Shown here: one piece after another, positions 1-64,000 of the stretch
Position numbering within the stretch: position 1 is the first letter of the stretch
How the letters are laid out: each line of letters opens with the position of its first letter
Assembly (NCBI RefSeq): GCF_019090165.1
Contig: NZ_JAHRIB010000179.1
Span: forward strand, 1 to 64,000
Origin: Streptomyces sp. BV286
GTDB taxonomy: Bacteria; Actinomycetota; Actinomycetes; Streptomycetales; Streptomycetaceae
Length of the DNA stretch: 64,000 nucleotides
Direction: 5' to 3'
Made by a program: the position numbers and the translations under genes
The notes under the pieces: model-generated
What the model was told of the DNA's origin: nothing
What the model saw: the letters and a program-made list of their open reading frames with translations, nothing else
Databases searched by the model: none

Positions 1-231
1 CGTCTGCGGCGCACCCGCAGGGGCGGACGCCCGACGCGAGGCACGACGGCGACGCGGAGCCGGAGCAGCCTCGACCTCGGCCTCGGAGACGGCAGGCGCC
101 TCCTCAACGACGGGCTCGGCGGCCGCGGGAGTCTCAACGGCCACCGGAGCAGCCTCGGCCTCAGCCGTCTGCGGCGCACCCGCAGGGGCGGACGCCCGAC
201 GCGAGGCACGACGGCGACGCGGAGCCGGAGC
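1..231. repeat. Direct repeat inside the rne leader (66 bp, 165 bp apart)
   Basis: Bases 1-66 and 166-231 are identical. The spacing is 55 codons, so the repeat stays in frame and duplicates an Arg-rich block followed by an Ala/Pro-rich segment. It probably arose by in-frame duplication and may continue beyond the window edge. Confidence 0.9.
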
Positions 232-519
232 GGCTTCGGCGGCCGGCGCCTCGTCGGCAGCCTGGCCCGGGGCGGCCGCCCCGGTGGCCGCAGCCGCCTC
301 TTCGGTCTCCTGCGCCTCTTCTGTCGCGAGGTCGGCGGAGGTCACAGCCGGTATGGCCGGCGCAGTGGTCTCGGCCTCGGCTGCACCCTCGGCGTTCGCC
401 GAGGGTGGTCCCGCGGGGCGGGAAGCGGCACGACGGCGCCGGCGCGGCGGCAGCGTGTCGCTCGGGGTGCTGTTCTCGGAGCCCGTTGCGGACTCGGTGG
501 GTTCGGTCGGCTCAAGCAT
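1..519 (-). CDS. rne: Ribonuclease E/G, N-terminal part (cut by window edge)
   Basis: This is the 5' end of the actinobacterial RNase E/G gene; only the first 173 codons are present and the frame runs off the left edge. The protein starts MLEPTEPTESA and is a low-complexity Ala/Pro/Glu-rich leader interrupted by basic clusters of the type PRRRRRASRR. Such disordered N-terminal extensions with Arg blocks precede the S1 and catalytic domains in Streptomyces RNase E, which processes mRNA and rRNA. A 66-bp stretch (1-66) is repeated exactly at 166-231. The gene lies downstream of the DUF2344 and radical SAM genes, as usual in Streptomyces. The catalytic domain is outside the window, so the call rests on the leader type and the neighbourhood. 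Confidence 0.8.
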   Translation of the reverse strand, partial: MLEPTEPTESATGSENSTPSDTLPPRRRRRAASRPAGPPSANAEGAAEAETTAPAIPAVTSADLATEEAQETEEAAAATGAAAPGQAADEAPAAEAAPAPRRRRASRRASAPAGAPQTAEAEAAPVAVETPAAAEPVVEEAPAVSEAEVEAAPAPRRRRASRRASAPAGAPQT

Positions 520-769
520 GCGGGTGGATCTCCCGTCAGGCTCCCGGGCGCCGCAGATCCGGTGACGTCCGCGGCTCGCGCGATGCGCGGTGCCGCCGTC
601 CGGGGGCGCGGGCGCCGCACGGGAGCTCTCTGTGTCCTGTCTCGCCGGTTCCGTACGCCCTGTGTGCGTACGGCCTGGCGAAAGTCTTCTGGTCGGTGCG
701 CTGCCCGACCCAGGTGGCTCCCGGATACGAGGGCGGCGCTTCGACGTACGTCCCTACGCGGGACCTTCC
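520..769. other. Intergenic region between DUF2344 gene and rne, with hairpin 651-673
   Basis: This 250-bp stretch has no convincing gene and should contain the rne promoter and 5' leader. An 8-bp perfect stem (CCGTACGC 651-658, GCGTACGG 666-673, 7-nt loop) could end transcription from the upstream gene or be a structure in the rne leader. RNase E leaders are often structured because the enzyme feeds back on its own mRNA, but that is only a possibility here. Confidence 0.5.
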
Positions 770-1567
770 TTACGCCGACGCCTTCGCGGCGGCAGAAGCG
801 GTGTCCCCGGAAAACGCATTCGGGGCGGATGCTGCTGCCTCGCGGTCGGGCGCGAGCGGGTCGGTCACCGTGCCGGTCTCTTCATCGAACAGCCCCTGCG
901 CCAGCCTGGTCACCGCTGCGGGGACCGGCGGCGCCAGGTCGGCCACAGCTCGGAGACCGGACAGAACGTCGTCGGGTCGAACGGCAGGCGTCACGTGCCG
1001 AACAACCAGCCGCAGTATCGCACAGGCCTGGTCGGTCGGCCTATCGGCCTGGGGACCGTGCGCCTCCGGCGGTGCGCTGTGCGCCTCCAGACCCGCGACG
1101 GCGCCGCGGGCGTCGAAGGTGCGCATGCCGTTCTTCGCCTTGCGCTGGACCTCGACGGTCTCGGCCGCCAGGAAGGCGTCGACCGCGCGCTCCGCGTCCT
1201 CGGGGGACACGCCGTCGAGACGCAGTTCCCACACGGACGCGGTGAGCCGGTCGGCGAGACCCGAGGTACGGGCCTCCACCGCGTCGATGATGTCGAGCCC
1301 GGTGGGCAGCGACTCGTCGAGGAGCTCGCGCAGTGTGTCGGGGTCGCGCGTGTCGGTGAGCGCGATCTCCAGGTACTCGGCCTCACTGCCCGTGCCGGTG
1401 GGTGCGGCATTGGCGTACGACACCTTCGGGTGCGGCGTGAACCCTGCCGAGTACGCCATGGGCACCTCGGCGCGGCGCAACGCGCGCTCGAAGGCACGCT
1501 GGAAGTCGCGGTGGCTGGTGAACCGGAGGCGGCCGCGCTTGGTGTAGCGCAGTCGGATGCGCTGCAC
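770..1567 (-). CDS. TIGR03936 / DUF2344 radical SAM-associated protein
   Basis: This 265-aa protein starts at a GTG and opens with QRIRLRYTKRGRLRFTSHRDFQRAFERA, the signature of the DUF2344 family. The family is found next to, or fused to, TIGR03960 radical SAM proteins. The domain fills about residues 1-215, and the last 50 residues are Ala/Asp-rich. The biochemical function is unknown; the constant pairing suggests a substrate- or RNA-handling partner of the radical SAM enzyme encoded at 3095-5053. Here the pair is separated by one gene. The start has no strong Shine-Dalgarno sequence, and 48 bp separate it from the upstream gene, so translation probably depends on the same transcript. Confidence 0.85.
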   Translation of the reverse strand: MQRIRLRYTKRGRLRFTSHRDFQRAFERALRRAEVPMAYSAGFTPHPKVSYANAAPTGTGSEAEYLEIALTDTRDPDTLRELLDESLPTGLDIIDAVEARTSGLADRLTASVWELRLDGVSPEDAERAVDAFLAAETVEVQRKAKNGMRTFDARGAVAGLEAHSAPPEAHGPQADRPTDQACAILRLVVRHVTPAVRPDDVLSGLRAVADLAPPVPAAVTRLAQGLFDEETGTVTDPLAPDREAAASAPNAFSGDTASAAAKASA

Positions 1568-1615
1568 CGCGGGTGCGGGCGGCGGGCCTTCGGGCTGTCG
1601 CTTGCCCAGTGTCGT

Positions 1616-2998
1616 TCAGTCCTTCGTGAGTGCGGTCGTACTGCTACCTAGAGTACGTGTCCCGGCGGCCGGCGGTTCCCGTCGGGAGCGGTCCGGCTCC
1701 GGCCGGACGGTCCCGGCGGGCTTGACCAGGCGTACCGGTACCGGTTCCGCCCGGGGTCCGGCCAGGGGCACCGGCTCGGGTTCGCGCGGGGCTCCGAAGA
1801 GCATGCGCCGGATGTCGGCCCTGGTCTGCCGTGCCGTCTCCCGGGCGCTCGCCAGGGCCTGCCGGGTGGTGCGGCCCACGCTGCGGGCGGCCTCCGCGGC
1901 GGGCCGCCAGACGGCATCCCGTACGAAGTGCCCCATCGGAGTGAACACGCTCCGGTACGCCCACCGCACCGGCTCGACGAAGATCCACCGGAAGAGTCGT
2001 CCGAGGAAGCGCCCGACGGCCAGCGACACGTACCCGGCGACCCGCCACGCGTGCCCCAGGGCCTCGCCGATCTCCCGCGCGACCACGGCGACACCCCGCC
2101 CGACCGGCGCGAGCACCCAGCGCCACAAGGCGACGAGGGGCACGACGAAGATCCACCGCAGGAGGGTCCCGATGACCATGGCGAGCCAGGACACCCCTGC
2201 CCAGACCCCCAGGCCCACCCATGAGACGCCGGTCCAGAGACCTCGGCCCAGCCATGTCATGCCGGCCCACAGTCCCCCGCCGATCCATGTCATGCCGGCC
2301 CACAACCCGCTGGAGGCCCACACGACACCGGCCCACAGCCCGCGGGCGGCCCAGGCGATGCCCCGGCCGGTCGGCGCGAGGAGAGCCCGGTACAGCCAGC
2401 CCGTGGGCGCGACCACCGACATACGCCACAGCCAGGCGCATCCGGCCCCGAGCCCCCGCAGCGCCCACACGACGCCGTGCCCGACAGGCGTCAGCACCCA
2501 CGCGTACAGCCACCGGGCGGGGACGACGAGCAGTACGTGCCCGAGCCAGGCGAGCCCTCGCCTCACGGGCACCACCACGTAACGCCACAGCCCCACCCAC
2601 GGCCAGACGAACACCAGTTTGCACAGCCACGTCAGCCCGTACCCGAGCCCGGTCAGCAGCCACGCGACGACGGTCGCGATGCCTTCGAGCAGCCACGCCG
2701 CGGCACGCCCGACCGGCGCGAACACCCACATGAACGCCCGGCCGAGCGGCCGGAACAGGATGTCGTTGAGGAACCGGCCGCCGACGACCAGCGCGTCCCA
2801 CGCCATCCGGACGGGCACCACCAGCACGAACACCACGATCCGCACCGGAATGCGGATCGCGACGGCGAGACATCCGCCGGGAGCGGGGTCACCCCGCGGC
2901 GCGGGCGCGCGGGAGCCCGCGTACGGCTCCGGCGACGCGCGCACCCCGGGCGGCTCGGGTGACGCGGGCGGCGGTGACTTCTCCAGGTCCATGTCCAC
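1616..2998 (-). CDS. Tryptophan-rich repeat protein, function unknown
   Basis: This 460-aa protein has a Pro-rich N-terminus (about 1-45), a hydrophobic Trp-rich body (about 46-350) and a charged Arg/Pro/Glu-rich tail. Two repeat levels are visible. A module of the type [VL][FL][AT]P[VT]GR followed by hydrophobic and Trp residues recurs five times. In the centre, about residues 212-273, a ten-residue unit GLWAGxxWxG is repeated about six times, which places Trp at a fixed period. The corresponding DNA (about 2165-2360) shows near 30-bp repeats. I do not recognise a named family. The pattern suggests a membrane-surface or bilayer-associated protein. It sits between the radical SAM gene and its DUF2344 partner, probably in one transcript. 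Confidence 0.75.
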   Translation of the reverse strand: MDMDLEKSPPPASPEPPGVRASPEPYAGSRAPAPRGDPAPGGCLAVAIRIPVRIVVFVLVVPVRMAWDALVVGGRFLNDILFRPLGRAFMWVFAPVGRAAAWLLEGIATVVAWLLTGLGYGLTWLCKLVFVWPWVGLWRYVVVPVRRGLAWLGHVLLVVPARWLYAWVLTPVGHGVVWALRGLGAGCAWLWRMSVVAPTGWLYRALLAPTGRGIAWAARGLWAGVVWASSGLWAGMTWIGGGLWAGMTWLGRGLWTGVSWVGLGVWAGVSWLAMVIGTLLRWIFVVPLVALWRWVLAPVGRGVAVVAREIGEALGHAWRVAGYVSLAVGRFLGRLFRWIFVEPVRWAYRSVFTPMGHFVRDAVWRPAAEAARSVGRTTRQALASARETARQTRADIRRMLFGAPREPEPVPLAGPRAEPVPVRLVKPAGTVRPEPDRSRREPPAAGTRTLGSSTTALTKD

Positions 2999-3094
2999 GA
3001 AGACGCGCGAGCGGCCCCAACGGATGCAGAGCCGCGGCTTTTGTCCCCGCCCGCCCCCCGGCTCGCCGCCGGCGGGGCCTGCGAAAGGCGTCGG

Positions 3095-5053
3095 TCAGTG
3101 CACGTGCCCGCTGACCGCCGGCTTCTTCACCGTCAGCGGCAGCAGCTTCTTGCCGGTCGGGCCGACCTGGATCTCCGTCTGCATCGCGGGGCACACGCCG
3201 CAGTCGAAGCAGGGCGTCCACCGGCAGTCGTCGACCTCGGTCTCGTCGAGCGCGTCCTGCCAGTCCTCCCAGAGCCAGTCCTTGTCGAGACCGGAGTCGA
3301 GGTGGTCCCAGGGGAGGACCTCCTCGTAGGTGCGCTCACGGGTGGTGTACCAGTCGACGTCCACCCCGAGGTCGGGGAGCGTCTTCTCGGCGCACTGCAT
3401 CCAGCGGTCGTACGAGAAGTGCTCGCGCCAGCCGTCGAAGCGGCCGCCGTCCTCGTAGACGGCGCGGATGACGGAGCCGATGCGGCGGTCGCCGCGGGAG
3501 AGCAGGCCCTCGACGATGCCGGGCTTGCCGTCGTGGTAGCGGAAACCGATGGAGCGGCCGTACTTCTTGTCGCCGCGGATCTTGTCGCGGAGCTTCGTCA
3601 GGCGGGCGTCCGTCTCCTGCGCCGACAGCTGCGGGGCCCACTGGAACGGCGTGTGGGGCTTCGGGACGAAGCCGCCGATGGACACCGTGCAGCGGATGTC
3701 GTTCTGGCCGGAGGCCTTGCGGCCCTCGGCGATCACGTTCATCGCCATGTCCGCGATCTGGAGGACGTCCTCGTCGGTCTCCGTCGGCAGGCCGCACATG
3801 AAGTACAGCTTGACCTGGCGCCAGCCGTTGCCGTACGCCGTCGAGACCGTCCGGATGAGGTCGTCCTCCGAGACCATCTTGTTGATGACCTTGCGCATGC
3901 GCTCGGAGCCGCCCTCGGGGGCGAAGGTGAGACCCGAGCGACGGCCGTTGCGGGTCAGCTCGTTGGCCAGGTCCACGTTGAACGCGTCGACCCGGGTGGA
4001 CGGGAGGGACAGACCGATCTTGTCCTCCTCGTACCGGTCCGCCAGGCCCTTGGCGAGGTCGCCGATCTCCGAGTGGTCCGCCGAGGAGAGGGAGAGCAGG
4101 CCCACCTCCTCGAAGCCCGTGGCCTTCAGGCCCTTCTCGACCATGTCGCCGATGCCCGTGATGGAGCGCTCACGGACCGGGCGGGTGATCATGCCCGCCT
4201 GGCAGAAGCGGCAGCCGCGCGTACAGCCGCGGAAGATCTCCACCGACATGCGCTCGTGGACCGTCTCCGCGAGCGGCACGAGGGGCTGCTTCGGGTAGGG
4301 CCACTCGTCCAGGTCCATGACCGTGTGCTTGGACACGCGCCACGGGACACCCGACCTGTTGGGGACGACGCGGGCAATACGGCCGTCGGGCAGGTACTCG
4401 ACGTCGTAGAACGCCGGGATGTACACCGATCCGGTCCTCGCGAGGCGGAACAGGACCTCCTCGCGGCCGCCCGGCCTGCCCTCCGCCTTCCAGGCCCGGA
4501 TGATCTCGGTCATGTCGAGCACGGCCTGCTCGCCGTCGCCGATGATCGCCGCGTCGATGAAGTCGGCGATCGGCTCGGGGTTGAACGCGGCGTGGCCGCC
4601 GGCCAGGACGATCGGGTCGTCGAGCGTGCGGTCCTTGGACTCCAGCGGGATGCCCGCCAGGTCCAGCGCCGTCAGCATGTTCGTGTAGCCCAGCTCCGTG
4701 GAGAAGGACAGGCCGAAGACGTCGAAGGCCTTGACCGGCCGGTGGCTGTCCACCGTGAACTGCGGGACGCCGTGCTCACGCATCAGCTCCTCGAGGTCCG
4801 GCCACACGCTGTACGTGCGCTCGGCGAGCACGCCCTCGCGCTCGTTCAGGACCTCGTAGAGGATCATGACGCCCTGGTTGGGCAGTCCGACCTCGTACGC
4901 GTCCGGGTACATGAGCGCCCAGCGGACGTCGCAGGCCTCCCAGGGCTTGACCGTGGAGTTGAGCTCTCCGCCGACGTACTGGATCGGCTTCTGCACATGC
5001 GGGAGCAGAGCTTCGAGCTGTGGAAACACGGACACAGCGGTTTCGGCAGGCAT
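3095..5053 (-). CDS. TIGR03960 family B12-binding-domain radical SAM protein
   Basis: This 652-aa protein has an N-terminal cobalamin-binding-like domain (about 20-220), a radical SAM core carrying the 4Fe-4S ligands Cys277, Cys281 and Cys284 in RGCTRGCRFC, and a C-terminal region with several Cys residues (CRWTPCFDCGVCPAM) that could bind a second cluster. Length and layout fit TIGR03960. The reaction is not known for the family; its genetic partner is DUF2344 (770-1567), and its constant position next to rne suggests an RNA- or ribosome-related modification. That last point is inference. A strong hairpin at 5135-5164 separates it from the upstream CYTH-CHAD gene, so it may have its own promoter. 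Confidence 0.9.
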   Translation of the reverse strand: MPAETAVSVFPQLEALLPHVQKPIQYVGGELNSTVKPWEACDVRWALMYPDAYEVGLPNQGVMILYEVLNEREGVLAERTYSVWPDLEELMREHGVPQFTVDSHRPVKAFDVFGLSFSTELGYTNMLTALDLAGIPLESKDRTLDDPIVLAGGHAAFNPEPIADFIDAAIIGDGEQAVLDMTEIIRAWKAEGRPGGREEVLFRLARTGSVYIPAFYDVEYLPDGRIARVVPNRSGVPWRVSKHTVMDLDEWPYPKQPLVPLAETVHERMSVEIFRGCTRGCRFCQAGMITRPVRERSITGIGDMVEKGLKATGFEEVGLLSLSSADHSEIGDLAKGLADRYEEDKIGLSLPSTRVDAFNVDLANELTRNGRRSGLTFAPEGGSERMRKVINKMVSEDDLIRTVSTAYGNGWRQVKLYFMCGLPTETDEDVLQIADMAMNVIAEGRKASGQNDIRCTVSIGGFVPKPHTPFQWAPQLSAQETDARLTKLRDKIRGDKKYGRSIGFRYHDGKPGIVEGLLSRGDRRIGSVIRAVYEDGGRFDGWREHFSYDRWMQCAEKTLPDLGVDVDWYTTRERTYEEVLPWDHLDSGLDKDWLWEDWQDALDETEVDDCRWTPCFDCGVCPAMQTEIQVGPTGKKLLPLTVKKPAVSGHVH

Positions 5054-5134
5054 CTGGCGAACCTTCGTGAGCTGACGGGGGTGATCCTCAAGCGTAACGC
5101 GCCCGGAGGCACCCCCCGTCCGCCGTTCGGAGCA

Positions 5135-5164
5135 GGGCCCGCCGGGTTCCTCCCCGGCGGGCCC
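5135..5164 (-). terminator. Hairpin after the CYTH-CHAD gene
   Basis: A perfect 12-bp GC-rich stem (5135-5146 with 5153-5164, 6-nt loop) lies 31 bp after the stop of the CYTH-CHAD gene and about 80 bp before the radical SAM start. There is no T-run, as is usual in Streptomyces. It could end transcription or only reduce read-through. Confidence 0.7.
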
Positions 5165-5194
5165 GGGCCGTGCCCGGGGCTCCTCGCGGGCCGC

Positions 5195-6709
5195 TCACAG
5201 GGCCGCTCTGCTCCTGACCGCCTCCCACGCCGCCGGCAGTCCGGCCTCCACCGCTGCGGCGGTCCGCTCCTCACGCCCGTACAGGACCCCGTAGGTGAAG
5301 CCGCTCTCCCCCGCCGTGTACGCCTCGGCCGCCAGGTCGAGCAGTGCCTCCCTGGTCATCACGCTGTCCTGGTGCTCGCCGAGCAGTCCTTGGAGGGACT
5401 TCATGTCGCTGACCAGGCGCTTCGCGGGTCCACCGAGTACGGCAGCGGCGAGCTCGGCCGCGTAACGGGTGCGCTTGGCCTTCTTGCGGGCCTCGTGGAC
5501 GGCGAGGTCGCGGACTGTTCCGGTCGGCAGCTCCACGGCCCTGCCGACCAGCTCCGACAGCTTGTCGAAGTCCTTGCGCAGCGCCTTCGTGATCGCCTTG
5601 TCCGTGGTGCCCGCGGCGGCCTTCAGCAGGGGCGGCGTGGCGAGCAGGGAGTCGAGGGCGACGAGCAGGTCCAGGTAGCGTCCGCCGTCGAGGACCGCGA
5701 TCAGCCGGCTCCGGGAGCCGGCCCGGCGGTCGTGCGCCCAGGTGTGCAGGCGTTCACGGACGGGCCCGGCGAGCAGCGGGGCCGGCAGTTCGTCGAGGGC
5801 CGCCGTCAGCCGTTCGGTGAGGACCTCCTGGTCGCGGTCGACGCCCAGCTCCCCCGCCAGCCACTTCAGTTCGTCGCGGATCGGGTCGGTGACGGCCCGG
5901 TCCAGGATGCTGCCGTACGAGCGGAAGGTGCCGCGCAGTCTGCGGGTGGCGACGCGCATGCTGTGCACCGCGTCGTGGACGTCCCGCCGGACGGCCGGGT
6001 CGAGTGCGACGATCGCGTCGCGCTGGGCCCGGACGTAGGCGAGGACGTGGTCGCCCGCGGTGACCGGCGCCGCCCCGACGACGGCCTTCCGGCGCGGTTT
6101 GCGGCCCGTCTCCTCCAGCGCCCTGGCCAGCTTGGAGGCGGACCTGGAGCGCGAGACTCCGGCTTTGCGCAGCTTCTTCTCGACCTTGTCGAGGAAGGCG
6201 GGGTCGCCGTCGTCCGCCAGCTCGACCTCGATCTCGGTCCAGGCGGTGGTGCCGTCGCCGCCGCTGAGCCGCTCGGCCCGTACGCGGTCGACGCTGATCT
6301 CGGCGAGCAGTCCCCCGGCGTCGTCGACGAGGTGGCGGACGTCGCGGGACGACAACAGCCGTACGACGGGGACGAGTTCGGCGTCGCGCACCCGGGAGCG
6401 GACGAGGGCGGTGAGGGCGTGGGGCACGGTGTCGGACAGCGGGGAGTGGATCTCGTCCCGTACGCCGTCGGACACCGGGAGTTTCAGGTGCCAGCCCGCG
6501 TCGTCGCCCCCGGTGCGGCGGCGCAGGGTGAGTGACGCGGCGGCGAGGCGCTGGTCGGCCGTGTCGTAGTAGGTCGCGTCCAGTTCGGCGACGCCCTTGT
6601 CGACGACGGCCGAGACGCCCCGGACACGCGTCAGGTCCGGCAGCTCCGACAGTCCGGTGTCCTCATCGGCTTCGTACTTACGCTCGATCTCCCGCTTGGT
6701 GTCCACCAT
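5195..6709 (-). CDS. CYTH and CHAD domain-containing protein
   Basis: This 504-aa protein combines two domains. The N-terminal CYTH domain (about 1-200) carries the family metal/triphosphate motif ExExK as Glu7, Glu9, Lys11. The C-terminal CHAD domain (about 215-500) carries the His/Arg-rich helix around His249 (HSMRVATRRLR) and a second basic helix (HEARKKAKRTRYA). CYTH enzymes act on triphosphates or polyphosphate, and CHAD domains bind polyphosphate granules, so a role in inorganic polyphosphate metabolism is likely; the exact reaction is not shown. It lies 121 bp after rodA behind a terminator-like repeat. Confidence 0.92.
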   Translation of the reverse strand: MVDTKREIERKYEADEDTGLSELPDLTRVRGVSAVVDKGVAELDATYYDTADQRLAAASLTLRRRTGGDDAGWHLKLPVSDGVRDEIHSPLSDTVPHALTALVRSRVRDAELVPVVRLLSSRDVRHLVDDAGGLLAEISVDRVRAERLSGGDGTTAWTEIEVELADDGDPAFLDKVEKKLRKAGVSRSRSASKLARALEETGRKPRRKAVVGAAPVTAGDHVLAYVRAQRDAIVALDPAVRRDVHDAVHSMRVATRRLRGTFRSYGSILDRAVTDPIRDELKWLAGELGVDRDQEVLTERLTAALDELPAPLLAGPVRERLHTWAHDRRAGSRSRLIAVLDGGRYLDLLVALDSLLATPPLLKAAAGTTDKAITKALRKDFDKLSELVGRAVELPTGTVRDLAVHEARKKAKRTRYAAELAAAVLGGPAKRLVSDMKSLQGLLGEHQDSVMTREALLDLAAEAYTAGESGFTYGVLYGREERTAAAVEAGLPAAWEAVRSRAAL

Positions 6710-6724
6710 GACCTGAATCTAGAT

Positions 6725-6762
6725 GCCGTTCCCCGGGCCCCGTAAGGGGCGCGGGGAACGGC
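6725..6762 (-). terminator. Hairpin after rodA (dispersed-repeat type)
   Basis: Outer stem GCCGTTCCCC (6725-6734) pairs with GGGGAACGGC (6753-6762), and an inner GCCCC/GGGGC stem closes a GTAA loop. The GGGGCGCGGGGAAC core is the same motif found in several other intergenic regions of this window. It lies 68 bp after the rodA stop and 15 bp before the CYTH-CHAD start, so it may act as the end signal of the mre/rod transcript. Confidence 0.7.
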
Positions 6763-6830
6763 GCGCCCGGCCACGAACGACCTGCACGCAGAAATTCACC
6801 GCACCCCACCGGCGCAACCCAGTGGAACGG

Positions 6831-8030
6831 CTATGCCGACATCGGCCGCTGCACCCTGATCGACTGCAGCAGCCCGACCGCCACCCAGACCGCGAACATC
6901 GACGAACCTCCGTACGAGACGAAGGGCAGTGGCAGGCCCGCGACCGGCATGATGCCGAGGGTCATTCCGACGTTCTCGAAGGACTGGAAGGCGAACCAGG
7001 CGATGATCCCGGCGGCGACGATCGTGCCGTACAGCTCGGTCGTCTCGCGGGCGATGCGGCAGGCCCGCCACAGGACGACGCCCAGCAGGACCAGGATGAG
7101 TCCGGCGCCGACGAAGCCGAGTTCCTCGCCCGCGACCGTGAAGACGAAGTCGGTCTGCTGCTCGGGCACGAACTGGCCGGTGGTCTGCGAGCCCTTGCCG
7201 AGCCCCGTGCCGAACAGGCCTCCGGAGCCGATCGCGATCCGCGCCTGGTTGGTGTTGTAGCCGACGCCCGCCGGGTCCAGCTCGGGGTTGGCGAAGGCGG
7301 CGAAGCGGTTGATCTGGTACTCGTCGAGGATCTTGAGCTGCCAGACCGCGATGGCCCCGAGCGCGCCCGCGCCGATCAGGCCGAAGATCCAGCGGTTGGA
7401 GGCACCGGAGGCGAGCAGCACACCGAGCACGATGATGACCATGACCATGACCGAACCGAGGTCGGGCATGAGCAGGACGATCAGTATCGGTACGACGGCC
7501 AGGCCGAGCGCCTGGAGGACCGTGCGGTGGTCGGGGTGCGGCTTGTCGCCGGCGTCGACCCGGGCCGCGAGCAGCATCGCCATGCCCAGGATGATCGTGA
7601 TCTTCACGAACTCGGAGGGCTGGAGCGAGAAGCCGCCGCCGATGACGATCCACGCGTGCGCGCCGTTGATGGTCGCGCCGAGCGGGGTCAGCACCAGCAG
7701 GACCAGGAAGACGGAGAGCCCGTACAGGATCGGCACGGCCGTGCGCAGGGTGCGGTGGCCGAGCCAGACCGTGCCGATCATCAGGGCGAAGCCGATGCCC
7801 GTGTTGAGCAGGTGCCGGAACAGGAAGTAGTACGGATCGCCCTGGTTGAGCTCGGTGCGGTTGCGGGTCGCCGAGTAGACGAGGGCCGCGCCGATCAGGG
7901 AGAGCGCGATGGCCGAGAACAGTATCGGCCAGTCGAGTCTGCGGGCCAGCGAGTCACGGGCGAACAGCCGTGTCCAGCCGGCTCGTTCGGGTCCGTATCC
8001 GGAGACGGAGAAGCCGTTCGCGCCGGTCAT
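6831..8030 (-). CDS. rodA: RodA, SEDS-family peptidoglycan glycosyltransferase
   Basis: This 399-aa integral membrane protein has about ten hydrophobic segments and SEDS motifs such as INGAHAWI, PSEFVKI, the LMPDLGSVMVM stretch and the C-terminal GLPLPFVSYGGSSM loop. RodA polymerises lipid II into glycan strands and works with a class B PBP, here the PBP2 encoded immediately upstream. The start ATG at 8030 overlaps the mrdA stop (ATGA), so the two are translationally coupled. In Streptomyces the mre/rod cluster serves mainly spore-wall synthesis rather than vegetative tip growth. A longer in-frame reading upstream to 8411 is inside mrdA and is not used. Confidence 0.97.
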   Translation of the reverse strand: MTGANGFSVSGYGPERAGWTRLFARDSLARRLDWPILFSAIALSLIGAALVYSATRNRTELNQGDPYYFLFRHLLNTGIGFALMIGTVWLGHRTLRTAVPILYGLSVFLVLLVLTPLGATINGAHAWIVIGGGFSLQPSEFVKITIILGMAMLLAARVDAGDKPHPDHRTVLQALGLAVVPILIVLLMPDLGSVMVMVIIVLGVLLASGASNRWIFGLIGAGALGAIAVWQLKILDEYQINRFAAFANPELDPAGVGYNTNQARIAIGSGGLFGTGLGKGSQTTGQFVPEQQTDFVFTVAGEELGFVGAGLILVLLGVVLWRACRIARETTELYGTIVAAGIIAWFAFQSFENVGMTLGIMPVAGLPLPFVSYGGSSMFAVWVAVGLLQSIRVQRPMSA

Positions 8031-10282
8031 GCGATGGCCCTCCGCCTCTTCTTCGGGCGGGCCGAGCGCCTGCGGGTGTCGCGGTTGTTGCCGGCGTTCG
8101 GATCGCGCACCGTGGCGGCCGGGTCGTCGCCCGCCGGCTGCTGCTGCCCCTCCTCGGTGGCCTGCTCGTCCTTCTTCGGCGGGTACGCCTCGGCCTTCGG
8201 GGAGTCGATCGACCCGTCCTTCTCGATCTTCGGCAGGTCCTTCTGCGGCGTGTAGAGCAGGGCCTTCTTCTTGTCGATCGCGCCGTCCTCGGACACCCCG
8301 TACAGCGCGTTGTAGATCTTGCGCACGGCGGGGCCCGAGGCACCGGAACCCGTACCACCCTGGGAGATGGTCATGACGACCGTGTAGTCCTTGGTGTAGG
8401 TGGCGAACCACGAGGTCGTCTGCTTGCCGTAGACCTCGGCCGTACCCGTCTTGGCGTGCATCGGGATCTCGTCCTGCGGCCAGCCGCCGAACCTCCAGGC
8501 GGCCGTACCGCGGGTCGCGACTCCCGCGAGGGCACCGTCTATCTCGTCGCGGGTCTTCTGCGACATCGGCAGCTTGCCGTGCGACTTCGGCTTGATCTCC
8601 TGGACGGTCTTGCCGTCCGGGCTGATGATCGCCTTGCCGACGGTCGGGTCGTAGAGGGTGCCGCCGTTGGAGATCGCCCCGTAGATCGTCGCCATCTGGA
8701 TCGGCGTGACGAGCGTGTCACCCTGTCCGATGGAGTAGTTCACGGAGTCACCGGCGCGCATCCTGTTGCCCTCGAGGCAGTTCTCGTACGCGATCTGCTG
8801 GGCGTACGAGCCGCCCTTCTTGCCGTACTTGCACCAGGCGTCCTTGTTGGCCTTCCAGTAGTCCTGCTTCCACTTGCGGTCGGGGACGCGGCCGGTGACC
8901 TCGTTCGGCAGGTCGATGCCGGTCTCCTTGCCGAGGCCGAACTGGTGGGCCGTCTTGTAGAACCAGTCCTTGGCGTTCTTGTTCGGCTTGATGCCGCCGT
9001 CCCGCTTCCACTCCTGGTGGGACAGGCTGTAGAAGACGGTGTCGCAGGAGACCTCCAGGGCGCGGCCGAGGCTGATCGGGCCGTACCCCTTGGACTCGAA
9101 GTTCTTGAAGACCTGGCCGCCGATGGAGTACGAACTGGCGCACTGGTAGGGGCCGTTGAAGGAGTAGCCGGCGTTGATCGCGGCAGCCGTCGGGACGACC
9201 TTGAAGATCGAGCCGGGGGCCGACTGGCCCTGGATCGCGCGGTTCAGGAGCGGGTAGTTGGAGTCCTTGCCGGTGAGCCGCGCGTAGTCCTTGCCGGAGA
9301 TCCCGCCGACCCAGGCGTTCGGGTCGTACGACGGGTTGGACGCCATCGACACGACCCGGCCGGTCTTGTTCTCCATGACGACGACGGCACCGGAGTCGGC
9401 CTTGTAGTTCTCGCCGGTGTTCCTGTCGTGCACGTCGCGGGCGGCCTTCATCGCCTCGTTCAGCTCGTACTCGGCGACGCGCTGGACGCGGGAGTCGATG
9501 CTGGTGACGACGTTCGCGCCGGGCTCGGCCTCGTCGCTCTTGGCCTGCCCGATGACCCGGCCGAGGTTGTCGACCTCGTAGCGGGTGACGCCGGCCTTGC
9601 CGCGCAGTTCCTTGTCGTACTGGCGCTCCAGGCCGGACCGGCCGACCTGGTCGGAGCGCAGGTACGGCGAGTCGGTGTTCTCGGCCTTGGTGATCTCCTC
9701 GTCGGTGACGGGGGAGAGATAGCCGAGGACCTGCGCGGTGTTGGCCTTGCCGGGGGCGGCGTAGCGGCGGACGGCCTGCGGCTCCGCGGTGATGCCGGGG
9801 AAGTCCTCGGCGCGCTCGCGGATCTGCAGGGCCTGCTTGGGCGTGGCCTCGTCGGTGATCGGGATCGGCTGGTAGGGCGAGCCGTTCCAGCACGGCTGCG
9901 GCGTCTTCGAGTCGCACAGCCGGACCTTGTCCAGCACGTCCGTGGCCTTCATTCCGAGGACGGCGGCCAGCTTGGTGAGGACCGCGTCGCCGTCGTCCTT
10001 CATCTTCAGCAGGTCGGTGCGGGACGCGGAGACCACGAGCCGGGTCTCGTTGTCGGCGATCGGCACCCCGCGGGCGTCCAGGATCGAACCGCGCACGGCG
10101 GGGCTGACGACCTGTTGGACGTGGTTGCCGGAGGCCTCCTTGGCGTACTCCTCGCCGTTGCGGATCTGGAGGTACCAGAGGCGCCCGCCGAGGGTGCCGA
10201 GGAGGGACAGGACGAGGACCTGGATGACGACGAGCCGGATCTGGACCCGCGGGGTCCGGCCGGTCTCGGGAATATTGGTCAC
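8027..10282 (-). CDS. mrdA: Penicillin-binding protein 2 (class B transpeptidase)
   Basis: This 751-aa protein starts at GTG 10282, chosen because a purine-rich ribosome site lies just upstream (GAGGGAGGGGGAGCA). It has a short cytoplasmic tail, one membrane anchor at about residues 14-37, a dimerisation domain and a transpeptidase domain. Active-site motifs are Ser358-x-x-Lys361 (APGSIFK), the SIGQG segment and KTG at 611-613 (AKTGTAE). It crosslinks peptidoglycan made by RodA. The C-terminus carries a disordered Lys/Glu/Gln and Arg-rich tail, which is longer than in E. coli PBP2 and typical for actinobacteria. It is the fourth gene of the mreBCD-mrdA-rodA cluster. Confidence 0.96.
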   Translation of the reverse strand: MTNIPETGRTPRVQIRLVVIQVLVLSLLGTLGGRLWYLQIRNGEEYAKEASGNHVQQVVSPAVRGSILDARGVPIADNETRLVVSASRTDLLKMKDDGDAVLTKLAAVLGMKATDVLDKVRLCDSKTPQPCWNGSPYQPIPITDEATPKQALQIRERAEDFPGITAEPQAVRRYAAPGKANTAQVLGYLSPVTDEEITKAENTDSPYLRSDQVGRSGLERQYDKELRGKAGVTRYEVDNLGRVIGQAKSDEAEPGANVVTSIDSRVQRVAEYELNEAMKAARDVHDRNTGENYKADSGAVVVMENKTGRVVSMASNPSYDPNAWVGGISGKDYARLTGKDSNYPLLNRAIQGQSAPGSIFKVVPTAAAINAGYSFNGPYQCASSYSIGGQVFKNFESKGYGPISLGRALEVSCDTVFYSLSHQEWKRDGGIKPNKNAKDWFYKTAHQFGLGKETGIDLPNEVTGRVPDRKWKQDYWKANKDAWCKYGKKGGSYAQQIAYENCLEGNRMRAGDSVNYSIGQGDTLVTPIQMATIYGAISNGGTLYDPTVGKAIISPDGKTVQEIKPKSHGKLPMSQKTRDEIDGALAGVATRGTAAWRFGGWPQDEIPMHAKTGTAEVYGKQTTSWFATYTKDYTVVMTISQGGTGSGASGPAVRKIYNALYGVSEDGAIDKKKALLYTPQKDLPKIEKDGSIDSPKAEAYPPKKDEQATEEGQQQPAGDDPAATVRDPNAGNNRDTRRRSARPKKRRRAIA

Positions 10283-10331
10283 TGCTCCCCCTCCCTCGCC
10301 TCGTTCGGTGTGCTGTTGCCGGGCACCGCGC

Positions 10332-11003
10332 TCACAGCCGCTTGACTCCCTTGATGCGTCCCGCACGGGCCATCCGCGCCCTGGCGGCCTTCACCCTCAG
10401 TCCGCCGCGCTGGCTGCCGATGCGCAGGCCCGTGCCGGAGGACAGCCAGCCCGCGGTGACGTCGGCCGCCTTGCCTGCGCCGTTGGTCTCGGCGAGTGGA
10501 TCGTTCTCCGCGCGTCTGGCCAGGGCCATGATCCCGGGGACCACGAACGGGGCGAGCAGCAGGTCGTACACGGCGGCGGTGAACAGCAGGCTGCTGAGGC
10601 CCACGTGGCGGGCGGTGGTGTCGCCGACGAGGCCGCCCACTCCCGCGTACAGCAGCGTGGAGCCGACCGCGGCGGCCACGACCACGGCCATGGGGCCCGT
10701 CGCCGACTTGAGCTGGCCGTTCTCGGGTTTGGCGAGTCCGGCGAGGTAGCCGATGACGCAGAGCACGAGGGCGTAGCGTCCGGCGGCGTGGTCGGCGGGC
10801 GGGGCCAGGTCGGCGAGCAGACCCGCGCCGAAGCCGACGAGGGCGCCGCCGACGTGGCCGTAGACCAGGGCGAGGCCGAGGACGGTGAGCAGCAGGAGGT
10901 CCGGTACGGCGCCCGGCAGGTGCAGCCGGGCGAGGACGCTGACCTGGACCACCAGGGCGACGATCACCAGCGTCGCGGAGAGCAGCATTCGGTTGAAGCG
11001 CAT
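10332..11003 (-). CDS. mreD: Rod-shape determining protein MreD
   Basis: This 223-aa membrane protein has about five transmembrane segments in its first 165 residues (LLSATLVIVALVVQVSVLA, LLLLTVLGLALVYG and further helices). A basic cytoplasmic C-terminal tail ends in RMARAGRIKGVKRL. MreD links the cytoskeletal MreB-MreC assembly to the wall synthases. The start is ATG 11003, 14 bp after the mreC stop, with AGGAGC just upstream. The Lys/Arg-rich tail of roughly 50 residues is an actinobacterial addition compared with short E. coli MreD. Weak sequence conservation is normal for the family, so identification rests on position and topology. Confidence 0.93.
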   Translation of the reverse strand: MRFNRMLLSATLVIVALVVQVSVLARLHLPGAVPDLLLLTVLGLALVYGHVGGALVGFGAGLLADLAPPADHAAGRYALVLCVIGYLAGLAKPENGQLKSATGPMAVVVAAAVGSTLLYAGVGGLVGDTTARHVGLSSLLFTAAVYDLLLAPFVVPGIMALARRAENDPLAETNGAGKAADVTAGWLSSGTGLRIGSQRGGLRVKAARARMARAGRIKGVKRL

Positions 11004-11017
11004 GGGGAATTCAGCTC

Positions 11018-11971
11018 CTACTGCTCTTGCTGCTCTTGCTGCAGGCCGTCGGCGGGCACGTCGCCCGAGGGCGTGACCGTCACGGTCACGGTCGGCGTGG
11101 GCGTGGGCTTCGGTTTGGGTGGCAGCACGTCGTCCCGTGGGTCCTTGCGCGGGGCCTGGACGACGACGCCGACGATGTCGAGCTTGGTGAAGGACACGTA
11201 CGGCGTGACGTAGAGCGTGCGGGTCAGGTCGCCGCCGGAGGGGTCGACGCGGGACACCAGGCCCACGGGAACGCCGGGCACGAACGGCTTGTCCGCCTGG
11301 GAGCCGAAGGTGACGAGCCGGTCGCCCTTCTTGATCTTGGCCTTGCCGTTGAGCAGTTCCACGCGCAGCGGGCGGTCGCCCTGGCCGGAGGCGAAGCCGA
11401 GCTCGTCGGTGGACTCCATGCGCGTGCCGACGGTGAAGTCGGGGTCGTTGGCGAGCAGCACGGTGGCGGTGTTGGGCCCCACCGTGGTGACCCGCCCGAC
11501 CAGCCCGTCTCCGTTGAGGACGGTCATGTCGCGCTTGATGCCGTCGTTCGCGCCGACGTCGATGGTGACGGTCCAGGAGAAGCCCTGGGCCGCTCCTATG
11601 GCGATGACCTCGGCGCCCTTGATGCCGTACTGGCCCGCGCCGGCCGTTCTGAGGATCTTGTCGAGCTGTTTGAGACGGCTGCGGTTGCGGTCGTCGCTGC
11701 CCAGCTTCGCCTTCAACCCGGCGTTGGCACGCTCGAGTTGGGCGATGCGGTCGTGGCGGTCGCCGGAGTCCTTCACGGCCTGGATCGCGTTGCCGACGGG
11801 GTTGACCGCGGACGACACCCCGTTCTCGATCGGGCCGAAGACGGTGGCGGCGGTCCGCCGGGCACCGTCGACCGGCGAGTCCTCGCCGCCGCGGATGTCC
11901 ACCGTGATCAAGGCGAACGCGATGGCGATCAGCAGCACCAAGAGCAGCCGGCTCTCTCGTGTGTCCCTCAC
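11018..11971 (-). CDS. mreC: Rod-shape determining protein MreC
   Basis: This 317-aa protein has a single N-terminal membrane anchor (about residues 8-26), a coiled-coil stretch (about 60-105, with LERANAGLKAKLGSDDRNRSRLKQLDK), and the extracytoplasmic beta-barrel domain to about residue 275. A Pro/Thr-rich tail ends in a Gln-rich string. MreC is the scaffold that holds PBP2 and RodA on the outer face of the membrane. A 181-bp gap with a strong hairpin (12103-12138) separates it from mreB, so mreC and the genes after it probably receive only part of the mreB transcription. Confidence 0.95.
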   Translation of the reverse strand: MRDTRESRLLLVLLIAIAFALITVDIRGGEDSPVDGARRTAATVFGPIENGVSSAVNPVGNAIQAVKDSGDRHDRIAQLERANAGLKAKLGSDDRNRSRLKQLDKILRTAGAGQYGIKGAEVIAIGAAQGFSWTVTIDVGANDGIKRDMTVLNGDGLVGRVTTVGPNTATVLLANDPDFTVGTRMESTDELGFASGQGDRPLRVELLNGKAKIKKGDRLVTFGSQADKPFVPGVPVGLVSRVDPSGGDLTRTLYVTPYVSFTKLDIVGVVVQAPRKDPRDDVLPPKPKPTPTPTVTVTVTPSGDVPADGLQQEQQEQ

Positions 11972-12102
11972 GTGCGGCGGCCGTGCCTTCCTCGTCGGAA
12001 TTTCGTCTGTGACTCGTCCAGCAGGGTCCCGAAGAGCCCTGGAGCGCCCTGAAGGGCGGAACCCGCGAGTGTTGTGCGGAGCTTATGCCTCGATATCAAC
12101 GA

Positions 12103-12138
12103 TCCGCCGTACGAGAAGGGATCATCTCGTACGGCGGA
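12103..12138 (-). terminator. Strong hairpin between mreB and mreC
   Basis: A perfect 14-bp stem (12103-12116 with 12125-12138, 8-nt loop) lies 14 bp after the mreB stop. This would leave mreB as an abundant monocistronic message with limited read-through into mreCD-mrdA-rodA, in line with the higher need for the filament protein. No T-run follows. Confidence 0.8.
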
Positions 12139-12152
12139 ATCGAAGAGTTACG

Positions 12153-13184
12153 TCATCTGCGCGGCTGGGCGTCCAGCACCTGCTGGAGCGCCTCGAACTC
12201 CTCCACGCACTTGCCGGAGCCGAGCGCCACGCTGTCCAGCGGGTCCTCGGCGATGTGGATCGGCATGCCCGTCTCGCGGCGCAGCCGCTCGTCGAGGCCA
12301 CGCAGGAGTGCGCCACCGCCGGTCAGCACGATGCCGCGGTCCATGACGTCGCCGGACAGCTCCGGCGGGCACTTGTCGAGGGTGGTCTTGACCGCGTCGA
12401 CGATGGCGTTGACGGGTTCCTCGATCGCCTTGCGGACTTCGGCGGCCGAGATGACGACGGTCTTGGGAAGCCCGGACACGAGGTCCCGGCCACGGATTTC
12501 GGTGTGTTCGTCATTGTCGAGGTCGTACGCGGAACCGATCGTGATCTTGATCTGCTCGGCCGTCCGCTCACCGAGAAGGAGCGAGTACTCCTTCTTGATG
12601 TGCTGGATGATCGCGTTGTCCAGCTCGTCGCCGGCCACGCGGATGGACTGTGCCGTGACGATTCCGCCGAGCGAGATGACCGCTACCTCGGTGGTGCCGC
12701 CACCGATGTCCACCACCATGTTGCCGGTCGCCTCGTGGACCGGCAGACCGGAGCCGATGGCCGCGGCCATGGGCTCCTCGATGATGTGCACCTGGCGGGC
12801 GCCGGCCTGGGACGACGCCTCGATGACGGCACGACGCTCGACGCCCGTGATGCCGGAGGGCACACAGACGACGACGCGAGGACGGGCAAGATAGCGCCGC
12901 TTGTGGATCTTCAGGATGAAGTAGCGGAGCATGCGCTCGGTGATCTCGAAGTCGGCGATGACACCGTCCTTCAGCGGGCGCACGGCAACGATGTTGCCCG
13001 GCGTCCGCCCGATCATCTTCTTCGCTTCCGCGCCGACCGCGAGAATGCCACCGGTGTTGGTGTTGATCGCGACGACGGACGGCTCGTTGAGTACGATCCC
13101 GCGACCCCTGACGTACACCAGCGTGTTGGCGGTCCCGAGGTCGACAGCCATGTCACGGCCGATGAACGACATTGAGTTCCCCAT
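12153..13184 (-). CDS. mreB: Rod-shape determining actin-like protein MreB
   Basis: This 343-aa actin-fold ATPase has the phosphate-1 motif [14 protein letters not shown] near the N-terminus, the phosphate-2 motif [14 protein letters not shown] and the adenosine motif [13 protein letters not shown]. It forms membrane-bound filaments that guide wall synthesis; in Streptomyces it is mainly needed for spore-wall thickening. The start chosen is ATG 13184 (MGNSMSF). An internal ATG at 13172, preceded closely by GGGGAA, is a fair alternative giving 339 aa. It heads the mre cluster behind a 746-bp upstream region that contains a perfect 30-bp palindrome. Confidence 0.97.
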
Positions 13185-13930
13185 CAGGATTCGTCTGGCC
13201 TTCCCAAGTGGAGCTTTTGATGGCTTTTTAGGTCGGCGAGGGTGAGCGCTGTGACGTGAAGACTTCCATCGTAGTCTCGCCTGCACGAACACTGCGCGAG
13301 GGTCTTCGCCATTGTCACCAGATGACGCGCCGCCTCGCTCGTGGAGACGGGCGATCGGGGGAACGCGTTCCCCCGATCGCTCCGCATATGCCAGCGGACA
13401 GCCACCATTCTGCGCAGACCGCAGGTCAGACGCCTACCTGTCCGACAAGGCTTCAGAAGATTTTCGTACAGCCTAGGGGTGAGCCCCGTTCGGTCGAACA
13501 CCGGGCCGCACTCAGGACCGGCCGGGACGGAACGGGCTCGCTCGGAGGCCGCGTGGGGCGGCCCTCAACGGCGGGCGCAGCCGCTTCCTGGGCCGGGTCG
13601 TACGGGCGCGTCGCGCGCGGTGACCAGCGGGGCGGTCCGGCACGAGGGGGCGCTGGGGCAGTCCGGCGTCTGTCTTCCCCCGGCCCTGCCGGGCGGGGCT
13701 CGGGGACCTGTCCGGGCCGAGCCCGGGCAGTGGCGCGGGGAGCGGCCCTGCGGCACAGCCCCGCGCGGGTCACCCGCCGGCGCCGTCCGGAAACGGGTCC
13801 CGGGCCGGCACACGGCGTCGGCGCCGTTCGGGTGATGCGTCCGGCCGACGGCGCGCCGTGGGCCGGAGCCGCTCCGATTCGCGTGCGTTCGCGTGAAACG
13901 GAGCAGTCCCGGCCTGTGTCACCGCGACCG
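13185..13930. promoter_or_regulatory. Long upstream region of mreB, no gene seen
   Basis: About 746 bp separate mreB from ndk. Open frames on both strands here lack plausible starts, ribosome sites and family-like sequence. The region should hold the mreB promoter or promoters. It contains a perfect palindrome at 13351-13380. A looser inverted repeat near 13870-13904 (GCTCCG and CGGAGC arms) could be the ndk terminator. Confidence 0.55.
13351..13380. promoter_or_regulatory. Perfect 30-bp palindrome upstream of mreB
   Basis: The half GCGATCGGGGGAACG is followed directly by its exact reverse complement, so all 30 bases are self-complementary with no spacer. It lies 167 bp upstream of the mreB start. 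A palindrome without a loop suits a dimeric regulator better than an RNA hairpin, so it is annotated as a candidate operator. Confidence 0.6.
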
Positions 13931-14344
13931 CTACGCGAGGCCCGGGAAGAAGATCTTCAGCTCGCGCTCGGCCGACTCCTCGGAGTCGGAGGCGTGGATC
14001 AGGTTCTCGCGGACGATCACGCCGAAGTCACCGCGGATGGAGCCCGGGGCGGCGGCGATCGGGTCGGTCGGGCCCGCGAGTGCCCGTACGCCCTCGATGA
14101 CACGCTCGCCCGTGACGACCAGCGCCACGACCGGGCCGGAAGCCATGAAGGCGACCAGCGGCTCGTAGAAGGGCTTGCCCTTGTGCTCTCCGTAGTGCTG
14201 CTCCAGCGTGTCCTGGTCCAGCGTGCGCAGCTCCAGCGCGGTGATCTGCCAGCCGGCCTTGCGCTCGATACGGCTGATGATCTCGCCGGTCAGGCCACGA
14301 CGGACCGCGTCAGGCTTGAGAAGGACGAGGGTGCGCTGGCTCAC
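13931..14344 (-). CDS. ndk: Nucleoside diphosphate kinase
   Basis: This 137-aa cytosolic enzyme transfers the terminal phosphate of ATP to nucleoside diphosphates through a phospho-histidine. The opening SQRTLVLLKPDAVRRGL and the catalytic segment NLIHASDS, with His117 as the phosphorylated residue, are diagnostic. Length is standard. The start ATG 14344 is preceded by GAAGGAGCC on the minus strand, a good ribosome site. The gene follows valS, folC and the DUF4233 gene, and its 205-bp upstream gap contains a dispersed repeat, so it may have its own promoter. Confidence 0.98.
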   Translation of the reverse strand: MSQRTLVLLKPDAVRRGLTGEIISRIERKAGWQITALELRTLDQDTLEQHYGEHKGKPFYEPLVAFMASGPVVALVVTGERVIEGVRALAGPTDPIAAAPGSIRGDFGVIVRENLIHASDSEESAERELKIFFPGLA

Positions 14345-14466
14345 GGTGGTGGCTCCTTCAGGTCACAGATGTGCGGATGACGAGGCTACAGGGCGTGTCC
14401 GGGTGCGTGTTACGCAGCGTCAGGTGTATACGGGCCGGAGAGGTCGAGGCACAGCCCCGTCCTTCA

Positions 14467-14516
14467 GGGGCGCGGGGAACTGCGTTCAGAGGCGCGGGCA
14501 ACTTCGCGACCGGCCA
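14467..14516. repeat. Dispersed Streptomyces intergenic repeat (double copy)
   Basis: GGGGCGCGGGGAACTGCG (14467-14484) is followed by a degenerate second copy (GAGGCGCGGGCAACTTCGCGACCGGCCAC, from 14488). The same core occurs at 6725, 16480, 23545, 29135 and 56598. It lies between the DUF4233 gene and ndk and is non-coding. Confidence 0.75.
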
Positions 14517-14549
14517 CACCCCGCCCGCACCCGACAACCGGAGTCACCC

Positions 14550-14903
14550 CTACGCCGTGTTGCCCCCGGCCTCGGCCTGCGCGGCGAACCGCGCCTTCGC
14601 CTCCTCCACCTTGCGTCCGTAGTGGACCGAGGCCCACCACAGCGCGGCGAAAACGGCCCCCAGGAAGAACATCACCGGCACCACGAACCCGCTCGCGATC
14701 AGCGCGATCTGCAGGGCCCAGCCGAGCTGGACACCTCCCGGCCGCGTGATCATCCCGCACAGCAGCAGGCACAGCACCATCGTGATCCCGCACACCGTCC
14801 AGACCGTGGCCATGGACAGATCGGGGTCCTTCATCGCCACGAGCCCGGCGAACCCGATGACGAAGAACTCACCGATCAGCGTCGAAGCACAGAGCGTACG
14901 CAC
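14550..14903 (-). CDS. DUF4233 domain-containing small membrane protein
   Basis: This 117-aa protein has about four hydrophobic segments (around residues 8-24, 33-52, 60-78 and 78-92) and a charged C-terminal tail (HYGRKVEEAKARFAAQAEA). It matches the actinobacterial DUF4233 family, which is always found just after folC. The start is 3 bp after the folC stop, so the two are co-translated. No function is known; the stable link with folate polyglutamylation suggests a membrane-side role related to folate or to the neighbouring ndk, but this is not demonstrated. Confidence 0.88.
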   Translation of the reverse strand: MRTLCASTLIGEFFVIGFAGLVAMKDPDLSMATVWTVCGITMVLCLLLCGMITRPGGVQLGWALQIALIASGFVVPVMFFLGAVFAALWWASVHYGRKVEEAKARFAAQAEAGGNTA

Positions 14904-14906
14904 GGT

Positions 14907-16430
14907 TCAGCCCCTCCCCAGCAGCAGCCGGGCCTCGCCGACCGTGATGACGGAACCGGTCACGAGGACACCACCGCCCGCGTACTCGGCCTCCTCCTCG
15001 GCCAGCGTGATCGCGGCCTCCAGCGCGTCGTCCAGCCGGGGCTCGACCTGCACGCGGTCCTCCCCGAACACCTCGACGGCGACAGCGGCGAGCGTGTCCG
15101 CGTCCATCGCCCGATGGCTGGAGTTCTGCGTGACCACGACCTCGGTGAAGATCGGCTCGAAGGCCTCCAGCAGCCCTCGTACGTTCTTGTCCTCGCTCGC
15201 TCCGACGATCCCGATCAGCCGGCTGAAGTCGAAGACCTCACGGATCCCCTCGGCGGTCGCCCGGGCGCCCGCCGGATTGTGTGCGGCATCCAGGACGACG
15301 GTCGGCGACCGGCGCACGACCTCCAGCCTGCCCGGCGAGGCGACCGCCGCGAAGGCCTTGCGGACCGTGTCGATGTCGAGCGGCTCCGGCCGCTGCGACC
15401 CGACGCCGAAGAACGCCTCCACGGCGGCGAGCGCCACCGCGGCGTTGTGCGCCTGGTACGCCCCGTGCAGCGGGATGTACACCTCTTCGTACTCCCCGCC
15501 GAGACCGCGGAGCGTCAGCAGCTGCCCGCCGACGGCGACCTGGCGGCTCACGACGCCGAACTCGAGCCCCTCGCGGGCGACTGTGGCATCGACCTCGACG
15601 GCCTTCTTGAGCAACACCTGGGCGGCGTCGACGGGCTGCTGGGCCAGGATCACCGTCGCGTCCTGCTTGACGATCCCGGCCTTCTCCGTGGCGATCTCCC
15701 CCGGGGTCGTACCGAGCCGGTCCGTGTGGTCCAGATCGATGGGGGTCACCACGGCGACATCGCCGTCGATCACGTTCGTGGCGTCCCAGCTGCCGCCCAT
15801 CCCGACCTCGACGACGGCCACGTCGACGGGCGTGTCCGCGAAGGCCGCGTACGCCATGCCCGTGAGCACCTCGAAGAAGGAGAGGCGGAACTCCTGCCGG
15901 GAGTCGACCATCTCGACGTACGGCTGGATGTCCCGGTACGTCTCCACGAACCGCTCGGCGGAGATCGCCGCCCCGTCCAGGCTGATCCGCTCGGTGATCG
16001 ACTGGACGTGCGGCGAGGTGTACCGCCCGGTGCGCAGGTCGAAGGCGCTGAGCAGCGCCTCGATCATGCGGGCCGTGGACGTCTTGCCGTTCGTCCCCGT
16101 GATGTGGATCGAGGGGTACGCCCGCTGCGGCTCGCCGAGCACGTCCATGAGCGCGGCGATCCGGCTCACGGACGGCTCCAGCTTGGTCTCGCCCCACCGT
16201 GTGGCGAGCTCGGCCTCCACCTCGCGCAGCGCCTTGTCGGTCTCCGGGTCGCCCGGGCGACCGGGGATGTCGGACTGCGGCGGTCCGCCCTGCGTGCGCA
16301 GGGTGCGGCTGCCGGCCTCGATCACGGCGAGATCGGGATCGCGCTCCGTCTCCGCCTCGACGATCTCGTCGAACGGATCCGAGGCGTCGTACGGGTCGGA
16401 CTCACTGCTGTCGTGCGGGAGCTCACTCAC
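14907..16430 (-). CDS. folC: Bifunctional folylpolyglutamate synthase/dihydrofolate synthase
   Basis: This 507-aa enzyme adds glutamate to dihydropteroate and then further glutamates to reduced folates, using ATP. It is a Mur-ligase-family fold: the P-loop ITGTNGKTSTA includes Lys116, and the central ligase and C-terminal glutamate-ligase regions (PSIHITGTN, GMGGSWDATN, DAAHNPAGA) follow. The N-terminus has about 60 extra acidic residues before the family core (SELPHDSSESDPYDASDPFDE), common in Streptomyces. It is downstream of valS behind a repeat-type hairpin at 16449-16492. Confidence 0.96.
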   Translation of the reverse strand: MSELPHDSSESDPYDASDPFDEIVEAETERDPDLAVIEAGSRTLRTQGGPPQSDIPGRPGDPETDKALREVEAELATRWGETKLEPSVSRIAALMDVLGEPQRAYPSIHITGTNGKTSTARMIEALLSAFDLRTGRYTSPHVQSITERISLDGAAISAERFVETYRDIQPYVEMVDSRQEFRLSFFEVLTGMAYAAFADTPVDVAVVEVGMGGSWDATNVIDGDVAVVTPIDLDHTDRLGTTPGEIATEKAGIVKQDATVILAQQPVDAAQVLLKKAVEVDATVAREGLEFGVVSRQVAVGGQLLTLRGLGGEYEEVYIPLHGAYQAHNAAVALAAVEAFFGVGSQRPEPLDIDTVRKAFAAVASPGRLEVVRRSPTVVLDAAHNPAGARATAEGIREVFDFSRLIGIVGASEDKNVRGLLEAFEPIFTEVVVTQNSSHRAMDADTLAAVAVEVFGEDRVQVEPRLDDALEAAITLAEEEAEYAGGGVLVTGSVITVGEARLLLGRG

Positions 16431-16448
16431 GCCCCCCAGTCTACGGAG

Positions 16449-16492
16449 CCCCGCGCCCCTGGGAGGGCGCAGCCCTAGTCAGGGGCGCGGGG
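16449..16492 (-). terminator. Repeat-type hairpin between valS and folC
   Basis: CCCCGCGCCCCTG (16449-16461) and its exact complement (16480-16492) form a 13-bp stem with an 18-nt loop. The right arm is the GGGGCGCGGGGAAC dispersed repeat, which continues into GCGCGACAGGCCAC. It sits between the valS stop (16544) and the folC start (16430). Confidence 0.75.
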
Positions 16493-16543
16493 AACTGCGC
16501 GACAGGCCACGACGGGCCGGCAGCCGACAACGGCGTGTGCCGC

Positions 16544-19174
16544 CTACGCCTGCGGCAGCCCTTCCAGCTGGGTCCGGATGCGGGCGATGTCCTCGTCGGC
16601 CTTGGCGAGCCGCGTGCGGATCTTCTCCACGACCTGGTCCGGGGCCTTGGCGAGGAACGCCTCGTTGCCGAGCTTGCCGTTCGCCTGGGCCTTCTCCTTC
16701 TCGGCGGCGGCCAGGTCCTTGGCAAGCCGCTTGCGCTCGGCCGCCACGTCGATCGTGCCGGAGAGGTCGAGCGCGACCTGCGTGCCCGCGACCGGCAGGG
16801 TCGCCGTCGCCGTGAAGGCGTCGCCCTCGGGCTGGAGGCGCAGCAGCTGACGGATGGCCGCCTCGTGCGGGGCGAGGGCGGTCCCGTCGAGGGTCAGCCT
16901 GGCCGGGACCCGCTGGCCGGGCTGCAGCCCCTGGTCGGCACGGAAGCGGCGGACCTCCGTGATGACCTGCTGAAGCGCCTCGATCTCCCGCTCGGCGCCG
17001 CTGTCGCGGAAGCCACTGTCCTTCGGCCAGTCCGCGATCACGACCGACTCGCCACCCGTGAGGGTCGTCCAGAGCGTCTCCGTGACGAACGGGACGACCG
17101 GGTGCAGCAGCCGCAGCGTGACGTCCAGGACCTCGCCGAGGACCCGCTTGCTGACCTCCGCGGCCGGGCCGCCCGCCATGAACGTCGTCTTCGACAGTTC
17201 GACGTACCAGTCGAAGACCTCACCCCACGCGAAGTGGAACAGGGTGTCGGAGAGCTTCGCGAACTGGAAGTCGTCGTAGAAGGCGTCCACTTCGGCGACC
17301 GTCTTGTTGAGACGGGAGAGGATCCACCGGTCCGTCGCCGACATCTCGGACGGGTCGGGAAGCGGCCCCTCGACCGTCGCGCCGTTCATCAGGGCGAACC
17401 GCGTCGCGTTCCAGATCTTGTTGGCGAAGTTGCGGGAGGCCTGGACCCAGTCCTCGCCGATCGGCACGTCCGTACCGGGGTTGGCGCCACGGGCCAGGGT
17501 GAAGCGGACGGCGTCGGAGCCGTACGCGTCCATCCAGTCGAGCGGGTCGACGACGTTGCCGAACGACTTCGACATCTTCTTGCCGCGCTCGTCACGGACC
17601 AGACCGGTCAGGGCGATGGTCTTGAAGGGGACCTCGCCGTCCATCGCGTACAGACCGAACATCATCATCCGGGCGACCCAGAAGAAGATGATGTCGTGGC
17701 CGGTGAGCAGGACGTCGGTCGGGTAGAACTTCTTGAGGTCCGGGGTCTGTTCGGGCCAGCCGAGCGTGGAGAACGGCCACAGGCCGGACGAGAACCACGT
17801 GTCGAGGACGTCGGTGTCCTGCCGCCATCCCTCGGCCTCCGTGCCGGGCGGCTGCTCGTCGGGGCCGACGCAGACCGTCTCGCCGCCCGGGCCGTACCAG
17901 ATCGGGATCCGGTGGCCCCACCACAGCTGACGCGAGATGTTCCAGTCGTTGAGGTTGTCGACCCAGTCGAAGTACCGCTTCGACATGTCCTCGGGGTGGA
18001 TCTTCACCCGGCCGTCGCGGACCGCGTCACCGGCGGCCTGCGCGAGCGGGCCGACCTTGACCCACCACTGCAGGGACTGCCGCGGCTCGATGGTGGTGCC
18101 GCAGCGCGAGCAGTGTCCGACGCTGTGGACGTACGGACGCTTCTCGGCGACGATCCGGCCCTGCGAACGCAGCGCGGCGACGACGGCGGAGCGCGCCTCG
18201 TAGCGGTCGAGTCCCTCGAAGGGGCCGTGGACGGTGATGATCGCCCGCTCGTCCATGATCGTGAGCGACTCCAGGCCGTGGCGCTGCCCGATGGCGAAGT
18301 CGTTCGGGTCGTGGGCGGGGGTGACCTTGACGGCACCCGTGCCGAACTCGGGGTCGACGTGCGTGTCCGCCACGACCGGGATGGTGCGGTCGGTCAGCGG
18401 GAGCTTGATGCGCTTGCCGACGAGGTGCCGGTAGCGCTCGTCGTCGGGGTGGACGGCGACGGCGGTGTCACCGAGCATCGTCTCGGCACGCGTGGTGGCG
18501 ACGACGAGCGTCTCGTCACCCTCGCCGTACTTGATGGAGACGAGCTCGCCGTCGTCCTCCTGGTAGTTCACCTCGATGTCGGAGATGGCCGTCAGACAGC
18601 GCGGGCACCAGTTGATGATGCGCTCGGCCCGATAGATCAGCTCGTCGTCGTACAGCTTCTTGAAGATGGTCTGGACGGCTTTGGACAGGCCCTCGTCCAT
18701 GGTGAACCGCTCGCGGTCCCAGTCGACGCCGTCGCCCAGGCGCCGCATCTGCCCGAGGATCTTGCCGCCGTACTCCTCCTTCCACTGCCAGACGCGCTCG
18801 ACGAAGTCCTCGCGCCCGAGGTCGTGCCGCGACTTGCCCTCCTCGGCGAGCTGCTGCTCGACCTTGTTCTGCGTGGCGATACCCGCGTGGTCCATGCCGG
18901 GCAGCCACAGCGCCTCGTACCCCTGCATGCGCTTGCGCCTGGTCAGCGCGTCCATCAGCGTGTGCTGGAAGGCGTGGCCCAGGTGGAGGCTGCCGGTGAC
19001 GTTCGGCGGCGGGATGACGATGGTGTACGGAGGTTTGTCGCTGTTCGCGTCGGCGGTGAAGTAACCCCGTTCGACCCAGCGCTCGTACAGCTTCCCCTCT
19101 ACCTCGGCCGGCGCGTACTGGGTCGGCAGTTCGGGGGTGTTGGCTGGCGGCTGCTGCTGAGCGTTGTCGGTCAC
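16544..19174 (-). CDS. valS: Valyl-tRNA synthetase
   Basis: This 876-aa class I aminoacyl-tRNA synthetase charges tRNA-Val. The HIGH-type signature is HLGH at residues 64-67 ([15 protein letters not shown]), and KMSKS is at 533-537. The editing (CP1) domain lies between them (about 180-370, with [15 protein letters not shown]). The anticodon domain and a C-terminal coiled-coil arm (about 805-876, [19 protein letters not shown]) complete the protein. Length is normal. It is transcribed away from the membrane-protein gene at 19311; no T-box is seen in its 136-bp upstream gap. Confidence 0.98.
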
Positions 19175-19310
19175 CCACCCAGTTTAGAGGTGTCACAGGC
19201 TCGCTCTGAAACTCGATTACTTGGTAACGGTGAGAGCCCCGATGCTCCGGCCGCCGGTCCCTTGGGTGAGGATGTTCGGAACACATAAGCATCTGGAGGG
19301 GAACCCAGGA

Positions 19311-20273
19311 ATGAGCTACAACCAGCCGGGCCCGTACGGCGGGCAGCCCCAGCAGCCCGGACCGTACGGTCAGCCGGGTCCTTACGGCCAGCAGCCGCAG
19401 GCCCCCCAGCCCGGCTACGGCTACCCGCAGCAGGCGCCCGGGCAGCAGCCGGGTTACGGGTACCCGCAGCAGACCCCTCCCGGGGTTCCTCCGCAGCAGC
19501 CCGGCTACGGCCAGCAGCCGCCGTACGGCCAGCAGCCCCCCGGCGCCCCGTACGGTGCGCCGATGCCGCCGGCTCCCGGCGGAGGCAAGAAGAAGACCGG
19601 CCTCATCATCGGCGCGGTGGCGGTCGTGGCCGCTGTCGCCGTCGGCGCGTACTTCGTCGTCGGCAGCGGCAGCAGCGGCTCCTCGGACGTCGCGGACGAC
19701 GGCCCGCACAAGCTGACGACTCCGGCGACGGTGCTCGGCGGTGACTACAAGAAGAGCGACGAGGCCAACGGTGACGGCTTCGACGCAAGCGATGTCAAGA
19801 AGGCCGAGAAGCACGGCGTCAAGGGCGCCAAGGACGTCAACGCGGGCTACCAGGCCGGGGACAAGGACAATCCGCTGTCGCAGCAGATGGTCCAGTTCAT
19901 GGGCGTCTACGGCGAGATCGAGGACCCGGAGAAGGTCGTCGACGCCATGTTCGCCGACCTGAAGAAGGAAGCCACGAAGGAACCGGACGGCGGCCGGCTC
20001 GTCGGCAGTCCGAAGAGCTACGAGCCCAGCGGCCTGGACGGCGCGGTCCTCAAGTGCCAGGAAACCAAGATCACGAACGAGGACGCTTCGAGCGACGCGG
20101 CCGCCGGCCCGTCGTCGTTCAGCATGCCCGTGTGCATCTGGGGTGACCACAGCACCCTCGGCGTCATCATCAACATCGACATGGCGAGCGCCATGGCGGG
20201 CAAGGGCGCCGACCTCGGAGCGGCCGCCGACCTGACGGCCAAGTTCCGCAAGGAGGTCCGCGTCAAGATCTGA
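19311..20273 (+). CDS. Gly/Pro/Tyr/Gln-rich single-pass membrane protein
   Basis: This 320-aa protein has a cytoplasmic low-complexity N-terminus of about 90 residues built from repeats such as QPGPYG, QQPGYGYPQQ and PYGQQPPG, then one transmembrane helix (about 102-122, KKKTGLIIGAVAVVAAVAVGAY), then an extracellular domain of about 190 residues. ATG 19311 is chosen because GGAGGGG and AGGA precede it and the protein begins MSYNQPGPYG. Such QPGPYG-tailed membrane proteins are numerous in Streptomyces and have no assigned function. It is the only plus-strand gene in the left 25 kb and ends in a strong shared terminator. Confidence 0.9.
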   Translation: MSYNQPGPYGGQPQQPGPYGQPGPYGQQPQAPQPGYGYPQQAPGQQPGYGYPQQTPPGVPPQQPGYGQQPPYGQQPPGAPYGAPMPPAPGGGKKKTGLIIGAVAVVAAVAVGAYFVVGSGSSGSSDVADDGPHKLTTPATVLGGDYKKSDEANGDGFDASDVKKAEKHGVKGAKDVNAGYQAGDKDNPLSQQMVQFMGVYGEIEDPEKVVDAMFADLKKEATKEPDGGRLVGSPKSYEPSGLDGAVLKCQETKITNEDASSDAAAGPSSFSMPVCIWGDHSTLGVIINIDMASAMAGKGADLGAAADLTAKFRKEVRVKI

Positions 20274-20300
20274 CGCGCGCGTCCGGCTTGCGCAGCAACG

Positions 20301-20338
20301 GCGAAGGGGCCCCGGTCGGTTGACCGGGGCCCCTTCGC
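20301..20338. terminator. Bidirectional terminator between convergent genes
   Basis: A perfect 17-bp stem (20301-20317 with 20322-20338) closes a 4-nt loop (GGTT). It lies between the membrane-protein stop and the clpX stop, so it can end both transcripts. Confidence 0.95.
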
Positions 20339-20359
20339 GTACTCGTGCGTGTGTGCCGC

Positions 20360-21646
20360 CTACGCGGTCTTCTGCTCGCCCGGGCCGCGGCCCCGCGCGT
20401 CGCGTGGGATCAGCGTCGGGTTCACGTTCGAGCGGACGACCTCCGAGGTGATGACGACGCGGGCCACGTCCTTGCGGGACGGGACCTCGTACATCACCGC
20501 CTGGAGGACCTCTTCCATGATGGCGCGCAGGCCGCGCGCGCCGGTCTGGCGGAGGATGGCCTGGTCGGCGATGGCTTCGAGGGCCTCGCGCTCGAAGTCC
20601 AGCTCCACGCCGTCGAGTTCGAACAGCTTCTGGTACTGCTTCACCAGCGCGTTGCGCGGCTCCACCAGGATCTGGAGGAGGGCCTCGCGGTCGAGGTTGT
20701 GGACCGACGTGATGACGGGCAGGCGGCCGATGAACTCGGGGATCATGCCGAACTTCACCAGGTCCTCGGGCATGACGTCCTCGAAGCGGTCCTTCGCCTC
20801 CAGCTCCTTCTTGGAGCGGATCGTCGCACCGAAGCCGATGCCCTTGGCGCCCGCGCGGGACTCGACGAGCTTCTCCAGGCCCGCGAAGGCACCGCCCACG
20901 ATGAACAGGACGTTCGTCGTGTCGATCTGGATGAACTCCTGGTGCGGGTGCTTGCGCCCGCCCTGCGGCGGGACGGAGGCGGTGGTGCCCTCCAGGATCT
21001 TCAGCAGGGCCTGCTGGACGCCCTCGCCGGACACGTCACGCGTGATCGACGGGTTTTCGCTCTTACGGGCCACCTTGTCGATCTCGTCGATGTAGATGAT
21101 GCCCGTCTCGGCCTTCTTGACGTCGTAGTCCGCCGCCTGGATCAGCTTCAGCAGGATGTTCTCGACGTCCTCGCCGACGTACCCCGCCTCCGTGAGCGCC
21201 GTCGCGTCGGCGATGGCGAACGGGACGTTCAGCATGCGGGCCAGGGTCTGGGCCAGCAGCGTCTTGCCGGAGCCCGTGGGGCCGAGCAGGAGGATGTTGG
21301 ACTTCGCCAGCTCGATGGCGTCCTCGCGGTTCTGTCCCGTGCTGTTCTCGCCGGCCTGGACCCGCTTGTAGTGGTTGTACACCGCGACCGAGAGGGCCTT
21401 CTTGGCGGACTCCTGGCCTACGACGTACCCCTCGAGGAACTCGTAGATCTCACGAGGCTTGGGAAGTTCCTCCCAGCGGACCTCGCTCGTCTCCGCGAGC
21501 TCTTCCTCGATGATCTCGTTGCAGAGATCGATGCACTCGTCGCAGATGTACACACCAGGGCCTGCGATGAGCTTCTTGACCTGCTTCTGGCTCTTGCCAC
21601 AGAACGAGCACTTGAGCAGATCGCCGCCGTCACCGATGCGTGCCAC
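20360..21646 (-). CDS. clpX: ATP-dependent Clp protease ATP-binding subunit ClpX
   Basis: This 428-aa AAA+ unfoldase recognises, unfolds and feeds proteins into the ClpP chamber. The N-terminal zinc-binding domain has CSFCGKSQ and CDEC; Walker A is GPTGSGKT (Lys128); Walker B is IIYIDEIDK; the sensor/pore region includes FIGRLP. GTG 21646 is chosen because it gives the usual [15 protein letters not shown] start and has GAAGGGGAAG just upstream. A hairpin at 21746-21781 separates it from clpP2, consistent with separate transcription of clpX and clpP1P2. Confidence 0.97.
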
Positions 21647-21745
21647 GGTGTGCTTCCCCTTCGCCTGGGAGACGCCTAGGTCCAGCGGCTCCTGGTGCTG
21701 CCTTATGTCCGACGGTACCTTGCCGGGCCCCCCGTTCGGGCCCCC

Positions 21746-21781
21746 CTTGGCGCGGTTCACTTTGTCGTGAACCGTGCCAAG
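21746..21781 (-). terminator. Hairpin between clpP2 and clpX
   Basis: A 15-bp stem (21746-21760 with 21767-21781, one G-T opposition) with a 6-nt loop lies 26 bp after the clpP2 stop. It probably ends the clpP1-clpP2 message. Confidence 0.8.
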
Positions 21782-21806
21782 GAGCGGCTGACGATACAGC
21801 GATGCG

Positions 21807-22487
21807 TCACGCGACCGATGCGTTGTTCATCTTCCGGGTGGAGATGATCTGGTCGATCAGGCCGTACTCGAGCGCGTCCTCGGCCGTGAGGATCTTGTCG
21901 CGCTCGATGTCCTCGCGGATCTTCTCGATCGGCGTCGTCGAGTGCTTGGCCAGCATGTCCTCCAGCTGACCGCGCATCCGGAGGATCTCGTTGGCGGCGA
22001 TCTCGAGGTCCGAGACCTGGCCGCGGCCGGTCTCGCTGTAGGGCTGGTGGATCAGCACGCGCGCGTTCGGAAGTGCCATGCGCTTGCCCGGCGTTCCGGC
22101 TGCCAGCAGAATCGCGGCGGCCGACGCGGCCTGGCCCATGCAGACCGTCTGGACGTCCGGCTTCACGAACTGCATCGTGTCGTAGATCGCGGTGAGCGCC
22201 GTGAAGGAGCCGCCGGGGCTGTTGATGTAGACCGAGATGTCACGGTCGGGGTCCATCGACTCCAGGCACAGCAGCTGCGCCATGACGTCGTTGGCGGAGG
22301 CGTCGTCGATCTGCACGCCGAGGAAGATCACGCGCTCCTCGAAGAGCTTCGCGTACGGGTCGTACTCACGGACGCCCTGCGAGGTGCGCTCGACGAAGCG
22401 CGGGATGACGTAGCGGGACTCCGCGCGTGGGCCGGTGTACTCGGCCTCCGTGCGGGCGTAGAGGCCGCTGCCGGGGAAGTCGTTCAC
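21807..22487 (-). CDS. clpP2: ATP-dependent Clp protease proteolytic subunit ClpP2
   Basis: This 226-aa serine peptidase subunit has Ser122 in MGQAASAAA and His147 in LIHQPY. GTG 22487 is used because AGGAG lies 5 bp upstream and the product begins with the [11 protein letters not shown]-terminus expected for Streptomyces ClpP2. It forms mixed ClpP1P2 tetradecamers with the product of the preceding gene and docks ClpX, ClpC or ClpA. A 112-bp gap separates it from clpP1. Confidence 0.96.
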
Positions 22488-22599
22488 TGTGTCTCCTGGA
22501 AAGCCTGATAAGGGCTGAGGCGGTCGGCTGTGGGCTCGGAGGGGCTGGTGTCGGCCCACGCCCGGCGCCTGGAGGGGCGAACGGGCGCGGACCGCCGAC

Positions 22600-23217
22600 C
22601 TACGCCGCTCCGGTGCCGCCGCCGCCCGGCATTCCGGCAGCGGTGGGCATGATGTCGTCGATGAGGCCGTACTCCTTGGCCTCGATCGGGTCGAACCAGC
22701 GGTCCCGGTCGGAGTCGCGGGTGACCTGCTCCACGGTCTGGCCGGTGTGGAACGAGGTCAGCTCCGCCATCCGCTTCTTGGTGTGCAGCAGCCGCTCGGC
22801 GTGGATCTTGATGTCCGACGCGGAGCCGGCGAGGCCGGCCGAGGGCTGGTGGATCAGGATCTCCGCGTTCGGCAGCGCGAAGCGCTTGCCCGGAGTACCC
22901 GCGCTCAGCAGGAACTGGCCCATGGAGGCCGCCATGCCCATCGCGATCGTCACGACGTCGTTCTTGATGTACTGCATGGTGTCGTAGATCGCCATGCCGG
23001 CGGTGATCGAGCCGCCGGGGCTGTTGATGTAGAGGTAGATGTCCTTCTCCGGGTCGGAGGCAAGGAGCAGCAACTGTGCGGTGATCTTGTTGGCGATGTC
23101 GTCGTCGACCGCCTGGCCGAGGAAGATGATCCGCTCGCCGAGCAGCCGGTTGTAGACCTGGTCGCCGAGGCCACCACCGATGGGGTCGCCGGCGGCTGTG
23201 GGCATCAGATTCGTCAC
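22600..23217 (-). CDS. clpP1: ATP-dependent Clp protease proteolytic subunit ClpP1
   Basis: This 205-aa serine peptidase subunit carries Ser98 (MAASMGQF) and His123 (ILIHQPSAG). The start [10 protein letters not shown] matches Streptomyces ClpP1. It is the first gene of the clpP1-clpP2 pair. In Streptomyces this promoter is activated by ClgR; a GTTCGC-N5-GCG sequence of the type bound by ClgR is present at 23387-23400, 170 bp upstream. Gly-rich C-terminal residues ([11 protein letters not shown]) are normal for this paralogue. Confidence 0.97.
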
Positions 23218-23652
23218 GTATCCACCTGCTCGTCTTACGACGGCGCCGGGCCGTCTACACGTCTTCTGCTGGGGGCGTGGGACCCCGTGTGCGTGCCGTG
23301 TCGGACGGCTCCGGGGACTCCCCTGCCCTCGTACTCATGGACCCTAACGCGCGGGTCCCTCCGGGGAATCCCGGAGAAGGAACTGTTCGCTGTGAGCGCA
23401 TGCGCTCCGCTGGGTTCAGCAGGGATTACGGGCTCAGCCCCCTCCCCTCCCAGCAGCGCGGGCCACTGCGCGGCCGGCCCTCGCCGGGCCGCAGTCGCGT
23501 CTGCCACGGATGGTGCGTCGGCGGGTGCGGCTTGTCGTGGGTTGCTCGCGCGGTTCCCCACGCCCCTTGAGGGCCCTGCGAGCCCCGGGGAAGGCCCGCG
23601 GGCCCCCAGGGCGTGTCCTGGGGGCCCGCAGTACGTCCTACTCGCGAGGCGG
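23218..23652. promoter_or_regulatory. clpP1 upstream region with a ClgR-like site (23387-23400)
   Basis: The 435-bp gap between tig and clpP1 contains no credible gene. GTTCGCTGTGAGCG at 23387-23400 matches the general GTTCGC-spacer-GCG form reported for the ClgR activator of clp genes. A dispersed-repeat copy (GCGCGGTTCCCCACGCCCC, from about 23547) and the tig terminator occupy the tig-proximal end. Confidence 0.5.
23598..23629 (-). terminator. tig terminator
   Basis: A perfect 13-bp stem (23598-23610 with 23617-23629) with a 6-nt loop starts 24 bp after the tig stop codon. Confidence 0.9.
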
Positions 23653-25080
23653 TCAGGCCTCGGTCTTCTCCTCGGAGGCGGCGGGGGCCTCGGTGGCCTC
23701 CGGGGCGTCCTCGGTCGCAGCGTCGGCCGAGCCCTCGGTGGAGGTCTCGGTGGAGGTCTCGTCCTCGTCCTCGTCGTCCAGGTCCACGAGCTCGCCGTTC
23801 GTGTCCTTGACGGTGGCGGCCTCGACGACCACGGCGAGGGCCTTTCCGCGGGCGACCTCGCCGACCAGCATCGGAACCTGGCCGCCTTCGACGACCTGCT
23901 GGGCGAACTGGTCGGGGGACATGTTGGAGGAGGCGGCCCGCCGCATGAGGTGCTCGGTGAGCTCCTCCTGGTTGACGTTCAGCTTCTCCTTGTTGACGAG
24001 CTCGTCCAGGACGAACTGCGTCTTGATGCCCTTGACCGCGGCTTCCTTGGTCTCGGCGTCGAACTCCTCGACCGTCTTGCCCTGGATCTCGAGGTACTTC
24101 TCGAGGTCGAGGCCCATCTGGCCGAGCTGGTGGTGCTCCAGGTTGTGCTTGCGGGTGTTGATCTCGTCCTCGAGGAGCTTCTCGGGGACGGGCACCTCGA
24201 CGAGCTCCAGCAGCTTCTCCAGGACACGCTCCTGGGCCTGCGTGGCCTGGTCGTACTGCTTCATGTTCTCGAGACGCTTGCGGCTGTCCGCACGGAGCTC
24301 CTCGAGGGTGTCGAACTCCGACGCGAGCTGCGCGAAGTCGTCGTCCAGCTCGGGCAGTTCACGCTTGGCGACCTGGGTGACCTTGACGGAGACCTCGGCC
24401 TCCTTGCCGGCTGCCGAGCCGCCCTTGAGCTCGGAGGCGAAGGTGGCCTCGCCACCGGCCTCCACGCCCTTCACGGCGTCGTCGATGCCGTCCAGCAGCT
24501 CGCCGGAGCCGATGGTGTAGGAGACGCCGCTCGCGACGCCGTCCTCCAGGACCTCGCCGTCGACCTTGGCCTCCAGGTCGAGGGTGACGACGTCACCGTC
24601 CTCGGCGGCACGCTCGACGGGAGCGGTCGAGGCGAAGCGCTCACGCAGCTCCTCGACGGCCTTGTCGATGTCCTCTTCGCTGACCTCGACGGCGTCGACC
24701 TCGACCTCGATGCCGGAGTAGTCCGGGATCTCGATGGTCGGGCGGACGTCGACCTCGGCGGTGAAGTTCAGCGTCTCGCCGTCCTTCAGCTCCGTGATGT
24801 CGACCTCGGGCTGGCCGAGGACGTTCAGCTCGGCCTCGTTGACCGCGTCGGTGTAGAACTTCGGAAGCGCGTCGTTGACCGCTTCCTCAAGAACCGCACC
24901 GCGGCCGAACCGCTGGTCGATGACGCGCGCCGGAATCTTGCCCTTCCGGAACCCCTTCACCGTGACCTGCTGGTTGATCTTCTTGTACGCCGCGTCGAGG
25001 CTGTCCTTGAGCTCCTCGAAGGGCACCTCGATGCTGAGCCGAACCCGGGTCGGGTTCAGGGTCTCCACGGCGCTCTTCAC
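23653..25080 (-). CDS. tig: Trigger factor (ribosome-associated chaperone and prolyl isomerase)
   Basis: This 475-aa chaperone binds at the ribosome exit tunnel. The N-terminal ribosome-binding domain has the GFRKGKIP signature (about 44-51). The FKBP-type isomerase domain lies around 160-250, and the C-terminal chaperone arms fill 260-430. An acidic, low-complexity tail ([10 protein letters not shown] and Ser/Thr/Ala/Glu repeats) follows, as in other actinobacteria. GTG 25080 ([13 protein letters not shown]) is chosen with AAGGAG 9 bp upstream; longer readings run through the tRNA-Pro gene. The gene is upstream of clpP1P2 and ends in its own terminator. Confidence 0.97.
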
Positions 25081-25268
25081 GGTTCGGTCTCCTTGGGGGC
25101 TGACTTCTTCGGGTTCTGCTGACGTTCTCCGTCGGATACGGCGGAGCCTCAGCGGATTTGGCGGGCCCTTGAGGGACATGAAAATGCAGACACACGGGCG
25201 CGCAGTTTGCATACTAGCCGCAGGCGGTACACGCCCCAAAAGGTGATCTTGCCGGTGGTCCGGCACGG

Positions 25269-25345
25269 TGGTCGGGGTGGCGGGATTTGAACCCACGGCC
25301 TTCCGCTCCCAAAGCGGACGCGCTACCAAGCTGCGCCACACCCCG
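25269..25345 (-). tRNA. tRNA-Pro (anticodon TGG)
   Basis: The minus strand folds into a full cloverleaf: acceptor CGGGGTG/CACCCCG, D-arm GCGC/GCGC, anticodon stem TCCGC/GCGGA with loop TTTGGGA, and T-arm GTGGG TTCAAAT CCCGC. The discriminator base is A and the 3' CCA is encoded (25271-25269). Confidence 0.97.
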
Positions 25346-25498
25346 TCTGGTGCGACACGTAGGGTACATGCCCGCGGACAGTGCGGTGCCCGCATTTTCC
25401 CGGGGCGCCCCCGCCGTCCGGGCGGGGTGTGCGGCCAGGGGGCGCGACCCGCTACGATGCTTCAGTGCCGCGCGTCACTGACCTGCGGCGCACGCTGT

Positions 25499-25572
25499 GC
25501 GGGCGTAGCTCAATGGTAGAGCCCTAGTCTTCCAAACTAGCTACGCGGGTTCGATTCCCGTCGCCCGCTCCA
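25499..25572 (+). tRNA. tRNA-Gly (anticodon TCC)
   Basis: Cloverleaf: acceptor GCGGGCG/CGCCCGC, D-arm GCTC/GAGC, anticodon stem CTAGT/ACTAG with loop CTTCCAA, T-arm with GGTTCGATTCC. The discriminator is T and CCA is encoded (25570-25572). Confidence 0.97.
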
Positions 25573-25580
25573 TATGACGT

Positions 25581-25617
25581 AGGGCCAGGTCAGAGGTTGG
25601 TTTCTCTGCCTGGCCCT
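25581..25617 (+). terminator. tRNA-Gly terminator
   Basis: AGGGCCAGG-CAGAG (25581-25595, one bulged T) pairs with CTCTG-CCTGGCCCT (25604-25617). It starts 9 bp after the tRNA. Confidence 0.85.
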
Positions 25618-25729
25618 CGTTGTTTCTCCGGGGCCTTCGACGTTTCCTCAGCGGCCTTCGACCGGGGCGCCGTCTCGTCCGCTCGCCTGTTCGTCCGCGC
25701 AGTCTCGGCCCCGGGCCGTCTCCGGGCGT

Positions 25730-26569
25730 TCAGTCGCCCAGGAACGTCAGCAGGGCGGCGAGGAGCCGGGCGGGGGCGTCCAGCGGGACGAGGTGGCCGG
25801 CGTCCGGGATCGTGCGCAGGCGTGCGCCGGGGATCAGGGAGGCCAGCTCCTCGCCCTTGGCGGGCGGGATCCAGGTGTCCTCCTCGCCCCAGCAGACGGT
25901 GACGGGCAGGTCCATCGTGGGGTACAGGGCCTGGATCTCGTCGGTGTGGCGTTGGTCTGCCTGGGAGATCTGGCGGTAGAACGCCGCCTGTCCGCTCTCG
26001 CCCGTCCAGGGCTCGACCAGCCCGGCCAGGACGTCGGGCCGCAGTCCGCGATGGCTCGCGGAGCTCACGTACTCACGGACCAGAGCCTCGTGCAGCGGGG
26101 CGGGCAGCCGCTCGAAGACGTCGGCGTGCCCGGCGACCAGCCGGAAGAAGGGCGATCCCCAGGGCGCCAGCGCAACCGGGTCGACCAGCGCGAGGCGCCG
26201 GTACCCGGCCTTGTGGAGCAGATGCGCGCGCAGCGAGACGCAGCCGCCGAAATCGTGTGCGATCACCGAAGGGCTCGTCAGTCCCCACACACCGAGGAGC
26301 TCGGCGAACACCTCGCCCTGTGCCTTCAGCGAGACGTCCTGGCCCTCGCTCTTGCCGGAGCGGCCGTAGCCGGGCATGTCCCAGACGTGGACCCGGTGCC
26401 CCTCCGCGGCCAGGGCCGGGGCGATCTCGTGCCACACGTAGGACGAGAACGGGGTGCCGTGCAGCAGCACCACCGGCGGGCCCTCCTCCGGTCCGAGGCG
26501 GTCCCACCGGAGTGTCCCGATCGGGCTCTCCCAGCTCTCACGCAGCTGCCAGGCGGGCTTCGCGTTCAC
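25730..26569 (-). CDS. Alpha/beta-fold hydrolase, haloalkane dehalogenase/epoxide hydrolase type
   Basis: This 279-aa cytosolic hydrolase begins at GTG 26569, selected because AAGGAG lies 9 bp upstream. It has the oxyanion segment HGTPFSSYVW (37-46), the nucleophile elbow AHDFGG with Asp106 in the nucleophile position, an acid region near WGEEDTWIP and the catalytic His in DAGHLVPLD. An Asp nucleophile (rather than Ser) places it with haloalkane dehalogenases, fluoroacetate dehalogenases and epoxide hydrolases, but the substrate cannot be told. It is transcribed alone, converging with the tRNA-Gly unit. Confidence 0.88.
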   Translation of the reverse strand: MNAKPAWQLRESWESPIGTLRWDRLGPEEGPPVVLLHGTPFSSYVWHEIAPALAAEGHRVHVWDMPGYGRSGKSEGQDVSLKAQGEVFAELLGVWGLTSPSVIAHDFGGCVSLRAHLLHKAGYRRLALVDPVALAPWGSPFFRLVAGHADVFERLPAPLHEALVREYVSSASHRGLRPDVLAGLVEPWTGESGQAAFYRQISQADQRHTDEIQALYPTMDLPVTVCWGEEDTWIPPAKGEELASLIPGARLRTIPDAGHLVPLDAPARLLAALLTFLGD

Positions 26570-27088
26570 GTCGGCGGGCTCCTTCGGGGAGAGGCGTACG
26601 TCGGTCGCAGGGGGCCCGCATCCACCGGAGGGGCCGGGCGGATTCCTCACGGCGGGCACGGGCGCCCGGGCTTACGAGGGCCGGGCTTACTGGCGGCCCG
26701 GCTCAAGAGGGGCGCGTACGCGTAAGGGCGTGCGGTGGCGGGGCGTTCGGCACCGGGGTGGAGGGGGGTCGGCCCGGCCCGGGCGGCGCTCCGGCTCTCC
26801 CGGGCGTGCGGTGCCGGGTGCGGGAGGCCGACCGCCCTGGTTCGCCGTCGAGTTCGGATTGTGCCGTCGGCCGAGGGGTACCCGTTTCGGCGACCGCGAC
26901 CTGTTCGAGCGGGGGTACGGGGCTGTCGCACCGTGCCTTCGCCGGGCTTGCGGCGGTGGCGTGCCGGAACCGGGCGCGGGGCGGCCGTCGTGCACGAACC
27001 GGCCGTCGGGCGGCCGGACCGGGCGGTTCGGTCACCCCGTCCGCCGCTGCGCGCTCCGCTCCCACGGTCACCGGACCCGCGAACCCGC
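26570..27088. other. Gene-poor stretch upstream of the hydrolase
   Basis: About 520 bp of very GC-rich sequence with several open frames on both strands, none with a believable start, ribosome site or protein-like composition. It should contain the hydrolase promoter and the end of the small membrane-protein transcript. No clear hairpin or repeat stands out. Confidence 0.5.
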
Positions 27089-27283
27089 TCAGAACTGAAT
27101 CGAGTTGATGGTCTCCGCCACCGAGTTGAGGAACCGTTGGATGTCGTCCGCCATGCCCGTGGAGGCGAGGAAGAAGCCGAAGAGCACGGCGACCACCGCC
27201 GGCCCTCCCTTGATCGACCCGCCTCGTATCAACACCACCAGGACGATTCCCAACAGAAGCACCACTGACAGCGAAATGGCCAC
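27089..27283 (-). CDS. Small conserved-type membrane protein
   Basis: This 64-aa protein has two hydrophobic segments (about residues 3-20, SLSVVLLLGIVLVVLI, and 27-42, GPAVVAVLFGFFLAST) separated by a Gly/Lys turn, and a short polar C-terminus (DDIQRFLNSVAETINSIQF). I recognise no named family. The amphipathic C-terminal helix and the compact size resemble small regulatory membrane peptides or phage-type hole-forming proteins, but nothing nearby supports the latter. It is divergent from the acyltransferase gene across a long AT-richer gap. Confidence 0.8.
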   Translation of the reverse strand: MAISLSVVLLLGIVLVVLIRGGSIKGGPAVVAVLFGFFLASTGMADDIQRFLNSVAETINSIQF

Positions 27284-27872
27284 AACTGATCACACCCTAC
27301 GGTCGGTCCGCTCTCCCGGCCCGGAGGCGCAACCCCGCACGCCCCCGCCAGAACCATCGTGCCACCAACAGGCCCCCCGTATGCGGCGGGTGAGGCATCC
27401 ATCGGCCGCCGACGCGAACGGCCTGGTCCCGCACGGCAATTCGAGTGGACCCTCTCACGAGAAATTAAGAGTGGTCGTTTCCATGTCCACCCAACCGTGC
27501 ACACAACCTGTTCGCAGGTAATTCGAATTGTTGGCACAGGCACACCGGCGAACCTGAGGGCGGGTCACTAACAGGCCACTAAAGCCGACTCACCCGGACA
27601 TTTCACCAGAGTCGCCCGCGGGTGTTATGCAACGTTTAGTCATGACGAATCCGGACGTAACCCCCGTACAGAGTGTGGCGATCGACATAGTCGTTGCCAT
27701 GTCAACTTCGCCAAATCCTGGGTATGCGCGAAAGACAAGCAGGATTCACCTCAGGGGTTTTACGGAATCCCACAGACAACGCTAGGGTGCCTCAGATGTC
27801 CTACGCTGCCTCGTCCCCCGCATGTGCAGCGAGGTCGCGGATCGTCTCCCCCAGCTCCTGGTGGGAGGGTCT
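27284..27872. promoter_or_regulatory. Divergent promoter region, unusually AT-rich for this window
   Basis: This 589-bp gap separates the small membrane protein from the acyltransferase. It is clearly less GC-rich than its surroundings, as expected for promoters. A TAGGGT hexamer at 27783-27788 is a good -10 candidate for the plus-strand gene, though the matching -35 is poor. GTTGCCATGTCAAC (27693-27706) is a nearly symmetrical 14-mer. I do not accept the short frame 27694-27876 as a gene. Confidence 0.5.
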
Positions 27873-29057
27873 GTGACGAACTCGCTCCGTCCGCACGGCC
27901 ATCACAGGGCTCCGCTCCCGCCGACCCAGTCGTCGGCGCCGGGAGTACCGAGCCCGCGACCATCCACGGCTCCGCACACACCGCAGGCGGGTGCCGCCAC
28001 CGCCGGGCCGGACGCCAAGCCCGCCAAGCAGCGCGACGCGTTCTTCGACAACGCCAAGTACCTGGCGATCGTGTTCGTCGCCATGGGCCACGCCTGGGAA
28101 CCGCTGACCGACCACAGCCGCGCCGCCGAGGCGCTCTACATGGTCGTCTACACCTTCCACATGCCGGCCTTCATCCTCATCTCCGGCTACTTCTCCCGCA
28201 GTTTCGACATGCGTCCCGACCGGCTGCGGCGGCTGGTCACGGGCATCGCGGTGCCGTACGTCCTCTTCGAGGTGGCGTACTCCCTCTTCAAGAAGTGGGC
28301 CGACGACGACCCCAGCCACCCGATCAGCCTGCTGGACCCCTGGTACCTCACCTGGTTCCTGGTCGCGCTGTTCGTGTGGCGGATGACCGTCCCGCTGTGG
28401 AAGGTCGTGCGCTGGCCCGTGCCGCTCGCGCTCGCCATCGCCGTCCTCGCCTCCGTCTCCCCCGACATCGGCGACGACCTGGACCTCCAGCGCGTCCTGC
28501 AGTTCCTGCCGTTCTTCGTGGTGGGCCTGTGCATGAAGCCCGAGCACTTCCAGCTGATGCGGCGCCGCGAGGTGCGGATCCTGTCGCTGCCGGTGCTCGC
28601 GGTCACGCTGGCCTTCGCGTACTGGGCCGGGCCGCGCATGAACTCGGCGTGGTTCTACCACCGTGACAGTGCCCAGGAACTGGGTGCGCCGTGGTGGGCC
28701 GGTGTCGTGATGACGCTCGCGATGTTCGGCTGCTCGATGGTGCTCACCTCGTGCTTCTTCGCCTGGGTGCCGCGCCGCAAGATGTGGTTCACCGTGCTCG
28801 GCGCGGGCACGCTGTACGGCTACCTGCTGCACGGCTTCCTCGCGAAGGGTTCCCGTTTCTGGGGCTGGTACGACGACTACGCCTGGCTGAACCAGCCGCT
28901 CGGCGAGATCTTCGTCTCCGTCTTCGCCGCGGCGGTCATCACCGCCCTGTGCACCCCGCCGGTGCAGCGCATGTTCCGCTTCGCGATGGAGCCGAAGATG
29001 GAGTGGGCGTTCAAGCGGGACGCCACCGAGCTCGCCCGCGAGCGGGCCAAGTCCTGA
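27873..29057 (+). CDS. Acyltransferase-3 family integral membrane protein
   Basis: This 394-aa protein has a Pro-rich cytoplasmic N-terminus of about 50 residues and then about ten membrane segments beginning with DNAKYLAIVFVAMGHAWEPL, the conserved His-containing first helix of acyltransferase-3 (OafA-like) proteins. A second typical element is HMPAFILISGYFSR. These enzymes move acyl groups onto sugars, peptidoglycan or antibiotics; the substrate here is unknown. GTG 27873 is preferred because GGGAGGG lies 6 bp upstream; an ATG at 27822 in the same frame would add 17 residues. Confidence 0.88.
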   Translation: MTNSLRPHGHHRAPLPPTQSSAPGVPSPRPSTAPHTPQAGAATAGPDAKPAKQRDAFFDNAKYLAIVFVAMGHAWEPLTDHSRAAEALYMVVYTFHMPAFILISGYFSRSFDMRPDRLRRLVTGIAVPYVLFEVAYSLFKKWADDDPSHPISLLDPWYLTWFLVALFVWRMTVPLWKVVRWPVPLALAIAVLASVSPDIGDDLDLQRVLQFLPFFVVGLCMKPEHFQLMRRREVRILSLPVLAVTLAFAYWAGPRMNSAWFYHRDSAQELGAPWWAGVVMTLAMFGCSMVLTSCFFAWVPRRKMWFTVLGAGTLYGYLLHGFLAKGSRFWGWYDDYAWLNQPLGEIFVSVFAAAVITALCTPPVQRMFRFAMEPKMEWAFKRDATELARERAKS

Positions 29058-29154
29058 CGGCTTGGCCCGGTCCGGGGCCCGGGGGCTTGCTGCGGGCTTG
29101 CGGTACGTGCCTGCCTGCGGGCAGGTGAGGGCTTGTCGCGCAGTTCCCCGTGCC

Positions 29155-29175
29155 CCTCAGGGGGCGCCCCTGAGG
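29155..29175. terminator. Bidirectional hairpin inside a dispersed repeat
   Basis: CCTCAGGGG (29155-29163) and CCCCTGAGG (29167-29175) form a 9-bp stem with a GCG loop. It follows the repeat core GTCGCGCAGTTCCCCGTGCCCC (about 29135) and sits between two convergent genes. Confidence 0.8.
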
Positions 29176-29178
29176 ACG

Positions 29179-29658
29179 TCAGTCCTGGGGCAGGCCCAGG
29201 AGTTCGCGCATCGTCGCGTACTTCTGGGTCAGGCGTGCCCTCGTCGCTTCGTCCAGGGCCGCCAGCCGCACCGGGTCGGCGTTGTGGGCGAGGTCGGACT
29301 CCTTGACCAGCAGCGCGCCCTCGGTGGCCAGGACGCGCGCGGCATAGGCCTGCGGGGCTTCGCCCGCCTTCTTGGTGACGGCCAGCACGATGTCCTTCGT
29401 CCGCGCGGACAGCGCCGCCCCGCGCAGCCAGTCCTCGGAGAGCGCCTCGTCCTCGACCGAGTCGTGCAGCCAGGCGGCGGCGATCTGCTCCTCGTCGCCG
29501 CCGCGGGCCCGCACCCCGTCGGCCACGGCCCGCAGATGCTCGGCGTACGGGCGGCCCGCCTTGTCCGTCTGGGCGGCGTGCGCGTTGCGGGCCAGGGCCT
29601 CGACCTCCGTGAGGGTCAGCGCGGCGGTCTCGGGCGTTCGGCGCTCGTTGTCGGTCAT
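29179..29658 (-). CDS. Small HD-domain hydrolase, possible (p)ppGpp hydrolase
   Basis: This 159-aa single-domain protein has the metal-binding HD pattern: His41 (PYAEHLRAVA), His65-Asp66 in AAWLHDSVED, and Asp121 in KESDLAHNADPVR. The AHAAQ...GRPYAEH and HD-S-VED elements are those of the hydrolase domain of Rel/SpoT and the stand-alone Mesh1-type alarmone hydrolases, so degradation of (p)ppGpp or a related nucleotide is a reasonable guess. It starts inside the stop of the ABC permease gene (ATGA overlap), so it belongs to that operon. No synthetase or TGS domain is present. Confidence 0.85.
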   Translation of the reverse strand: MTDNERRTPETAALTLTEVEALARNAHAAQTDKAGRPYAEHLRAVADGVRARGGDEEQIAAAWLHDSVEDEALSEDWLRGAALSARTKDIVLAVTKKAGEAPQAYAARVLATEGALLVKESDLAHNADPVRLAALDEATRARLTQKYATMRELLGLPQD

Positions 29659-32093
29659 GCGTCGAGTGTGCCCCGTATCGCCGCCCTCGCCGGTACGGTC
29701 GCCGCCGTCAGCCCAAGAACGACGACGGCCGCCACGAACGACCCGTACACCAGCGGGGGTACGTACGGTGCCTGGCCGGTCAGGCCCTTCATCATCGGGA
29801 CGAGCGTGGCGAGCGCGATGGCCGTGCCGAGGGCGATACCGGCCAGGGTGACGAGCAGGGCCTCCCAGCGGATCATGCGCATCACCTGGCGGCGGGTGGA
29901 CCCGATGAGCCGCAACGTGCCCAGCTCGCGGCGGCGGTCGAGCACCGTCATCACCAGGGTGTTGGCGGCGGCGACGGCCGCGAAACCGCCGAGGACGGCC
30001 GCCATGACGGTGTTGGCCCACTCGTTCAGTTCGAGGTCGAGCGACCGGGCGGCGGTGTAGTCGCCGCGGTCCACGACTGTGCCGACCTTCGCCAGGGCCT
30101 CGGCGCTCCCGCCCTTCGTCCAGACCTCGGTGGTGAAGGCGGAGGTGACATGGGCCGCCAGGTCCGCCCGGCCCATGGTGACCTGGGCCAGTCCCAGGCC
30201 ACGCCCGTACGTGGCCACCACGCGCGGCGACGTCTTCGTACCGTCGGGCAGGCGCAGTTCGACGCGGTCGCCCACGCCGACGTCGGCGCTCCGGGCCAGT
30301 GAGGCGTCGAGCGCGACCTCGCCCCGCTTCAGGGACAGGGCGCCCTTCTCGACCTCGAGGTCCTGCACGCGGGCCAGGTCGCGGGGCGAACCCGTGACGC
30401 CCTGCGTGGAGGCCGAGTCGAGCATGCCGTTCCCCCGGAAGAGGACCTCGGTCCGCAACAGGCCCACAGCCGCAGTGACTTCGGGGGTGCGCGCGGCCTC
30501 TCGCACGGCGTCCGGGGCGAGACCGGCGTCGGACGTCACGATGTGGTCGGCCACGATGCCGTCCCGCTGCTGCTCCTGGACGGCCCGCTCCTCGCTGCTG
30601 TGCATGAAGACGAGGACGGACGAGAAGGCCATCGCGAGGACGATCGGGGTGATCGCGGAGGCCATCCGGCGGGCGTTCGTACGGGAGTTGGCGGCGGCGA
30701 GCGAGGCGGAGGCACCCGCCCCGCGCAGCGGGAGTCCGAACAGGGCGGCGCAGGCGCGTGCGACGAGCGGCCCCAGCAGTGCCACCGCCAGCATGAACAG
30801 CATGACGATGCCCAGTGCCGCGTTGGCCGCGTCCTCGCCGGTCAGCGAGGCGGACAGCCCCGCGCAGACGGTGCCCCCGACAGCTGCCGCGATGCCCAGC
30901 GGGGTACGGATCCAGCCCGGCCGCAACCGCTCCACGGACGCTTCGACGAGCGCCTGCCCCGGCTTGGTCCGGGCCGGGCGGCGGGCGGCCACGTATCCCG
31001 CGACCAGCGCCGCCAGCAGCACCGCACCGACGGCCGCGAGCAGCGGGATGTACGAGACGGACAGGCCGACGGCCTCCGGAATCGCTCCCTTGTCCCTGAG
31101 CTGTCCGAACCACCAGTGGGCCAGGGCGACTCCGGGCAGGCAGCCGACCAGGCCCGCGAGGGGCGCGACGAGCAGGGCCTCGGTGGCGACGGATCGGCGG
31201 ACCTGGCGCGGCGTCGTACCGATGGCGCGCAGCAGGGCGAACTCGCGGGCGCGCTGGGCCACCGACAGGGCGACCGTGCCCATCGCGGTGAAGATGGCCA
31301 CCGTCGCGGCGACGCCGCCGAAGGAGGCCCCGAGCGCGATGAGCATCTCCTTGGCCTCGGCGAGGGAGGAGTCCTCCACGGCCCCGCGGTCGTCACCGGT
31401 GTGCACCTCGGCGCGGTGTCCGAGGGCGCGCGCCACCTGGGACTTGAGGGTCGCGGCGGAGGTTCCGTCCGCCGGGAGGACGGCGATGGCGTCGATCCGG
31501 CCGGGGTGCCCGGAGATGCGTACGGCTTCGGTGTCGGCGAACCATGCGGTGGGCCGCCCCGCGCCGGTGAGGCCGGAGACGCGGAAGGAGCGGGGGCCGT
31601 CGGCGGTCGTCAGGGTGACGCGGTCGCCGACCGTGCCCTTCGTGAGGACGACCTCGCCCTCGCGGGGAGCCTGCCCCGCCGTCAGCCGCTCGCCCGTGAA
31701 GGCGGTGGAGCCCCAGCCGTGCGCGGTGACCGGGTCGCCCGCCCCCGTCCGGAGGGGGAAGGTCACGTCCGGCACCGCTGTCCGCGCGCCGGGCACCGAA
31801 GCGGCCTTCGCCACCAGCGAGCCGTCCAGCCGGGCCCGGTCCGGGACGGGCACGGGGTCGTCCTCGCGGTCCTCGCCGTGGCCGGTGACGAGGTGGGCGC
31901 GCTGGTCGGCGGCGGCGACCACGGGGGCGCCGGCGTAGCGGACGGGGGGAACGGAGGCGCGCAGGCCGGTCTCCAGGAGGATGCCGCAGGCCGAGACGAT
32001 CAGGGCGGCCATGGCGAGCGCGACGAAGGTGCCGACGAAGGCGGCGGGCTTGAAGCGGACGGCGGCACGGGCGAGCCCGTTGGGCACGAACAT
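29655..32093 (-). CDS. ABC transporter permease, two FtsX domains
   Basis: This 812-aa permease begins MFVPNGLARAAV and has a membrane helix near residues 17-40, a large extracellular domain, three more helices around 250-370 forming the first FtsX core (FALLRAIGTTPRQVRRSV), a second helix set near 420-480, another extracellular part, and a second FtsX core at about 700-800 (LGTLRLIGSTRRQVMRMI). This duplicated layout is that of the actinobacterial MacB/LolCDE-like exporters, often for peptides, lipids or antibiotics. Its ATG overlaps the stop of the ATPase gene (TGATG). Substrate unknown. Confidence 0.93.
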   Translation of the reverse strand: MFVPNGLARAAVRFKPAAFVGTFVALAMAALIVSACGILLETGLRASVPPVRYAGAPVVAAADQRAHLVTGHGEDREDDPVPVPDRARLDGSLVAKAASVPGARTAVPDVTFPLRTGAGDPVTAHGWGSTAFTGERLTAGQAPREGEVVLTKGTVGDRVTLTTADGPRSFRVSGLTGAGRPTAWFADTEAVRISGHPGRIDAIAVLPADGTSAATLKSQVARALGHRAEVHTGDDRGAVEDSSLAEAKEMLIALGASFGGVAATVAIFTAMGTVALSVAQRAREFALLRAIGTTPRQVRRSVATEALLVAPLAGLVGCLPGVALAHWWFGQLRDKGAIPEAVGLSVSYIPLLAAVGAVLLAALVAGYVAARRPARTKPGQALVEASVERLRPGWIRTPLGIAAAVGGTVCAGLSASLTGEDAANAALGIVMLFMLAVALLGPLVARACAALFGLPLRGAGASASLAAANSRTNARRMASAITPIVLAMAFSSVLVFMHSSEERAVQEQQRDGIVADHIVTSDAGLAPDAVREAARTPEVTAAVGLLRTEVLFRGNGMLDSASTQGVTGSPRDLARVQDLEVEKGALSLKRGEVALDASLARSADVGVGDRVELRLPDGTKTSPRVVATYGRGLGLAQVTMGRADLAAHVTSAFTTEVWTKGGSAEALAKVGTVVDRGDYTAARSLDLELNEWANTVMAAVLGGFAAVAAANTLVMTVLDRRRELGTLRLIGSTRRQVMRMIRWEALLVTLAGIALGTAIALATLVPMMKGLTGQAPYVPPLVYGSFVAAVVVLGLTAATVPARAAIRGTLDA

Positions 32094-32929
32094 CAGGCCG
32101 CCGCTCCCGAGAAGGAGGGGGCCGTCAGGGCGGTCATGCGGGCGGCGATCCGCTCGGCCGTGGCTCCTTCGAGGTGGTCGGTGATCGAGCCGTCGGCGAG
32201 GAAGAGCACGCGGTCGGCCCAGGCGGCGGCCGCCGGGTCGTGGGTGACCATGACGACGGTGGCGCCCAGGCCGTCCACGGCCCGCCGCAGCAGTCCCAGG
32301 ACCTCGGCCGCGGTGGTCGTGTCGAGCGCTCCGGTGGGCTCGTCCGCGAAGACGACGTCGGGCCGGGTGACGAGGGCGCGGGCGATGGCGACACGCTGCT
32401 GCTGTCCGCCGGAGAGCTGGCCGGGGCGTCGCCGTCCCAGCCCGTCGAGGCCGACCTGGCGCAGGACGTCGGCCGCCCGTCGCCGGTCGGGCCGGTGGCC
32501 CGCGAGGCGCATCGGCAGGACGACGTTCTGCTCGACGGTCAGGGACGGCAGCAGGTTGAACGCCTGGAAGACGAACCCGAGGCGGGTACGCCGCAAGGCC
32601 GTCAGCTTGTTCTCGCTCATGCCCGTGATCTCGGTGCCGCCGAGCCTGACGGTCCCTCCGTTCGGCCGGTCCAGGCCGGCCGCGCACTGCAGGAACGTGG
32701 ACTTGCCCGAGCCGGAGGGGCCCATGACGGCGGTGAAGCTGCCGCGCGGGAGGGCGAGGTCGATCCCCCGCAGGGCGTGTACGGCCGAGCCACCGCGCCC
32801 GTACTGGCGCCGCACGCCCCGCAGTTCGACGGCCCAGTCGCCCGCCGGACCGGTCGTGTCGTGCACGGCGTCCCGGTCCTCGTACCGCTTCCTGCGCAGC
32901 CCCATGGCCGGGTCCCGCCCTTCCGTCAT
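32093..32929 (-). CDS. ABC transporter ATP-binding protein (MacB/LolD type)
   Basis: This 278-aa ATPase has Walker A GPSGSGKST, signature LSGGQQQR, Walker B DVVFADEP followed by TGALD, and the switch His in VTHDP. It powers the FtsX-type permease encoded directly downstream with overlapping stop and start codons. ATG 32929 has little ribosome site; an internal ATG at 32905 has GGAAGGG upstream and may be the true start. The unit ATPase-permease-HD protein is a three-gene operon. No two-component genes adjoin it, unlike many bacitracin-type exporters. Confidence 0.93.
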   Translation of the reverse strand: MTEGRDPAMGLRRKRYEDRDAVHDTTGPAGDWAVELRGVRRQYGRGGSAVHALRGIDLALPRGSFTAVMGPSGSGKSTFLQCAAGLDRPNGGTVRLGGTEITGMSENKLTALRRTRLGFVFQAFNLLPSLTVEQNVVLPMRLAGHRPDRRRAADVLRQVGLDGLGRRRPGQLSGGQQQRVAIARALVTRPDVVFADEPTGALDTTTAAEVLGLLRRAVDGLGATVVMVTHDPAAAAWADRVLFLADGSITDHLEGATAERIAARMTALTAPSFSGAAA

Positions 32930-33058
32930 CCGTCGTGCCGCTCTTCGCGGCGGCTCGCTGCCGATGCCTCGACGCTACGGAGCGGGGGCCGGCCACGGCC
33001 ATGAGGACGACCTCCGGGTCCGGGTGGGGGAAACCCCACCCGACCACCTCCACAAGTC

Positions 33059-33073
33059 GTTTGGTAAACTAAC
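33059..33073. promoter_or_regulatory. Possible operator upstream of the antiporter gene
   Basis: GTTTGGTAAACTAAC contains the palindrome GTTT-GGT-AAAC and an overlapping GTTAGTTTAC-like half, an AT-rich element standing out in this GC-rich DNA. It lies 56 bp before the antiporter's likely start, between divergent genes, and looks like a MarR- or TetR-type site. The regulator is unknown. Confidence 0.35.
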
Positions 33074-33128
33074 TACTGACGCTTTCTTGACACTCTCTTG
33101 ACCCACTCGACCAAGGAGGAACGGGCCC

Positions 33129-34337
33129 ATCGGACACGCAGAGCTCCTGATCGCCATGGGCGGCGCCTTTCTGGCCGCCGCCGTTCTCGCCCGCGCGGGC
33201 GCCCGTATCGGGCTCCCCACCATTCCCCTCTTCATCCTGGCCGGGATCCTGCTCGGTCCGCACACGCCCGGCATCGTGCTCGTCTCGAACCCGCACGACA
33301 TGGAGATGCTCTCCGCGCTGGGCCTGGTGCTGCTGCTCTTCTACCTCGGCCTCGAATTCCACATGGACGACCTCAAGGCGGGTGGCCGCCGGATGGCGCT
33401 CGCCGGGGGGACCTACCTCGCGCTGAACGTCGGCGCGGGCCTGGGTTTCGGATTCGCCCTCGGCTGGGGCACGTCCGAGGCGCTGGTGCTCGCCGGGGTG
33501 CTCGGCATCTCCTCGTCGGCGATCGTCACGAAGGTGCTGGTGGACACGGGGCGGCTGGGCAATCCCGAGACGAAGCCGATCCTCGGCATCATCGTGGTCG
33601 AGGACATCTTCCTCGCCCTCTACCTGGCGGCCCTCCAGCCGATCCTGTCCGGCGCCGACTCCCTGGGCGCGGCGGTCCTGGACGGCGGCAAGGCCTTCGC
33701 CTTCCTCCTGCTGCTGGCGCTCGCCGCCCGCTTCGGTACGCGGATCGTGGGACGCCTGTTCGCCACCAAGGACGACGAGCTGCTGGTCATCTCCTTCCTC
33801 GGTGCGGCCGTGTTCATGGCGGGAGTCTCGGAGTGGTTCGGAGTGGCGGACGCCATCGGGGCGTTCATGGTCGGCCTGATGCTCGGCAGCACGACCTCCG
33901 GCGAGCGCATACGCAAGCTGGTCCACCCGCTGCGGGACGCCTTCGGCGCGATGTTCTTCTTCGCCTTCGGACTCTCCATCGACCCGGGCGACCTTCCGAC
34001 GGTCCTGTGGCCGGTCCTCGCGGCGGTGGCGCTGACGCTGGTCATGAACGTGCTGGCGGGACTGGGCGCGGCCCGCATCTACGGCTTCGGGCCCGGCCCG
34101 GCCGCCAACATCTCGACCACGCTTCTCGCCCGCGGGGAGTTCGCTCTCATCCTCGCCACGATGGCCGCGGTGGCGGGGCTCGACCCCCGGCTTTCGCCCT
34201 TCATCGCGGGGTACGTGCTGGTGCTGGCCGTTCTCGGTCCACTGGCCGCGGGGCGGTCGGAGTGGCTGGCCAGGGTGCTGCCCGGCGGCAAGGACCGTGC
34301 GGAGACCGAGGTACGGGAGACGGCGCGGGTCGGCTGA
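33129..34337 (+). CDS. Cation:proton antiporter, KefB/CPA2 type (apparent ATC start)
   Basis: This roughly 402-aa protein (393 if ATG 33156 is used) has about 12 hydrophobic segments and CPA2 features: GLPTIPLFILAGILLGPHTPG, LFYLGLEFHMDDLK, and GISSSAIVTKVLVDTGRLGNPETKPILGIIVVEDIF. It would exchange K+ or Na+ for protons. A strong ribosome site AAGGAGG at 33113-33119 is correctly spaced (9 nt) from an ATC codon at 33129, which would give the reading I/M-GHAELLIAMGGAFL. The ATG at 33156 has no ribosome site and would remove part of the first helix. No ATG, GTG or TTG exists in frame upstream of 33129 before the stop at 33099. No TrkA-N domain is attached. Confidence 0.85.
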   Translation: MGHAELLIAMGGAFLAAAVLARAGARIGLPTIPLFILAGILLGPHTPGIVLVSNPHDMEMLSALGLVLLLFYLGLEFHMDDLKAGGRRMALAGGTYLALNVGAGLGFGFALGWGTSEALVLAGVLGISSSAIVTKVLVDTGRLGNPETKPILGIIVVEDIFLALYLAALQPILSGADSLGAAVLDGGKAFAFLLLLALAARFGTRIVGRLFATKDDELLVISFLGAAVFMAGVSEWFGVADAIGAFMVGLMLGSTTSGERIRKLVHPLRDAFGAMFFFAFGLSIDPGDLPTVLWPVLAAVALTLVMNVLAGLGAARIYGFGPGPAANISTTLLARGEFALILATMAAVAGLDPRLSPFIAGYVLVLAVLGPLAAGRSEWLARVLPGGKDRAETEVRETARVG

Positions 34338-34342
34338 CGCGG

Positions 34343-34376
34343 ACACCGGAGGGGCCCATGGCGGCCCCGCCGGTGT
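34343..34376. terminator. Bidirectional terminator
   Basis: ACACCGG (34343-34349) pairs with CCGGTGT (34370-34376) and inner GGGGCC (34351-34356) with GGCCCC (34363-34368). It lies between the antiporter stop and the stop of the convergent phosphatase gene. Confidence 0.8.
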
Positions 34377-34389
34377 TCGCAGGTGACGG

Positions 34390-35571
34390 TCAGAGCGTGG
34401 CGGGACCCGTCGTCGCGCCCTCGCGGCAGATCAGCAGGAGGGCCCGGTCGTCGTTCACGTCCTTGGCGACCGCCTCGATCAGGTGCCAGGCGGCGCCGTG
34501 GAACCCGCCGGCCACATACCGGTCGGCCTCCCCGGTCAGCTTGTCGATGCCCTCGACGATGTCCCGGTCGGACGTCTCCACCAGCCCGTCCGTGAAGAGC
34601 ATCAGGACGTCCCCGGGACGCAGCGATCCCTTCACCGGGTCGAACTGCGCGCCGTCGTACACGCCCAGGAGGGGCCCCTCCGCGGCCTTCTCCTCCCAGC
34701 GTCCGTTTCCCGCGCTGAGCTGAAGCCCCGGCGGGTGTCCCGCGTTGAAGAGTTCGTAGTCCCCCGAGTCCAGGTCCAGCACGAGATGGATCGACGTGGC
34801 GAACCCCTCGTCCCAGTCCTGCCGCAGCAGGTAGCCGTTCGCCGCGGGCAGGAAGGCGTGCGGCGGCAGGGAACCCAGCAGCCCGCCGAACGCGCCGGAC
34901 AGGAGCAGCGCCCGCGATCCGGCGTCCATCCCCTTGCCGGAGACGTCCGTCAGGACCGCCTCCAGAGTGCGCCCGCCGTTCGTACGGGCCGCGACCACGA
35001 AGTCACCGGAGAACGACTGGCCCCCGGCCGGCCGCAGCGCCATCTCCCGATGCCATCCCGCGGGGAGCTTCGGCAGTTTGCTCTGCACCCGAATCCGCTC
35101 GCGGAGGTCGAACAGCATCGTGCCGCCCCGCCGCCACGGCACCCCGACCCGGCTGCGGAACTGGGCGATCAGCAGCCCGAACAACCCGCACGCGGCCACG
35201 ACCAGCACGATGCCCGGCGTCACCCGGGAGGGCCCCTCGGTGTAGGGGCCGAGTTTCACGGACTCCACGATCAACGCGGTCGCGGCCGCGGCGTACAGCC
35301 CGAGCAGGCTCGACGGCCTCAGCAGCAGCCCGCCCGCGACAATCGGCAGGACGAGCATCGCCGGCGAGCACCAGACGGAGTTCATGAGTGTGACGCAGGC
35401 GATCACGGGAATGGTCAGCAGGAGACCCGCGAGCGCGACCCAGTCCGAACCGTCGCCCCGGAAGTAGTCGACGGCGGATCTGCGCAGCCCGGTGCGGACC
35501 CGGTGTACCTGCTTCTTCAACCGGGCCGTGAACGTATCGGCTTCCGCGCGCCGCTCTCGTCCTGCTGCCAT
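34390..35571 (-). CDS. SpoIIE-type PP2C phosphatase with membrane domain
   Basis: This 393-aa protein has an N-terminal basic segment, about four membrane helices between residues 45 and 135, and a cytoplasmic PP2C/SpoIIE phosphatase domain (about 165-390). Metal-binding elements are SGDFVV, TDVSGKGMDA and LFTDGLVE, with NAGHPPG between. Such enzymes dephosphorylate anti-anti-sigma factors (STAS proteins). There is no GAF, PAS or kinase-like ATPase domain, so sensing would have to involve the membrane part. No ribosome site precedes ATG 35571, but a TAGGGT hexamer lies 9 nt before it (35581-35586), so the message may be nearly leaderless. Confidence 0.9.
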   Translation of the reverse strand: MAAGRERRAEADTFTARLKKQVHRVRTGLRRSAVDYFRGDGSDWVALAGLLLTIPVIACVTLMNSVWCSPAMLVLPIVAGGLLLRPSSLLGLYAAAATALIVESVKLGPYTEGPSRVTPGIVLVVAACGLFGLLIAQFRSRVGVPWRRGGTMLFDLRERIRVQSKLPKLPAGWHREMALRPAGGQSFSGDFVVAARTNGGRTLEAVLTDVSGKGMDAGSRALLLSGAFGGLLGSLPPHAFLPAANGYLLRQDWDEGFATSIHLVLDLDSGDYELFNAGHPPGLQLSAGNGRWEEKAAEGPLLGVYDGAQFDPVKGSLRPGDVLMLFTDGLVETSDRDIVEGIDKLTGEADRYVAGGFHGAAWHLIEAVAKDVNDDRALLLICREGATTGPATL

Positions 35572-35580
35572 TAGTTCGGG

Positions 35581-35586
35581 ACCCTA
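35581..35586 (-). promoter_or_regulatory. Candidate -10 element for a leaderless phosphatase mRNA
   Basis: On the minus strand TAGGGT ends 9 nt before the ATG at 35571, and no Shine-Dalgarno sequence exists. A start site about 7 nt downstream would leave almost no leader. The -35 region is not convincing. Confidence 0.4.
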
Positions 35587-35757
35587 TCCATCGGACCAGG
35601 TGCTTGGCACGGGAGGTCCCACTTGTCCCCCGTCCGGGGACGGAAGTCACAGGGAACACCGGCCCTCGCAGAGCGTACGGCCGGATCGGGACCTGGCAAC
35701 GCCCGGCCGGGAGAAATGCAGTCGCTCAGCCCGGATTGCCCTGGTAGGCATGGGGAC

Positions 35758-36993
35758 ATGACGACAGACTTGCGCGGGCTGCGCCCGGACGACTGGGACG
35801 AGTGGTACGGGAAGCTGGAGCTCGCGTTCGGCGGGGTCGCGGAATCCCCCGAGGAGCGGGCGCTGTGGAGCGACCTCACGGAGCACGACCGTTTCATCGG
35901 CGCCTGGGACGGTGACGAGTGCGTGGGCACGGCCGGCGCGTTCACCTTCCGGGTCACGGTCCCGGGCGGTGCCTCCGTGCAGGCCGCGGGCGTCACGATG
36001 GTGAGCGTCTCCTCGACGCACCGCAGGCGCGGTGTGCTCACCTCGATGATGCGGCGCCAGCTGGACGACGTACGGTCCTGGGGCGAGCCGCTCGCCGTGC
36101 TCACGGCGAGCGAGCCGGTCATCTACGGCCGCTTCGGCTACGGCATCGCGACCCATCAGCTGCGCGCCGAGATCGACACGTCCCGGGTACGGCTGTCGGT
36201 CCCGGACGGCACGGACGACGTACAGCTGCGGCGCGCGGACCCGCACGACGCGGCCGTACGCGACGCGTGCGAGGCGGTGTACGCGCGGCATGCGGCGGCC
36301 CGGCCCGGGATGCTGGAGCGGCGGCCGGGCTGGGAGCGGCTGCCGCTGCTCGACCCGGAGAGCGACCGCAAGGGCGGGTCGCCGCTGCAGTGCGTACTCG
36401 CCCGGCGGGACGGTGAAGTCATCGGCTATGTGCGGTACTTCATCAAGCCGGACTGGGACGCGGCCGGGCCGAGGGGCACGGTCGAGCTGCGCGACCTGGA
36501 GGCGCTCGACCCGGCGGCGTACGCGGCGCTGTGGCGGCACCTCTTCGACATCGACCTGACGTCGACGGTGAAGACGTACAACAGGCCCGTGGACGACGCC
36601 TGGCAGCATCTCGTCTCCGACCCCAGGCGGTGCGGGACGGCGCAGCGGGACTCGCTCCATGTGCGGCTCGTCGACGTGGGCGCGGCGCTGGAGGCCCGGA
36701 CGTACCAGACGCCCGTGGACGTGGTGTTCGAGGTCGAGGACACCTTCTGCCCCTGGAACGAGGGGCGTTGGCGGCTCACGGGCGACGCGAAGGGCGCGTC
36801 CTGCGCACGGACCGCCGACGCGGCCGATCTCAGCCTGTCCGTACGGGAGTTGGGGGCGGCCTATCTCGGTGGCGTGTCCCTCGCCTCGCTGGCCGCGGCG
36901 GGGCGGGTGCGGGAGTTGCGCCAGGGCGCCCTCGCGGAGGCCTCGCTCGGCTTCTCCTCCGTCGTGGCGCCCTGGCTGCCGCACGGTTTCTGA
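35758..36993 (+). CDS. Eis-family GNAT N-acetyltransferase
   Basis: This 411-aa protein has the Eis layout: an N-terminal GNAT domain with the acetyl-CoA loop VSSTHRRRGVLTSMMRRQ (about residues 81-98), a second GNAT-like domain, and a C-terminal sterol-carrier-like domain (about 300-411). Eis proteins of actinobacteria acetylate aminoglycosides at several amines or act on protein lysines. The ATG at 35758 is preceded by GGGG. Whether this one confers drug resistance cannot be told from sequence. It converges with the DNA glycosylase gene over a 28-bp GC-rich inverted repeat. Confidence 0.93.
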   Translation: MTTDLRGLRPDDWDEWYGKLELAFGGVAESPEERALWSDLTEHDRFIGAWDGDECVGTAGAFTFRVTVPGGASVQAAGVTMVSVSSTHRRRGVLTSMMRRQLDDVRSWGEPLAVLTASEPVIYGRFGYGIATHQLRAEIDTSRVRLSVPDGTDDVQLRRADPHDAAVRDACEAVYARHAAARPGMLERRPGWERLPLLDPESDRKGGSPLQCVLARRDGEVIGYVRYFIKPDWDAAGPRGTVELRDLEALDPAAYAALWRHLFDIDLTSTVKTYNRPVDDAWQHLVSDPRRCGTAQRDSLHVRLVDVGAALEARTYQTPVDVVFEVEDTFCPWNEGRWRLTGDAKGASCARTADAADLSLSVRELGAAYLGGVSLASLAAAGRVRELRQGALAEASLGFSSVVAPWLPHGF

Positions 36994-37021
36994 CCGGTGC
37001 CGGGCCCGGGCCCGGACCGTG

Positions 37022-37831
37022 TCAGGTCCGCTGGCAGGCGGGGCACCAGAAGAGGTTGCGGGCGGCGAGACCGGCGGTGCGGATCTCGCCGCCACAGATG
37101 TGGCAGGGCAGCTGGGCCCTGCGGTACACGTAGACCTCGCCGCCGTGGTCGTCCTTGCGCGGTGGGCGGCCCATCGCGTCCGGTTCGTGCTCCGGACGGA
37201 CCGTGTCGATGCGGTTGTTGCGGACTCCCTGGCGCATGAGCGCCACCAGGTCCGTCCACATCGCGTCCCACTCGGTCCGCGTGATGTCCCTGCCCGGCCG
37301 GTAGGGGTCAATGCCGTGGCGGAAGAGGACCTCCGCGCGGTAGACGTTGCCCACTCCCGCGATGACCTTCTGGTCCATCAGGAGGGCGGCGATCGTCGTG
37401 CGGCTGCGGGCGACGCGGGCGTACACGTCGCCCGGTTCCGCGTCCTCGCGCAGGGGGTCCGGCCCCAGGCGGTCGTGTATCGCCTGCTTCTCCGAGTCCG
37501 TGATCAGGGTGCAGGTGGTGGGCCCGCGGAGATCGACGTACGCGGTGTCGTTGCGGAGCCTGAGGCGGACCGTGTCGGTGGGCGGGGGCGCGGGGGTGCC
37601 GCCGAAGTTCACCTTGCCGAAGAGGCCGAGGTGGATGTGGATCCAGTCGTCCGTCTCGAAGCGGAGGAAGAGGTGCTTCCCGTGGGCTTCCGCCAGGGTG
37701 AGGGACGTGGCGTCCAGGAGGGCCGCGGCGTCCGCGAACTTGCCCTGCGGGCTGGTGACGTGCGCCCGGCGCCCGCCGAAGGCGGCCAGGTAGTCCTCGG
37801 CCAGCCGGTGGATGGTGTGCCCCTCGGGCAC
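37022..37831 (-). CDS. Fpg/Nei family DNA glycosylase (Nei2-like)
   Basis: This 269-aa base-excision enzyme starts PEGHTIHR after Met1; Pro2 is the Schiff-base nucleophile and Glu3 the catalytic acid of the family. The helix-two-turn-helix region (KVIAGVGNVYRAEVLF) and a C-terminal zinc finger (CHICGGEI...CPAC) are complete. The PEGHTIHR start and VIAGVGNVYRAE pattern point to the actinobacterial Nei subgroup that removes oxidised pyrimidines, rather than MutM. Length is normal. It lies downstream of rpiB across a dispersed repeat and terminator. Confidence 0.95.
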   Translation of the reverse strand: MPEGHTIHRLAEDYLAAFGGRRAHVTSPQGKFADAAALLDATSLTLAEAHGKHLFLRFETDDWIHIHLGLFGKVNFGGTPAPPPTDTVRLRLRNDTAYVDLRGPTTCTLITDSEKQAIHDRLGPDPLREDAEPGDVYARVARSRTTIAALLMDQKVIAGVGNVYRAEVLFRHGIDPYRPGRDITRTEWDAMWTDLVALMRQGVRNNRIDTVRPEHEPDAMGRPPRKDDHGGEVYVYRRAQLPCHICGGEIRTAGLAARNLFWCPACQRT

Positions 37832-37861
37832 GGCGACCTCCTGGGCCGGTCGGTGAGGGCG

Positions 37862-37954
37862 TCCCTGCTGGGGGCTGCGCCCCGGACCCCCGCTGCCGGC
37901 CTGAACGGCCTCGCCCCGGAGCGCCGGACAGGCTGGGAGTCAGCCTGTCCGGCG
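37862..37954. repeat. Second dispersed intergenic repeat family with terminator stem
   Basis: The stretch containing GGGGGCTGCGCCCCGGACCCCC, then GGCCTGAACGGCCTCG, then a perfect 14-bp stem CGCCGGACAGGCTG (37922-37935) and complement (37941-37954), is a widely scattered Streptomyces intergenic element. Here it ends the rpiB transcript on the minus strand. Confidence 0.75.
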
Positions 37955-38028
37955 TTCCAGGAGCAGGGGTTCGAGGGCAGGCCCCGAAAGGGAGGGAAGG
38001 GTGGGGACGGCGGGGGCTGAGGAGGTCC

Positions 38029-38514
38029 CTAGCCCTGCGGGTGGTGCGGCGGGATCGCCGGCAGTTCGCCCGTCGTCTCGTACGCCGACAGCATGTCGAT
38101 CCGGCGGATGTGGCGCTCGTCACCGGAGAACGGCGTGCCGAGGAAGATCTCGACGAACTTCGTCGCCTCTTCCTCGGAGTGCATCCGCGCACCGACGGCG
38201 ACGACGTTGGCGTCGTTGTGCGTTCGCCCGAGACCGGCGGTCTCCTCGCTCCACGCGAGGGCGGCACGCACCCCCGCGACCTTGTTCGCGGCGATCTGCT
38301 CGCCGTTCCCGGACCCGCCGATCACGATGCCCAGGGCCCCGGGGTCGGCCGCCGTCCGCTCCGCGGCACGCAGGCAGAAGGGCGGGTAGTCGTCCTGGGC
38401 GTCGTAGATGAGGGGCCCGCAGTCGACGGGCTCGTGCCCGGCGGACTTGAGCCACTCGACGAGGTGGTTCTTGAGTTCGAAACCGGCATGGTCGGAGCCG
38501 AGGTACACGCGCAT
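38029..38514 (-). CDS. rpiB: Ribose-5-phosphate isomerase B
   Basis: This 161-aa enzyme interconverts ribose-5-phosphate and ribulose-5-phosphate. MRVYLGSDHAGFELK and IGGSGNGEQIAANKVAG are RpiB motifs. As in the mycobacterial enzyme, the active-site Cys of E. coli RpiB is absent; Glu72 in GNGEQ occupies the catalytic base role described for the actinobacterial type. ATG 38514 gives the normal start and a longer frame upstream is ignored. It is divergent from the amino-acid permease. Confidence 0.95.
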   Translation of the reverse strand: MRVYLGSDHAGFELKNHLVEWLKSAGHEPVDCGPLIYDAQDDYPPFCLRAAERTAADPGALGIVIGGSGNGEQIAANKVAGVRAALAWSEETAGLGRTHNDANVVAVGARMHSEEEATKFVEIFLGTPFSGDERHIRRIDMLSAYETTGELPAIPPHHPQG

Positions 38515-38822
38515 GGTCCGAGTGTGACACGGCTGTTTCGGATCGGCCCCGCCGGGGCAGGCGCAGGAAACGCGACGGGGCACCTGCTGGAAAAGTGTGA
38601 GTAATACCGCAGAACCTCAAGGAAACCTCAAGTAACAATCCGGATTCAAAGGTTCAAGAATCCATTCACCTGGGATTCACTGGACCGGCTCGTGGGCCTC
38701 GTGTGCACCACCCGTACGCCGCTCGTACGGATGTCCCGTGGTGAACCCCCGAGGTCCGCGGTGATCGAGAGCCCCCACGCAGTCCCCTCCCCCACAGTCC
38801 CCGGCGCAAAGGAACACCGTCC
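38515..38822. promoter_or_regulatory. Divergent promoter region of rpiB and permease
   Basis: This 308-bp gap is AT-richer around 38590-38690 and carries short direct repeats (CCTCAAGG/CCTCAAGT near 38613-38633; ATTCAC twice near 38664-38680). No gene is seen. The repeats could be regulator half-sites, but no known consensus is matched. Confidence 0.4.
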
Positions 38823-40295
38823 ATGACCTCGCAGCCGACCCTGACGAAGGCCGGAAACGGCCCCGAAGGACCCGAACCCGGAGGACCCGACGCCGGCCTG
38901 CAGGCCGGGCTCAAGAACCGTCACCTGTCGATGATCGCCATCGGCGGCGTCATCGGCGCCGGCCTGTTCGTCGGCTCCAGCTCGGGCATCGCCACCGCGG
39001 GTCCCGGCATCCTCCTGTCGTACGCCCTCGTCGGCACGATGGTCGTCCTCGTGATGCGGATGCTGGGCGAGATGTCCGCCGCCAATCCGACCTCGGGTTC
39101 TTTCTCCGCTCACGCCGACCGCGCGCTCGGCCGCTGGGCGGGCTTCTCGATCGGCTGGCTGTACTGGTTCTTCTGGGTCGTCGTCCTCGCCATCGAGGCG
39201 ACCGCGGGCGCGGTGATCCTGGAGAGCTGGGTCCCCGCCGTACCGCAGTGGGGCTGGGCGCTCATCGTCATGATCGTGCTGACCGCGACGAACCTGGTCT
39301 CCGTCGGCTCGTACGGCGAGTTCGAGTTCTGGTTCGCCGGGATCAAGGTCGTCGCCATCGGCGCGTTCATCGTCATCGGCGGGCTCGCGGTCTTCGGCGT
39401 ACTGCCGGGTGTGGACAGCGACAGCGCCGGGCTCGGCAACCTCACGGACCACGGCGGCTTCCTGCCGAACGGGCCCGGAGCGATCCTCACCGGCATCCTG
39501 CTCGTCGTCTTCTCCTTCATGGGCAGTGAGATCGCCACCCTCGCGGCGGGCGAGTCGGAGAACCCCCAGCGTGCGGTCACCAAGTCCACCAACAGCATCA
39601 TCTGGCGGATCGGCGTCTTCTACCTCGGCTCGATCTTCGTCGTCGTCACCCTGCTGCCCTGGGACTCCGAGGCCATCCAGAAGGACGGTTCGTACGTCGC
39701 CGCCCTGAACTCGCTCGGCATCCCGAACGCCGGCGAGATCATGAAGTTCATCGTGCTGACGTCCGTCCTGTCCTGCCTCAACTCGGGCCTCTACACGGCC
39801 TCCCGCATGGCGTTCTCGCTCGGACAGCGCGGTGACGCGCCGAAGGCCTTCTCGCGCACCACCGGCCGCGGTGTCCCGATGCCGGCGATCCTCGCGTCGG
39901 TCGCCTTCGGTTTCGTCGCGGTGTTCTTCAACTACGAGTTCCCCGACTCGGTCTTCCTCTTCCTGGTCAACTCCTCCGGTGCGGTCGCCCTGTTCGTCTG
40001 GCTCGTCATCTGTCTCTCGCAGCTGCGGATGCGGAAGATCATCGAGCGCGAGACGCCGGAGAAGCTGGTCGTGCGGATGTGGCTGTACCCGTACCTGACG
40101 TACGCGACGATCGCGCTGATCGTCTTCGTACTCGGCTACATGCTCACCGACACCGAGCACGACGGCCGCAAGACGGTCCTGCTGTCGCTCCTCGTGGCGG
40201 CCGTGGTGGTGGGCATCGCCCTGGTCCTGGAGAAGGTGCGCCGCGGCAAGGCCGAACTCCCCGAGCAGCGGGAAGCACCGGACGCCAAGCTCTGA
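38823..40295 (+). CDS. APC-superfamily amino-acid permease (GABA-permease type)
   Basis: This 490-aa transporter has 12 predicted helices after a Gly/Pro-rich N-tail of about 30 residues. The APC entry motif [41 protein letters not shown], and the helix-6 region FMGSEIATLAAGESENPQRAV are those of the GabP/AnsP group, which import GABA, asparagine or related amino acids with protons. A paralogue lies at 50393. The gene is single, with a terminator shared with the kinase gene. The exact substrate is not predictable. Confidence 0.92.
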   Translation: MTSQPTLTKAGNGPEGPEPGGPDAGLQAGLKNRHLSMIAIGGVIGAGLFVGSSSGIATAGPGILLSYALVGTMVVLVMRMLGEMSAANPTSGSFSAHADRALGRWAGFSIGWLYWFFWVVVLAIEATAGAVILESWVPAVPQWGWALIVMIVLTATNLVSVGSYGEFEFWFAGIKVVAIGAFIVIGGLAVFGVLPGVDSDSAGLGNLTDHGGFLPNGPGAILTGILLVVFSFMGSEIATLAAGESENPQRAVTKSTNSIIWRIGVFYLGSIFVVVTLLPWDSEAIQKDGSYVAALNSLGIPNAGEIMKFIVLTSVLSCLNSGLYTASRMAFSLGQRGDAPKAFSRTTGRGVPMPAILASVAFGFVAVFFNYEFPDSVFLFLVNSSGAVALFVWLVICLSQLRMRKIIERETPEKLVVRMWLYPYLTYATIALIVFVLGYMLTDTEHDGRKTVLLSLLVAAVVVGIALVLEKVRRGKAELPEQREAPDAKL

Positions 40296-40381
40296 GGCTC
40301 CGGCAGCTCCGGGAACCACGGCGTCACGCGCCCGGCTGCTTCCCTTCGCCGGGCTCATTCACCACCTGACCACCGTTTCGT

Positions 40382-40417
40382 ACGACGCCTTCGCGGGCCT
40401 TTCCGCGGAGGCGTCGT
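40382..40417. terminator. Bidirectional terminator
   Basis: ACGACGCCT (40382-40390) pairs with AGGCGTCGT (40409-40417), with inner CGCGG/CCGCG, between the permease stop and the stop of the convergent kinase gene. Confidence 0.85.
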
Positions 40418-40454
40418 CGTATGCGGTCACCCGGGTGCGGCCGGCCCGGGACGG

Positions 40455-42848
40455 TCACATGGGCGTGAAGCCGTCCTTGACCTTCTCGTAGACGGGGAGA
40501 GCCCTGTCCTCGATGTCCGGGCGGTACCAGGTGGTGATCTCGTAGGACTTGCCGCCGGTGTCGAACCCGAGCAGGCGGGCGTGCCAAGGCAGTCCCTTCG
40601 CCGTGACCGTGTACTCCCAGACGACCGCGGGCGCCCCGCGGAACGTGGTCTCCTCCAGACGGATCCGCTGGTAGTCCAGGCCCTTGCTGGTGGTCTTCTC
40701 CGTCTTCTCCCACTGGTCCATCAGATTGCCGCGTGCCGGGGCCGCGTTCGCCAGGATCTCCTGCATCCGGTCCGGTGACGTGTAGTGGACCTCGGCGCCG
40801 CTCTGCACGACGCGTTCCCATCCCTCGGGCGGAACCCAGGCGTACATACCGGCCTCGGTGCGGGAGCCCGCCGGGCGTGCGGTGCCCGCGACGGTGGGGT
40901 CCGGGCTGGGCGGGCCGCCCTCGTCGGAGGAGGAACCGGAGGGGGAGGGGGACGAAGTCGGGGAGGGGGCTGCGGAGGAGGACGGGGAAGCCTTGTCCTT
41001 GTCGTCGGGCGATCCGCCGAGTCCCGGCAGGACCACGGCGGCGACGACTCCGGCGACGAGCACTCCCACGGCGGCCACGAGGGCCTTGCCGGATCGGGTG
41101 CCGCTCCCCGCGCCCCGTGATCCGGACGGCACGGCGGGGCCTGGCAGTTCGCCCGGCCGCATGGGGACGACAGCGGCCCGGGGCCTGGTGGGGAGAGCGG
41201 AGTTCACTTCGGCCTGCGGGTCCGGTGACCGCTGGGCCTGCGGGTCCGGCGACCTCTCGGCCTGCGGGTCCGGCGACTTCGGGTTTGGCGACGTCGGGGG
41301 TTCCGCTTCCGTCTGTCCCTGTGGTCCTGTCGGTCCCTTCGACCCCGGTGGCTCCGATGGCTCCGATGGCTCCGGTGGTTCAGGCCGTTCCAAGCGGACC
41401 CCGGACGCGTGGAAGGCGTGCCCGGGCGCCGCGCCCGCCGAGGGGATTTCGGGGGTGCCTTCGGGCGGCGCTTCGGAGGACGCGTTCTCGACGTCGGGGT
41501 GGGTGAACCCCGAGTGGTCGGTGGAGCCGGTGGGGTCAGCGGGACCGGTGGTGACGTCCGGGCCCGCACATGCCTCGGGAGTTGCCGGAGTTGCCCGAAG
41601 CGGTACGGCGTCCTCCACCGGTTCCGCGGAGCCGTGGGTGCCCTCGTGCGTCGTCGGCGGGGTGACGAGAGGCGGCTCCAGGACGGGGAGGCGCCGGAAC
41701 GGGGTCGTCGGGTGCTCGACCGGCGGTGGCCCGGGGGCGTCGGGCTCCGGCTCCGCCGCTGTCACCGGGTCCGGTGCCGCTTCTGGCTCCGGCGGTCCGG
41801 CGCCCGGACCGGTGCCGGTGTCCGGCACGCCGGGGCCCGGGTCGTCGGGAACCAGGTCGTCGGGAACCGGCGCCTCCGTCACCGTCACCGTCGCTGTCCG
41901 TGCCGGTGCCGATGACGGTGCCGGTGCCGGTGCCGGTGCCGGTGCCGGTGACGGTGACGGTTCGGTGGTCTCCTCCCTGGGAACAGCCGGTGCCGCCGTC
42001 CCCGTGCTGCCGTCCGCCACCGGGCCGAGGGCCTCGGCCAGTTCCTCCAGTCCGGGCCGACCCGCCGGGTCCTTCTGGAGCAGACTCGTGAGGAGGTCCC
42101 GCAACTCCCCCGCCGCCGCCGGGATCTCGGGCTCCTCGTACAGCACGGCGTGCAGGGTCGCGAAGGTCGTAGCACGGGAGAAGGGGGAGCGGCCGCCCAG
42201 TGCCGCGCAGAGGGTGGCGCCAAGGGACCAGAGGTCGGAGGGCGGGCCCTGCGGGCGGCCGGAGACCCGCTCGGGGGCCATGTAGTCGGGGGAGCCGACC
42301 AGCATGCCCGCCATCGTCAGGGCCTCCGCGTTCTGGATGGCGGCGATGCCGAAGTCGGTGAGCACGACCCGGCCGGCGCGCCGCTCGACGAGTACGTTGC
42401 CCGGCTTGATGTCCCGGTGCAGGACGCCGCCCGCGTGCACCTGCCCGAGCGCCGCCACCAGTTCCAGACCGATCCGAGCCGTGTCACGCACGGTCAGCGG
42501 GCCGTCCTCCGCGACAACCCGTTCGAGGGAACGGCCGTCGACCAGCTCCATCACGATCCACAGGCGCTCGCCCTCGTCCACCACGTCGTACACGCGCACC
42601 ACGTTGGGATGGTCTATGCGGGCGGTGGCCCGGGCCTCGCGCAGGGTCCGTTCGCGGCGGGTCCTGGCGTCCTCCTGGTCCATGCCGTCGATGCGCATTT
42701 CCTTGACGGCGACCTGCCGGTCGAGCACTTCGTCGACGGCACGCCACACTCGCCCCATTCCTCCCTGGCCAATGCTCTCGGCCAGCCGGTATCGCCCCGT
42801 CACCAGCAATCCCGGAATACCACCCCTCGTTATTTCCGGCACCCCCAT
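40455..42848 (-). CDS. Membrane-anchored Ser/Thr protein kinase (PknB-like)
   Basis: This 797-aa kinase has an N-terminal Hanks-type domain (about 18-280) with the glycine loop GQGGMGRV, ATP Lys49 (VAVKEM), catalytic Asp146 (HRDIKPGN), Asp165 of DFG and the APE-type MAPERVSG. A very long linker (about 285-580), rich in Pro/Ala/Glu/Ser with SPDPQAQ repeats, leads to one transmembrane helix (about 591-610) and an extracellular domain (about 655-797) with no PASTA repeats. The sensor part is therefore of unknown type; its sequence resembles a small lipoprotein-like fold. Divergent from the LPKTG surface protein 151 bp away. Confidence 0.93.
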   Translation of the reverse strand: MGVPEITRGGIPGLLVTGRYRLAESIGQGGMGRVWRAVDEVLDRQVAVKEMRIDGMDQEDARTRRERTLREARATARIDHPNVVRVYDVVDEGERLWIVMELVDGRSLERVVAEDGPLTVRDTARIGLELVAALGQVHAGGVLHRDIKPGNVLVERRAGRVVLTDFGIAAIQNAEALTMAGMLVGSPDYMAPERVSGRPQGPPSDLWSLGATLCAALGGRSPFSRATTFATLHAVLYEEPEIPAAAGELRDLLTSLLQKDPAGRPGLEELAEALGPVADGSTGTAAPAVPREETTEPSPSPAPAPAPAPAPSSAPARTATVTVTEAPVPDDLVPDDPGPGVPDTGTGPGAGPPEPEAAPDPVTAAEPEPDAPGPPPVEHPTTPFRRLPVLEPPLVTPPTTHEGTHGSAEPVEDAVPLRATPATPEACAGPDVTTGPADPTGSTDHSGFTHPDVENASSEAPPEGTPEIPSAGAAPGHAFHASGVRLERPEPPEPSEPSEPPGSKGPTGPQGQTEAEPPTSPNPKSPDPQAERSPDPQAQRSPDPQAEVNSALPTRPRAAVVPMRPGELPGPAVPSGSRGAGSGTRSGKALVAAVGVLVAGVVAAVVLPGLGGSPDDKDKASPSSSAAPSPTSSPSPSGSSSDEGGPPSPDPTVAGTARPAGSRTEAGMYAWVPPEGWERVVQSGAEVHYTSPDRMQEILANAAPARGNLMDQWEKTEKTTSKGLDYQRIRLEETTFRGAPAVVWEYTVTAKGLPWHARLLGFDTGGKSYEITTWYRPDIEDRALPVYEKVKDGFTPM

Positions 42849-42999
42849 GTCCCCCCTTCAACACCCGCCACAGAAGAACCGCATAGAAGCAGAACGGTCA
42901 CAACTTTGTGCCGCACCAGCATAGTGCGGAGAAATCTTGTGGTACCTCTTCAAGTGCTGCGAATTCAGGCGCAGCCCGGGGGATACAAGGGGGACGAAC

Positions 43000-43785
43000 A
43001 TGAGTTCTCGTCGCATGAAGATCGCCACAGGATCGCTGCTCACCGCATCTTTCTCGGCGGTGATGATCCTTTCCCACTCCGCAGTGGCGGAGGACCAGGG
43101 ACCGATGAGCGGCAAGGGGGGAAAGGCCGTTGACGAGGCGCCCGCGGGCGTCAAGCTGACGACACTGCTGCCCGAGAAGATCACCGTCGACAACAGTTCG
43201 AAGGAAACAGCGATTACGGCCACCGTGAAGAACGGGGGAACGAAGGAAAGCGGCAAAATCCGGCTGCTCGTGGTCGGTTTTGACGGCCTCTCGGTCAAGG
43301 GCGTCAAGGGGTGTTCGGAAATCCCCGAGAAGGACCTCCCCGAGGGATCGAACAGCGGTTTCGCCTGCGCCATCGACAATCTGGCGGCCGGCAAGTCGAA
43401 GTCGTACGCCGTGGACGCGACGTTCGATCTGAAGAAGGAGGGCAAGATCTGCCTGCCCGTCCAGGACGCCGACGGCAAGAAGACGTTCTGGCAGCAGGGC
43501 CCGGTCCCGTTCGGCGCGAACAACCCCTCGCCGAACGCCCCGGCGACGCCTCTCCTGCTCGGCACCGACAACAGCCCGGTCACGCCGGGCGGTGACAAGG
43601 CCGACGACAAGGCCGACGACAAGGCCAAGGACAACGCCGGCGGCAAGGGCGAGGACAAGGAACTGCCCAAGACCGGTCCGGCCGACCGGGTCCTGCCGCT
43701 CGGTGCGGTCGGCGCAGCGCTCATCTCCGCGGGTGCGATGGGCATGTGGTGGACGCAGCGGCGGCCCGTGCGGAACGAGTCGTAA
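43000..43785 (+). CDS. LPKTG-anchored cell-wall surface protein
   Basis: This 261-aa protein has a signal peptide (1-30, cut after AVA), an extracellular domain of about 150 residues with two Cys (GCSE and FACA) that may pair plus one in KICLPV, a Lys/Asp-rich spacer built on DDKAD repeats, and a complete C-terminal sorting signal: LPKTG at 222-226, a hydrophobic helix and QRRPVRNES. Sortase would link it to the wall. ATG 43000 is preferred because AAGGGGG lies upstream. It is divergent from the membrane kinase, which suggests but does not prove a shared surface role. No sortase gene is in the window. Confidence 0.9.
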   Translation: MSSRRMKIATGSLLTASFSAVMILSHSAVAEDQGPMSGKGGKAVDEAPAGVKLTTLLPEKITVDNSSKETAITATVKNGGTKESGKIRLLVVGFDGLSVKGVKGCSEIPEKDLPEGSNSGFACAIDNLAAGKSKSYAVDATFDLKKEGKICLPVQDADGKKTFWQQGPVPFGANNPSPNAPATPLLLGTDNSPVTPGGDKADDKADDKAKDNAGGKGEDKELPKTGPADRVLPLGAVGAALISAGAMGMWWTQRRPVRNES

Positions 43786-43805
43786 CGGCTCGCACCGCGG
43801 CCACG

Positions 43806-43844
43806 CGCGTACACGATCCGCGTACACGAACCGCGTACACGAAC
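43806..43844. repeat. Three tandem 13-bp repeats
   Basis: CGCGTACACGATC, CGCGTACACGAAC and CGCGTACACGAAC follow each other without spacer, with a degraded fourth copy (CGCGTGCGCG) after them. They lie 21 bp after the LPKTG gene. Confidence 0.85.
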
Positions 43845-43867
43845 CGCGTGCGCGCCCGTCGTCCCGA

Positions 43868-43900
43868 CGACGCCTCCACGGCCTCACCGTGGGGGCGTTG
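43868..43900 (+). terminator. Terminator after the LPKTG gene
   Basis: CGACGCCTCCACGG (43868-43881) pairs with CCGTGGGGGCGTTG (43887-43900) with two G-U type oppositions and a 5-nt loop. Confidence 0.7.
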
Positions 43901-43960
43901 TCGTGGAGGCGGTGTCGTGGGAGGCGCGGCGCGGGCGGACGTACGACGGAGGGCCGCTGA

Positions 43961-44062
43961 GACCCGCGGACGCACAAGAGGCTCGCCGGACTGAAGTCGG
44001 TGTACGACCCGGCGAACCTCTTCCGCAGGAACTACGACGCAGCCGTCAGCTCTCGCGCTTGA
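43961..44062 (+). pseudogene. C-terminal remnant of a BBE-domain FAD-linked oxidase
   Basis: In the plus strand the reading RLAGLKSVYDPANLFRRNYD (from 43979), ending at TGA 44060-44062, closely resembles the last 25 residues of berberine-bridge-type FAD oxidases (pattern RLxxxKxxYDPxNLFRxN). Only about 33 codons remain after an in-frame stop at 43958, with no start and no FAD domain. The remnant overlaps the 3' end of bioY on the other strand. It points to loss of a larger oxidase gene at this spot. Confidence 0.65.
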
Positions 44063-44627
44063 CGAACTTCCAGGCGGCGGGGAGGACACCCATCGCCAGG
44101 GCGGCCTTGAGGGCGTCGCCGACGAGGAACGGGGTGAGGCCCGCCGCCACGGCCTGGGCCGCCGTCAGGTCGGCCGCGAAGGCCAGGTACGGGACGCCGA
44201 TCGCGTAGATGATCGCCTCGCCCAGCAGCATCGCGCCCGCCATGCGCACGACCGAGCGGTCGGCGCCGCGGCGGGCGAGGGCGCCCACGACGGTCGCGGC
44301 GAGCAGCATGCCGAGGATGTAGCCGAAGGACGCGGTGACGCCGGAGCTGCCTTCGGCGAACCACGGCAGTCCCGCGAGGCCGAGCAGCGCGTACAGGGCG
44401 AGGGAGGCCAGGCCGCGGCCGGCGCCGAGCGCGGTGCCCACGAGCAGGGCGGCGAAGGTCTGGCCGGTCACCGGCACCGGGGATCCCGGTACGGGCACCG
44501 CGAGCTGGGCGGCGAGGCCCACGAGCGCGGCGCCGCCCGCCACGAGGGCGACGTCCCTGACGCGGGAGGCGGGGAGGAGGTCGGCGAGGACCTGGCGCGG
44601 GTGGGCGGGGGCGACGGCGGTGGCCAT
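44046..44627 (-). CDS. bioY: Biotin transporter substrate-binding subunit BioY
   Basis: This 193-aa integral membrane protein has about six helices and the BioY signatures VPGSPVPVTGQTFAALLVG and LGEAIIYAIGVPYLA. BioY is the S-component of the biotin ECF transporter and can also work alone. ATG 44627 is chosen because CGGAGC lies about 7 bp upstream; a GTG at 44663 would add 12 residues. No BioM or BioN gene adjoins it. The last codons overlap, on the opposite strand, the oxidase remnant. Confidence 0.94.
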   Translation of the reverse strand: MATAVAPAHPRQVLADLLPASRVRDVALVAGGAALVGLAAQLAVPVPGSPVPVTGQTFAALLVGTALGAGRGLASLALYALLGLAGLPWFAEGSSGVTASFGYILGMLLAATVVGALARRGADRSVVRMAGAMLLGEAIIYAIGVPYLAFAADLTAAQAVAAGLTPFLVGDALKAALAMGVLPAAWKFVKRES

Positions 44628-44924
44628 GGGTGCTCCGGACAGGGGTGAAGGTGGCGGGGACACCTGACGCTATCCCAGAGGTTTCCGGCCGATCACCGTC
44701 AGCGGTCGACAAAGGCGGGAACCGGGAGTTGGTGCACCTTCGACAAAGAGTGCCGCGTACACCCGCGCGGGCGTGATGCTGGTCACTGAGGTGGAGTGGC
44801 TCTTCCTACCCGGTCCACCGCGAGCCGAGTGCGGGTCGACTGTGAGGTCCCGCCAAAGGGAATTCGCGAGGGCGAAACAATTCAGCCCTGGCCGGACACG
44901 CCCCCGCCCTCTACGCTTCAAGCC
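44628..44924. promoter_or_regulatory. Divergent promoter region of bioY and the sulfur operon
   Basis: This 297-bp gap contains no gene. It should hold both promoters. TACGCT at 44912-44917 is a weak -10 candidate whose start site would fall on, or next to, the leader-peptide ATG at 44925, so the leader message may be leaderless. No biotin-repressor palindrome was recognised. Confidence 0.4.
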
Positions 44925-45008
44925 ATGGTTGCCCAGGCTGAGAACTTCGCGTCGCGTCGCTATGTCGACCTGCGACGCCAAGGCACCGCCATCTGTCGTC
45001 GCCGCTGA
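44925..45008 (+). CDS. Putative cis-regulatory leader peptide of the sulfur operon
   Basis: This 27-aa frame encodes MVAQAENFASRRYVDLRRQG followed by TAICRRR. It fits the short peptides with the pattern SRR-[HY]-[VI]-DL-xR-x-x-A-x-CR that lie just upstream of sulfur and sulfonate uptake genes in Streptomyces and relatives. Its single Cys sits near the end, followed by Arg codons, as expected if ribosome stalling at low Cys-tRNA controls the operon. It begins 465 bp before the substrate-binding protein gene. No ribosome site precedes the ATG. The frame is too short for standard gene calling. Confidence 0.75.
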   Translation: MVAQAENFASRRYVDLRRQGTAICRRR

Positions 45009-45389
45009 GGCGAGCGGAGCGAATCCGGCTCGCCCGGCCGAGACGGACGTCCGACACGGACGTCGGACACGGACGTCAGACGTCGGACGTCGTGCCGACC
45101 GGTTTCCCCGATGCGGTCCTGGCCGTCGGGGGGGGGCTCGGTGGCCCGGACCTGCTGTCCGGGATCCGTTGGGCGCGTCGCCGGGCAGGCTCCGGGTCTG
45201 TTGCTGACGCGTTGACGCACTGACGTCCGTCGGCGTCCCTCTCTGTCATCTCCTGCCACGCCCCGCGCGTGTGCCTTCTCCTGCGCGTTTCTCACCTTCC
45301 CGGCTCCGCCCTGCCGGGTTCTTCGCGCACCTTCCTGCCCTCCGTGGCACGGCCTCGTGCACCACCTCATGAATTCAGGGAGCCCTCCC
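45009..45389 (+). promoter_or_regulatory. Leader region with 13-bp repeats and hairpins
   Basis: This 381-bp stretch between the leader peptide and the first ABC gene has GGACGTC at 45045, 45058, 45071 and 45085, the first three exactly 13 bp apart (units GGACGTCCGACAC, GGACGTCGGACAC). GACGTCC-GACAC-GGACGTC can form a hairpin. A second stem CCCGGAC/GTCCGGG (45145-45163) follows a run of nine G (45128-45136). These could be alternative structures of an attenuator controlled by the leader peptide. No protein gene is seen. Confidence 0.55.
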
Positions 45390-46457
45390 ATGTCATCTCT
45401 GTCCGCGTCCGGAATCGACCGGCGGCTCTTCCTCTCCTCCGTGCTCGGCGCCGCCGCCACGGCCGGGCTCAGCGGCTGCGCGGGCAGCAGCGCCGCCGAC
45501 ACCGGGGCCGGCGGGTCGACGTCCGCCCCGCTGGCGGCCAAGGTCCCGTCGGGTACGAGCCTCAAGATCTCCTCGTTCCAGGGCGTCCAGCAGCTGCAGC
45601 TCAAGCTCGCGGGCCTGTCCGACCTGCCGTTCAAGGTCTCCTCCTGGGCGAACATCGGCGCCGGGCCCGACGTCATCAACGCCTTCCGCTCCAAGTCCCT
45701 GGACGTCGCCAACAACGCGGGCATCCCGCCCATCCAGGCGCACTACCAGGGCTTCGACGCGAAGATCGTCGCGATCAACGTCACCCGCAAGCCCAACTAC
45801 CTCTTCGCCACCAAACCCGGCAGCGACATCCGCACCGTCCAGGACTTCAAGGGCAGGAAGCTGGCCTTCTCGCAGGGCCAGGCCCAGGGTGTCGTGCTGC
45901 TGCGGGCCCTCAAGCAGGCCGGACTGAAGTACGACGACGTGCAGTTGGTGCCGTTGACCAGCAACCAGTTCCTCACCGCGCTCCAGGCGGGCCAGGTGGA
46001 CATCGCCCCGCTCGCCAACCAGCAGTCACCGGCCTACCTCAAGCAGTACGGGTCCAGGGGCGCCCGCACCATCCCCACCGACGTCGTGGACCTGCTCAAC
46101 CTGCTGTGGGCGCCCGTCTCCGTGCTGGCCGACAAGGCCAAGGCGGCCGCGGTCGCCGCGTACATCCCGCGCTGGGCCAAGGGCCAGGTGTGGGCGTACG
46201 AGCATCCCGACGACTGGAACGAGGAGTTCTACGTCAAGACGCAGAACCTGACGCTCGCCCAGGCCGAGTCGATCACCGAGCTCGCCAACAAGCCGCTGTT
46301 CCCGCCGAGCTGGGACGAGGCCGTGAAGTGGGAGCAGGAGACCGCGGACCTGCTGGCCGACGGCGGCTTCGTGAAGGCGTTCAAGGTCGACTCGCTCTTC
46401 GACCGGCGCTTCGAGGGCATCGCGGCGAAGGCCGTCACGGCGGAGTACCGGAGGTGA
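45390..46457 (+). CDS. ABC transporter substrate-binding lipoprotein, sulfonate/nitrate type
   Basis: This 355-aa protein has a signal with twin Arg (DRRLFLSSVLG) and lipobox LSGC, so Cys30 or so would be lipid-modified after export. The mature part is an SsuA/NrtT-like binding protein (FKVSSWANIGAGPDVINAFRSKSLDVANNAG, LFATKPGSDIRTVQDFKGRKLAFSQGQ). ATG 45390 is used; an in-frame ATG at 45357 would only extend ahead of the signal. It is the first structural gene of the operon and is followed by its permease with overlapping signals. Ligand is likely an alkylsulfonate or sulfate ester, judged from the two oxygenases downstream. Confidence 0.93.
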   Translation: MSSLSASGIDRRLFLSSVLGAAATAGLSGCAGSSAADTGAGGSTSAPLAAKVPSGTSLKISSFQGVQQLQLKLAGLSDLPFKVSSWANIGAGPDVINAFRSKSLDVANNAGIPPIQAHYQGFDAKIVAINVTRKPNYLFATKPGSDIRTVQDFKGRKLAFSQGQAQGVVLLRALKQAGLKYDDVQLVPLTSNQFLTALQAGQVDIAPLANQQSPAYLKQYGSRGARTIPTDVVDLLNLLWAPVSVLADKAKAAAVAAYIPRWAKGQVWAYEHPDDWNEEFYVKTQNLTLAQAESITELANKPLFPPSWDEAVKWEQETADLLADGGFVKAFKVDSLFDRRFEGIAAKAVTAEYRR

Positions 46458-46462
46458 GCGCC

Positions 46463-47305
46463 GTGACCACGAGCACCACGACCGCGCCCGTCGTCACCGA
46501 CGCAGTGGCCGTGCCGAAGGCGCGCCGCCGCCGCGCTCTCTCCCCCGGCAAGCCCCTGCCCGCCGCCCGGCTCATCGGCCCGGTCCTCCTCCTCGCCCTG
46601 TGGGCGGGGGCCTCGGCCGCCGGTCAGCTGGATCCGGGCGCGATCCCGGCGCCCTGGACGGTGCTGGAAACCGGCGTCCAACTGTGGACCGACGGCACGC
46701 TGCTGGGCGACATCCTGACCTCGCTGCAGCGGGCCGGTGCCGGGTTCGCGATCGGTCTGACCGCCGGGGTGGTGCTCGCGCTGGCCTCCGGGCTCACCCG
46801 GACCGGGGAGGCGCTGATCGACGGGACGGTGAACCTCAACAGGGCGATCCCCACCCTCGGTCTGATCCCGCTGTTCATCCTCTGGCTGGGCATCGGCGAG
46901 ACCTTCAAGATCGCGATCATCGCCATCGTCGTCTACATCCCGATCTATCTGAACCTGCACTCCGCGCTGTCCGGCATCGACCACCGGTACGTCGAACTCG
47001 CCGAGGTCCAGGGGCTGTCCAAGTGGGCCTTCGTCCGGCAGGTCGTCATACCCGGCGCCCTGCCCGGCTTCTTCGTCGGCCTGCGGCTCGGGGTGACCGG
47101 CTCCTGGCTCGGCCTGGTCGTGCTGGAGCAGATAAACGCCACCAGCGGGCTCGGTTACATGATGTTCCAGGCCCAGAACTACGGCCAGACGGACGTCATC
47201 CTCGTCGGCCTGGTCGTCTACGGCATCTTCGGACTCGCCTCCGACAGCACGGTCCGCCTCATCGAACGGAGGGTGCTGTCATGGCGACGCACGCTGAGCA
47301 GCTGA
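46463..47305 (+). CDS. ABC transporter permease, sulfonate type
   Basis: This 280-aa inner-membrane permease has about six helices and the cytoplasmic EAA loop VELAEVQGLSKWAFVRQVVIPGALPGFFVGL. GTG 46463 is chosen because GGAGGTGAG lies 8 nt upstream, inside the end of the preceding gene; a GTG at 46454 overlaps that ribosome site. The family (SsuC/TauC) imports aliphatic sulfonates, taurine or nitrate. The last 25 bp overlap the ATPase gene. Confidence 0.94.
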   Translation: MTTSTTTAPVVTDAVAVPKARRRRALSPGKPLPAARLIGPVLLLALWAGASAAGQLDPGAIPAPWTVLETGVQLWTDGTLLGDILTSLQRAGAGFAIGLTAGVVLALASGLTRTGEALIDGTVNLNRAIPTLGLIPLFILWLGIGETFKIAIIAIVVYIPIYLNLHSALSGIDHRYVELAEVQGLSKWAFVRQVVIPGALPGFFVGLRLGVTGSWLGLVVLEQINATSGLGYMMFQAQNYGQTDVILVGLVVYGIFGLASDSTVRLIERRVLSWRRTLSS

Positions 47306-48015
47306 CCCGGCCCACGGTCCAACTCCGGGGTCTCACCAGGTCGTTCGACGACCGGACGGTCCTCGACGGCATCGATCTGGACCTCCCGCCCGGCCAGTTC
47401 ACGGCCCTGCTCGGACACAGCGGGTCCGGCAAGAGCACCCTGTTGCGGGCCATCGCCGGCCTCGACCACGAGGTGACCGGAAGTGGCCGGCTCACCGCTC
47501 CCGAACGGGTGTCCGTGGTGTTCCAGGACTCCCGCCTGCTGCCCTGGCGCCGGGTCCTGGACAACGTGCTGCTGGGTCTCGACGGCGAGGACGCCGACCG
47601 CAGGGGCCGTGAGGCTCTCGACGAGGTGGGACTGAAGGGACGCGAGCGGGCCTGGCCCAACGAGCTGTCCGGCGGCGAGGCCCAGCGCGCCGCACTGGCC
47701 CGCTCCCTCGTCCGCGAGCCCGAACTCCTGCTGGCCGACGAGCCGTTCGGCGCACTGGACGCACTCACCCGCATCAAGATGCACGCCCTGCTGCGCGAGC
47801 TGTGGAAGCGCCACCGGCCGTCCGTCCTGCTCGTCACCCACGACGTGGACGAGGCGATCGTGCTCGCCGACCGCGTGCTCGTGCTCGACCGGGGCCGCGT
47901 CGGCCTCGACCTGACCATCGACCGCCCGCACCCGCGCTCGTACCGCGACCCGCTGCTGGGCGAATACCGGGAGCGGCTGCTGTCCGCGCTCGGCGTGACG
48001 GAGGACCACCAGTGA
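47281..48015 (+). CDS. ABC transporter ATP-binding protein, SsuB type
   Basis: This 244-aa ATPase has Walker A GHSGSGKST, Q-loop FQDSRLLPW, signature LSGGEAQR, Walker B LLLADEPFGALD and switch His in VTHDVDEA. It energises the permease encoded just upstream, with which it overlaps by 25 bp; its stop TGA overlaps the GTG of the next gene. The FQDSRLLPWRRVLDN motif is typical of the SsuB/TauB/NrtD group. Confidence 0.95.
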   Translation: MATHAEQLTRPTVQLRGLTRSFDDRTVLDGIDLDLPPGQFTALLGHSGSGKSTLLRAIAGLDHEVTGSGRLTAPERVSVVFQDSRLLPWRRVLDNVLLGLDGEDADRRGREALDEVGLKGRERAWPNELSGGEAQRAALARSLVREPELLLADEPFGALDALTRIKMHALLRELWKRHRPSVLLVTHDVDEAIVLADRVLVLDRGRVGLDLTIDRPHPRSYRDPLLGEYRERLLSALGVTEDHQ

Positions 48016-49355
48016 CATCGAGACAGCTCCACCTGAACGCGTTCCTGATGAACACCGGCCACCACGAGGCGTCGTGGCGGCTCCCGGAGAGCGACCCGTA
48101 CGCCCACGTGGAGCTCGGCCACTACGTCCACCTGGCCCGGATCGCCGAACGCGGCACCTTCGACTCGCTCTTCCTCGCCGACGGACCGCAGCTGTGGGGC
48201 AACATCGCCCAACGGCCGGCCGGCACCCTGGAGCCCCTCACCCTGCTCACCGCGCTGGCGACGGCAACCGAGCACATCGGCCTGATCGCCACCGCCTCCA
48301 CCTCGTACAACTCGCCCTACAACCTGGCCCGCAGGTTCGCCTCCCTGGACATCGTCAGCGGTGGCCGGGCCGGCTGGAACATCGTCACCACGGCGGGCGC
48401 CGAGGCCGCCCGCAACTTCGGGCTCGACGCGGAGCCCGCGCACGCCGAGCGGTACGCCCGTGCCGCCGAGTTCCTCGACGTGGCGCTCAAGCTGTGGGAC
48501 AGCTGGGAGGACGACGCGATCGTCGCCGACAAGGCGGCCGGTGTCTGGGGCGACGACACGAAGATCCATCCGCCCCGGCACAGTGGGAAGTACTTCAGCG
48601 TCGAGGGCGCCCTCAACGTCCCGCGCAGTCCGCAGGGTTACCCGCTGCTGGTCCAGGCCGGCTCCTCCGAGGACGGCAAGGCGTTCGCGGCCCGGTACGC
48701 GGAGGCGGTGTTCACCGCCCAGCAGACCCTGAAGGACGCCCAGGACTTCTACACCGACCTCAAGTCCCGTACGGCGGCGGTCGGCCGGGACCCCGACCAC
48801 ATCAAGGTGCTGCCCGGCATCGTCCCGGTGATCGGCTCGACGGAGGCGGAGGCGCGGGCACTCGAACAGGTCCTGGAGGACCACATCGTGTACACGCACG
48901 GTGTGGGCCGCCTGGAGAGCCTGCTTCAACTGCCTGCGGGGACACTGGAGTTGGATGCCCGGCTTCCCGCCGACCTGCCGCCGGAAAGCTCCATCGAGGG
49001 TGCCAAGAGCCGCTACACGCTCGTCGTGGAACTGGCCCGGCGCGAACGCCTCACCGTGCGGCAGCTGATCGGCCGGCTCGGTGGCGGACGCGGGCACCTG
49101 ACCTTCGCCGGGACGCCCGAGCAGGTCGCCGACGCCATCGAGGAGTGGTTCACGCTCGGCGCCGCCGACGGATTCAACATCATGCCCGCGGTCCTGCCGT
49201 CCGGCCTCGACGCCTTCGTCGACCACGTCGTCCCGATCCTGCGCACCCGAGGACTGCTCCGCGAGGAGTACGGCCCGCGCCGGACCCTGCGCGAACGGTA
49301 CGGGCTCCCGCGCCCCGCCAACCAGCACGTCTCCCCGGCACTCGCCCGAGTCTGA
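48012..49355 (+). CDS. LLM-class flavin-dependent monooxygenase (NtaA/SnaA/DszA type)
   Basis: This 447-aa enzyme begins at a GTG overlapping the previous stop (GTGA). The family core ADGPQLWGNIAQRP...LEPLTLLTALATATEHIGLIATASTSYNSPYNLAR and SGGRAGWNIVTTAG are those of the longer FMNH2-dependent NtaA/DszA/DmoA branch, not of the 380-aa SsuD. These enzymes use reduced FMN from a separate reductase to cleave C-S or C-N bonds in sulfur compounds or chelators. Co-transcription with the transporter suggests it releases sulfite from an imported organosulfur compound. No flavin reductase gene is in the cluster. Confidence 0.92.
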   Translation: MTSRQLHLNAFLMNTGHHEASWRLPESDPYAHVELGHYVHLARIAERGTFDSLFLADGPQLWGNIAQRPAGTLEPLTLLTALATATEHIGLIATASTSYNSPYNLARRFASLDIVSGGRAGWNIVTTAGAEAARNFGLDAEPAHAERYARAAEFLDVALKLWDSWEDDAIVADKAAGVWGDDTKIHPPRHSGKYFSVEGALNVPRSPQGYPLLVQAGSSEDGKAFAARYAEAVFTAQQTLKDAQDFYTDLKSRTAAVGRDPDHIKVLPGIVPVIGSTEAEARALEQVLEDHIVYTHGVGRLESLLQLPAGTLELDARLPADLPPESSIEGAKSRYTLVVELARRERLTVRQLIGRLGGGRGHLTFAGTPEQVADAIEEWFTLGAADGFNIMPAVLPSGLDAFVDHVVPILRTRGLLREEYGPRRTLRERYGLPRPANQHVSPALARV

Positions 49356-49376
49356 GCCCGACCCGAAAGGAACCCC

Positions 49377-50270
49377 ATGTCCGACCTCGAGATCCACAAG
49401 GTCACCGCACGGATCGGCGCCCGGATATCCGGCGTCGACATCGCCGAGCCGCTCGACGAGGAGACGGTCACCGCCCTGCGGGCCGCCCTCAACGACCACA
49501 AGGCACTGGTCTTCGACAACGTCGGTTTGGACGACGAGGGCCAGCAGGCCTTCGCCCGGCACTTCGGCGACCTCACCACCGCCCACCCGACCGTGCCCGC
49601 CGTGGACGGCGCCCCGAACGTGCTGCCCGTCGACAGCGAGCGCGGCCGGGCCGCCAACAACTGGCACACCGACGTCACGTTCGTCCTCAACCCCCCGCAG
49701 GCCAGCACCCTGCGCAGCATCACGGTCCCGCCGTACGGCGGCGAGACACTGATCGCCAGCTCCGCCGCCGCCTACCGCAATCTGCCCGAGCCCCTCCGCC
49801 GGCTCGCGGACACCCTGTGGGCCGAGCACACCAACGACTACGACTACGCGGTGCCCGAGGAGGAGATCGACGAGGCACAGGCCGCCCAGCGCGCCCAGTT
49901 CACCTCCATCAAGTACCGCACCGCCCACCCCGTGGTCCGGGTCCACCCGCTGACCGGCGAGCGTGGGCTGTTCATCGGCGGCTTCGCCCAGCGGATCGTC
50001 GGCCTGTCCGTGAACGAGTCCCGCAAGGTCCTCGATCTGCTCCAGGCCTACGTCACCCGGCCCGAGAACGTCCTGCGTCACCGCTGGTCGCCGAACCAGC
50101 TCGTGCTGTTCGACAACCGGATCACCCAGCACTACGCCATCGACAACTACGACGGCCTGCCGCGCCGCCTGAACCGGGTGACGGTCGCCGGTGACGTGCC
50201 GGTCGGCATCGAAGGGAAGGAGAGCTACTCGATCTCGGGCGACGCCTCGCACTACACCCCGGTGGCGTAG
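49377..50270 (+). CDS. TauD/TfdA family Fe(II)/2-oxoglutarate dioxygenase (alkylsulfatase/taurine type)
   Basis: This 297-aa oxygenase has the iron triad His97-x-Asp99 (WHTDVTF) and His252 (QHYAIDNYDG) and the 2-oxoglutarate Arg near RRLNRVTVAGD. The GRAANNWHTDVTF and GLFIGGFAQRIVGLS stretches resemble the AtsK/TauD group, which oxidises sulfonates or sulfate esters to free sulfite or sulfate. It is the last gene of the sulfur operon, 21 bp after the monooxygenase, with AAAGGA as ribosome site. Having both oxygenase types broadens the range of sulfur sources. Confidence 0.93.
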   Translation: MSDLEIHKVTARIGARISGVDIAEPLDEETVTALRAALNDHKALVFDNVGLDDEGQQAFARHFGDLTTAHPTVPAVDGAPNVLPVDSERGRAANNWHTDVTFVLNPPQASTLRSITVPPYGGETLIASSAAAYRNLPEPLRRLADTLWAEHTNDYDYAVPEEEIDEAQAAQRAQFTSIKYRTAHPVVRVHPLTGERGLFIGGFAQRIVGLSVNESRKVLDLLQAYVTRPENVLRHRWSPNQLVLFDNRITQHYAIDNYDGLPRRLNRVTVAGDVPVGIEGKESYSISGDASHYTPVA

Positions 50271-50392
50271 CCGGGCTCTCACCCTGGGTACCGGGTGTGT
50301 CCACATGATGGACGGCCTCTTCGTGCGAACGGAGGGGCCGCCCAGACTGTGGGCGTTTTTGCCCAGTCGCACGTAAGGGACCACCCGCACCC

Positions 50393-51805
50393 ATGTCCCG
50401 TACCACCCATGACGTCGCGCCCGGTTCGTCCGGCTCCGGCGACGCGCACCCGCCCTCGCTCCCGCACGGCCTCAAGCAGCGCCATCTGTCGATGATCGCC
50501 CTCGGCGGGGTGATCGGCGCGGGCCTGTTCGTCGGCTCCGGCGCGGGGATCGCGGCCGCCGGTCCGTCGATCGTCGTCGCGTACGCCGTCTCCGGTCTGC
50601 TCGTCATGCTGGTGATGCGGATGCTCGGCGAGATGTCGGCCGCGTACCCGTCCTCCGGTTCCTTCTCCGCGCACGCCGAGCGGGCCATCGGGCCGTGGGC
50701 GGGGTTCACCGCGGGCTGGTCGTTCTGGGTGCTGCTGTGCACGGCGGTCGGGCTGGAGGGCATCGGCGCCGCGAAGATCATGACCGGCTGGCTGCCCGGT
50801 ACGCCGGAGTGGGCGTGGGTGGCGCTGTTCATGGTCGCCTTCTGCGGCGCGAACCTCGCCGCGGTGAAGAACTTCGGCGAGTTCGAGTTCTGGTTCGCCG
50901 CGCTGAAGGTGGGCGCGATCACCCTGTTCCTGGTCCTCGGCGTGCTGGCGATCGCCGGGGTGCTGCCCGGGACGGACTCCCCCGGCCTCGCCCATCTCAC
51001 CGGTGAGGGCGGCTTCCTGCCGAACGGCGGCGAGGGGCTCGTCATCGGTCTGCTCGCCTCGGTCTTCGCGTACGGCGGCCTGGAGACGGTGACGATCGCG
51101 GCGGCCGAGTCGGAGGACCCGGTCCGCGGCGTCGCGAGCGCCGTGCGCACGGCGATGTGGCGCATCGCGCTCTTCTACATCGGCTCGATGGCCGTCATCG
51201 TGACGCTCGTCCCGTGGGACTCGAAGGCCGTCGTCGAGCAGGGCCCCTACGTCGCCACCCTCGACCGTCTGGACATCCCGGGGGCCGGCCCGCTCATGAA
51301 CGTCGTGGTGCTGGTCGCGCTGCTGAGCGCGATGAACGCCAACGTGTACGGCGCCTCGCGCATCGCCTACTCGCTGGTGGAGCGGGGCCAGGGTCCGCGG
51401 GCTCTCGGCCGGGTCTTCGGCGGGGTGCCGCGTGTCGCCGTACTGGCCTCGTCCGTCTTCGGTTTCGGCTGCGTCCTGCTCAGCTACTGGCGTCCCGACG
51501 ACGTCTTCCCCTGGCTGCTCAACATGATCGGGGCGGTGATCCTGGTCGTCTGGATCTTCGTCGCGGTCGCGCAACTGCGGTTGCGGCGCGGGCTGGAGCG
51601 GGAGGCCCCGGAGAAGCTGGTCGTACGGATGTGGGCCTTCCCGGTGCTGACCTGGGTGGCACTGGCCGCGATGGTGGCGATCTTCGTCCTGATGGCCCGG
51701 GAGCCGGACACGCGGGTACAGCTGTACTCGACGGGCGCGATGACACTGGCGCTGGCGGCCACCGGTTACGCCTGGCAGCGAGTCCGCGAGAGGCGCGCCC
51801 GGTAG
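50393..51805 (+). CDS. APC-superfamily amino-acid permease (paralogue of 38823-40295)
   Basis: This 470-aa transporter has 12 helices and near-identical APC motifs to the gene at 38823: [51 protein letters not shown]. Substrate differences lie in helices 3 and 8. It follows the sulfur operon by 122 bp but shows no link in function. A strong hairpin at 51874-51913 ends it. Confidence 0.92.
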
Positions 51806-51873
51806 GAGCGCCGGCCGCGCCGGTCCGACTCCGCCACCCGGCCCTGCACAGCCACTACGAACCCGCACGTTCC

Positions 51874-51913
51874 GGACCGCGCACCGACCGAACCCCGGTC
51901 GCGTGCGCGGTCC
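51874..51913 (+). terminator. Permease terminator
   Basis: GGACCGCGCAC (51874-51884) pairs with GTGCGCGGTCC (51903-51913); inner CGACCG/CGGTCG extends the stem. CTTT follows. Confidence 0.88.
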
Positions 51914-51916
51914 CTT

Positions 51917-51955
51917 TGGTGTGCCTGAGTGGTGTGCCCGAGTGGTGTGCCCGAG
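51917..51955. repeat. Three tandem 13-bp repeats upstream of sodF
   Basis: TGGTGTGCCTGAG, TGGTGTGCCCGAG and TGGTGTGCCCGAG follow each other directly, between the permease terminator and the sodF promoter. Confidence 0.88.
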
Positions 51956-51989
51956 CGGACGACGCCGCCCTCTTGCTGCTAGCGTGCAC

Positions 51990-52006
51990 TTGCAAGTACT
52001 TTGCAA
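51990..52006 (+). promoter_or_regulatory. Nur box (nickel-responsive repressor site) of sodF
   Basis: TTGCAA-GTACT-TTGCAA (51990-52006) is a perfect fit to the TTGCAA-N5-TTGCAA form of the Nur operator. It lies 23 bp before the sodF ATG. In Streptomyces coelicolor, Ni-bound Nur represses sodF when nickel allows use of the Ni-SOD. Confidence 0.85.
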
Positions 52007-52029
52007 TAAGAGGTCGGAGAGGACCTGGC

Positions 52030-52671
52030 ATGGCCGTCTACACACTTCCCGAACTGCCGTACGACTACTCCGCACTTGCACCCGTGATCAGCCCCGAGAT
52101 CATCGAGCTGCACCACGACAAGCACCACGCGGCGTACGTGAAGGGGGCGAACGACACCTTGGAACAGCTGGCGGAGGCCCGTGACAAGGAGTCGTGGAGC
52201 TCGATCAACGGCCTGGAGAAGAGCCTCGCCTTCCACCTCTCCGGCCACATCCTGCACAGCGTCTACTGGCACAACATGACGGGCGAGGGCGGCGGCGAGC
52301 CGCTCGCGGCGGACGGGACCGGCGAGCTCGCCGACGCGATCACGGAGTCCTTCGGGTCCTTCGCCGCATTCAAGTCCCAGCTGACCAAGGCCTCGGCGAC
52401 CACCCAGGGGTCCGGCTGGGGCGTCCTCGCGTACGAGCCGCTGAGCGACCGGCTGATCGTCGAACAGATCTACGACCACCAGGGCAACGTCGGTCAGGGG
52501 TCCACCCCGATCCTGGTCTTCGACGCCTGGGAGCACGCCTTCTACCTCCAGTACCGCAACCAGAAGGTCGACTTCATCGACGCCATGTGGCAGGTCGTCA
52601 ACTGGCAGGACGTGGCACGTCGTTACGCGGCGGCGAAGTCCCGTCCGGACGTGCTGCTGCTCGCCCCCTGA
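52030..52671 (+). CDS. sodF: Iron/zinc-type superoxide dismutase SodF
   Basis: This 213-aa Fe/Mn-family SOD converts superoxide to hydrogen peroxide and oxygen. Metal ligands are His28 (ELHHDKHH), His76 (HILHSVYW), Asp165 and His169 (DAWEHAFY). It starts [18 protein letters not shown] and is of normal length. GGAGAGGA precedes the ATG. The Nur box directly upstream indicates repression by nickel, as known for Streptomyces sodF; no SodN gene is in the window. A terminator follows at 52740. Confidence 0.97.
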
Positions 52672-52739
52672 GGGCACCCGAAGCGCCCTGCCTCGTGATC
52701 GTCTTCTCACCTTTCACGCGGGCAGGCGGATGAAAGGAG

Positions 52740-52770
52740 GACCCCCGCGAGGACGTGACTCGCGGGGGTC
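52740..52770 (+). terminator. sodF terminator
   Basis: A perfect 12-bp stem (52740-52751 with 52759-52770) with a 7-nt loop, followed by TT, 68 bp after the sodF stop. Confidence 0.9.
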
Positions 52771-52806
52771 TTCCGGTATCGGGGATTCCGGGGGCATGGT
52801 TGCGCG

Positions 52807-53025
52807 ATGCCGAGCGAACAGGTCTTCCGTTGTTTCACGTGCGGATCCCGGGAATCCCACCGGCCGCCCGCCGACGAGCGGGAGCGGGTGTGGCTGCGGG
52901 AGCGCACCGGCAAGAAGTACGTCGAGGACTACTGGATGTGCACCAAGGGCGACTGCCGCAACGTCCGCTACGCCTGGGTCGACGACCCCTTCCACCCACC
53001 GGTGCGGATGCCCGAGTTCGACTGA
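52807..53025 (+). CDS. Small Cys-containing protein, possible zinc ribbon
   Basis: This 72-aa protein has two Cys pairs: CFTC near residue 9 and CTKGDC near residue 45, which can make one four-Cys zinc site. The rest is rich in Arg, Glu, Trp and Tyr (ERVWLRERTGKKYVEDYWM). No named family is recognised. It sits just after the sodF terminator, so it is probably transcribed separately. Its composition and short length suggest a small cytosolic nucleic-acid or protein-binding factor, but this is only a guess. Confidence 0.7.
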   Translation: MPSEQVFRCFTCGSRESHRPPADERERVWLRERTGKKYVEDYWMCTKGDCRNVRYAWVDDPFHPPVRMPEFD

Positions 53026-53120
53026 GCGTCCCGGTCCGGCCGAGCGCCTCGCCGGGCGACGGAGACGACCGCCCCGTCCCGCGAGGGACCTGCCGGGTCA
53101 GAGGTCGGCGCCGAGGTCGG

Positions 53121-53771
53121 TCACAGATTGCTGAAGTCCGGCCCCGCCGTCCGCGTCCGCTTGATCTCGTAGAAGCCCGGGACCGACGCGACCAGCAGCG
53201 TGCCGTCCCACAGCTTGGCGGCGTCCTCGCCCTTGGGGGCCGGGGTGACGACCGGACCGAAGAAGGCGACCTGCTCGCCGTCCGCGCCGGGGACCGCGAT
53301 GACGGGGGTGCCGACCTCCTGGCCGACCTTGTCTATGCCCTCCTTGTGGGAGGCGCGCAGCTGGGGCTCGTACGGGGTGTCGTCCCAGTGGTCCATGAGG
53401 GACTCGGGCAGGCCGACGTCCTTCAGGGCCGCCGCGACGACCTCCTTCTCGGGGCCCGCGCCCTCGTTGTGGATACGCGTGCCGAGCGCGGTGTAGAGGT
53501 CACCGAGCACCTCGGCGCCGTGCTCCTCCTGGGCGGCTATGACGACCCGGACGGGGCCCCACGCCTTGGTGGTGAGCAGCTCGCGGTAGTTCTCGGGCAG
53601 GTCGTCGAGCTTGTCCTCGTTCAGCACGGCGAGGCTCATCAGGTGCCAGCGGACCTTGATGTCCCGGACCTTCTCCACCTCCAGGACCCACCGTGAGGTC
53701 ATCCACGCCCAGGGGCACAGCGGGTCGAACCAGAAGTCGACGGGCGTCTTGCCGGAGGTCTGCTCGGACAT
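53121..53771 (-). CDS. DsbA-like mycothiol nitroreductase (Rv2466c) family protein
   Basis: This 216-aa thioredoxin-fold protein has the active-site stretch FDPLCPWAW, with Cys19 but Ala22 where the mycobacterial Rv2466c enzyme has a second Cys (CPWC). The helical insertion and the cis-Pro loop (GTPVIAV) are present. Family members use mycothiol and reduce nitro compounds or disulfides. Loss of the resolving Cys suggests a one-Cys mechanism with mycothiol. It is divergent from pepN. Confidence 0.88.
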   Translation of the reverse strand: MSEQTSGKTPVDFWFDPLCPWAWMTSRWVLEVEKVRDIKVRWHLMSLAVLNEDKLDDLPENYRELLTTKAWGPVRVVIAAQEEHGAEVLGDLYTALGTRIHNEGAGPEKEVVAAALKDVGLPESLMDHWDDTPYEPQLRASHKEGIDKVGQEVGTPVIAVPGADGEQVAFFGPVVTPAPKGEDAAKLWDGTLLVASVPGFYEIKRTRTAGPDFSNL

Positions 53772-53934
53772 GGTTCTCCTCAATGGGGGCTGCCTGGGAT
53801 GCACGAGTCCTGGATGCACTCTCCTGCCCCAACGCGATCGGTCACCCGTGCCATTCCCGGTGTCCCGTGTCAGGGGCGCGTGGCAGGATCGGTCCTGTTC
53901 ACGCGTACCCATGACGCCCCGAGGAGTGCCGCCC

Positions 53935-56502
53935 GTGCCCGGTGAGAATCTGTCCCGCGACGAGGCCCGCGAGCGGGCCGCACTGTTGTCCGTCGAGGAG
54001 TACGAGGTGTCCCTGGACCTGCGCTCCGCGGTCGGCGGGACGGACTCCGAGCCGCGCACCTTCCGGTCGGTGACGACCATCCGCTTCCGCAGCGCCGAGC
54101 CGGGCGCCACGAGCTTCGCCGACCTGATCGCGCCGAGCGTCACGGCCGTCTCGCTGAACGGCAGGGACCTCGACCCGGGCGCGGTCTTCGACGGCTCCCG
54201 CATCCTCCTGGAGGACCTGGCCGAGGACAACGAACTGGTGGTCGACGCCCGGTGCGCCTACAGCCGCACCGGCGAGGGCATGCACCGCTTCGTCGACCCC
54301 GAGGACGGCGAGGTCTACCTCTACACGCAGTACGAGCCGGCCGACTCGCGCCGCGTCTTCGCGAACTTCGAGCAGCCGGACCTCAAGGCACCCTTCCGCT
54401 TCGAGGTACGGGCCCCCGAGGGCTGGGTCGTGTGGAGCAACGGCGTCGGTGAACTCACCGACGGGGTATGGAAGTTCGCCGGGACCAAGCCCATCTCGAC
54501 GTACATCACGGCCTTCGTCGCCGGTCCGTACCACTACGTGACCGACTCGTACGAGCGTGTCCTCGACGACGGCACCCGTCTGGAGATCCCCCTCGGCGCC
54601 CTGTGCCGCAAGGGCCTGGCCAGGCACTTCGACGCCGACGACGTCTTCCTGGTCACCAAGCAGGGTCTCGACTTCTTCCACGACCACTTCGACTTCCCGT
54701 ACCCGTTCGGGAAGTACGACCAGGCGTTCGTGCCGGAGTACAACCTCGGCGCGATGGAGAACCCGGGCTGTGTGACCTTCCGCGAGGAGTTCATCTTCCG
54801 CGGCAACGTGACCCGGGCGGCGTACGAGCGCCGGGCCAACGTGATCCTGCACGAGATGGCCCACATGTGGTTCGGCGACCTGGTGACCATGGTGTGGTGG
54901 GACGACCTGTGGCTCAAGGAGTCCTTCGCGGACTTCATGGGCACGTTCTCGATGGTCGAGGCGACCCGCTTCACGAACGGCTGGGTCACCTTCGCCAACA
55001 ACCGCAAGGCATGGGCGTACCGCGCCGACCAGCTGCCCTCCACGCACCCCATCACCGCCGACATCCGCGACCTGGAGGACGCCAAGCTCAACTTCGACGG
55101 GATCACGTACGCCAAGGGGGCCTCGGTCCTGAAGCAGCTGGTGGCGTACGTGGGCCGGGACGCCTTCCTGGAGGGCGCCCGCCGCTACTTCAAGCGGCAC
55201 GCGTACGGGAACACGCGCCTCGGTGACCTGCTGTCGGTCCTGGAGGAGACGAGTGGGCGCGACCTGGCGGCATGGTCGCGGTCCTGGCTGCAGACGGCCG
55301 GCGTCAACTCCCTCACGCCCCAGGTGATCCTCGACGCCGAGGGCCGCGTCACCGAGCTGGCGGTCCTCCAGGAGGCGGCCGAGTCGCATCCCGAACTGCG
55401 GCCCCACCGGGTGGCGGTGGGCCTGTACCGACGGTCCCCCGACGGCGCCGTGGAGCGGTACGCGCGCGCCGAGGTCGACGTCGACGGTCCGCGCACGGTC
55501 GTCGAGGAGCTGGTCGGCGCCGACGCCCCCGAGCTGGTCCTCGTCAACGACGACGACCTCACGTACTGCAAGATCCGCTTCGACGAGGGCTCGCTGGAGA
55601 CCCTGCGGGCCGGCCTCGGCGACATCACGGACCCGCTCGCCCGCGCCCTGTGCTGGTCGGCGCTGTGGAACCTGACCCGCGACGCGCTCATGCCCGCCCG
55701 GGACTTCGTCGACCTGGTGCTGCGCTTCGCGGGCCGCGAGTCGGACATCGGCGTGCTGCAGATGCTGCACGCCTGGGCGAACTCCGCGCTCGCCCACTAC
55801 GCGGCGCCCGGCTGGCGGGAGACCGGCGGACGGCTGCTCGCCGAGGGTGCGCTGCGCGAGCTGCGGATCGCCGCGCCCGGCAGCCAGCACCAGCTGACCT
55901 GGGCGCGGTTCCTGGCGGCCGTCGCGTCGAACGAGGCCGACTTCCAGCTGCTCCAGGGTTTGCTGGACGGGACGGCGAAGATCGACGGGCTGGAGGTCGA
56001 CCAGGAGCTGCGCTGGACCTTCCTCGAACCGCTCGCCGCGTACGGGGTCGTGGACGAGGGTGTGCTCGCCGCCGAGCTGGCCCGGGACGACACGGCGTCC
56101 GGCAAGCGGCACCAGGTGCGGTGCCTGGCGGCCCGGCCCTCCGCCGCGGTCAAGGCCCAGGCGTGGGCGTCGGTGGTCGAGTCGGACTCGCTGTCGAACG
56201 CGCTGGTGGAGGCGACGATCGCCGGTTTCGCCCAGCCGTCGCACCGGGAGCTGACCGCTCCGTACGCGGCGAAGTACTTCGAGGTGATCGAGCGGGTCTG
56301 GGACGAGCGGTCCATCCAGATCGGCATGGACGTGGTGCGGGGGTTGTTCCCGTCCCTCCAGGACACACCGGAGACACTGGAGGCGGCGGACGCGTGGCTT
56401 GCCTCGCACGAGGCGGGGGCGCCCGCGCTTCGGCGGTTGGTGCTGGAGGCTCGGGACGATCTGGCGCGGGCGCTGCGGGGGCAGGCGTGTGACGGCGGCT
56501 GA
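53935..56502 (+). CDS. pepN: Aminopeptidase N (M1 metallopeptidase)
   Basis: This 855-aa cytosolic peptidase removes N-terminal residues from peptides. The exopeptidase motif GAMEN is at 272-276, the zinc motif HEMAH at 306-310 with Glu329 as third ligand (LKESFADF), and the C-terminal half is the helical ERAP1-like domain. GTG 53935 is chosen because GAGGAG lies 9 nt upstream and the product begins VPGENLSRDEAR, as expected for Streptomyces PepN; an in-frame ATG at 53911 would add eight residues. After the gene come three copies of the dispersed repeat. Confidence 0.96.
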   Translation: MPGENLSRDEARERAALLSVEEYEVSLDLRSAVGGTDSEPRTFRSVTTIRFRSAEPGATSFADLIAPSVTAVSLNGRDLDPGAVFDGSRILLEDLAEDNELVVDARCAYSRTGEGMHRFVDPEDGEVYLYTQYEPADSRRVFANFEQPDLKAPFRFEVRAPEGWVVWSNGVGELTDGVWKFAGTKPISTYITAFVAGPYHYVTDSYERVLDDGTRLEIPLGALCRKGLARHFDADDVFLVTKQGLDFFHDHFDFPYPFGKYDQAFVPEYNLGAMENPGCVTFREEFIFRGNVTRAAYERRANVILHEMAHMWFGDLVTMVWWDDLWLKESFADFMGTFSMVEATRFTNGWVTFANNRKAWAYRADQLPSTHPITADIRDLEDAKLNFDGITYAKGASVLKQLVAYVGRDAFLEGARRYFKRHAYGNTRLGDLLSVLEETSGRDLAAWSRSWLQTAGVNSLTPQVILDAEGRVTELAVLQEAAESHPELRPHRVAVGLYRRSPDGAVERYARAEVDVDGPRTVVEELVGADAPELVLVNDDDLTYCKIRFDEGSLETLRAGLGDITDPLARALCWSALWNLTRDALMPARDFVDLVLRFAGRESDIGVLQMLHAWANSALAHYAAPGWRETGGRLLAEGALRELRIAAPGSQHQLTWARFLAAVASNEADFQLLQGLLDGTAKIDGLEVDQELRWTFLEPLAAYGVVDEGVLAAELARDDTASGKRHQVRCLAARPSAAVKAQAWASVVESDSLSNALVEATIAGFAQPSHRELTAPYAAKYFEVIERVWDERSIQIGMDVVRGLFPSLQDTPETLEAADAWLASHEAGAPALRRLVLEARDDLARALRGQACDGG

Positions 56503-56909
56503 CCGTCGGCACCTCGGGTCCCTCCGGGCCCTCCGGGCCGGGGGCGGAGTGGTGGGGTGCGGTTGGTTTTCGGGTGCCGGGTGCGCTGTGGCTGGTCGCG
56601 CAGTTCCCCGCGCCCCTAAAAGACTGCGCCGTTCCCCGCGCCCCTCAAGGCAAAAGACTGCGCCGTTCCTCGCACCCCTCAAAGACTGCTCCGCTGCCGG
56701 GGTTCACTAACGGGTTACGGGGACACCGTGGTTGACCTCGGGTGCGTCCATAACAGTTACGGAATTTGGGTAATCGGTGCCGTGACCCCCTTACGGACCA
56801 GGGGGTTTCGGCAGTCGAACGCTTGCACTTTAGGACGGGCCTGTCCTGTTTTGTCGACGGACGTGTAACAGCGGTTAGGAGGGAGACCGGGCGCGGGACA
56901 TTCGGGGTC
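56503..56909. other. Intergenic region between pepN and the AbiEi-like gene
   Basis: This 407-bp gap contains the triple repeat (56598-56687) and then an AT-richer part (about 56705-56880), which is likely to carry the promoter of the next gene. No gene is recognised. Confidence 0.5.
56598..56687. repeat. Dispersed intergenic repeat, three tandem copies
   Basis: Units start at 56598 (GCGCAGTTCCCCGCGCCCCT), 56626 (GCGCCGTTCCCCGCGCCCCT) and 56660 (GCGCCGTTCCTCGCACCCCT), each ending in AAAGACT. They belong to the same family as the copies at 6725, 14467, 16480, 23545 and 29135. Confidence 0.85.
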
Positions 56910-57956
56910 ATGAACCACAACACCCCGCTCTCCCCCCGGCCCCTCCGCCACCTGTCCGACGTCCAGCAGCGTGTCCTGACCTCCGCGCAGTTGCGGTCCC
57001 GCGGCGTGAGCGCCGCCGACACCAACGCGCAGTGCCGACCCGGCGGTTCATGGCAGCAGCTCCTGCCCGGCGTCTTCCTGCTCCGCCCCGGGCCCGCCAC
57101 CAGCGAGGAGCGGCTGCACGCGGTCCTCCTGTACGCGGCCCGCTCGCCCCTCACGGAACCGGCCGTCCCCGCCCAGCCGGGAGCCGACGTGCCGTACCCG
57201 CCGCATCGGTACGCCGAAGCGATGATCACCGGTCTCGCGGCGCTCGCCCTGCACCGCTTCTCGTCCGCTCCGCCGCTGCTGTCCCTGGACCGCATCGACG
57301 TCCTCGTCCCGCGACTGCGCCGGCTGCGCTCGACGGGCTGCGTCCGGATCGTCCGTACGCCGGGCATGCCGGAACCCGAGCAGATCACCGGTATCCCGGT
57401 GGCGCCCGTCCCGCGCGCGCTGGCCGACGCGGTCGCCGGCCTCACGGACGCGGGAGCCGTCCGCCGCCTGCTCACCGAGGCGGTGCGCGGCGGCCACTGC
57501 GAACCGGCGGCCGTCGTGCGGGAGTTGACGCAGGCCAGGCTGCTGAGCCGGCCGCATGTGGTGGACGCGGTCGACTCCCTCCTCGCGGAGGGCCGGGCCA
57601 TCGCCGAGGACCGCCTCTACCGCATGATCGCGGAGCACGGGCTGCCCGACCCCGTCTGGAACGTGGACCTCCGGCTGCCGGGCGGCCCGCACCTCGGCGG
57701 CCTCGACGCGTACTGGCCCGACCACGCCGTCGCCCTCGAACTCGACACACGGGCCCCGCGCCAGGAGGACGACGCGATGTGGTCCGAGTACGCCCGCAAG
57801 CGCGAGCACCTGGAGCGGCTCGGCATCACGGTCGTCCACGTGACACCGAAGAAGCTGCGGGAGTCGATGGAACAGCAGGCGACGGTCGTCCGTACGGCAC
57901 TGATGGCCTCGGCGGACCGCGACCCGGCCGCGTACGTGGTGGTGCTGCCCCGGTAG
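56910..57956 (+). CDS. AbiEi-like N-domain with nuclease-like C-domain, function unknown
   Basis: This 348-aa protein has an N-terminal winged-helix-like part (VQQRVLTSAQLRSRGVS, SWQQLLPGVFLL) like that of AbiEi-type antitoxins and related transcription regulators, and a C-terminal domain with the PD-(D/E)xK/Vsr-like pattern GGLDAYWPDHAVALELD followed by ARKREHLERLGITVVHVTPKKL. Such two-domain proteins are frequent in actinobacteria and have no known task. No toxin partner is adjacent. ATG 56910 follows TCGGGG and fits the frame. Confidence 0.75.
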   Translation: MNHNTPLSPRPLRHLSDVQQRVLTSAQLRSRGVSAADTNAQCRPGGSWQQLLPGVFLLRPGPATSEERLHAVLLYAARSPLTEPAVPAQPGADVPYPPHRYAEAMITGLAALALHRFSSAPPLLSLDRIDVLVPRLRRLRSTGCVRIVRTPGMPEPEQITGIPVAPVPRALADAVAGLTDAGAVRRLLTEAVRGGHCEPAAVVRELTQARLLSRPHVVDAVDSLLAEGRAIAEDRLYRMIAEHGLPDPVWNVDLRLPGGPHLGGLDAYWPDHAVALELDTRAPRQEDDAMWSEYARKREHLERLGITVVHVTPKKLRESMEQQATVVRTALMASADRDPAAYVVVLPR

Positions 57957-57987
57957 TGACGGACCGGGCGCGGCCGGCAGGAGGGGA

Positions 57988-58027
57988 GTGAAGGGGCGGG
58001 GCCCACGGACGGGTCCCGCCCCTTCAC
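57988..58027. terminator. Bidirectional terminator
   Basis: GTGAAGGGGCGGG (57988-58000) and its exact complement (58015-58027) form a 13-bp stem extended by an inner CCC/GGG stem, between convergent genes. Confidence 0.93.
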
Positions 58028-58059
58028 ACGTGTCCGGGACCTCCCGGCTCAGCGGGGTG

Positions 58060-59214
58060 TCACTCGGAGCAGAACTCCGCCTCGATCACCGCGTCGCTGT
58101 CGCCCGACCAGTCGCCGTTGAAGTTGAAGGCGAGGGAGTGGCGGCCGTCCGCCGTGGTGACGGCCTCCGAGTTGGAGCCGTGGATGCCGCCCCCGTGGCC
58201 CCACACGACGACGCCGCAGCTCAGTTCGCGTTCGATGAGCCCGAGGCCGTAACCGGCGTTCGGGATCCCGTCGACCTTGACGGTGGTCTTCATCTCGGTG
58301 AGCTGCTTCTTCGGCAGGAGCCTGCCCTTCAGCAGCGCCGAGTAGAAGCGGTTGAGGTCGCCCGAGTCGGAGACCATCTCGCCCGCCGCGGAGGCGAGGG
58401 AGGGGTTGAGCTCCGTGACGTCGTAGGTGGGGCCGGTGGCCTCCTCGGCGAGTTTGCCGTACGCCCGGCTGCTGGGCCGGCCCAGCTTCGGGTCGCTGCC
58501 CGGGACGCGGGTGGCGTGCAGTCCGAGCGGCTCGATGATGCGCTGTCGGACCTCGTCGCCGTACGCGTGGCCGGTGGCCTTCTCGATGACCATTCCGGCC
58601 AGGACGTAGTTCGTGTTGGAGTAGTTCCAGGAGGTGCCCGGTGCGAAGTCCGGCTTGTGGGCCGTCGCGATCTTCACGAGTTGCCCGGGCGTCAGCCGGT
58701 CGAAGCGGTGCTCGAAGAAGCCGTCCTTCAGGAAGTAGGTCCGGCCGAAGTCCTCGTCCGCCGTGTAGTTGTAGATGCCGCTCGTGTGGTTGAGGAGCTG
58801 ACGGAGAGTGATCTTCTTCCCGTCGTGGCCGTTGCCGAGGACCACGCCCGGCAGCCACCTGTCCACCTTGTCGTCGAGGGAGAGCCGCCCCTCGGCCTCC
58901 AGTTGCAGCAGGACCGTCGAGACGAACGTCTTGGTGATGCTGCCGACGCGGTAGCGGTCGTGGGCGGAGCGCGGCTGCTTCGTCCGGAGGTTGCCGACGC
59001 CCGACGTGCCCTTCCAGGTGCCGTTCCTGTCCTTGGCCTGCCCGGCCACACCGGGGACACCGTCCTGCACGGCGGCGTCCATCGCCTTCCGGGTCGCGTG
59101 GTGGTCTCTCCCCGGTGCCGGGGAGGCGGCCAGGGCCACCGGAGCGGTGAGTGAGGCCGCCGCGAGTACGGCCACGCCCGTCAGACCGAGGCGCAGGGTG
59201 CGGGATGCTGTCAT
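58060..59214 (-). CDS. Secreted serine hydrolase, DD-peptidase/class C beta-lactamase fold
   Basis: This 384-aa exported protein has a signal peptide (about 1-30). The catalytic motifs are Ser92-x-x-Lys95 (GSITKTF), Tyr198-x-Asn200 (NYSNTNY) and HGG at 340-342 (WGHGGG), as in Streptomyces R61-type D-Ala-D-Ala carboxypeptidases and esterase EstB-like enzymes. Substrate may be wall peptides or small esters. A long frame from a GTG-like codon further upstream is not needed. It is transcribed toward the AbiEi-like gene. Confidence 0.94.
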   Translation of the reverse strand: MTASRTLRLGLTGVAVLAAASLTAPVALAASPAPGRDHHATRKAMDAAVQDGVPGVAGQAKDRNGTWKGTSGVGNLRTKQPRSAHDRYRVGSITKTFVSTVLLQLEAEGRLSLDDKVDRWLPGVVLGNGHDGKKITLRQLLNHTSGIYNYTADEDFGRTYFLKDGFFEHRFDRLTPGQLVKIATAHKPDFAPGTSWNYSNTNYVLAGMVIEKATGHAYGDEVRQRIIEPLGLHATRVPGSDPKLGRPSSRAYGKLAEEATGPTYDVTELNPSLASAAGEMVSDSGDLNRFYSALLKGRLLPKKQLTEMKTTVKVDGIPNAGYGLGLIERELSCGVVVWGHGGGIHGSNSEAVTTADGRHSLAFNFNGDWSGDSDAVIEAEFCSE

Positions 59215-59342
59215 GGGTCGTCGTGTCCTTCCGTCGTGTCCGTCGTGTCGTCACGAGGAACCGACGGGAGGGACCCGGTGGCGGGCCGCGGAGGTTGCCT
59301 CCCCCGGACGGGTTGAGCGCGTTCCGGCCCTTTTCCGGGAGG

Positions 59343-59537
59343 TCAGGCGTGCCCGCCCTGCTGCTGACCGCGGTCCCTGAGCAGGCTCACCCCCGCCCCG
59401 AGGGAGACGACGCCCATGCCGGCGGCGGTCATCACGCCCTGCGTTCCGTCCACGACGAAGGGGGCGGCCGCGGCGACGACGAGGTTGAACAGGAACAGGA
59501 ACCAGAGAACCGGCTTCGAGGAGAGCAGCGCCTTCAT
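59343..59537 (-). CDS. Small two-helix membrane protein
   Basis: This 64-aa protein has two hydrophobic segments (about residues 8-25, KPVLWFLFLFNLVVAAAAP, and 31-48, TQGVMTAAGMGVVSLGAGV) and a charged tail. ATG 59537 has a strong ribosome site (GGAAGGAAA). No family is recognised. It is divergent from the two-component system across a 221-bp gap that contains an inverted repeat, and may be under its control. Confidence 0.75.
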   Translation of the reverse strand: MKALLSSKPVLWFLFLFNLVVAAAAPFVVDGTQGVMTAAGMGVVSLGAGVSLLRDRGQQQGGHA

Positions 59538-59641
59538 GGGGGTTTCCTTCCGTTGGGGGAGCTGGGTACTCCCGCGATCGACCGAGTCCAACGATCCCGG
59601 GATCCGCCCGCCGCCACGAGGGAGTCCTCTCCCGAACCGGA

Positions 59642-59659
59642 GGTGTAGCGGGCTACACC
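59642..59659. promoter_or_regulatory. Inverted repeat upstream of the two-component genes
   Basis: GGTGTAG (59642-59648), a CGGG spacer and CTACACC (59653-59659) form a perfect dyad 100 bp before the histidine kinase and 105 bp before the divergent small membrane protein gene. The size fits a NarL/LuxR-type response-regulator site. Confidence 0.5.
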
Positions 59660-59758
59660 ACGACGAGGTCCCGCCGCGCCTCACAGGCAGCACATCCGCT
59701 GGTCACAGGCGGGTGGGCGGGCGTCCGCGCGGGTGCCCGTTCGCCTACTCTGATCGCC

Positions 59759-60928
59759 ATGCGGAAGACGGTGCGGGACGCCGCGCGGGCCACGGGACAG
59801 CTGGCCCCGGCCGCCGTGCTGTCCTTCGGCTCGTACCTCTTCGTCACCGTCCTGCTGATCGCGGCCACCGGCACCGTCGTCGTGGTGGGTGCCGCGCTGC
59901 TGCCGGAGGCGGTGCTGCTGATACGGCGGATCGCCGGGGCCAAGCGGCGCATGGTGACCCGGTGGACGGGCCGGGAGATCCCCGAGGCGTACCTGCCCGT
60001 CACGGGCACGGTGCGCGAGCGGTTCCGTACGGCCGTCCGCGATCCGGGCACGTCCACCGACCTGCGCTGGATGCTCGCCTACTACGGCTACGGATGTCTG
60101 CCGTATCTGGCGGTCCCGCTGTGGCCGTTGGGGCTGCTCGTCGACGGTGTGTGGTGCGCGCTGATGGGCCGCGAGGCGGTCGTGCTCCCGCTGATCGGCC
60201 GCCTGGCCGATCTGGACGCGAAGTGGTCCACCGCTCTGCTGAAGCCGTCGCCGAGGGCGCGGCTGGCCGAGCGCGTCGAGGAGCTGACCCTGACCCGGGC
60301 AGGGGCGGTCGCCGCGCACGGCGCGGAGCTGCGGCGCATCGAGCGGGACCTGCACGACGGCACACAGGCCCGGCTGGTCTCGCTGTCGATGCGGATCGGG
60401 CTCGCGCTGCGGGCGTACGACCGTGACCCGGAGGCGGCGCGCAAGCTGCTCGGCGACGCGCAGGACCAGGCGCAGGAGGCGCTGGCGGAGCTGCGGCACG
60501 TCGTGCGCGGCATCCATCCGCCGATCCTCACCGACCGTGGTCTGGCCGGCGCGGTCCGGGCGCTCGCCGCGAGCGGCGGCCTCGCCGTGACGGTGACCGT
60601 GGACGGTCTGGAGGACGGTGACCGCGAGCGGGGCGGGGCCCGGGCTCCGGCCGCGGTGGAGGCGGCCGCGTACTTCGTGGTGGCGGAGTCCCTGACGAAC
60701 GCCGCGAAGCACAGCGGCGCGGAGCGGGCCGAGGTCCATCTCGCCCGGGTGCGGAAAGGACTGCGGCTGACCGTGCGCGACGAGGGGCGGGGCGGTGCCG
60801 ACGAGGCCGGCGGGTCCGGGCTGCTCGGCATGCGGCGTCGCGTCGCCGCGCTCGACGGGACCCTGCGGATGACCAGCCCCGCCGGGGGCCCGACCGTGAT
60901 CGAAGTGGAGCTGCCGTGCGTGTGGTGA
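59759..60928 (+). CDS. Sensor histidine kinase, NarX/DesK type
   Basis: This 389-aa kinase has membrane segments near residues 20-55 and 105-145, a HisKA_3 dimerisation helix with phospho-acceptor His199 (RIERDLHDGTQARL), and an HATPase domain with the N-box ESLTNAAKHS and G-box GSGLLGMRRRV. It would phosphorylate the regulator encoded next, with which it overlaps by 13 bp. There is no PAS or large external sensor, so the signal is likely to be membrane-related. Confidence 0.95.
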   Translation: MRKTVRDAARATGQLAPAAVLSFGSYLFVTVLLIAATGTVVVVGAALLPEAVLLIRRIAGAKRRMVTRWTGREIPEAYLPVTGTVRERFRTAVRDPGTSTDLRWMLAYYGYGCLPYLAVPLWPLGLLVDGVWCALMGREAVVLPLIGRLADLDAKWSTALLKPSPRARLAERVEELTLTRAGAVAAHGAELRRIERDLHDGTQARLVSLSMRIGLALRAYDRDPEAARKLLGDAQDQAQEALAELRHVVRGIHPPILTDRGLAGAVRALAASGGLAVTVTVDGLEDGDRERGGARAPAAVEAAAYFVVAESLTNAAKHSGAERAEVHLARVRKGLRLTVRDEGRGGADEAGGSGLLGMRRRVAALDGTLRMTSPAGGPTVIEVELPCVW

Positions 60929-61560
60929 TCGCCGAGGACAACGCCCTGCTGCGGCAGGGGCTCGTCCTGCTGCTCACCTCCTCCGGGCACGAGGTGGTGG
61001 CCGTCGCGGGCAGCGGGCCGGAGGTGCTGCCCGCGCTGCTCGAACACCGGCCGGATGTCGCCGTGCTGGACGTCCGGATGCCTCCCGGGTTCCGTGACGA
61101 GGGCCTGCGAGCGGCCCTCGCGGCACGCGAGGAGATCCCCGGGCTGCCGGTGCTCGTGCTCTCGCAGTACGTCGAGGAGTCGTACGCCGCCGAGTTGCTC
61201 GGCGGCGGGGCGAGCGGGGTGGGTTACCTGCTCAAGGACCGGGTGGGGCGGGTCGACGAGTTCCTGGACGCGCTGGAGCGGGTCGCCTCCGGCGGTACGG
61301 CGCTGGACCCCGAGGTGGTGTCCGAGTTGCTCGTACGGCGGCGGGACTCGCCGCTCGACTCGCTCACTCCCCGCGAGCGGGAGGTGCTGAAGCTGATGGC
61401 CGAGGGGCGCGACAACACGACGATCGCCAAGGATCTCGTCGTGACCGAGCGGTCGGTCAGCAAGCACATCGGGAACGTGTTCCTGAAGCTCGGGCTGCCG
61501 CCGAGCGACAGCGGGCATCGGAGGGTGCTTGCGGTGCTTGCCTACTTGAACAACTCGTGA
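60916..61560 (+). CDS. Response regulator, NarL/LuxR family
   Basis: This 214-aa regulator has a receiver domain with phospho-acceptor Asp52 and acidic pocket Glu7-Asp8, and a C-terminal LuxR helix-turn-helix (LTPREREVLKLMAEGRDNTTIA...ERSVSKHIGNVFLKL, about 150-195). The GTG start overlaps the kinase gene, so the two are co-translated. Likely targets are close genes carrying the dyad at 59642-59659. Confidence 0.95.
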   Translation: MRVVIAEDNALLRQGLVLLLTSSGHEVVAVAGSGPEVLPALLEHRPDVAVLDVRMPPGFRDEGLRAALAAREEIPGLPVLVLSQYVEESYAAELLGGGASGVGYLLKDRVGRVDEFLDALERVASGGTALDPEVVSELLVRRRDSPLDSLTPREREVLKLMAEGRDNTTIAKDLVVTERSVSKHIGNVFLKLGLPPSDSGHRRVLAVLAYLNNS

Positions 61561-61571
61561 GGCGTGCGGCC

Positions 61572-63335
61572 TCAGCCCTTCTTCAGGACGAGTTCCGTGT
61601 TGCGGTCGCCCGGTTCGCCGCTCAGGTCCGTGCGGGCGCCCGGGGCGTTGAAGGACAGTTCCCGGTAGAGGGCGGCCAGGCCCGTCTGCGAGAGGTCCGT
61701 GAAGTCCGTGCCGTGCGGGGCGCCGGACTCGATGAGCGTGGTGAACAGGGAGACCGTGCCGTCGTGGTTGTCGGCGATCTCGATCACCCGGGCGAGCTGC
61801 GGGAAGTCGACGTGCGAGGCGGTGGAGACCTCCCAGAAGGAGCGGCCGTCCGGGGCTGAGTGCGGGGTGATGTCGTTCTTGTGGCTGTGGCCGTTCACCC
61901 AGGCCAGCACGGAGCGGTGGGCGCCGAGCACCGAGAGCACCTCGTCGCCGCCGTGCCGCCGCTCCCCCGGGTGGGCCGGGTCCTCGCGGAGGTTGCGCAT
62001 GGACTTGCTGGTGTGGTGGCTGAAGACGATGACGTGTTCCTTGTTCCTGTCGGCCGCCTTCAGCGTGCGTTCCAGCCACCGCAGCTGGGCGGTGCCGAGG
62101 GAGCCCTCGTAGTGGCCGCCCGGGTCCGTGCTGTCGAGGCTGACACCGAGGACGTCGTCGGCGATGCGGAACGTGTAGTACTGGGTCTTCGCGGCGAGGT
62201 TGGCCTGCGAGTAGCCGTGTCCGACGGGACCCACGCCCGCGTGCGCCGGGTCGAGGTGGGCCCGGAGGTACTCGGCGGGGGTGAAGGGGGCACGGCCCTC
62301 GTCCGGGGTGACCGAACGCATCTTCCGCGCCTGGGACTTGAGCATCGCCTTGAAGTCGGCGCCCTTGGGGTCGCCGCCCTTCTTGACGTTCTTCCAGATG
62401 GCGGTGCCGAGCGACTCGTCGAGCGTCATCAGCTTTCTGCCGCCGACCGCGAAGTCGGCGAAGAAGGAGTCGCCGGGCGCGTAGCAGCCGCCGGGCAGGG
62501 AGTCGTGGTTGCCGACCGTGGAGTACCAGGGCAGGTTGAGGCCGGGGCTGCGCACCTCGCGGATCGCGGCGGCGAGGAAGCCCTGGATGCGGGGGAAGCC
62601 GAGCTGCTTGTCGGCGTCGCGCAGGGCCGCGTCGGGCTGCCAGTACAGCTTGAGGTCGCTGTCCTGGACGCCCTCGTAGCGGGTGGGGTCACCGGAGTTG
62701 GGGGTGATCCGGCCGCCGCTCATCACCTTCAGGAACCAGTCCAGTTCCGTCTTGGCGTTGTTGTCGGTGTTGTCGCCGGTGGTCATCACGAAGTGCAGGG
62801 GGGACCCGGTGACGGGCGCTCCGCGCAGTGCGTTGACCCGCTCGACGAGCGAGACCGCGCCGGGCACCGACAGGGACTCCTGGGGGCGCCAGGCGCTGGC
62901 GGTCTGGGCGCGCAGGTACTCGTACCGCAGCGGATGCTGGACGTCGACCAGGTGCAGGTCGGTGAACTGCACGAACGCGGCGAGCGCGGTGCGCCGCCCG
63001 GCCCGGCCTGCCTTGGCGGCGGCGAGGTCGCCGCGGACGACGCGCGGCCAGGCGGGCCCGTCGCCGAGGCGCCGGAACCCGGAGCCCGGGCGCGGGGCCG
63101 CGACGGTCGACAGGGTGGTGCCCCGGGTGTACGGGGCCAGGGGCGCGGCCGGCGCCCTGCGGGAGACGGCGACGGGCCGGCCGTGGGTGGTGGCGGCGGT
63201 GTCGGTGGCGGCCTCGCTGGTTCCCGGGCGCAGCGCGAAGCCGATGCCCGCGGAGAGGGACACCGCCCCGGTGGCGGCCAGGAAGGCGCGGCGGTCACGA
63301 GCAGTGGCAGTGGCGACAGAGCGTATGCGCGACAT
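61572..63335 (-). CDS. TIGR03767-type secreted metallophosphoesterase
   Basis: This 587-aa protein has a Tat signal (RDRRAFLAATGAVSLSAGIGFAL). Calcineurin-type metal motifs follow in order: Asp/His in FTDLHLVDVQH, GDNTDN, GNHD in VGNHDSLPGG, HH in FSHHTSK and GHSHKN. Export through Tat suggests cofactor loading in the cytoplasm before secretion. Substrate unknown; members are found in many actinobacteria. It converges with the response regulator, with 11 bp between stops. Confidence 0.93.
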   Translation of the reverse strand: MSRIRSVATATARDRRAFLAATGAVSLSAGIGFALRPGTSEAATDTAATTHGRPVAVSRRAPAAPLAPYTRGTTLSTVAAPRPGSGFRRLGDGPAWPRVVRGDLAAAKAGRAGRRTALAAFVQFTDLHLVDVQHPLRYEYLRAQTASAWRPQESLSVPGAVSLVERVNALRGAPVTGSPLHFVMTTGDNTDNNAKTELDWFLKVMSGGRITPNSGDPTRYEGVQDSDLKLYWQPDAALRDADKQLGFPRIQGFLAAAIREVRSPGLNLPWYSTVGNHDSLPGGCYAPGDSFFADFAVGGRKLMTLDESLGTAIWKNVKKGGDPKGADFKAMLKSQARKMRSVTPDEGRAPFTPAEYLRAHLDPAHAGVGPVGHGYSQANLAAKTQYYTFRIADDVLGVSLDSTDPGGHYEGSLGTAQLRWLERTLKAADRNKEHVIVFSHHTSKSMRNLREDPAHPGERRHGGDEVLSVLGAHRSVLAWVNGHSHKNDITPHSAPDGRSFWEVSTASHVDFPQLARVIEIADNHDGTVSLFTTLIESGAPHGTDFTDLSQTGLAALYRELSFNAPGARTDLSGEPGDRNTELVLKKG

Positions 63336-63568
63336 GGCGCGGTCTCCCCGAGTGCGAACGCGTCGGCAGTGGTCGCGGGTGGTTCACTCACGCGAACTTC
63401 CCGCTCGTACTGGATCGTTGGCACTGGGGATGACCTGTGCGTTAACTCGGCAGCAACGGGCAGCGCAGATCACCGTACGTCGATCTTGGACTACCCTCCG
63501 CGTCCACCGAGCCCTCCCTGAACCGCAGGGAGGCGGTCACTCCATGTTCATCCGAGTGGGTACGGAAG

Positions 63569-64000
63569 CTATTCCTCGGCGTTTTCGGACGGTCCGGAGG
63601 GGCGCTCGGCGGGGGGCCCGGAAAGGGGACCGGAAGGGTGTCCGGAAGCCCGGGCGGGAGCCTCCGGGTGCCCGGGGTCTGCCGTCGTACGCCCGGCCGC
63701 CGGCCGCTCCCGCCACAGCGCGAGCCCGACGTCGACGAGTTCCACCCGGTCCAGGTCCGGCACCTCGTCGAGGGGGTGCCAGGCCGCCATGTCGGTGGAG
63801 CCGCCGGTCTCGTACCGGAGTTCGCCGCCGGTGACACGGGCCTCGTAGACGATCCGCAGCCCCTGGAAGTCGGCGACCGTGCCGAGGCGGCGCGGATAGG
63901 TGCGCCGGATCGAGTCGACGCCGAGCAGCGCGACGGGCTCGACGGTGTATCCGGTCTCCTCCTCGGCCTCCCGGACCACGGTGTCGTACGGGTCCTCGCC
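63569..64000 (-). CDS. Nudix hydrolase, partial (cut by window edge)
   Basis: The visible 143 residues contain the end of a Nudix box: GEDPYDTVVREAEEETGY, where REAEEETGY supplies the metal-binding Glu residues. The start lies beyond the right edge; the GTG at 63979 inside the Nudix box is not a real start. The rest of the fold follows to about residue 105, and the tail is Pro/Gly/Arg-rich. Nudix enzymes hydrolyse nucleotide diphosphate derivatives; the substrate is not predictable. Confidence 0.9.
   Translation of the reverse strand, partial: GEDPYDTVVREAEEETGYTVEPVALLGVDSIRRTYPRRLGTVADFQGLRIVYEARVTGGELRYETGGSTDMAAWHPLDEVPDLDRVELVDVGLALWRERPAAGRTTADPGHPEAPARASGHPSGPLSGPPAERPSGPSENAEE

Follow-up and report, generated by a model that had tools for sequence, protein, structure and literature searches.

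A conserved leader peptide with an invariant cysteine codon upstream of a sulfonate operon in Streptomyces

The leader locus and its conservation

The stretch of DNA analysed here (the window) comprises 64 kb of a 9.4 Mb draft Streptomyces genome. On its plus strand it carries a short open reading frame of 27 codons and a stop (44925-45008), identified by reading of the sequence, homology, a profile and codon analysis, which begins with ATG at 44925, ends with the stop codon at 45006-45008 and encodes the peptide MVAQAENFASRRYVDLRRQGTAICRRR. An earlier note on this DNA had placed a 27-residue leader peptide at exactly this position, ahead of an SsuABC-type operon with two oxygenases, and both are found there. 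By homology, the genes that follow on the same strand encode an SsuA-like sulfonate binding protein (45390-46457; its homologue L009 matches SsuA_fam), an SsuC-like permease (46460-47305), an SsuB-like ATPase (47290-48015), a luciferase-type monooxygenase (48000-49355) and a TauD-type dioxygenase (49377-50270). In an Rfam scan of the window, the leader locus matched neither riboswitch nor attenuator families; elsewhere, with 92 bits, positions 52683-52774 match the Rfam sodF sRNA directly after a superoxide-dismutase-like gene.

The reading frame is conserved among relatives of the locus, nearly all of which are Streptomyces. A peptide profile (E <= 1e-6) detects a leader of the window type in 80 of 296 Streptomyces genomes, and the 80 named relative contigs that we compared include one from Actinacidiphila. 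When 611 bp of DNA around the leader were used as a query, the matches in relatives were concentrated on the -10 box and the reading frame. Among 100 distinct orthologous leaders, residues Q4, R11, R12, V14, D15, L16, R17, R18 and C24 are invariant, the mean entropy at the three codon positions is 0.40, 0.15 and 0.39, and the ratio of synonymous to nonsynonymous change peaks in the leader frame (1.03 vs 0.61 and 0.05 in the other frames). A match to R-x(1,2)-[VI]DL-x-R-x5-C is found a single time in the six frames of the 64 kb, where a second-order Markov sequence would be expected to contain 0.017 occurrences. This comparison of sequences shows the 27-codon leader to be real and conserved in Streptomyces, far beyond chance.

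The start of the leader lies close behind a promoter-like sequence. A -10 box, TACGCT (44912-44917, plus strand), is located 7 nt before the ATG, and the corresponding TANNNT box is found 6-7 nt ahead of the start codon at 147 of 153 leader loci. A -35-like element read from the sequence, CTGGCC (44888-44893, plus strand), precedes the -10 box by 18 nt; in relatives the site reads CTGGGC, CTGGTC or CTGGCC. The 45 bp upstream of the orthologous leaders L052-L131 fall into two promoter types, CTGGGCAG...TTTGCTAGCTTCG and CTGG(C/T)CGGA...CCTACCCTTC, with the window belonging to the second. Because the -10 box is only 6-7 nt from the start codon, the message is probably leaderless, starting at or next to 44925. 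An alternative in-frame start upstream (GTG at 44796, giving 70 aa) was rejected, since relatives conserve the ATG corresponding to 44925 with the -10 box adjoining it.

Deletion of a ROK regulator in the window strain

In all 80 named relative contigs the gene right behind the leader encodes a ROK-family regulator of about 400 aa, and the same holds for 62 of 72 further loci. Nearly all relatives then continue with genes for the substrate-binding protein (SBP), ssuC, ssuB, the luciferase-type monooxygenase and TauD. Compared with these relatives the window is missing about 1.1 kb at 45066-45081, and what follows (45081-45207, plus strand) is the decayed 3' remnant of a ROK-family regulator gene, 77-83% identical in DNA sequence to the 3' ends of the relatives' ROK genes and frameshifted near a run of nine G. 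Comparison with the relatives thus indicates that the ROK gene between the leader and ssu has been deleted in the window strain, although the apparent deletion may be an assembly error in the draft contig. We rejected the possibility that the gene has moved elsewhere in the genome, where the best relative is 31% identical. The earlier note had proposed that the leader controls the sulfur operon, and ssu does follow it here; however, the next gene in relatives is ROK, which makes direct control of ssu a derived arrangement of this strain.

The loss of ROK appears to have occurred twice. In G013, G134 and G250 (leaders L166, L168 and L192) the leader is kept directly before ssuA without a ROK gene, and L192 retains an apparent ROK start, which suggests a probably separate loss. 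As judged from these alignments, both losses apparently left the leader and its TGT cysteine codon in place, and this argues that the leader also serves ssu. At L144 (G125), the match to ROK after the leader covers only its first 75 residues and ssu genes were not seen; this locus may have undergone a further rearrangement.

The universal position of ROK behind the named relatives' leaders, together with its frameshifted remnant in the window, would also suit a leader that controlled ROK only and has been without a function since the deletion, with ssu transcribed from a promoter of its own. We consider such a relic quite improbable, given that the window leader retains its motif, its TGT codon and its -10 box, that the second clade lacking ROK likewise retains the leader, and that a search for sigma-70-type promoters between the leader and ssuA found none.

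A family of sulfur-linked leader peptides

The window leader matches the NCBIfam model NF042934 ("putative leader peptide", cis_reg_atten) with 20 bits (E 3.7e-4), under the cut-off of 27 bits; two of its orthologues reach 21.9 and 26.8 bits. It shares with NF042934 the short core R..VDL.R that ends in a control Cys 8 residues past the Leu, and in the window as in relatives the ssu sulfur operon lies downstream; the ROK/ssu sub-type differs in having a QG(T/A)A variant and a YVDLRR core. From this shared core and context we conclude that the window leader belongs to an already-known actinobacterial kind of Cys leader peptide, even though it scores below the model's cut-off. Because the sub-type falls under that cut-off, automated annotation can miss it, and the remark in the earlier note that the leader is invisible to standard gene finding was fair.

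The genome that contains the window has eight other places above the NF042934 cut-off. In this genome, family leaders are followed by a NirA/sulfite-reductase-type gene with cysH, a gene for the dimethylsulfone monooxygenase SfnG, a SorA/SoxC-like sulfite dehydrogenase gene and ssuC-ssuB; by sequence reading only, others stand before genes for a rhodanese-type sulfurtransferase and for products that resemble cysteine synthase, a monooxygenase and cysteine dioxygenase. Scanning the same genome for a DNA pattern gave no matches, the motif used being too rigid. The best NF042934 match of the genome, L306 (G000:C118:7094-7150, minus strand; RLWRRVHMDLVRYAGCVCRPSC), has TGC at its inner Cys and TGT at its control Cys, and stands before a reading frame that resembles cysteine dioxygenase. 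At L313 (G000:C124:72583-72633, minus strand), a family-like reading frame, LTSRRHIDLLRVCSAASPPR, has Ser in place of the control Cys and may be a decayed leader or a variant.

A search across the class found family matches in 117 of 148 genomes and in 63 of 81 genera. Among the products encoded behind 46 sampled leaders are rhodaneses (9), sulfite reductases (7), dicarboxylate-type symporters (6), PAPS reductases (2), ROK regulators (3), sulfate/sulfonate binding proteins and one cysteine-synthase-type enzyme. Family leaders precede ROK regulators in other genera at L232, L250 and L272, so that leader and ROK may recur as a pair. The sulfur-linked pattern that the earlier note had recognized is thus borne out, leaders of the same kind preceding sulfur genes across this genome and across the class, and comparison with leaders of other operons, of the kind for which it had called, reveals a core motif, spacing and control Cys common to the family. 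On these comparative grounds the family members are probable cysteine-sensing leader peptides.

Leaders with similar properties have been described in mycobacteria. The Cys-rich leaders of Mycobacterium smegmatis (Ms4527A and Ms5788A) are leaderless short reading frames before sulfur genes, and Canestrari et al. 2020 reportedly tested leaders of this type. A leaderless start of the window leader would fit the geometry of its -10 box. As described in papers that cite this work, these leaders respond to cysteine and have several Cys codons near the stop, compared with one in the window leader. Several family leaders match the corresponding NCBIfam models, NF042936 (Ms4527A) and NF042933 (Ms5788A), which are the closest named ones, at scores below their cut-offs; paralogues in the window's own genome are among them (best 43.6 bits vs 45), and the window leader itself matches neither. 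The leaders that Seliverstov et al. 2005 described at mycobacterial cys operons, in a study in which Streptomyces is not reported (PMC1262725), contain runs of Cys codons near the stop, unlike the window leader with its single Cys. In Rhodobacterales, the uORFC-8-2 motif before cysS contains an upstream reading frame with conserved Cys codons for which Cys attenuation has been proposed, but it differs from the window leader in its tandem Cys codons, mostly UGC, and its intrinsic terminator (PMC8632094). In the literature that we searched, which included few subscription journals, we found publications on mycobacterial and other leaders and none on these Streptomyces leaders, and a survey of S. 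lividans has no cysteine leader among its entries.

An invariant TGT at the control cysteine

The control Cys of the window leader is codon 24, a TGT at 44994-44996 (plus strand). Counts over orthologues and the wider family show that this codon is TGT in 100 of 100 distinct orthologues and in 90 of 90 further family loci, which include 59 from genera other than Streptomyces; 69 of the 90 were scored by script and 21 by reading the matched interval, with agreement between the two. TGT is the rarer Cys codon, 83% of the Cys codons in the window's likely genes being TGC (n = 113), and the other Cys codons within the 69 family reading frames are 36 TGC to 4 TGT (90% TGC; Fisher p = 1e-24, which is only indicative because the loci are related). 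The other conserved residues of the family use synonymous codons freely. Simple descent is therefore an unlikely cause of the invariance, because TGT is maintained across many genera while all other codons have drifted.

At every one of the 90 family loci, the control Cys follows the Leu of VDL (or its variant) at a distance of exactly 8 residues. The RRxVDLxR motif precedes the codon with constant spacing, which suggests that the nascent chain takes part. The simplest guess for why TGT is used, and never TGC, is that the Cys tRNA reads the wobble position more slowly. The family may represent a nascent-chain-assisted and codon-specific arrest, with RRxVDLxR at a set distance in the exit tunnel and UGU, never UGC, in the A site, a proposal that we regard as possible yet rather doubtful.

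In the ROK/ssu sub-type, some codons other than that of the control Cys are also constrained. An inverted repeat within the reading frame, GCGTCGC (44954-44960) and GCGACGC (44972-44978), spans 44954-44978 on the plus strand and occupies codons 10-12 and 16-18. All seven of its pairs can form in 89 of 100 distinct orthologues, compared with 6.6% expected from background codon use, and it shows almost no covariation. The rare Arg codons CGT11 (44955-44957; 99 of 100 orthologues) and CGA17 (44973-44975; 86 of 100) supply the T-A pair of this 7-bp repeat, as one would expect if the repeat acted as nucleic acid, being either an operator or a hairpin in the RNA, with the peptide as a by-product. 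In the wider family, however, the same residues are written with many synonymous codons while the peptide motif is kept along with its spacing and the TGT, and the paralogues that we folded lack such a repeat, all of which makes a nucleic-acid element a very improbable explanation. The repeat as the main conserved element was rejected as well, being absent as a feature of the wider family.

RNA structure and proposed mechanism

The earlier note had seen in the late Cys codon a sign of Cys-responsive attenuation. The Cys is conserved and comparison supports a cysteine-responsive role, but the classical form of attenuation finds no support: a search of the plus strand at 44600-45420 found no intrinsic terminator, and an RNAalifold consensus over the relatives yielded no pairs in the spacer, almost no covariation and no covarying alternative hairpin. 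T5 runs occur downstream of only 2 of 60 family leaders. We accordingly rejected a classical trp-type attenuator, which would need a GC-rich terminator hairpin with a U tract and a competing antiterminator. What does follow the leader stop directly is a stem-loop, GGCGAGC...GCTCGCC, without a U tract (45009-45034, plus strand); the segment 45009-45066 folds with -31.5 kcal/mol (z -2.6), and with a hairpin of this stability the read-out may be based on structure.

Such a read-out could take the form of translational attenuation, in which the spacer RNA hides a ribosome-binding site that a ribosome stalled at the Cys would open, with ROK as the gene read out. Relatives have a short spacer, the ROK start lying mostly 63-86 nt after the leader stop, the spacers between leader and gene are more stable than shuffled sequences (mean z -1.3, n = 132), and a mycobacterial precedent has been reported. 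The window, however, has lost the ROK start, with ssuA lying about 380 nt from the leader, and the alignment contains no covarying spacer structure; we hold this explanation to be unlikely. Because some 380 nt separate the leader from ssuA, translational coupling is unlikely here and a transcriptional read-out is favoured.

The untranslated stretch at 45201-45389 (plus strand) is by composition C-rich and G-poor, as it is in relatives, and is a candidate Rho loading region between the leader and the first gene. C minus G is 0.20-0.22 before ssuA (0.22 at 45230-45379), within the top 0.35% of the strand's 150-nt windows, and after family leader stops the excess of C over G averages 0.155 over 150 nt, compared with 0.03 (sd 0.09) ahead of 185 control genes. 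For mycobacterial cys-operon leaders, which lack an obvious terminator, Rho-dependent termination was proposed by Seliverstov et al. 2005, and the excess of C over G before ssuA fits Rho loading as suggested there (PMC1262725). In relatives with ROK the excess sets in only some 60 nt past the leader, within the ROK gene, which weakens a uniform Rho model.

Our preferred reading, which we consider fairly probable, is that stalling of a cysteine-limited ribosome at UGU24 relieves attenuation of ssu. In the mechanism that we infer, with its leaderless start, stalling, cysteine as the signal, help from the nascent chain and a Rho step, a leaderless mRNA from at or next to 44925 would be translated at once into the 27-residue leader. 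When cysteinyl-tRNA is scarce, the ribosome would pause once UGU codon 24 occupies the A site, and the nascent RRYVDLRR, which would lie 6-13 residues behind UGU24 in the exit tunnel, may assist the pause. The pause would relieve attenuation downstream and thereby allow synthesis of the sulfonate transporter and oxygenases under cysteine shortage. In relatives the message would carry the ROK regulator and then ssu, while in the window the leader would have to exert its effect on ssu over about 380 untranslated nt.

Without a pause, transcription would most likely be ended by Rho within the C-rich stretch ahead of ssuA, a step that we advance tentatively, at somewhat less than even confidence. 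In E. coli tnaC, a ribosome stalled on the leader prevents Rho-dependent termination, and we propose the same for the window leader; the two differ in that tnaC senses free tryptophan via the nascent peptide, whereas the signal here would be cysteinyl-tRNA. Against the stalling model stand the single Cys codon, the stable hairpin after the stop and the compositional nature of the C-rich argument.

Implications

The analysis links the hidden 27-codon gene with other probable cysteine leaders of a single Streptomyces genome, which together resemble a regulon; if the stalling model is true, these would give sulfur control in Streptomyces a common logic. The invariance of the codon is the interesting part of the leader find and is worth an experiment. 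Together with the fixed spacing, the invariant TGT raises the question whether codon identity and peptide sequence, beyond Cys content, set stalling; an absolute dependence on UGU at just one position would be unusual among leader peptides. Should the codon-specific arrest be true, many unlinked sulfur operons would answer cysteinyl-tRNA via one wobble-decoded codon, and the ROK regulator at loci of the window type would be under the same cysteinyl-tRNA response.
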